Positions 1 to 23,121 of a stretch of DNA of 23,121 nucleotides are shown here, one piece after another. Source of the DNA: a virus. Position 1 is the stretch's first letter. Each line of letters starts with the position of its first letter. The stretch spans positions 1 to 23,121 of the IMG/VR virus record IMGVR_UViG_3300021138_000182. The stretch is one strand, 5' to 3'. Under the pieces are notes generated by a model. That model saw nothing but the letters and a program-made list of their open reading frames with translations. It was not told where the DNA came from and ran no database searches. The translations under genes and the position numbers were made by a program.

Positions 1-1850
1 TTCAAGGATGTATAGGCGCTGAAGTAAGCGGAGTCAGTGTCTCCATAAATGATGCTTTTGCCGATGTGGTTGTATTCGCCTGTGATGACTTCGTTGATCT
101 TTGCTGCCATGTGTCGGGCAATTCCACGCCCTGTAAGTGTAGTTGATTGACCAATACGATTATCGAAAAACCTGCAGCCAGCGTTAAGAATAGCACCATA
201 CAGGCTATTGAGGTTAATTTTCTTAACCAATTGTCTCTTATCCCAGTATTCTTCTTCAATTTTATTCTCCGCTTTAATGGCTTCTTTGAGTTTAGCCTGC
301 ATCTCTTTACGTTCAGCATACCAACGCTTCAACAAGCCCGGAATAATACCTTCACGCTCATGTGTAAAGATAGTTCCATTGGCACTCAACATCCACGGAT
401 TATTACTTTCAAAGATTAATTCATAGATTTGAGCGCCGCTCATTACACTGGTCTCGCCGTTTTCCCAATCAATGATGATATCATGAGCACGGTCTTGATT
501 CATAACAAATTCGTATTCGTTACTGCCAAACTTACCTTCCCATGCACCTGCAAAACTATCGCCCTTGGCAATTTTAGTTTCGATTTCTTCCTTGGTATAA
601 TCTTGTCGTAACTGCCCAACAATAGTTTCGGGGCCCATGTTTAGAGCACGAATCACAGATGGATACAGCGAGTTAATATCCATAGACCCGATATAGTCGT
701 GCAAGCCCTTTTTAGGATAAGCAACATAAGCACCTGCTGCCTGATTATTAGCAGTATCATCTCTACGGGGACGACTTGGCACAATCATACCCCTATGATG
801 TGCTTCATTTACAATGGCCTGTTCTGTAACAGCCACAGCACCCATGGTAGTTTGTAGCAACACAGTATTTTCGTGAGCAACTGTATTAGCGAGGTCTAGA
901 AATTTAAGTTTCTTGTCTAACTTATCGAGTAGTGCACAGTCTTGTCTGTTGTATTCGATAAACTTGCGAAAGTCGTTGTTATAGAGTTGATCCAAGGTGC
1001 CTTCATAGACAGTCTTTGATTCTCCGATTTCCATTTCGCCGATCGCGTCCAATCGGTAGGTGTGCCGTTCTTCATAGGTGTACTTTCTGTACAATTCGAG
1101 ACTATCGAGGTGAACACGACCAACAAGGTCATAGGTAACAGCATCCTTCCCATATTTCTCGTATTCTCTCTTTTTAGGCAGTTGACCCCAAAGGCAAAAG
1201 CGTCTAGTATCTTCTTTGCTCAAGGTCTTGGTAACTCTATTTACCGTGTAGGGAATATCGAAGCCTTCTGAGTTCCAACCACTTAGCACATCGGCATCTT
1301 CGATTAAGTTTAAGAAAGTATCTAACATTTCATATTCAGTTTCGAATAAGATGGTGTTAGGAAATTCTTTGACCTGCTCTTGTGCTTGTTCCATAGTCAG
1401 TGTCTTTGGAGGAACAGCAAGACATACCAATGTATCCATCCATTGTAGGTGAACAGCGATGGCAGTGATTGGCATAAATGCATCTTCGGGCGATGCATAG
1501 CCGCGCTCTGGATCGAAGTCCACCTCAATATCGAAAAAGGCTACATTTAACTTGGGTGGTTCTTTGCCTAGATAGTTTTCTTCTAGGCAACGGAATACAG
1601 GATTAATATCACTTTCGTAGAGTTTGTGATTTGAATGTATTCTTTGTTCTTTGGTGAATTCTTTAAATGTTCGGGCACTGACCTTGTTTAGACTCTCTCC
1701 GAAGATTGACTTATACTTGCCCCGTTGGTCGGGATAGTAAAATTGATAACGAGCAGGATATTCTTGGAATATTCTACCTTTCTTAGGATCACGCTCAACA
1801 ACATAGACAATGTCTTTGTCACGATCCCATCGTGAATCTACATAACTCAT
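1..1850 (-). CDS. 43: DNA polymerase, family B (T4 gp43-like), 3' part off the left edge
   Basis: Replicative DNA polymerase with 3'-5' proofreading exonuclease. About 616 residues are visible from ATG at 1850, and the frame is open to the window edge, so the thumb and C-terminus are missing. Exonuclease motifs read in order as FFDIEVDFD (Exo I), NSEGFDIPY (Exo II) and YNRQDCALLD (Exo III). Polymerase motifs follow: DINSLYPSV (motif A), KKINLNSLYGA (motif B) and IIYGDTDSAY (motif C) near the window edge. All catalytic acidic residues of the family are present, so it should be active. The gene follows a 73-nt gap after a small membrane-protein gene; that gap carries a hairpin that may be an autogenous translational operator. 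The Shine-Dalgarno is weak (purine-rich GAAAGAAAAA). In T4 the gene lies behind 62 and regA; neither is seen here. Confidence 0.97.
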   Translation of the reverse strand, partial: MSYVDSRWDRDKDIVYVVERDPKKGRIFQEYPARYQFYYPDQRGKYKSIFGESLNKVSARTFKEFTKEQRIHSNHKLYESDINPVFRCLEENYLGKEPPKLNVAFFDIEVDFDPERGYASPEDAFMPITAIAVHLQWMDTLVCLAVPPKTLTMEQAQEQVKEFPNTILFETEYEMLDTFLNLIEDADVLSGWNSEGFDIPYTVNRVTKTLSKEDTRRFCLWGQLPKKREYEKYGKDAVTYDLVGRVHLDSLELYRKYTYEERHTYRLDAIGEMEIGESKTVYEGTLDQLYNNDFRKFIEYNRQDCALLDKLDKKLKFLDLANTVAHENTVLLQTTMGAVAVTEQAIVNEAHHRGMIVPSRPRRDDTANNQAAGAYVAYPKKGLHDYIGSMDINSLYPSVIRALNMGPETIVGQLRQDYTKEEIETKIAKGDSFAGAWEGKFGSNEYEFVMNQDRAHDIIIDWENGETSVMSGAQIYELIFESNNPWMLSANGTIFTHEREGIIPGLLKRWYAERKEMQAKLKEAIKAENKIEEEYWDKRQLVKKINLNSLYGAILNAGCRFFDNRIGQSTTLTGRGIARHMAAKINEVITGEYNHIGKSIIYGDTDSAYFSAYTSL

Positions 1851-1867
1851 ATTATTATTTTTCTTTC

Positions 1868-1887
1868 TTGCAATTTTAGGCTTGCAA
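1868..1887 (-). promoter_or_regulatory. Hairpin in the gp43 leader, candidate autogenous translational operator
   Basis: On the minus strand TTGCAA, an 8-nt loop GCCTAAAA and TTGCAA form a perfect 6-bp stem. A purine-rich tract starts directly after it and the gp43 ATG lies 17 nt downstream. In T4 and RB69, gp43 represses its own mRNA by binding a leader hairpin with a short stem and an 8-nt loop next to the Shine-Dalgarno. The size and position match that design; the loop sequence differs. Because TTGCAA is itself palindromic, chance is not excluded. Confidence 0.4.
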
Positions 1888-1923
1888 ATACCAAGGTGCG
1901 ATTTGTGGCTCGCCGGACCTTAC

Positions 1924-2223
1924 TCACAAATATTTAGCCAGCATCCTGACCAGTCCTATAGAATCTATGCTTACAAGCAAAACATAGTTAGCAAGCATGC
2001 CAAATGATTGCCTAGTAAAACTAGCCCAAGCATACAACATACAGCCAAAAATCCAAGCGGGATATAGTAAAACCAATGGAGGATTGGGTACCGTGACCGC
2101 CATCGTGATGCTACACGCGATGCTAATAGTCCAAGCCACAAACTCAGCAATGAACCTAATATGATTAGATTTGTAGTCATCTTTGACCCATTGTATAGTA
2201 TCTAATATAATTTTACGCATCAT
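1924..2223 (-). CDS. Small membrane protein, unknown function
   Basis: A 99-residue protein starting MMRKIILDT. An N-terminal amphipathic and charged stretch (about residues 1-22) is followed by three hydrophobic segments, near residues 23-43, 47-66 and 72-95, with the sequence VPNPPLVLLYPAW between the first two. It is probably a polytopic inner-membrane protein. The ATG at 2223 (or the adjacent ATG at 2220) lies inside the last codons of dsbA, so translation is probably coupled. A longer open frame reaching further upstream would overlap dsbA almost entirely and is not used. I recall similar proteins in other T4-like aquatic phages but know no function. It sits between dsbA and gp43. Confidence 0.75.
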   Translation of the reverse strand: MMRKIILDTIQWVKDDYKSNHIRFIAEFVAWTISIACSITMAVTVPNPPLVLLYPAWIFGCMLYAWASFTRQSFGMLANYVLLVSIDSIGLVRMLAKYL

Positions 2224-2485
2224 CGCGCCGATTTGCGTGACCACTGATGTCAACGATGGTTTCCAAATCATCAAATTCACGGAACACTTGATCCCATTGG
2301 TCTTTCTGTGCAATCTTAATTGCCTTACGAATCACACTGGGCTTGACATCTAGTTCTTCGGCTACTGCTTTGATGGTTTCATTTAGGCCTTCTGTGAGGT
2401 CTTGAATTTCCTGCATAACTGTGCAACCTTCTGCTACGATTTGTTTAATCTTTGCTTGTTCAGGTGCGCCAAAACTTTTACTCAT
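2213..2485 (-). CDS. dsbA: DsbA-like dsDNA-binding protein (late transcription regulator)
   Basis: A 90-residue acidic, helical protein starting MSKSFGAPEQAKIKQ, with the helix-rich core LTEGLNETIKAVAEELDVKP followed by an IRKAIKIA segment. This resembles the T4 DsbA family of small double-stranded DNA-binding proteins, which in T4 binds near late promoters. The start at 2485 has a strong AAGGAG 7 nt upstream (2493-2498). An in-frame upstream ATG would add 22 residues encoded by the hairpin and promoter region and overlap the previous gene, so it is rejected. The RBS itself is the 3' arm of a perfect 11-bp inverted repeat, and a sigma-70-like promoter overlaps the same repeat, suggesting tightly controlled expression. 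Family assignment is from sequence resemblance only. Confidence 0.72.
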   Translation of the reverse strand: MSKSFGAPEQAKIKQIVAEGCTVMQEIQDLTEGLNETIKAVAEELDVKPSVIRKAIKIAQKDQWDQVFREFDDLETIVDISGHANRRDDA

Positions 2486-2490
2486 AAAAA

Positions 2491-2527
2491 AACTCCTTGT
2501 AAGTAAGTTTATACTATACAAGGAGTT
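2491..2527 (-). terminator. Perfect 11-bp inverted repeat with U-tract; terminator-like and covers the dsbA RBS
   Basis: The arms at 2517-2527 and 2491-2501 are exact reverse complements (AACTCCTTGTA / TACAAGGAGTT) with a 15-nt loop, followed on the minus strand by seven T. It starts 16 nt after the stop codon of the upstream gene, as an intrinsic terminator would. The 3' arm contains the AAGGAG of dsbA. A read-through mRNA would therefore fold the RBS away, while an mRNA started at the internal promoter near 2501 would lack the 5' arm and leave it free. Confidence 0.6.
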
Positions 2528-2535
2528 GATGTCAA
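2508..2535 (-). promoter_or_regulatory. Sigma-70-type promoter for dsbA
   Basis: On the minus strand TTGACA (2535-2530) and TATAAA (2513-2508) are separated by 16 nt. The -10 is part of GTATAGTATAA, an 11-mer also found at the dnaJ promoter. The -35 lies just after the stop codon of the previous gene, and the -10 lies within an inverted repeat. The predicted start is near 2501. Confidence 0.6.
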
Positions 2536-2543
2536 TGACTAAT

Positions 2544-3257
2544 TTATTCACAATGCCATTTACGGAGACTTTTGTTTATACGACTATTTGGATCTCGTTT
2601 GGTTTTAGCCCCAGTGCGATGTTTCTTCATACCCTTCATACGAGCACAGAATGATTTACGACGTTTGGAGGCCTTGCTGCCTTTCTTCAATTTGCTAGGT
2701 TTGGTAGTAACAGCAGTTTGTAGTTTACTACCCGGATGGCTACGACGATAACTGGCCACGCCCTTTTTGTTTAGGCCACCGTTCTTATTCTTGCCCGACG
2801 ACTTTTGCCAGGCTTCGGCTTCGCTTAATAGATCTTCATCTTCGACTAGTTCGAGATCTTCCCAAATTGCTTCACTGTCTACACCGTGCTGTTCAGCCCA
2901 ATATTCGATCATAGACTCGATCATATTAAATTGTTCTTCTAACTCTATATCTTCGTTGGGCACACAATTACGAACTTGTCCACCGTTCTTACCTGTTTTG
3001 GTTCCGGCAGCATGATGACCAGGCCAGCATTTGGTATAACCGTTGCTGTCCTTGGCACCTTTCTTAATTTCATTAAGATTGCCGTGTGTTTGACACATAC
3101 CGCAGTCGGGGCATGTCATTTCCATCATCATATCTTCATTGTGCTTCTTTTTACCTGCACAATGAGCCTTTTGACTAAAGCCTTTAGGATGAGAACAATT
3201 GATGCTGTTCTTATACTTTTGACTCCATGATTCGGTGATAAATTCTTGTGCTCTCAT
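2544..3257 (-). CDS. Cys-rich phage protein with basic C-terminal domain, probable head-internal protein
   Basis: A 237-residue protein. The N-terminus MRAQEFITE|S resembles T4 internal-protein propeptides, which the prohead protease cuts after (I/L)-x-E. A second match, LLSE|A, falls at residues 143-147. Residues 20-55 contain CSHPKGFSQKAHC and CPDCGMC, suggesting zinc binding, and residues 74-100 contain KCWPGHHAAG and NCVPNE. The middle (100-148) is very acidic. The C-terminal 85 residues are very basic, with NGGLNKKGVASYRR, RRKSFCARMKGMK and NSRINKSLRKWHC. I recall this tail as a phage domain of unknown function (possibly DUF6321; number from memory, unchecked). The start overlaps the deaminase-like gene stop by ATGA. 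A DNA-binding, packaged role is inference. Confidence 0.8.
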   Translation of the reverse strand: MRAQEFITESWSQKYKNSINCSHPKGFSQKAHCAGKKKHNEDMMMEMTCPDCGMCQTHGNLNEIKKGAKDSNGYTKCWPGHHAAGTKTGKNGGQVRNCVPNEDIELEEQFNMIESMIEYWAEQHGVDSEAIWEDLELVEDEDLLSEAEAWQKSSGKNKNGGLNKKGVASYRRSHPGSKLQTAVTTKPSKLKKGSKASKRRKSFCARMKGMKKHRTGAKTKRDPNSRINKSLRKWHCE

Positions 3258-3934
3258 TTCTTTTTAGCTCTTCCTGCTTTCATATTGGCCAGCCAGTGCG
3301 ACATGCGTGCCTTTTCACCTGTAGAGTGTTTGGCAGTATTTCTTAAACTGCTAACTGATGCTTTGGTATTTACTCCGCTGCGTTTGGCAAGTCCCTTGCG
3401 TCCAGGGTGCTTACCATCGGCAAAATTTTCATCTAATGGATGATCTTCGTCACCTAGGAATGTGTCAGCAAACTTCTTACACAATGCTCGTATATCTTCG
3501 TTGGTAGTTGCTTCTACGGTAAATTCAAAATCTTCATCGTGTTGGCTGGGATCCATATAGCCGCAGTAGACTTTCTTTACTGGGCTATCATTGATTAAAT
3601 CTGTACAACTACCTTGATAACGATCTGCCATAGCGCCATCACAAGGACTCAATGTTGTCAGTATAATACTACCATGGGGGATCTCGCCGTACTTGGATTC
3701 ATATGCTGCCATAGCGTTGCGTTCGGCATGACTCCATTTACCGTCTCGGTTAGTGCTGGTACTAGCTACCATGCGATGCTTGGGATCTAGAACACAGGCA
3801 GCAACCATGCCGTATTGCTTGGGATCTTTTTGCTGTCCTTTGACGATCTCGGCACAGAGTTCAACTAGATACTTGTCGAGATGTTCTCGATCATGTATCA
3901 AGTAGTCTTTCTCTGTAAATTCTCTTAAGTTCAT
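3254..3934 (-). CDS. Zinc deaminase-fold protein (cytidine/dCMP or RibD-like)
   Basis: A 226-residue protein. The deaminase zinc signature is visible: H69-A-E71 in KWSHAERNAM and P97-C98 in TTLSPCDGA, with the second cysteine C110 in YQGSC. The C98-C110 gap is longer than the usual PC-x2-C, which sets it apart from T4 dCMP deaminase. E71 is the expected proton shuttle, so catalysis is possible on a nucleoside, nucleotide, pterin or flavin-type substrate that the sequence does not reveal. After residue 170 comes a basic tail containing HPGRKGLAKRSGVNTK and GEKARMSHWLANMK, ending in KKK, similar in character to tails of neighbouring proteins. The N-terminus MNLREFTE echoes the propeptide-like starts of its neighbours. 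ATGA overlaps join it to genes on both sides. Confidence 0.85.
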   Translation of the reverse strand: MNLREFTEKDYLIHDREHLDKYLVELCAEIVKGQQKDPKQYGMVAACVLDPKHRMVASTSTNRDGKWSHAERNAMAAYESKYGEIPHGSIILTTLSPCDGAMADRYQGSCTDLINDSPVKKVYCGYMDPSQHDEDFEFTVEATTNEDIRALCKKFADTFLGDEDHPLDENFADGKHPGRKGLAKRSGVNTKASVSSLRNTAKHSTGEKARMSHWLANMKAGRAKKK

Positions 3935-6522
3935 TTTTTCTTGCTTTTGTTTTTAGCACCGTAACTAGCAGCAATGGCCATTTGACGAACTTTTTCTGGA
4001 CTCTTGTTTTTAAACTGATGATGTCCCTTGGCGTTAGGTGTTTTAGCGGCTTTGCTAAAATCGTTGATGTATTTGTCCACAGGGTCATTGGCTTTGAGCT
4101 TTTCGCCTAGTTTAGCAGACAGTGCTTCCATATAACTATCTTCTTGCTTTAACGCTTGTTGTTTGACCATTTTACGGATAAGAGCCTTGTCCTCTTTTTC
4201 ATCTGGGTGATCTTCGCTTTCGCCCATATCGTGCTCATCGTCTACAGCATTGAATACAGCATCTAGATAGTCTGCTGCTTTAGTGACCTTGCTTTGTTGC
4301 CAAGGTTCTAATGTATCACCTTGTGCCTGCATTTGTTTAACAGCATGGCGAAGTTTGGCAGCATGTTTGACTAGGCTCTTTAATTGGCTAGTAGTCATAC
4401 TGTTGGCTTCATCATTATACCATTCTGGGTTTTCTCGAACAGCATCATTGTGTCCGGCACCTGCCCATTTGCTAGTATCTTTAGATGCAGTATTATAAGA
4501 ACCCTGACCCCAACCGCCTGTGGCTGTGCTGTGGTCTTCGGCAATACTTTCTTTAACTCCGGCCTTTTTCTTTTTAGCAATAGCAATAGCGGCCTGTTGA
4601 GCAGGGCTGCTTGCCTCCGCCACACCTTGTTTTACCGCAAACGCTACCGGTCGATTATACATCCTTCCTGGTAGTTCATTCCCTGCGGGATGGTTGCCAT
4701 GAACTATGTCAGTCGCAAAGAAATAACCGCTTGCTGAATCCCATTCACCTACATAAACATTACCGTCTTTGGTTTTTAGGTAAAGTTCAGATTGATTTTC
4801 ATCATCGGTCTTTGGGAACTTATCTATAGGAAGAAATTGGATACCTTCCGCCACACCTTTTTTAATCGCATCTATATTGCCAAACTTACGATAGTATGCT
4901 AATGCGTGTTTGAAATGCTCGTTGTATTCACTGGTGCCCTTTTCATAACCGTGTTGTGTTAGTTCACGCTCAATATGACGAACCAATGGCATTTCTGCTT
5001 TTAATAATTCTGGTGCACCTTCCGCCACACCTTGCTCGTTAATTCTTAACTGTTTCTTTGTGTAGGCGATATTACTATCAAAACTTTGTTGACCTTTTTC
5101 TTCTGTGGGTTTGGTTATATCTGAATGAACTTGTTTTCCACCAGCATAAACTCTTACCTGATATCCCCATGGTGTCTTATGTAGTTCATGTGTGTATGGT
5201 CCTATTGTTTCAGAGCGGATAACAGATTCGTTTAGTGAGCCTTCCGCCACACCTTCCTTCATTCTGCGACCATGTTGATCTAATACTATAAGTTTGCCGC
5301 CGAATTTTTTAATATGAGCCAATGCCAAGTCTCGTGATAGGAATGTTTTAACAAACTCATTTTTGCTATCAGGAAATACACCATACTCAGTTGGTTCAGG
5401 GGTATATGTAAGTTTACCTTTTGCTTCCGCCACACCTTGCTTAACAAACTGAACATTTAATTTAGCATTTTTCCACAATGGATTTTTAGGATCCATTCTT
5501 TGCTGTAGTAACCATATAGCAGATACTCTGTGTGCGCCATCTTCAAACTTACCGTTTAATACTATTGCCGGAGGCAACTTCGCTAAACTTTCTGGATGAT
5601 CCTTCAAGTAAGTAGCATACTCTATAACTTTTTTAGTGACGCCCCAACTATAATCTTTAGCGTCCCAATCATCAACTACATTATTATAATAAGGCACCCC
5701 CGGCACAGATGATATAATATCTTTTACAGTCATTTGGCGAGTTTGTATTTTAGCATCGGAGCCAAACTGTTTTGGAGCACCTGAACTTGGTCCCGGTTGA
5801 GGGACGCCTTCCGCCACACCTTCCTGTAATCCCGGAATAGGATGTAATCCTTTGGGTATCTGCCCAGTCCAGTGTTGCGACCCGGGCTTTGCTGGTAAAT
5901 CTCTTATGGCATTTTCTTCCGCTAACTCACACAATTCAGTATGATGTAAAAATATAGTGCTACCACAATCATAACAAGGATAGTTATCAAATGGATCTTC
6001 GTCGTCATCGCCACCGCTCATAGCAAATTCGTTCAAGCCTTCCGCCACACCTTCTTCTTTTTTAACAACAAAGTTTATGTTTTTGTTTCCGGTGTTGGGA
6101 TCAATGTATGTGCTTTTGAATACTTTACCGCCGTGTTCTCGAGCGTAGGCAAATGCTTCATGTTTGTTATCAAATCTATTAGTAGGCGGTTTAATCATAG
6201 GGCTTGCTTCTTCCGCCATATCTAATTCACGGGCTTTGTGTTTTACATCACCTTGTTTAGCAGCCTTCTTCTTATCCTTGTGAGCACCGGCACCGCCAGT
6301 AGTGGCATTCTTGGCCACAAAGTTTCTTGGTTTACTAGCAGGCACTTTAGCCTTGTCGCCTTCTTGAGCAATAAGATTCTGTCCTGGTTTACGGCGTTGA
6401 ACACCGCCAATGCCACCACTAACGCTAGCAATGCCGCCAGTACTTGTTCCGCCACTTGTAGCAGATTCTAACGTATAAACGGTAGTGTCTTTAAATTTTT
6501 TAGGTTTAAATTCGTTGTTCAT
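3931..6522 (-). CDS. 863-residue modular protein with seven GVAE(G/A) linkers, candidate head polyprotein
   Basis: I do not recognise the whole protein. Gly-Val-Ala-Glu followed by Gly or Ala occurs with G at residues 158, 235, 363, 424, 498, 556 and 633; weaker relatives are DMAEE (101-105) and SIAED (659-663). The linkers separate modules of 58-128 residues that do not resemble one another. Module 158-234 has CYDCGS plus HHTELC (possible zinc site). Module 235-362 has a ParB/Srx-like LNGKFEDGAHRVSA. The N-terminus is Gly/Ser/Thr-rich (ATSGGTSTGGIASV) and then Lys/Ala-rich. The C-terminal 200 residues are helical and charged, ending SPEKVRQMAIAASYGAKNKS and KKK. A small residue after Glu fits a T4-type prohead protease site (hydrophobic-x-E|G/A), so a cut polyprotein is one reading. 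ATGA overlaps link both neighbours. Confidence 0.85.
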   Translation of the reverse strand: MNNEFKPKKFKDTTVYTLESATSGGTSTGGIASVSGGIGGVQRRKPGQNLIAQEGDKAKVPASKPRNFVAKNATTGGAGAHKDKKKAAKQGDVKHKARELDMAEEASPMIKPPTNRFDNKHEAFAYAREHGGKVFKSTYIDPNTGNKNINFVVKKEEGVAEGLNEFAMSGGDDDEDPFDNYPCYDCGSTIFLHHTELCELAEENAIRDLPAKPGSQHWTGQIPKGLHPIPGLQEGVAEGVPQPGPSSGAPKQFGSDAKIQTRQMTVKDIISSVPGVPYYNNVVDDWDAKDYSWGVTKKVIEYATYLKDHPESLAKLPPAIVLNGKFEDGAHRVSAIWLLQQRMDPKNPLWKNAKLNVQFVKQGVAEAKGKLTYTPEPTEYGVFPDSKNEFVKTFLSRDLALAHIKKFGGKLIVLDQHGRRMKEGVAEGSLNESVIRSETIGPYTHELHKTPWGYQVRVYAGGKQVHSDITKPTEEKGQQSFDSNIAYTKKQLRINEQGVAEGAPELLKAEMPLVRHIERELTQHGYEKGTSEYNEHFKHALAYYRKFGNIDAIKKGVAEGIQFLPIDKFPKTDDENQSELYLKTKDGNVYVGEWDSASGYFFATDIVHGNHPAGNELPGRMYNRPVAFAVKQGVAEASSPAQQAAIAIAKKKKAGVKESIAEDHSTATGGWGQGSYNTASKDTSKWAGAGHNDAVRENPEWYNDEANSMTTSQLKSLVKHAAKLRHAVKQMQAQGDTLEPWQQSKVTKAADYLDAVFNAVDDEHDMGESEDHPDEKEDKALIRKMVKQQALKQEDSYMEALSAKLGEKLKANDPVDKYINDFSKAAKTPNAKGHHQFKNKSPEKVRQMAIAASYGAKNKSKKK
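4616..6053 (-). repeat. Seven in-frame copies of a 13-nt repeat (AAGGTGTGGCGGA) coding GVAE
   Basis: On the plus strand TCCGCCACACCTT is identical at 4616-4628, 4847-4859, 5021-5033, 5243-5255, 5426-5438, 5810-5822 and 6041-6053. Coding-strand consensus is AAGGTGTGGCGGAAG; only the copy at 4616 differs, having GAG for the last Glu codon. Spacings are 231, 174, 222, 183, 384 and 231 nt, all multiples of three. The same codons (GGT GTG GCG) are used every time although sequences between copies are unrelated, so constraint or recent spread acts on the DNA and not only on the protein. Confidence 0.95.
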
Positions 6523-6890
6523 TTCTTTTTATTCCTAGGATTCCAATCAGCAACTGGGCTGGTCTTGTTGACATCTTTACTTTCTCTACTGCCACCGGGT
6601 GTTAGTTGAACTTTTGGAGTTCCAATCAATCCAGCGGCTGCATTTAAAATTTCATCCTCAGCCTGTGTATATCCAATAGTGACAAATTTTAACCCTGTTG
6701 GACCTGCAACATCCATTTTTTGATTTGGCATACCGGCAAGAGCAACACCAAAACGATAAGCAGCATAACCACTACTATTATCTAATTCTGGCCAGATATG
6801 ACTATTAGGTAGTGCTTCAGCTACATCAGGGTGCCAACCGCTTGCACCTGAATAGTCTTTGGCTTCTTTTACAAATTCTCTTGCTCTCAT
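6519..6890 (-). CDS. Conserved phage protein with propeptide-like N-terminus, unknown function
   Basis: A 123-residue protein. The start MRAREFVKE|A at 6890 is chosen over an earlier in-frame start because it overlaps the upstream stop as ATGA, like the other junctions of this block, and because MRAREF matches the MRAQEF start of the protein at 2544-3257. FVKE|A fits a loose prohead-protease site. The body contains GWHPDVAEALPNSHIW, YAAYRFGVALAG and FVTIGYTQAEDEIL, then a polar tail ending in RNKKK. There is no signal peptide or membrane segment. The start of the 863-residue protein overlaps its end by ATGA. Probably a virion component; the function is not recognised. Confidence 0.78.
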   Translation of the reverse strand: MRAREFVKEAKDYSGASGWHPDVAEALPNSHIWPELDNSSGYAAYRFGVALAGMPNQKMDVAGPTGLKFVTIGYTQAEDEILNAAAGLIGTPKVQLTPGGSRESKDVNKTSPVADWNPRNKKK

Positions 6891-7183
6891 ATCTTTGTCC
6901 TTTGTCCGTACCATAGTTCAAACCACGCAGGTGTTCCTGGACGGATATTGTTAGCCTTCATGTATTGCGATTTCTCTGCACCTGTCATGCCGGCACTATC
7001 AGCAGTATTTAGTTTAATATCTTCTGCTACTCTTGCTCGATATTCTGCTAGTTTAACCGTGCTGCCCAGTCCGCCTAGATGGCTGGCAATCTTTAATTTG
7101 TGTATAGGGTCAGTGGGAGCAAGATAGCAGTCGTTGGGGCTATCTGGTAGAAAATTATCCGAAGTAATCTTATACTGCTTCAT
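6887..7183 (-). CDS. Small protein, unknown function
   Basis: A 98-residue soluble protein starting MKQYKITSDNFLPDSPNDCY. The middle is LKIASHLGGLGSTVKLAEYR and the end is RPGTPAWFELWYG. No known domain is visible. It is held by ATGA overlaps to the 1199-residue gene upstream and to the gene starting at 6890 downstream, so it is expressed with them. The short conserved-looking C-terminus with an aromatic patch suggests a protein-contact role, but this is a guess. Confidence 0.7.
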   Translation of the reverse strand: MKQYKITSDNFLPDSPNDCYLAPTDPIHKLKIASHLGGLGSTVKLAEYRARVAEDIKLNTADSAGMTGAEKSQYMKANNIRPGTPAWFELWYGQRTKI

Positions 7184-10100
7184 CGTAGTTGGCTCTCAAT
7201 TAGGCGAGCAATTGCTTCTGCCATGGCTAGTTCAACATCTTCATTGATGCCGGGCTGTGCAGGAGCACTAGTAAGTTTAGCCCACATCTTCAAAGGATTT
7301 AATTTAACACCTTTTTTAGCGTAGGCATCAATAAAAAATTCTCTGGCTGTTTCGACCTTTTCGTCCTTGACGGGCGCTTTGCTAGTTAGTTGAACAGTTT
7401 TGCCATCTAGAGTATCATACATAATGTTATACCATTTAGTATCGATACGCATTCTTGGTCTAGAGATCACATGATGTAGTTCGTTTAATTCGCTATGATC
7501 CTCGAGTGCTGCTTTGTTTGCAGCCATCCAACGCCCTAGATCTTTTTTTTCATAGTCTGTAAGTTTTCCACCGGACTTATGTTTGTTTAATAAATTTTGA
7601 AAATAAGGATTTTTTATACCTCGTTCGCGTCGTGCTATTTCTAAACGATCTGCATACGAGTCTGGCTTTACAATTTTCTTTGGAGTAGGTTTGCTTAATA
7701 ATCCGAATAATTCGCTGATATCTTCTTTATCAGTCTTTTTAGGTTCTTCTTTTTTAGGAATACTGCTAGGTGTTCTCTTTAAACTGGCATCACTTTTAGC
7801 ACGCTGACGATCCCAAGCATTGCTGAGTTTAGTAGCAGTGCTCATGCGGGCTTCATTTAATGGACGAACAATGGCGTTGAACAATCTTTGTTCAGCTACC
7901 GGTTGTTGTTGCGGTTGTTGAGATTGCTGTGGTTCTTTGATTCCCATATTCTTCCTTGCTACATCCATTAGATGTTTAATCCACTCTGGCGGTAATTGTG
8001 TGGCGCCGAATTGTCCACCGTTGAACGCTTGATTCCAAGTTTTAAATGCTTGATCAGGTGTTCCGGTTTTTAACGCATTTCGTAATGCTGTGCCACTTAC
8101 GCCAGTACCGCCGGCACCTTCTTCACGTGAAGTGACTTCTGGAATTACCTTGACATTTTCATACCCGGGGAATTTATTAACAGCCTTCATCAATGCCGCT
8201 GCCATTTGTTCGGCCATTGTTCCTCTATCTGTACCCACTACAATATAGATAGTGTTATAGCGGGGCGATTTACCTGGTAATGGATTGATCAATTCGTGTT
8301 TGACCTTTTGCAGCAACGATCCACCATCCATGGTCACTGTGCTGATATTCTTGACATAATTGGGATACAGCATGTGCCATGTTTTTAATTTATCGGGCAC
8401 TGGAATAGGATCGTCTTTTCCTTCAGCACCTCCGATAAAGAAGTAAGGATCTCCATTTGTGCGTTTTGCCAATTCAACGGCATGTCCGAATAATTGTTGG
8501 TGCCCTATGTGACCAATGGCACTGCCGATGGCAACTACGGCTGTTTTATTTTCATTATCTCTTGGTCGTTCTGTGCGGGCATTTTGTTTAGCTGCTTGTT
8601 TAGCAGCAATGACATCACGCTGTTCATTGCTGGTGACTTTGATAGGACCAAGGCGGCTATTGATAACAATACCTTCGTAGTCCTTGCCCAACATGTCCTT
8701 ACCAATAATATTAGGATCATTGATAATGGCTTTTTCTAAAGCAGCTTTGATTGGTTGTAATTTTTCTTCGACTTCTCGTTTTAATTGTTGGCTAACACGA
8801 TCTCTCTTGCCTGCTGTGTCGCTGACAATTTGTTTAAGTGCTTCAATGTTTTCCAATGGATTAATAATTTCAGTGACATCCAATGCTTCATTTTGTGTTA
8901 GGCTATTGTTGATAAACATAACATTGCCTGCTTGGCCGACACTGAGTAATTCTTTAATAAACCCATGTGAGTCAGGTAAGTCTTCTCCGCTATCTGCATC
9001 AACTACTCTAAATGGTACTAGGGCTAATTGTACACCCTCTGGTAATTTGTCGTAGTGTATACCTACAAATTTTAATCGACCTTCTGGAGTTTCTGTAGCA
9101 AATGGTAGATATAAAACTTCGCAGGTGACCTGTTTGTTTATTAAAAAATCTGGTCCTAACTTACTATCTACAAGCTGAACAGCATCCATCATCGCATAAA
9201 ACAAATCATCGAACAATTTAGCACGACCTAACACTTCTGGATCAGTTGTGCCTTTCTTTTGATGATGTGCTACGAAGCCTGCGGCATATCGCGGCTCTGT
9301 TCTACTGGTAGCCATAAAAGGTTTACCTTCTGCATTCTTACCGAATCGGCCACCGAATCCGTCTACTTTGACATTTAACGGAATGTTTTGTAGTTTAAAA
9401 CGACCATTTCCGTCGTGGATTTCGTCTAATAGATCTAAAAAATCCTGAGCCTTTAAATCGTGTAAGTGTGGCATACCCTTACGGAATTGTGCTTTAACTG
9501 CTGGAGCAGCGTCGCCTTCTGCTTCTCTAACAGCCATTTTCTTCATAGCAGCACGAGGTTGAGCTACGCCCGGATTGGCTTTCTTAAATGTTTCTACATC
9601 TTTAAAATCTTGCTCATAGGCCTTGGCCATTTGTATAGCCTTGGGACGCATCCCTGCCATCTCTAATTTTTCAAGCATCATATCAATGGCAGCAAATTTA
9701 GTTTCGGCATCACGTTGCGGATCATCGCGGGTAATCATTTGACTACCTGGTTCGAAACAAATTTCTAGGAATGATTCTACAATACCTGCTTTTTTATCGT
9801 GGCTGACATATTTGTTAATTAAGTCCAATGTGCCAATAAAACTTTGTTGTAATTTAGAATCCTCAGGTGTAGGTGCCTGCCCGAAGAACATTTCAAATTG
9901 TGCTGCTAGTCTTTGTTCATAGTTGCGCTCACCGCTTGGAACTTCTTGTAGTACAGGTATCCCATTCTTGAACATCGGCTTGCCGGTGTTGGGATCAATA
10001 TAAGGTTTGAATTTTTCACTAACCCCACCGCCCTGTTTACTGGCCACGGCAAAGGATACAGTGTTTACGACTTCGGGTTCGTTGGAAATTTGTATAGCAC

Positions 10101-10779
10101 GAGTCTTGCCTCGTCCTGCTAATTTTGCTATATAGGCCTGTTTGGCGCTAAGACCACTTAATGATCTATATAGATATTTGTGGAATACACCTTTGATGTT
10201 AGCATTGATGTCATTCCACGCACTGCTATGACTGAATTTAAACCACTCATCTGGTGCATTGGTTTCTGGACTATACCTACCAAATTCAAAATCAATTTGT
10301 ATTTTCATAGGCGGATCTTGAAATTGGAACAGCGCATTGAATTGTTCATTGCCTGCACTAAATCCTAATAAAGTAGTGTCGCCGATTTGTTTATGGGTAT
10401 AAAGAGTTAAAAATTCTTTTACTTGATCTTCTAATGCTTTATTACATTGAGTATCAATGTCACCGACCTTGGGCTTTTTAGCAACAAATTGGTCATCGGT
10501 AATACCTTTGGTATCGAAGAAGTGTAAACTACTACCACCGAGGAACTGCTTACTGCCTAATAGTTCTTTACTCCATAGTGGTGTTTTATACTTAGCAGTA
10601 AAGGCAGCATTGATATCATTTAATAATTTGTCTAGTATAGGAACAATGAATCCGCGAGTATGTACTTTTAAATCGATTTCATCTGCACGGTGAGGATTGT
10701 TGGCATCTTGTTGGTTGGGTAATTCTAAATTACCGCCTTCTGAGATAACCTCACGCTTAAAAATATCTCTTAAAAACAT
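7180..10779 (-). CDS. Giant protein with pol-beta-type, ligase-type and HxGH-type nucleotidyltransferase signatures
   Basis: A 1199-residue protein. Three separate signatures are visible. Residues 80-165: LGGSSL, then GDIDT (D107, D109) and KIQIDFEF (D163), as in pol-beta-like nucleotidyltransferases. Residues 465-716: NVKVDGFGGRFG (K471, KxDG motif I), TCEVLYLP (E554, motif III), YEGIVINSR (702-705, motif IV) and PIKVTS (K714, motif V), the layout of ATP-dependent DNA/RNA ligases. Residues 745-905: IGHIGHQQLF (HxGH type) and VSGTALRNAL (matching ISxTxxR), as in NMNAT or cytidylyltransferases. A Gln/Pro linker (950-962) leads to VAEQ, PLNE|A (974-977) and a charged C-terminal region. The N-terminus VISE|GG fits a prohead protease site. 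The substrate is not predictable; RNA or DNA end repair or NAD chemistry are possible. Confidence 0.85.
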   Translation of the reverse strand: MFLRDIFKREVISEGGNLELPNQQDANNPHRADEIDLKVHTRGFIVPILDKLLNDINAAFTAKYKTPLWSKELLGSKQFLGGSSLHFFDTKGITDDQFVAKKPKVGDIDTQCNKALEDQVKEFLTLYTHKQIGDTTLLGFSAGNEQFNALFQFQDPPMKIQIDFEFGRYSPETNAPDEWFKFSHSSAWNDINANIKGVFHKYLYRSLSGLSAKQAYIAKLAGRGKTRAIQISNEPEVVNTVSFAVASKQGGGVSEKFKPYIDPNTGKPMFKNGIPVLQEVPSGERNYEQRLAAQFEMFFGQAPTPEDSKLQQSFIGTLDLINKYVSHDKKAGIVESFLEICFEPGSQMITRDDPQRDAETKFAAIDMMLEKLEMAGMRPKAIQMAKAYEQDFKDVETFKKANPGVAQPRAAMKKMAVREAEGDAAPAVKAQFRKGMPHLHDLKAQDFLDLLDEIHDGNGRFKLQNIPLNVKVDGFGGRFGKNAEGKPFMATSRTEPRYAAGFVAHHQKKGTTDPEVLGRAKLFDDLFYAMMDAVQLVDSKLGPDFLINKQVTCEVLYLPFATETPEGRLKFVGIHYDKLPEGVQLALVPFRVVDADSGEDLPDSHGFIKELLSVGQAGNVMFINNSLTQNEALDVTEIINPLENIEALKQIVSDTAGKRDRVSQQLKREVEEKLQPIKAALEKAIINDPNIIGKDMLGKDYEGIVINSRLGPIKVTSNEQRDVIAAKQAAKQNARTERPRDNENKTAVVAIGSAIGHIGHQQLFGHAVELAKRTNGDPYFFIGGAEGKDDPIPVPDKLKTWHMLYPNYVKNISTVTMDGGSLLQKVKHELINPLPGKSPRYNTIYIVVGTDRGTMAEQMAAALMKAVNKFPGYENVKVIPEVTSREEGAGGTGVSGTALRNALKTGTPDQAFKTWNQAFNGGQFGATQLPPEWIKHLMDVARKNMGIKEPQQSQQPQQQPVAEQRLFNAIVRPLNEARMSTATKLSNAWDRQRAKSDASLKRTPSSIPKKEEPKKTDKEDISELFGLLSKPTPKKIVKPDSYADRLEIARRERGIKNPYFQNLLNKHKSGGKLTDYEKKDLGRWMAANKAALEDHSELNELHHVISRPRMRIDTKWYNIMYDTLDGKTVQLTSKAPVKDEKVETAREFFIDAYAKKGVKLNPLKMWAKLTSAPAQPGINEDVELAMAEAIARLIESQLR

Positions 10780-10780
10780 A

Positions 10781-11155
10781 TTACTGCCCTATCTTGTACT
10801 TACCGTGGATGATATCATCTTTGTAATGATCAAATAGGCGTTCGCAGAGATCTTTAATTAATTCTTTGTCAAAGTGATTGCCAGGGCGACCTGGGAGTTT
10901 GTGATGTGTGTAGAACTCCATACAGCCTTTCTTGACCATGGGTAGAAAGTCTTTGACAATTTCTTCTTTATTGACACTTTTAGACTTATGTTGACGGTGA
11001 ATTTTTTTAGCAATATCGTGGAAATGATCTTTGTGTAGTTTATCATGGTCAATTATAAACCAAAACAGATCGTTGCCGATACCGTTATCACCTCGTTCTT
11101 TAGACATTTCTTTTTCAATGTCTACGGGTTTGCCGAAAAATTCCATTAGTTTCAT
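10781..11155 (-). CDS. Small charged helical protein, unknown function
   Basis: A 124-residue protein starting MKLMEFFGKPVDIEKE. It is rich in His, Lys and Asp (DHDKLHKDHFHDIAKKIH, then HHKLPGRPGNHFDKE). No signal peptide or membrane segment is seen. MKxxEFFGKP starts are, from memory, common among head-associated proteins of T4-like phages; the function is unknown. It is the first gene of the block that runs to 2544 and ends one base before the 1199-residue gene. No clear Shine-Dalgarno is seen before ATG 11155, and ATG at 11146 is an alternative. A hairpin and a near-match late promoter lie upstream. Confidence 0.75.
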   Translation of the reverse strand: MKLMEFFGKPVDIEKEMSKERGDNGIGNDLFWFIIDHDKLHKDHFHDIAKKIHRQHKSKSVNKEEIVKDFLPMVKKGCMEFYTHHKLPGRPGNHFDKELIKDLCERLFDHYKDDIIHGKYKIGQ

Positions 11156-11165
11156 AATAGTCTAC

Positions 11166-11191
11166 TAAAAAGTCGTGAGTATATTACTCAC
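11166..11191 (-). terminator. Hairpin with T-run after the structural-type gene
   Basis: GTGAGTA-TAT-TACTCAC (11175-11191) is a perfect 7-bp stem with a 3-nt loop, followed on the minus strand by GACTTTTT. It lies 37 nt after the stop codon at 11229 and 20 nt before the next ATG. It may be a weak terminator or, because a late-promoter-like box lies just upstream, a 5'-end hairpin on the following transcript. Confidence 0.45.
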
Positions 11192-11199
11192 TGATAGAG

Positions 11200-11207
11200 T
11201 ATTTATT
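11200..11207 (-). promoter_or_regulatory. Near-match T4-type late promoter (AATAAATA)
   Basis: Minus strand AATAAATA, 7 of 8 to the T4 late consensus TATAAATA, about 45 nt before ATG 11155. It would drive the 11155-2544 block of probable virion proteins. One mismatch in an AT-rich gap is weak evidence alone. Confidence 0.35.
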
Positions 11208-11228
11208 AGATTTTAACCAAATAGGAAA

Positions 11229-11651
11229 TTAGTGATTGTAGAGAACGGACTCAACTTGTCCGCTGGCTATGGCAATATAGCCGCGAACCCAGACAAAATT
11301 ACCTGTAAAATTATAGTAGTCTGATTCTATTGCAACGTCCATATCGTTATATGTAACAGTGCTACTAGTTTGTACGCTGGTAGTATCGGCAACATTAAAC
11401 CAATCGGCTTCTACAGGTGCAGTAGCCAATGTAGCCTGCATGGTAATGGTACCTATAAAATTAGTATCATAGTTGTACATTACGGTATGTAGGCCGTTGC
11501 TATTGCCATAGTAGCCATCGCCGGGCACTTTGTCGCTGATATAGACCAAGGTACCTAGACTAGTACCTGTATTCCACAATGGATAAACTACCTGTACACT
11601 ACTAGTACTATCGTATGTGGAAAAAGTTAAACTTTGGCTAATTGCTGACAT
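11229..11651 (-). CDS. Probable virion surface or tail-associated protein
   Basis: A 140-residue protein rich in Ser, Thr, Tyr, Asn and Val with alternating beta-strand pattern. Recognisable pieces are DGYYGNSNGLHTVMYNY, TITMQATLATAPVEADWF and YYNFTGNFVWVRGYIA. The composition and strand pattern fit a beta-sandwich structural or decoration protein, and I recall relatives among phage structural genes, without an assigned role. An exact late promoter box TATAAATA (11674-11681) lies 23 nt before the ATG, with AGGA in between, supporting late expression as a virion part. Its start overlaps the end of the upstream gene by 25 nt. Confidence 0.78.
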   Translation of the reverse strand: MSAISQSLTFSTYDSTSSVQVVYPLWNTGTSLGTLVYISDKVPGDGYYGNSNGLHTVMYNYDTNFIGTITMQATLATAPVEADWFNVADTTSVQTSSTVTYNDMDVAIESDYYNFTGNFVWVRGYIAIASGQVESVLYNH

Positions 11652-12355
11652 GTGTTATCCTGATCTAGACTAATATTTATACTAGATCTTGGGATATGTT
11701 CTTCGACTTTCTTAACATCTTGTCCCATGAACAAGCCGATCATAGCCAGCGTACCTGAGTCTTCTACATAGATATAGGGGCTTTGATACCAACCCTTGAC
11801 AAACCAATGAACAGTGCCTCTGGGAATCTTAACCTTTGTGCTATAGTTATGAATCCAAGATTCAAACCGTGCCTTGGTATCTGCTTTACAACTAGGACTA
11901 AAATACACCTTGTACTTGTATTTGTTAAAGGGTATTTTATTACACAGTACCTTTTTATGTCCGTTATCGTTCAAGTAGTCTAATTCAGCCGCACTTTCTG
12001 GCTCATGTAATTCTACAATGTATTGGTCTAATTCCTTTACCAACTCGTTGTAAAGATCAGTATCCTTGCAATAGATATTAAAGCTATAGCCTTCTACTCG
12101 AACCTGTAGGTCCTTATCCAAGAACAGTTCTACACTTCGTGCAAAGTTCAGTAGCCGTGCCTTTTCTTCGGCGCCGATGGATTTAAAATCCCAGTAGTTG
12201 GACATACCCGGTCTGGCTCGCTTTAGGCAGTAATTCACAACCTCGTCAATGCCGAATCGTTTAACCATCCAGAAGTTCTTGCCCCAACATTCGATCTTAT
12301 AGGGCCACTTCTTATAAAATAGTTTAGATGTTTTCAGTGTTCGATGTTTCGCCAT
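11627..12355 (-). CDS. Unknown protein, 242 residues
   Basis: Not recognised. It starts [20 protein letters not shown], a basic aromatic N-terminus, then has a mixed alpha/beta body with DKDLQVRVEGYSFNIYCKD, KYKVYFSPSCKADTKARFES and TVHWFVKGWYQSPYIYVED. It contains six cysteines without zinc-knuckle spacing and no membrane segment. ATG 12355 has AAAGG six bases upstream and overlaps the clpA 3' end by 32 nt, so it is probably translated from the dnaJ-pdf-clpA mRNA as its last gene. The next gene has its own late promoter inside this one. Confidence 0.75.
   Translation of the reverse strand: MAKHRTLKTSKLFYKKWPYKIECWGKNFWMVKRFGIDEVVNYCLKRARPGMSNYWDFKSIGAEEKARLLNFARSVELFLDKDLQVRVEGYSFNIYCKDTDLYNELVKELDQYIVELHEPESAAELDYLNDNGHKKVLCNKIPFNKYKYKVYFSPSCKADTKARFESWIHNYSTKVKIPRGTVHWFVKGWYQSPYIYVEDSGTLAMIGLFMGQDVKKVEEHIPRSSINISLDQDNTCQQLAKV
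11674..11681 (-). promoter_or_regulatory. T4-type late promoter, exact TATAAATA
   Basis: Minus strand TATAAATA, identical to the T4 late promoter -10 box read by the gp55 sigma factor. It lies 23 nt before ATG 11651, with SD-like AGGAT between, and is inside the 3' end of the upstream coding region. Another exact copy is at 20480-20487. Confidence 0.65.
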
Positions 12356-14591
12356 CTGTAACCTTTTCTACGGGTAGGATATCAATAATGTTGAGTTTAA
12401 GAGTATCTTCTTCAATTGCAACTTCTACAATGCCACCGTTGGTTAATTTGCCAAACAAGATCTCTTTACTTAATGGACGCTTGATCATTTCTTCGATCAC
12501 TCGTTGTAGTGGTCGAGCACCCATCTTGCTGTCAAAGCCCTTCTTAACTAGATATTCAAGAGCAGCATCATTGGGCTTAACATGAATGTTTTTATCTTTG
12601 ATCAATGTATTAAGATCGCCGATAAACTTGTTAACAATCATAATCATAGTGGCGTGATCCAACTTGCCAAAGCGGATGATACCGTCTAGACGATTGCGGA
12701 ACTCTGGAGCAAAGAATCGATTAATAGCATCCTTGGGATCACTATCACGCTCTAGACTGCCAAAACCCACTGCGTTCTTTTCAGCATCGCTAGCACCTAG
12801 GTTAGATGTCATAATGATGATGGCATTGCGACCGTCGGCCTTCTTACCATTGCTGCCTGTGATAAAGCCATTGTCCATCAACTGTAGCAACACAGTGAGC
12901 ACACTTGGGTGAGCCTTTTCAACTTCGTCTAACAACAGAACGCAGTTGGAATTTTCCTGTAGTTGAGTAATCAACTGACCAGCATTGTCGTCGAACCCAA
13001 CATAGCCCGGAGGAGCACCGATGAATTTGGCTACAGAGTGCTGTTCCTGATATTCACTCATATCGAACCGAACAAGTTTAATACCCATGTTCTTGGCCAA
13101 CTGTTTAGCAGCCTCAGTCTTGCCAACACCAGTTGGACCAACAAACAAGAAACTGCCCACGGGCTTGTCCAAAGACTTCAACCCGGATTGAGCAATGAAT
13201 ACTTTGTCCAATAGGCTTTCGATGGCTTTTTCTTGTCCATAGACAGTGGCCTTCATGTTCTTTTCCAATGAGCCTAGATTGACGCTTTCTTTACTGGTCA
13301 ATTGTTCAACTGGTAAGTTAGCAACCTTGGCAACTTCAACAAGAATTTCTTCGTGATCAACAATGCCGCTTTCTTCGTTGTTAACCTTGAAGCGAGCACC
13401 TGCACGATCGATTAGGTCAATGGCCTTGTCGGGCAACTTCTTATCGCTGATATACTTGATAGAATACTTAACACTGTCGATAACCGCTTGGTTGGTAATC
13501 TTAACATTGTGATGCTTCTCGTAGTATTTCTTCAACCCCTTGATGATTCTGATAGCAGTTGCTTCATCAGGCTCATCAATAACCACTCGTTGGAATCGAC
13601 GCATTAGAGCACGATCCTTTTCAAAGTGCTTACGATATTCATCCCAAGTAGTTGAAGCAATAACTTTAATGGTGCCTTTGCCTAGTGCACTCTTAAGCAT
13701 ATTAGCCATGTCGTTGCTACCACCGTTAGCAGCACCTGCGCCATTCATCATATGGGCTTCGTCAATGAACAGAATAGCCTTGCCTTTTTTACTCAAGCCT
13801 GAGATAACAGCCTTTAATCGTTCTTCAAAATCCCCACGATATTTACTGCCAGCAATCATGGCACTGATGTCTAGGCTGTACACAGTGTGTTCTAGGATAA
13901 ATTTAGGCACTTTACCTTCGTGAATTTTACGAGCCAAGCCTTCTGCAATAGCAGTCTTACCTACACCCGGATCGCCGATCATAATAGCATTGGCCTTGGT
14001 ACGGCGTGCAAGCACTAGTTCAATTTCTTCAATTTCTTTATCGCGACCGATAACAGGGTCAATCTTTTTAGCCTTGGCCTTGGCACTGAGATTCTCGCAG
14101 AACTGCAGAATCATCTTTTCAAGTTGAGGACTAACTTCGTTATCTTCGTCCTCTTCGGCTGATACTTCTTGCTTGATGTATTCAATGAAGTCATCTTTGT
14201 CAATCTTGGCCTTGCGAATGAAATAGTTTGCATGACTTTTCTTTTCAGCAAATAAACTGATAAAGCAGTCTAGTGGTTCAATGATTTGACGATTGTTAAA
14301 CAGCACATTGGTAAATGCACGATTGAGCATTCGTTCAACTGTGTAGGTTTTCTTTGGTTTTGTAGCACCTGTATTAATAATCTCTTTTAGATCATTGGTA
14401 ATATAGTCCTCGACCTCGTCTCGCATTTTTTTAACATCGGTACCGAAATCTGTTAAGATTTTACTGAACGGTTCGTTGTTCAACATGCTGAATAAAAAAT
14501 GTTCTAATGTGATGTACTCATGCTGATTAGCACCAGCAACCTGTACAGCGTGTTCGAAGATTTGCTCCAGATCTTTACTCGGCTCTAACAT
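12324..14591 (-). CDS. clpA: ClpA-like AAA+ protein unfoldase
   Basis: A 755-residue protein, close to the usual ClpA length. An N-terminal Clp domain (1-140, [13 protein letters not shown]) is followed by AAA module 1, with Walker A GDPGVGKT (206-213), pore loop KYRG (250-253) and Walker B LFIDEAH (274-280). AAA module 2 has Walker A GPTGVGKT (485-492), pore loop GYVG (529-532), Walker B VLLLDE (551-556), the arginine-bearing PEFRNRLD (629-636) and sensor-2 GARPLQR. There is no ClpB-type middle coiled coil, so it is the ClpA/ClpC class. VGF (608-610) stands where E. coli ClpA has the IGL loop that docks on ClpP. It may feed proteins to host ClpP, or act alone in remodelling. It lies 3 nt after the deformylase gene. 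Confidence 0.95.
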
Positions 14592-14594
14592 TCT

Positions 14595-15089
14595 TTATTT
14601 CCTTTTTTTGGCTTTCTTAACCGCTAATGCCCACTTTAGGCTACTTACTCTATCTTGAAAAACTACACCTTCTAAATGATCTAACTCATGTAGAAAGCAC
14701 TTACAATTATATCCGTCAAATTCACTTTCTTGCCATTCTCCTTTTGAGTTCTGCCAACGGGCTAATATCTTTTTAGGACGCTTAATATTAACATAAATCC
14801 CGGGAAAACTCAAACAACCTTCCTCCAAATCCTCAACTTCGTCGGTCCATTTGACCACCATTGGATTAAAGAATGCCTGTGCTGCTTCTGAATTATCTCT
14901 ATGTCCCATGACAAATACACGCATTGGCAATCCAACCTGCGTTGCGGCTAGTCCGATTCCGTCGAAGGCAAACATAGTTTCGATTAACTCTTTTTCTATC
15001 TTTACCGGATCAATGCCATTGTTAGTAAAGTCAAAGTCTTCGACTTTGTGTCTAAGTATAGGGTCGGGAAATTTAATGATGTTTAACAT
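14595..15089 (-). CDS. def: Peptide deformylase
   Basis: Removes the formyl group from the N-terminal fMet of nascent proteins. A 164-residue protein with all three motifs: GIGLAATQ (44-51), EGCLS (90-94, zinc ligand C92) and HELDH (134-138, zinc ligands H134 and H138, catalytic E135). The end is a short Lys/Arg-rich tail (KKAKKRK) in place of a bacterial C-terminal helix, as in other phage deformylases. Phage-encoded deformylases are known from marine phages and are thought to keep up translation during infection. ATG 15089 shares one base with the dnaJ stop (TAATG), so translation is coupled. Confidence 0.96.
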   Translation of the reverse strand: MLNIIKFPDPILRHKVEDFDFTNNGIDPVKIEKELIETMFAFDGIGLAATQVGLPMRVFVMGHRDNSEAAQAFFNPMVVKWTDEVEDLEEGCLSFPGIYVNIKRPKKILARWQNSKGEWQESEFDGYNCKCFLHELDHLEGVVFQDRVSSLKWALAVKKAKKRK

Positions 15090-15925
15090 TATGGAAAGGC
15101 CTGTGATAGCAATTGACGTTGTTGTTCGGTGAGATTTTTTGGAATAATAATATTTACAGAAATTAACATTCGTCCTTTGAATCTGCTGTCAGCCATTTTT
15201 GGCATACCATAGCCTGCGGCCGATAGAATTTGTCCGTGCTGTGTTCCTGGATTAACGGTTAATTCTAATGTTTTTCCATCAATGGTGCCCACCATGTATT
15301 TTTTACCCAGCATGGCATCAATGCAGTCTACATCCAACTGAGTCACTAGGTCGTCACCTTGACGTTGGAATTTGGGATGAGGAGCAACACTAACTGTTAA
15401 GTGAATATCACCTCGAGGAATGCCTTGAATAGTATCGTCGCCCATACCCGATAATCTCAACACTGTGCCATCTTGAACACCCGCTGGAATCTTAACTTCG
15501 ATGGTTTGTTCTCTACCACTGGGCAGTCCTACATTGGCAACTAGATCTTTGCCTGCAAAGGCTTCCTCTAGGGTAATGGTAGTTTGTAGATTCAGTGTGT
15601 GATTGCGTTGTGGGCGATGTTGATGGAACATATTGCCGAACGGACTACCACCGAAGTGAGCAAAGATGTCCTCAAAGCCCGGAGGAAACCCACTAGTAGA
15701 AAAATGGAATCCACCACCCGGAAAGCCTTGTGGCTGCGGATTGTCGTATTGTTGTCGTTTCCCTGGATCGCTCAGGGTTTCGTATGCTGCCTGCACATCT
15801 TGGAATTTGGCAGTATCTCCACCTCGATCTGGATGATGTTGAGCCGCCATTCTGCGATATGCTTTTTTAATATCGTCTTGTGAAGCGTTGCGATCTACGC
15901 CTAGAGTTTGGTAATGATCTGACAT
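15089..15925 (-). CDS. dnaJ: DnaJ/CbpA-type Hsp40 co-chaperone
   Basis: A 278-residue protein. The J domain (1-62) has the HPD tripeptide at 31-33 (HHPDRGG), which stimulates the DnaK ATPase. A Gly/Phe-rich linker (68-105, with PGGGFHFST and GSPFGNMF) follows, then two beta-rich substrate-binding domains (110-278, with VKIPAGVQDGTVLRLSG and TQLDVDCIDAMLG). The Cys-rich zinc region of classic DnaJ is absent, so it is the CbpA class. It is the first gene of an operon with peptide deformylase and clpA, under a consensus sigma-70 promoter. AAGGAAG lies 12 nt before the ATG, a rather long spacing. It probably recruits host DnaK; a role in folding virion proteins is inference. Confidence 0.95.
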   Translation of the reverse strand: MSDHYQTLGVDRNASQDDIKKAYRRMAAQHHPDRGGDTAKFQDVQAAYETLSDPGKRQQYDNPQPQGFPGGGFHFSTSGFPPGFEDIFAHFGGSPFGNMFHQHRPQRNHTLNLQTTITLEEAFAGKDLVANVGLPSGREQTIEVKIPAGVQDGTVLRLSGMGDDTIQGIPRGDIHLTVSVAPHPKFQRQGDDLVTQLDVDCIDAMLGKKYMVGTIDGKTLELTVNPGTQHGQILSAAGYGMPKMADSRFKGRMLISVNIIIPKNLTEQQRQLLSQAFP

Positions 15926-15951
15926 ATTGTTATTATACTTCCTTAATAGAA

Positions 15952-15980
15952 AAAGGTATAGTAGATTATACTATACCTTT
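15952..15980 (-). promoter_or_regulatory. Perfect 12-bp palindrome over the dnaJ -10 region (operator or terminator)
   Basis: AAAGGTATAGTA (15980-15969), 5-nt loop TAATC, TACTATACCTTT (15963-15952) on the minus strand. It is followed by TTCTATT and starts 17 nt after the stop of the upstream gene. It includes the -10 hexamer and the predicted start site of the dnaJ promoter. It can be a repressor operator, a terminator for the upstream gene, or both. Confidence 0.6.
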
Positions 15981-15993
15981 GGCAAAGTGTCAA
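15965..15993 (-). promoter_or_regulatory. Consensus sigma-70 promoter for dnaJ-def-clpA
   Basis: Minus strand TTGACA (15993-15988), spacer of exactly 17 nt, TATAAT (15970-15965), a 12/12 match to the host housekeeping consensus. Predicted start near 15958, giving a leader of about 33 nt to the dnaJ ATG. Expected to be active early from host RNA polymerase. Confidence 0.85.
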
Positions 15994-15997
15994 GAAA

Positions 15998-16207
15998 TTA
16001 TTTTTTATCTGGAACTACTTCTGCACCTTCTAATTTTTTATGCACTTTGATTTTCTTGCAGTCTTGTGCTGGTTGTCCAGTTTTCTTATCGATAACTGGC
16101 TTGCCTGCCTTGTCTAGTTTGTCGTGGCAAACTTCTTTTACTTCTGCTTCAGCAAATGCCACTCCGACAAAGGCTGTTGCTAATAATGCTACTAATAGTT
16201 TTTTCAT
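15998..16207 (-). CDS. Small secreted (periplasmic) protein, unknown function
   Basis: A 69-residue protein with a clear Sec signal peptide: MKK, a hydrophobic core, and an AFA|E cleavage site after residue 19. The mature 50 residues are Lys-rich and polar with two cysteines (C27, C50) that could form a disulfide (EVCHDKLDKAGKP, PAQDCKKIKVHKK). The start at 16207 is supported by AAAGGA 6-7 nt upstream; a longer in-frame extension has no RBS and would bury the signal peptide. The signal-peptide style resembles small exported proteins of Betaproteobacteria, so it may be host-derived. It ends just before the dnaJ promoter and follows the lysis-type genes. Confidence 0.75.
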   Translation of the reverse strand: MKKLLVALLATAFVGVAFAEAEVKEVCHDKLDKAGKPVIDKKTGQPAQDCKKIKVHKKLEGAEVVPDKK

Positions 16208-16217
16208 TTTATTTCCT

Positions 16218-16853
16218 TTAAATGATTGGATCAAGTTGTGGTGCAGGAGCCGGCTTGCCCCCAAACCCTACTACTACTTCTGCTGTTGTTGTTGCAACTG
16301 GAGTTGCTCCCCAACTTGGTGCTGGGTCAACTGCTGTTGTTGTAGGTGCGCTTCCAAACCCGCCTGGAGTAGGTACTGCGGAGGGTGTACCGAATCCTCC
16401 TGGCGCAGGTGTGCCAAATGCTGATGAGCCAAATGCTGGTGGGGTGACTGTTGAACCGACATTTCCAAATCCTCCTAATGGTTGTGAGCCAAAGGAGTTA
16501 GTAACTGCTGGCACACTGGGTGTTGGGCTTGTTGGAGATGGTGTACGATCCCAACCTTTATTTGCTGCATCTAATGCTGCTCGCTGTGCATCCTTGTCTC
16601 CATTTGACAACATAATACCGGACAATGTACCTGTTAAGAATGTAGCAATAGGAATAATAAGTTCAAAGAACTTTTGGTCAATGGGGCTAATAGCATTAAG
16701 TGGCTGTGTTACAAATATCAAAGAATATAATACCACAAACACAATACCGGTCAAGGTTAATGCTAGACAGATACCGATGAAGAATTTCAATCGAGCCATT
16801 AACTGCTCTTCGGTATATAAAATAGGTTGATGTTGTTGGTTATTATTTTCCAC
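16218..16853 (-). CDS. Two-TM membrane protein with FG/Pro-rich tail; holin candidate
   Basis: A 211-residue protein. GTG at 16853 is chosen because AAGGAG stands 6 nt upstream (16860-16865). The earlier ATG at 16943 would overlap the previous gene by 101 nt and add a basic Gln-rich stretch. From GTG, residues 24-48 and 62-82 are strongly hydrophobic (ICLALTLTGIVFVVLYSLIF and LIIPIATFLTGTLSGIML), giving a hairpin topology. Residues about 100-211 are low-complexity Pro/Thr/Gly/Phe with repeated GGFG and AFG. Two TM segments near an endolysin make a holin role possible, but the long tail is unusual for a holin and the call is uncertain. It lies 10 nt upstream of the secreted-protein gene. Confidence 0.72.
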   Translation of the reverse strand: MENNNQQHQPILYTEEQLMARLKFFIGICLALTLTGIVFVVLYSLIFVTQPLNAISPIDQKFFELIIPIATFLTGTLSGIMLSNGDKDAQRAALDAANKGWDRTPSPTSPTPSVPAVTNSFGSQPLGGFGNVGSTVTPPAFGSSAFGTPAPGGFGTPSAVPTPGGFGSAPTTTAVDPAPSWGATPVATTTAEVVVGFGGKPAPAPQLDPII

Positions 16854-17160
16854 AATTCGCTCCTTGGGCTGTTGCTGGGGTTGAACAACACGGCGTCGGC
16901 GCGACGGAAGCCAACGGTTTAATATCTGCTTTAGTTGGGTCATCTTTTGGTGGTCCTAATCTCGGGTCTCTTTGACCTTTAAAAATATGTTCGGGGCAGG
17001 TTCTTGTAACATCACAAGTAGGAAACTTGCATAGTTCCTTGTCCCAGTTTAGTGGATCTTGGCAAGGATAGCGGAATCTATCCCCGCTACACATAGCCAT
17101 GAGTACTGGTATTGCGATTACTACCGCCGCCCATCTCATTAATTTATGATCGTGCATCAT
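16843..17160 (-). CDS. Cys-rich membrane-anchored or secreted protein
   Basis: A 105-residue protein starting MMHDHKLMRWAAVV, with one hydrophobic segment (9-24), then a Cys-rich part (SGDRFRYPCQDP, WDKELCKFPTC, RTCPEHIFKG), a charged Pro-rich part and CCSTP near the end. The segment ends AMC, but Met before Cys does not fit a lipobox, so a signal anchor is more likely. GGAG stands 8 nt before ATG 17160. The stop overlaps the next gene's GTG start by 11 nt. I recall related proteins next to lysis genes in other phages but no function is known to me. Confidence 0.7.
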   Translation of the reverse strand: MMHDHKLMRWAAVVIAIPVLMAMCSGDRFRYPCQDPLNWDKELCKFPTCDVTRTCPEHIFKGQRDPRLGPPKDDPTKADIKPLASVAPTPCCSTPATAQGANCGK

Positions 17161-17182
17161 TGTGTTTTGCTCCTTTTGGCTG

Positions 17183-17797
17183 TCAAGCGCCTAATACCTG
17201 TAATGCTTTGTAGTATTTTTCTTTTCTATCGTCTAGGCCTAGAATACCGCCATTAATGCGTTTGGTCATTGTTACAATGTCGACGCTGTCTGCATATTGG
17301 TTTAAGTTATTGGCTTCCCAGAACCAGCAAGCACTTTGCACACAACCTTCGAATGTTTTTAAATATTCGCTGGCATCGTCGATGCTGATTTCTAGGCTAT
17401 CAGCAAACGCTTGGTAATTTGAACGACCAGTTAACTGAATAAGCCCACGACCGCAGAACTTCCAACCATCGCCCGATTCTTCTGGGCCATTGCCCATACG
17501 ACCGGCATAGGCTCTGTTGGCAATCTTTTCTTGATTGTGAGCATATTGTGTGGCGTTGTCTGCGTTAAAATAACGAGGCCATACACGCACTAGGCTTTCT
17601 GCTTTGTAGTTTAGGTTTTCTTTAATAAAATTAAAATTACCACTTTCGTGAGCACATTGTGCTAGAAAGGCCGCTATGCGTTGTGGCGTATTAATTTCAT
17701 AGTCTGGCAATGCCCGTGATAGAGCATCAAACCAATGATCCAAATAAGGATTCTTTGGTATAATTTGTGCTAATTGTTCTTTTGTTAGTGCTGTCAT
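17183..17797 (-). CDS. Endolysin, GH19 chitinase-like lysozyme
   Basis: Peptidoglycan hydrolase for lysis. A 204-residue single-domain protein of the GH19 class: AAFLAQCAHESGNF, with E51 as the probable catalytic acid, ENLNYKAESL (E60, second candidate), NRAYAGRMGNGPEESGDGWK, and the family's GRGLIQLTGRSNY. There is no signal peptide or cell-wall binding domain, so it needs a holin or another export route. It lies 3 nt after the 86-residue gene and 22 nt before the next, within a run of membrane and lipoprotein genes. AGGAT stands upstream of ATG 17797. Confidence 0.93.
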   Translation of the reverse strand: MTALTKEQLAQIIPKNPYLDHWFDALSRALPDYEINTPQRIAAFLAQCAHESGNFNFIKENLNYKAESLVRVWPRYFNADNATQYAHNQEKIANRAYAGRMGNGPEESGDGWKFCGRGLIQLTGRSNYQAFADSLEISIDDASEYLKTFEGCVQSACWFWEANNLNQYADSVDIVTMTKRINGGILGLDDRKEKYYKALQVLGA

Positions 17798-17800
17798 ATT

Positions 17801-18061
17801 TTATCCTGCTAAACTTGCTAGTGTGATCAATCCTGTTATAGCAGTATTTAACATTTCTAGATTAGCCATGTCATTCATACTCTGCTGAATTCTTGCTGTA
17901 TTGTTAAGATCTGATATGGCCTGCATGTACTCTTCTTTGGTAAGTTGCCCTGCCTTAAACATTTCTGTATATTGATTAGCGGTGTTGGCCGCTTGTTGAA
18001 TCGCTGGATCAGGACTTGTAAAGGCTTGTCCTAGTTGGCCTTGGAATGTTTCTACGCTCAT
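17801..18061 (-). CDS. Small helical protein of the lysis cassette, unknown function
   Basis: An 86-residue protein starting MSVETFQGQLGQAFTS. The middle is helical and polar (AGQLTKEEYMQAISDL), and the C-terminal 20 residues are hydrophobic (LNTAITGLITLASLAG), enough for an amphipathic helix or one short membrane segment. Its ATGA overlaps the lipoprotein gene stop, and the endolysin starts 3 nt after it. It could assist lysis, for instance as a pinholin or antiholin-like factor, but no known family is recognised. Confidence 0.68.
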   Translation of the reverse strand: MSVETFQGQLGQAFTSPDPAIQQAANTANQYTEMFKAGQLTKEEYMQAISDLNNTARIQQSMNDMANLEMLNTAITGLITLASLAG

Positions 18062-18459
18062 CTTGGTCTCTTTCCTATAATAGTTTGCATTGTGTCAGCG
18101 TTTGACTCTACGCTGGTGAATTTAATTTTACAAAACCCTGGACTCACTTTATCAAACTTAGCATATTGATCTGCTAGACCTTGTGCTATAGTATGTAAAT
18201 CTTTACTGGCGCTGATAACCTGTTCATTTCTCGGCACATGTTCGCTGTATAGAACAAATAATTGTGTATCATTTGCTACCTTAACAGCATTGGCCTTGCT
18301 GGCCGCAGGATCATCGCATTGTGATTTGGCCAATTGTGCTTCTGCACGAATATCAGTGATCAACTTATATTCATTAGGATCGTAGTGTGTCATTAGATAC
18401 GCATCGATTACAGTGCATCCTGATAACAACATCAACGGTAATAACAATAGTTTTTTCAT
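18058..18459 (-). CDS. Lipoprotein, lysis cassette
   Basis: A 133-residue protein. Signal peptide MKKLLLLPLMLLSG|C with a good lipobox; C15 would be lipidated and the protein sorted to the outer membrane. The mature part is helical (DIRAEAQLAKSQCDD, ISASKDLHTIAQGLADQY) with cysteines in AKSQCDDP and PGFCKIKF that may pair. It could be an accessory spanin-like factor. ATGA overlaps on both sides tie it to the preceding small lipoprotein and to the 86-residue gene. Confidence 0.75.
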   Translation of the reverse strand: MKKLLLLPLMLLSGCTVIDAYLMTHYDPNEYKLITDIRAEAQLAKSQCDDPAASKANAVKVANDTQLFVLYSEHVPRNEQVISASKDLHTIAQGLADQYAKFDKVSPGFCKIKFTSVESNADTMQTIIGKRPR

Positions 18460-18734
18460 TTTATGCTATCGAATATTTTCTTTTGTGCGTTATACCATTC
18501 AATCCAATTATCTACTTTGACTTTACACTCGTAGTATTGACCGTAATTAGTAGTGACACTGGATAACACTTGACTTAATTCTATAGGTTTATCTGAATCT
18601 AATTTTGCTAGATCAGGGCAGGCTGTGATTAAGTCTTGTGGAACATCGGGGAACTTGACAACAACAGGAACTCCGTTGTCATTGCAGGCCGCGAGTAATA
18701 GTAGGGGAAACAACATAACTAATAAGCGTTTCAT
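18456..18734 (-). CDS. Small lipoprotein, candidate o-spanin (Rz1-like)
   Basis: A 92-residue protein. Signal peptide with lipobox LLLAA|C (C17). The mature chain has FPDVPQDLITACPDLAKL and YYECKVKVDNWIEWYNAQKK, including two cysteines and an aromatic C-terminus. It starts inside the stop codon of the inner-membrane coiled-coil protein (ATGA overlap), the usual arrangement of an i-spanin/o-spanin pair. In that model it sits in the outer membrane and fuses the membranes after peptidoglycan breakdown. The assignment rests on context, lipobox and size. Confidence 0.75.
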   Translation of the reverse strand: MKRLLVMLFPLLLLAACNDNGVPVVVKFPDVPQDLITACPDLAKLDSDKPIELSQVLSSVTTNYGQYYECKVKVDNWIEWYNAQKKIFDSIK

Positions 18735-19192
18735 TTTGTTTCCCCTGTGTTGTTGAATGGGTTAGTGGCCGCGTTGTTCAAGATTTTAACCACAATGGGA
18801 TCTAATTTACATTCAGCATTGATTATTTTTTCATTGACCTGTATTTCTTTTTGTAATTGAACCTGCACATCGTGTATGACTTGTTTCTGTTTAACAATCT
18901 TGGTTTCGATGACAGTATTGACTTCTTTTGATTGCTCTTCGGCCAGTTTAACTTTTTCTTCGGCTTCTCTAACCTTGGCACGCCACGACATTTCGTTGGC
19001 ATAACTGCCGTAACCATAAACACCTGCTACCATTAAAACGGTTGCTAGGATACGGATTAATTCTTTATATGGACGAAGCGGGGGTAAAAAATTAAGAAAT
19101 AGTCCTAGAACATATAGTCCAGCACCTAAACCTAAAACACACAAAATTGCTAATTGTAATAAACTATCTGGAATGAAGTTTAAAAACCACAC
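18731..19192 (-). CDS. Inner-membrane coiled-coil protein, candidate i-spanin (Rz-like)
   Basis: A 153-residue protein from GTG 19192. Residues 11-33 and 46-64 are membrane segments, followed by a long charged coiled coil (70-122, REAEEKVKLAEEQSKEVNT) and the end AECKLDPIVVKILNNAA. This fits an inner-membrane spanin with a periplasmic rod. GTG 19192 is chosen because AGGTGG stands just upstream and it begins 1 nt after the previous gene's stop. An in-frame GTG at 19225 would add 11 residues and overlap the previous gene. The next gene, a small lipoprotein, overlaps by ATGA, supporting a spanin pair. Two TM segments rather than one is unusual for Rz. Confidence 0.72.
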   Translation of the reverse strand: MWFLNFIPDSLLQLAILCVLGLGAGLYVLGLFLNFLPPLRPYKELIRILATVLMVAGVYGYGSYANEMSWRAKVREAEEKVKLAEEQSKEVNTVIETKIVKQKQVIHDVQVQLQKEIQVNEKIINAECKLDPIVVKILNNAATNPFNNTGETK

Positions 19193-19193
19193 A

Positions 19194-19952
19194 TTACCAC
19201 CTATTTTTTTGGATGACAACCGCACGGGTACCGTTTCTAATTAGAAACTTGTCTCCAACCTTGTTGATATCATAATTTCCGAGATATTTGTTTAAGAAAG
19301 TAACTTGACTATTACTGCTTTCATCTAGTGACAATGCACCAGGTAGTGTTTCTTTTACGGCATCGTATTCACCAATGGCGACTAATATTGCTTCAACATC
19401 ACCGCTGTATGGTTTGCTAAAGGTCAGTGTGTTGTCTGACTCTAGAGCAACATCTACGCTGCCTTGATCGAAAAACTCTTGCACATCTGTAGTTTTGATT
19501 TCTAAAATTTTAGAGTGATATTCTGCAGGTGTTGTGGGAATAGTTTCCATTACAGCCTCTTCGCTGAACTCAACACTGCTTGGTGCGGTTTGATAACGGA
19601 ATCTCCAATTGTGATTATCAGTTAATTGGCTAACACCTCTCAATAGATCTCTCAGTTGTTCTGCTAGTTTAGGAGTGCGCTCTAGTTCAACAAACACTTG
19701 ATATTGTCCGTCGTGTTCTTCGCCAGTGCTCATATCAGCATCTAGTACAAAAGTATATCCTTTTTCGATAAACTCCACTAGGTCAATTGCTGGGTGTTTT
19801 TCTTTAACACGGAATCCTAGAACAACAATGTCTTGATCCTCGCCCATTTTGCTTTCGTAGCGATCTACTGTAAAAACTTCATTGACACAGTTTTTAAGAT
19901 CCTTGGGGCGCAGGCTTTCGTTCAATTTAGATTGCTGCTGTTTGGTCTTCAT
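19194..19952 (-). CDS. Conserved late phage protein, unknown function
   Basis: A 252-residue protein starting MKTKQQQSKLNESLRPKDLK. An N-terminal region (to about 110) contains DRYESKMGEDQDIVVLGFRV and FVLDADMSTGEEHDGQYQVFVELERTPK. The second half has FSKPYSGDVEAILVAIGEY and ends YDINKVGDKFLIRNGTRAVV. No catalytic motif, signal peptide or TM is seen. It overlaps the preceding 177-residue gene by 26 nt, and both probably come from the late promoter at 20480. I recall homologues as hypothetical proteins in T4-like aquatic phages, so a virion or assembly role is likely but unproven. Confidence 0.75.
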   Translation of the reverse strand: MKTKQQQSKLNESLRPKDLKNCVNEVFTVDRYESKMGEDQDIVVLGFRVKEKHPAIDLVEFIEKGYTFVLDADMSTGEEHDGQYQVFVELERTPKLAEQLRDLLRGVSQLTDNHNWRFRYQTAPSSVEFSEEAVMETIPTTPAEYHSKILEIKTTDVQEFFDQGSVDVALESDNTLTFSKPYSGDVEAILVAIGEYDAVKETLPGALSLDESSNSQVTFLNKYLGNYDINKVGDKFLIRNGTRAVVIQKNRW

Positions 19953-20460
19953 TGCCTGTTTCCTCTTGTGCTACTTCTCCGGTGTCTGCATTGCCATCAT
20001 TTTTATAACGCATCAATTCAGCCATCTGATTGTGTTCTTGGTTTTCTTTACCTGTGTAGACATCCTGCATCAATTTTTTAGGCATAGTAATTTCTACGAC
20101 CCAAACTGGATGTGCATCAATCTTACCTTTCTTAGTGCCTGGACGATAGTCGGCAGGTGTTTTAATCTTGCGTGGAATTAATACGTGTTCTTTTTTATAA
20201 ACAACTTCGCAGCCGTAATCACCCAGGCGCTTGGCACCCTCTGGATCTGGCATCTCATCTTCATTCCACATTAGGCTGCATTTAACAAAATATCTACCAA
20301 CATCGGGTCCGGCAACTAGTTCGCCTTCTTCCCAGTTCTTAAAAACATAGATATCTAACTCATCAAATACTCGTTCGAAATCTTTGACAACCTTAAATGC
20401 GTCATTGTTCTCGCTGAGTGTTTGAATGTTTTTAATTACTTCTATGATATCGTGCGCCAT
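19927..20460 (-). CDS. Conserved late phage protein, unknown function
   Basis: A 177-residue acidic protein starting MAHDIIEVIKNIQTLSENND, with VGRYFVKCSLMWNEDEMPDP, RLGDYGCEVVYKK, YRPGTKKGKIDAHPVWVVE and TMPKKLMQDVYTG, and a polar acidic tail. It forms a pair with the following 252-residue gene. An exact T4-type late box lies about 20 nt before the ATG, with AGGA in between, so it is a late gene. I recall relatives in many T4-like aquatic phages without a known role. Confidence 0.8.
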   Translation of the reverse strand: MAHDIIEVIKNIQTLSENNDAFKVVKDFERVFDELDIYVFKNWEEGELVAGPDVGRYFVKCSLMWNEDEMPDPEGAKRLGDYGCEVVYKKEHVLIPRKIKTPADYRPGTKKGKIDAHPVWVVEITMPKKLMQDVYTGKENQEHNQMAELMRYKNDGNADTGEVAQEETGNEDQTAAI

Positions 20461-20605
20461 GAGATATTCCTATATCTTATATTTATATGATCGAATATGT
20501 AAAGCAGATTAAGATGCTGATCCATTTTTACCCCCTTTTGTCTGGTATTTTTAATTCGAATGTAAATATCTATGCAGGTCGATCTTCAATTTACGGAGGC
20601 ATAAT
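20461..20605. other. Divergent intergenic region between the late pair and phoH
   Basis: 145 nt. The minus-strand side holds the late box for the 20460 gene. On the plus strand, TTGTCT followed by an AT-rich spacer and TGTAAA could be a weak promoter for phoH, but it is far from consensus. A run of five C within CCATTTTTACCCCCTTTTG has no obvious meaning. The phoH Shine-Dalgarno GGAGG is at 20595-20599. Confidence 0.5.
20480..20487 (-). promoter_or_regulatory. T4-type late promoter, exact TATAAATA
   Basis: Minus strand TATAAATA, 20 nt before ATG 20460. It is the second exact late box of the window and probably drives 20460-19194 and possibly the lysis cassette behind it. Confidence 0.65.
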
Positions 20606-21364
20606 TTGTCCAGAGCAAGAAGACGTAACGAGAAAGAGCAGGTTCAGCGTGATCCACGCTTCCAACCTGACACAAATAACTTGATTCAAATCAAGCCTTA
20701 TTTGAAAAGAAATAAGCAGGTAACAATTGTTCCACGCAACCTAGCACAAGAGCAATATCTAGAACTGCTGAAAAATCCCAAGAAATTCATTGTATTTGCC
20801 ATCGGGCCAGCAGGCACGGGTAAAACAATGTTGGGTGTACAGATGGCTATTAAACAGTTAAAGGAGGGGATGATTAGTAAAATCATTATAACCAGGCCAG
20901 CTGTAAGTGTAGATGAGGAGCATGGTTTCCTACCAGGAACCTTAAATCAAAAGATGGAACCTTGGACTCGTCCTATCATGGATGTATTTGAGGAATATTA
21001 CCATCCAAAAGAAATAGCAGAAATGCTAGAAGATGGCGTTATTGAAATTGCCCCTCTAGCGATGATGCGCGGTCGCACATTTAAGAACGCCTTTATAGTA
21101 GCCGACGAATGTCAGAATACTACCACTGGTCAAATGAAAATGTTATTAACTAGATTAGGCGACGGAAGTCGTATGGTAGTTACTGGTGATTTAAATCAAG
21201 CAGATAGACCACATGAAAACGGATTGCTAGAATTTTGTAATTTATACGGACAAGGGGGTGATTCGCGTATGATTGCTATGGCAAAGTTTGAATCGAAACA
21301 TGTGGAAAGACATCCGGTTGTAAGAGAAGTATTATCAATTTATAAGGAAACTCCTATTGATTAA
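20606..21364 (+). CDS. phoH: PhoH-like P-loop ATPase
   Basis: A 252-residue protein. TTG at 20606 is chosen as start because GGAGG stands 6 nt upstream (20595-20599). A basic N-terminus (MSRARRRNEK) is followed by the PhoH ATPase domain: Walker A GPAGTGKT (67-74), ITRPAVSVDEEHGFLPG (95-110), MMRGRTFKNA, Walker B with VADEC (164-168) and VTGDLNQAD. PhoH homologues are common in marine phages; a role in RNA metabolism or phosphate response is discussed but unproven. It is on the strand opposite to nearly all other genes and is closed by a strong terminator, so it is a self-contained unit. Confidence 0.95.
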   Translation: MSRARRRNEKEQVQRDPRFQPDTNNLIQIKPYLKRNKQVTIVPRNLAQEQYLELLKNPKKFIVFAIGPAGTGKTMLGVQMAIKQLKEGMISKIIITRPAVSVDEEHGFLPGTLNQKMEPWTRPIMDVFEEYYHPKEIAEMLEDGVIEIAPLAMMRGRTFKNAFIVADECQNTTTGQMKMLLTRLGDGSRMVVTGDLNQADRPHENGLLEFCNLYGQGGDSRMIAMAKFESKHVERHPVVREVLSIYKETPID

Positions 21365-21394
21365 TGTATAAAATAACACTGATTTATTAAGAGG

Positions 21395-21440
21395 AAACCG
21401 CGTAGTATCGACCTGCATCGACTACGCGGTTTTGTTATTT
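21395..21440 (+). terminator. Strong intrinsic terminator after phoH
   Basis: AAACCGCGTAGT (21395-21406) and ACTACGCGGTTT (21421-21432) form a perfect 12-bp GC-rich stem, with CGA/TCG able to pair inside the loop, followed by TTTTGTTATTTTT. It lies 30 nt after the phoH stop. Confidence 0.9.
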
Positions 21441-21477
21441 TTAAATGTATTATTACTAAATAAAAGTGAGGATCGCG

Positions 21478-21513
21478 ATGTTGGAAGCATCCACCCTCTC
21501 TAACAGTTTATAA
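21478..21513 (+). CDS. Possible 11-residue leader peptide before the homing endonuclease
   Basis: ATG at 21478 with GAGGA five bases upstream opens a frame MLEASTLSNSL that stops with TAA at 21511-21513. The stop overlaps the AAGGA used by the next gene (21512-21516), whose ATG is at 21527, so a ribosome ending here could reinitiate. The frame is too short to be judged by sequence statistics. Confidence 0.3.
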   Translation: MLEASTLSNSL

Positions 21514-21526
21514 GGAACTATCAGCA

Positions 21527-22105
21527 ATGTATTTACAATACTATGTCTATGCCTATTTGAGAAAAGATGGCACTCCGTATTATATAGGAAAGGGACAAGG
21601 ATATCGTGCCCGATCAAAAGAACATCTTGTTAAACCTCCAAAAGATCGATCTAGAATAGTATATTTAGAAAAGAATCTTACAGACCTCGGAGCACTTGCA
21701 ATCGAACGTAGGATGATTAGATGGTATGGTCGAAAAGATTTAGGAACAGGTATACTTCATAATAGAACAGATGGCGGAGATGGTGCATCTGGGGCTATTC
21801 GATCAGAAGAATTTAAACAAAGTGTTAGCCAACGATTTAAGGGCAGGGTTAGTCCTACTAAAGGAACAGTTGCGTGGAATAAAGGGATTCCTATGTCTGA
21901 TAATGCTAAACAAAAGGCTTCTCAGAAATTAAAAGGAATGACAGCTTGGAACAAGGGAATCCCAGTAACCGACGAATCAAATATTAAACGTAAAGCAAAA
22001 CAAACAGGCATATTAAAACCAATTATAGTTTGCCCCTATTGCGGGAAAGAAGGAGGCAAACCTGCGATGATAAGGCATCACTTTGATAATTGTAAATTAT
22101 TGTAA
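21527..22105 (+). CDS. GIY-YIG homing endonuclease with NUMOD3 repeats and zinc finger
   Basis: A 192-residue free-standing homing endonuclease. The N-terminal GIY-YIG domain has YVYAYLRKDGTPYYIGKG (6-23, with GTPYYIG for the second half of the motif), R26 and catalytic E60 in ALAIERRMIRWYG. Residues 92-160 contain NUMOD3-type repeats: SEEFKQSVSQRFKGR and two copies of AWNKGIP (116-122, 140-146). The C-terminus has CPYCGKEGG (C169, C172) with H184/H185 and C189, probably a zinc finger for DNA recognition. No intron boundaries are seen. It sits between phoH and gp44 against the main strand, a typical place for a selfish gene inserted into a replication cluster. Its 3' end overlaps the 3' end of gp44 by 9 nt. 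Confidence 0.93.
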   Translation: MYLQYYVYAYLRKDGTPYYIGKGQGYRARSKEHLVKPPKDRSRIVYLEKNLTDLGALAIERRMIRWYGRKDLGTGILHNRTDGGDGASGAIRSEEFKQSVSQRFKGRVSPTKGTVAWNKGIPMSDNAKQKASQKLKGMTAWNKGIPVTDESNIKRKAKQTGILKPIIVCPYCGKEGGKPAMIRHHFDNCKLL

Positions 22106-23023
22106 TCTTGCTAGTTTAACTAGAACGGCTGCTAGGTTAATCTCTGGGTCAGCGACCAGTGTATGATCAACAAGCCCTTGCTTGATAACCAACACAGCAC
22201 TATCCTTCTGCTCATCGGTGGATCCTAGTAGATCTAAATTGTCATAGAGCCAACGATAGATATCTTCCATTTCTTCAGGACGAGCACGGCCGCAAAGCAA
22301 CTTGCGAGCTTCTTGAATCTTGCCCTTCTTGAACAACTCAACCATTTCGATCTTGTAGTCACTGCTATCACCTTCTCCTGCTGTGGGACTGGTTAAGTTA
22401 AGGTCTTCGGTGATGTTTTGTTGAACAAGATTGATACACTTGCGTAGATCCGGATAACTTAACTTAACATAGGTATCCAGTGTATCGAGATCAAACTCAA
22501 TACCTTCGGTTACTAGAATTGTAGCAACACGAGCAGTAAATTCTGTTTGGTCAGTTTTTTCAACGTGGAAACCTTGACAACGACTATGCAGTGCTGGAAT
22601 GATCTTGTTGGGATAGTTACAGGTTAAGATAAATCTTGCTGTGCTGGAATATGTTTCCATCAGTCCCCGCAGAATAGCCTGTGCGTTCAATGACAAATAA
22701 TCTGCCTCGTCTAACAACACAACCTTAAATGGCCCAAATGGAATCATCTGCACAAAATTTGTAATCTTGTCACGAACAGTATCTACATTGTTTTCTCGTG
22801 ATGCATTAATTTCTAATACATCAAAATCTTGAATACCTAGTTCATTCAGCAAGACCTTGGCCAGTGTGGTTTTACCAATGCCTGCTGAACCACTGAACAA
22901 CAAGTGGGGAATAGATTCTTCTTTAATCCAAGACTTTACTTGACGCTTCTGCGCCTCGTCCTTGAACACATACTCTTCGATAGTTTTTGGTCTATATCGT
23001 TCAGTCCACAACTCTTTAGCCAT
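22097..23023 (-). CDS. 44: Clamp-loader ATPase subunit (T4 gp44-like)
   Basis: A 308-residue AAA+ ATPase that loads the sliding clamp (gp45) for gp43. Motifs: WTERYRPKTIEEYV (typical RFC/gp44 start), Walker A GSAGIGKT (45-52), DEAD-box Walker B VVLLDEADYL (101-110), sensor-1 ILTCNYPNKI (132-141) and the arginine finger SRC (147-149). The length matches T4 gp44. GAGGA stands before ATG 23023. The start shares a base with the stop of the upstream gene (TAATG). In T4, 44 is followed by 62, regA and 43; here a homing endonuclease and phoH lie on the opposite strand instead, and gp43 is about 20 kb further downstream. Confidence 0.96.
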   Translation of the reverse strand: MAKELWTERYRPKTIEEYVFKDEAQKRQVKSWIKEESIPHLLFSGSAGIGKTTLAKVLLNELGIQDFDVLEINASRENNVDTVRDKITNFVQMIPFGPFKVVLLDEADYLSLNAQAILRGLMETYSSTARFILTCNYPNKIIPALHSRCQGFHVEKTDQTEFTARVATILVTEGIEFDLDTLDTYVKLSYPDLRKCINLVQQNITEDLNLTSPTAGEGDSSDYKIEMVELFKKGKIQEARKLLCGRARPEEMEDIYRWLYDNLDLLGSTDEQKDSAVLVIKQGLVDHTLVADPEINLAAVLVKLARLQ

Positions 23024-23121
23024 TATACATCCTCTGTAACTTTAATTGGACCGTAAAACCAAACTTCACGATCACTCCACTCCCAACCTAGATCTTCAGG
23101 ACCGGATTCCCATTCCTCTTG
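23023..23121 (-). CDS. C-terminal end of an unknown gene upstream of gp44, cut by the right edge
   Basis: An open minus-strand frame from the window edge to TAA at 23025-23023, coding 32 acidic, Trp-rich residues (EEWESGPEDLGWEWSDREVW, ending YGPIKVTEDV). The TAATG join with gp44 shows translational coupling. Too little is visible to identify it. In T4 the gene before 44 is the clamp gene 45, but these residues do not recall the end of a sliding clamp. Confidence 0.6.
   Translation of the reverse strand, partial: QEEWESGPEDLGWEWSDREVWFYGPIKVTEDV

Follow-up and report, generated by a model that had tools for sequence, protein, structure and literature searches.

The 863-aa ORF on the minus strand of the window, by which we mean the whole 23,121-nt stretch of viral DNA that was analysed, probably codes for a T4-like phage polyprotein that is located inside the head and cut at VAE, with the linker doubling as a cassette junction. 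We propose that the N-terminal propeptide would carry the polyprotein into the prohead core, where the S77 (T4 gp21-type) prohead protease would cleave after each V-A-E (hydrophobic-x-Glu). About eight small mature proteins would be released, kept in the head and ejected with the DNA, like the T4 internal proteins and Alt. The cut site would be encoded by near-invariant linker DNA of 15-18 bp that doubles as an in-frame cassette junction, and cassettes would be gained, lost and replaced via recombination between co-infecting phages. Since the linker would be junction and cut site at once, every incoming cassette would keep the reading frame and have a cut site on either side. The exchange of cassettes at linkers was observed directly; cleavage, ejection and effector function of the modules are inferred.

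Layout of the ORF

The array is organised as follows, a slash marking the predicted cut position.

3931..6522 (-): cassette polyprotein ORF, 863 aa
6052..6522 (-): N-terminal segment M0, residues 1-157, propeptide-like start MNNEFKPKKFKDTTVYTLE/SATSGG
6039..6053 (-): linker 1, GVAE at residue 158, AAGGTGTGGCGGAAG
5821..6039 (-): module M1, residues 162-234, GLNEFAMSGGDDDED...
5808..5822 (-): linker 2, GVAE at residue 235
5437..5808 (-): module M2, residues 239-362, ParB/sulfiredoxin-like
5424..5438 (-): linker 3, GVAE at residue 363
5254..5424 (-): module M3, residues 367-423
5241..5255 (-): linker 4, GVAE at residue 424
5032..5241 (-): module M4, residues 428-497
5019..5033 (-): linker 5, GVAE at residue 498
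4858..5019 (-): module M5, residues 502-555
4845..4859 (-): linker 6, GVAE at residue 556
4627..4845 (-): module M6, residues 560-632
4614..4628 (-): linker 7, GVAE at residue 633, one mismatch (GAG)
3934..4614 (-): C-terminal segment M7, residues 637-863, common protein end in relatives
4537..4548 (-): decayed eighth boundary SIAE, residues 659-662, before DHSTATGGWGQ

The original prediction, that seven GVAE linkers at these residues separate modules of 58-128 residues that do not resemble each other, was borne out: shuffles of the protein contain GVAE 0.03 times on average, compared with seven observed, the linker-to-linker spacing is 58-128 residues (54-124 without the linker), and the modules of the eight segments have no significant similarity to one another. 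The N-terminus of M0 is common to relatives, and the segment has a weak DUF7230 match at residues 64-99; its start, MNNEFKPKKFKDTTVYTLE/S, is merely CTS-like and longer than a capsid-targeting peptide of ~10 aa. No homologue of M6 was found outside the window phage. The whole protein gave no match among isolates, whereas its conserved modules alone did. GNAT, ParB/Srx-like and Zn-ribbon types were recognised in some modules, and domain searches of module representatives assigned no recognisable function to most, so that the 'effector' reading stands on few cases. An ADP-ribosyltransferase assignment for the YLWHGSR module was dropped, as Pfam, PDB sequence and fold searches returned nothing.

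Proposed prohead cleavage and virion data

Decayed junctions retain hydrophobic-x-E in 130 of 194 cases, against a background of 2.5%. Single-residue decays of the linker affected G 18 times, A 11 times, V 9 times (to M, I or L only) and E once, a pattern that agrees with T4 IPIII, in which residues 8 and 10, the P3 and P1 positions, govern processing (PMC9026906). About one third of the decayed in-register junctions are without hydrophobic-x-E; a number of these are alignment slips, and others may represent genuine fusions. Module homologues encoded as separate proteins carry a capsid-targeting-type N-terminus ending in hydrophobic-x-E at the identical residue (26 of 36, with 0-7 at other offsets). 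At the level of sequence, the linker end has been shown to be equivalent to the putative capsid-targeting cleavage position. Four neighbouring genes and one more distant ORF of the window are the following.

2544..3257 (-): 237-aa protein, capsid-targeting N-terminus MRAQEFITE/, then module SWSQKYK... and a DUF6321 C-terminus
3254..3934 (-): deaminase-like protein, CTS-like start MNLREFTEKD, C-terminal module NFADGKHPGRKG
6519..6914 (-): protein with internal capsid-targeting-like start MRAREFVKE/A
7180..10779 (-): 1199-aa cytidylyltransferase/NMNAT-like protein, propeptide-like start MFLRDIFKREVISE/GG
21527-22105: GIY-YIG endonuclease-like ORF

The SWSQKYK... module lies behind GVAE inside the polyprotein of four relatives (L132-L135), and the module NFADGKHPGRKG is found elsewhere behind GVAE and also behind CTSs. 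It could be argued that the linker serves as a recombination junction and nothing else, the long multidomain chain working unprocessed and being injected whole in the manner of N4 vRNAP or of a polyvalent protein that stays uncut. The evidence for cassette turnover at linkers is indeed independent of any cleavage, and packaging without processing is described for some phage polyvalent proteins (PMC5512222). A pure DNA junction, however, predicts no rule at the protein level, yet V gives way to M, I or L only and E is nearly always kept; moreover, the same modules begin directly after capsid-targeting-type peptides. We therefore consider the absence of processing unlikely.

The polyprotein reading is also consistent with the gene content of related records. 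The S77 prohead protease (PF03420) is present in 12 of 25 long linker-bearing records, many of them partial, and the gp23 capsid protein (PF07068) in all 12 of the protease-bearing ones, one of them the record of L133, which is related to the window phage; neither family was seen in the 23-kb window itself. The gp23 of these records has a conserved LxE near its presumed mature start, and the protease specificity of GVAE phages is inferred from motifs. All GVAE records are metagenomic. The virion data come only from a module-sharing cyanophage protein: S-CREM2 gp160, which mass spectrometry has detected in cyanophage virions (PMC10665884, Table 3), has modules in common with GVAE proteins at 73-89% identity, with junctions ISE/ and LEE/. 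The virion cytidylyltransferase of S-CREM2, gp154, belongs to the same family as the window neighbour at 7180..10779, a family with members in cyanophage virions. The published virion data, as consulted here, are silent on whether gp160 is cut.

The protein could otherwise be core- or scaffold-like, its modules mere filler, with protease-made peptides leaving the head as T4 gp22, gp67 and gp68. This is very improbable: the module sequences are conserved and folded-looking across phages (M2 at 85-99% identity), GNAT, ParB/Srx-like and Zn-ribbon types are among them, and mature virions still contain homologues. The polyprotein reading is strongly supported. Cleavage is not proven, and no cleavage product of a GVAE protein has been observed to date.

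Cassette exchange at an invariant linker

The linkers of the window are alike as DNA, with six exact copies of AAGGTGTGGCGGAAG and one AAGGTGTGGCGGAGG, a likeness that the original prediction had overlooked; no copy of AAGGTGTGGCGGAAG is expected in dinucleotide shuffles of the window (0.00). In an unbiased set of 96 GVAE sites, taken from loci identified independently of the linker, 75 are written GGTGTGGCGGAA, compared with 0.45% expected from codon usage. These shuffles and the codon-usage expectation rule out chance or codon bias as the source of the linkers. The preceding Gln is CAA in 65 of 65 cases, and the AA and G at the linker edges are kept despite residue change. The near-invariant element extends over 15-18 bp, (C)AAGGTGTGGCGGAAG(GC). 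At least 200 phage contigs of IMG/VR carry it, compared with 34 single matches across all IMG/VR for the reversed-linker control, and among the matches listed 476 of 480 copies lie in the GVAE frame, inside an ORF. No spread through cellular genomes was apparent, since the 18-mer gave 26 single copies in 84,980 genomes, which is compatible with background. No start codon stands out at the linkers in the position profile, which is no formal test of internal translation start.

An assembly artefact, in which short repeats led assemblers to join unrelated pieces, might be invoked for GVAE records that are all metagenomic contigs. It is hardly conceivable and was rejected, since independent assemblies agree (the window, L122, L123 and L124 at 99.7-99.9%; L132-L135 at ~100%), the frame is open throughout with the copies in phase as given above, and similar multi-module proteins of sequenced isolates hold the same modules.

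The module pool comprises, among the matches listed, 311 modules in 191 families and is unsaturated. DNA homology between different ORFs starts at GVAE linkers in 39% of cases and ends there in 51%, compared with 6% at random positions. Clean cassette events number 14 insertions or deletions and 4 replacements, with flanks up to 98-100% identical in DNA; for example, L110 and L116 have flanks 96.9% identical and conserved protein ends, and their central cassettes differ. M3+M4 are 98.3% identical in DNA to relatives in which the flanks are only 70-88% identical. M2 was seen in 22 contexts on dozens of contigs, with varied neighbours, and its copies differ synonymously at up to 48 of 119 third positions, the adjoining linkers being mostly DNA-identical. 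Relatives thus gain, lose and swap pieces exactly at the linker, and the gene looks like a fast-changing set of proteins that travel inside the head.

The original prediction had expected searches with single modules to decide whether modules recur, and they do so in other orders, with other neighbours and free-standing; the opposite was found of the pattern that would have refuted it, namely the same module order with diverged linkers. It had also posed a polyprotein and a growing collection of cassettes as alternatives. The cassettes stand on the swaps at linkers and the polyprotein on strong support, with the cutting unproven; the two are not alternatives.

Recombination as the cause of linker invariance is inferred. 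Linkers are no more similar within one genome than between genomes, and their identity is therefore not maintained by intragenomic gene conversion; they behave like one global pool. Tentatively, this could be a phage-encoded intragenic cassette system: a dedicated enzyme or an annealing pathway would use the linker as a DNA site of 15-18 bp and insert protein cassettes, drawn from a gene pool common to phages, into head polyproteins, each in frame and between capsid-protease sites. The ejected proteins would then be exchangeable one at a time. It is doubtful that the linker is the recognition site of a dedicated enzyme (a site-specific recombinase or homing-type nuclease) driving cassette insertion. 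Such an enzyme would fit linker DNA that is invariant beyond codon needs, the global pool and the GIY-YIG ORF of the window, but that gene lies 15 kb from the array, the site is short and non-palindromic, and phage homologous recombination could yield the same pattern. GIY-YIG genes are common in T4-like phages. With no enzyme consistently recognised among the commonest neighbours of the arrays, a homing nuclease was rejected as the driver. A dedicated enzyme would be compatible with the polyprotein, being a rival solely to general recombination as the cause.

It is an open question how phages assemble and update an injected arsenal larger than that of T4. Here one short sequence appears to settle the reading frame, product release by the capsid protease and the junction for homologous exchange. 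With the linker as a marker, candidates for ejected proteins could be collected by the hundred from metagenomes, and host take-over or counter-defence factors are perhaps among them. The design is a natural template for the delivery of multiple proteins by means of a single head gene of a phage, and the linker a clear test case for whether recombination can keep coding DNA invariant.

Comparison with known systems

PeSLs are reportedly mobile regulatory cassettes of T4-type phages, in which conserved short inter-module DNA is said to mediate shuffling, and are described as intergenic promoter/stem-loop elements. They are cited here (Arbiol et al. 2010) via PMC4177764. Unlike PeSLs, the GVAE linker lies within an ORF, is frame-locked and is translated. 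Integron cassettes have an inverted-repeat recombination site, whereas AAGGTGTGGCGGAAG is not self-complementary and is listed by repeat search solely as a direct repeat; no tyrosine recombinase was recognised among the commonest neighbours of the array at 88 non-redundant loci, a survey without individual profiling of the neighbours or a search of whole genomes. That unrelated phages have recently exchanged protein domains has been described in a paper where the words linker, protease and polyprotein are absent (PMC10684548).

The polyvalent proteins of phages and plasmids, with their unrelated domains, rearrangement, ParB-like domains and analogy to viral polyproteins (Iyer et al. 2017, PMC5512222), resemble the GVAE ORF in that a single protein of the injected type unites numerous unrelated domains, and in domain rearrangement. 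Some GVAE modules are ParB/Srx-like or GNAT, most being of unknown type. Release of the polyvalent domains is proposed to proceed via an embedded metallopeptidase, whereas searches of the window ORF and of 111 module representatives revealed no peptidase family. The part of that source considered describes neither an invariant DNA linker nor a prohead-protease site at each junction. The T4-GC 119 hypothetical proteins of cultured cyanophages (S-SM2, P-SSM2) have modules such as WSDKYKKSIDC, DUF6321 and KKDACYHKVKSRY in common with GVAE proteins and, like the ORF, several hydrophobic-x-E junctions; S-SCSM2R and S-CREM2 gp160 also share modules. The T4-GC 119 proteins, annotated as hypothetical, are without the GVAE DNA linker, and their junctions have diverged.

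The head-internal system of T4 packages a small number of proteins, all from genes of their own. IPI-III and Alt are, like the modules, small and varied. Their CTS-type N-termini ending in hydrophobic-x-Glu recur on free-standing module homologues and on the neighbour at 2544..3257, the start of the polyprotein itself being only CTS-like, and the one known virion protein on the module side is the module-sharing S-CREM2 gp160. The system shares with linker-bearing records an S77 (gp21-type) protease and gp23 in the genome. In T4, each protein has a separate gene and its own targeting peptide, whereas the GVAE ORF fuses many behind one N-terminus and carries its presumed internal cut sites in an invariant DNA sequence.

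A linker conserved as DNA

The virus record of 23,121 bases, whose gene content we take from our own reading of the translations to be T4-like, holds the following frame:

3931-6522, minus strand: cassette polyprotein ORF, 863 aa

The original prediction that seven GVAE linkers separate unrelated modules holds: they lie at residues 158, 235, 363, 424, 498, 556 and 633 (0.03 in protein shuffles), and no significant similarity was found between any of the inter-linker segments. The linkers are also alike as DNA: against an expectation of 0.00 for the window, six of them are exact copies of AAGGTGTGGCGGAAG and the seventh differs from it by one change. In an unbiased set of loci (L122-L183), gathered by peptide patterns outside the linkers, 96 distinct GVAE sites were scored and GGTGTGGCGGAA was present at 75 of them, against 0.45% predicted by codon usage; a Gln preceding it uses the codon CAA in 65/65. 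The amino acid just before the linker is Q, E or K at these sites and that just after is G, A, E or D, and the edge bases AA and G are retained in 90-95% despite the changing residues. Conservation is therefore at the DNA level, not at the protein level alone. The GVAE frame is used by 476 of 480 distinct core copies (281 loci).

Among the matches listed for exact linker 16-mers and 18-mers in IMG/VR, many contigs carry two to four clustered copies; the reversed 16-mer gave 34 hits, single and unclustered, across the entire database. Twenty-five long records hold about 100 linker sites versus one reversed control, and in cellular genomes the linker is found in scattered single copies only. Since similarity within one locus is not above that between loci, the linkers behave as one shared pool.

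Several linker-bearing genomes have at least two linker clusters (records G001, G020, G024, G012 and G009, holding loci L005, L003, L022, L058 and L155, respectively). With kilobases to tens of kilobases between the clusters, these phages probably carry more than one polyprotein gene.

Cassette exchange at the linker

Whether modules recur in other orders or beside the same linker had been posed as a check, and M2 (residues 239-362) is found in 22 readable contexts with differing neighbours. As many as 48 of the 119 third positions that can be compared differ between its copies, with the flanking linkers mostly still DNA-identical. DNA homology between different ORFs starts at a linker in 39% and stops at one in 51%, versus 6% for random positions. 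In the window and its relatives L132-L135, flanking genes are 70-88% and M3-M4 98.3% identical, and the cassette order is not the same. Fourteen insertion/deletion events were found, A-linker-C in one phage being A-linker-B-linker-C in another, with flanking pieces 100% and 99% identical in the pair L032/L300 and 99% and 99% in L044/L131. One replacement (L290/L075) has flanks 98% and 100% identical; L110 and L116 share flanks (96.9%) and conserved protein ends around different middles. Cassettes are thus gained, lost and replaced at an invariant, frame-locked linker.

The module pool is open, its 311 distinct modules falling into 191 families on a still rising accumulation curve. The majority have no recognised function; a few resemble GNAT acetyltransferases, ParB-like domains, zinc ribbons or DUF6321. 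For M2, searches of both structure libraries with a medium-confidence model point to a resemblance to ParB/sulfiredoxin folds, though the scores are modest.

We infer recombination, or a dedicated enzyme, to be the cause of the DNA invariance. Most simply, linker identity would be maintained since only identical linkers recombine and loss of hydrophobic-x-Glu would fuse two products; a dedicated enzyme is left open. The window also contains:

21527-22105, plus strand (opposite to most genes): GIY-YIG endonuclease-like ORF, perhaps a homing endonuclease, with no link to the linker shown

The linker as presumed cut site

The inference that the linker doubles as a capsid-protease cut site is well supported, the cutting itself not having been shown. 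Hydrophobic-x-Glu mostly outlasts the decay of the linker: it directly precedes the module in 130 of 194 distinct in-register non-GVAE junctions, versus 2.5% of random positions. Single-residue decays fall on G (18 times) and A (11 times) without restriction, on V nine times but only to M, I or L, and on E just once. Processing of the T4 IPIII targeting peptide is governed by residues 8 and 10, i.e. P3 and P1 (PMC9026906). Modules also occur singly, in separate genes with a short T4 capsid-targeting-type N-terminus at the residue where GVAE ends.

Free-standing modules and linker-borne counterparts (slash, presumed cut)
MRAQEFVAE/AFDRPY, MRIKEIILE/SFDQPY, MRAQEFIVE/AFNQPY: GVAE/AFDQPY
MRAQEFITE/SWSQKYK, MRSSEFVFE/KWSEKYK: GVAE/EWSQKYK
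MRINELFE/NFADGK: GVAE/NFADGK
MRADEIINE/DWQKVN: GVAE/DWQKVN

In 26 of 36 free-standing genes the hydrophobic-x-Glu motif stops precisely where the module begins (0-7 at any other offset); the linker end is equivalent to the targeting-peptide cleavage position. Of the 25 long records, many of which are partial, 12 encode the T4-type prohead protease (PF03420), and all 12 also have the capsid protein gp23; an LxE is conserved in their capsid proteins close to where the mature form presumably starts, e.g. KYLAE/SATAG. We infer that this S77 protease would cut the polyprotein into separate head proteins and that these are ejected.

Directly after many GVAE linkers, at many loci, a second motif (xLNEF, QLDEK or SLNE) is frequent, e.g. 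GVAEGSLNEFAMSGG and GVAEEQLDEKW; it is perhaps an older junction or a second cut site.

Neighbouring genes in the window
2544-3257: MRAQEFITE/SWSQKYK...; same module behind GVAE in the polyprotein of L132-L135
3254-3934, minus strand: dCMP-deaminase-like protein, N-terminus MNLREFTEKD
7180-10779, minus strand: 1199-aa fusion of a phrog_19290 region, a phrog_12709-like region and a cytidylyltransferase, with a propeptide-like start

With the gene at 2544-3257, the window itself provides an example of a module swapping between a targeting peptide and a GVAE linker. The capsid-targeting-like N-terminus of the deaminase-like protein suggests, from sequence only, an enzyme carried in the head. The N-terminal third of the fusion is also found in Campylobacter and Vibrio T4-like phages.

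Cultured relatives and known systems

Multi-module proteins belonging to the module families described above are found in cultured marine cyanophages:

S-SM2 (GU071095), 91801-93927: 708 aa, hypothetical protein, annotated T4-GC 119, adjoins gp14-gp17
P-SSM2: 271 aa, annotated T4-GC 119, adjoins gp14-gp17
S-SCSM2R (PQ898602), 151165-153612: 815 aa, hypothetical protein, adjoins NMNAT gene
S-CREM2 gp160 (OR473000), 128342-129235: hypothetical protein, multi-module relative

Several junctions in the first three read VKE/GWSDKYKK, LKE/DWQKVN, VNE/GAAWTKK and FRE/SWSNKYKK; gp160 shares modules at 73-89% identity and has the junctions ISE/GKKDACYHK and LEE/KKNCWPG. Both gp160 and the S-CREM2 cytidylyltransferase gp154, of the same family as the 1199-aa fusion, were found by mass spectrometry in purified virions in a published table, whose authors caution that preparations may be contaminated by highly expressed proteins (PMC10665884). 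With their hydrophobic-x-E junctions, the S-SM2, S-SCSM2R and gp160 proteins are convenient for laboratory tests.

No description of such an invariant intragenic DNA linker was found in the open-access papers searched. The embedded peptidase of polyvalent proteins was not found in the window ORF or among 111 module representatives. The cassette polyprotein system otherwise resembles the polyprotein logic proposed for them (PMC5512222), and its products would work like the T4 internal proteins.
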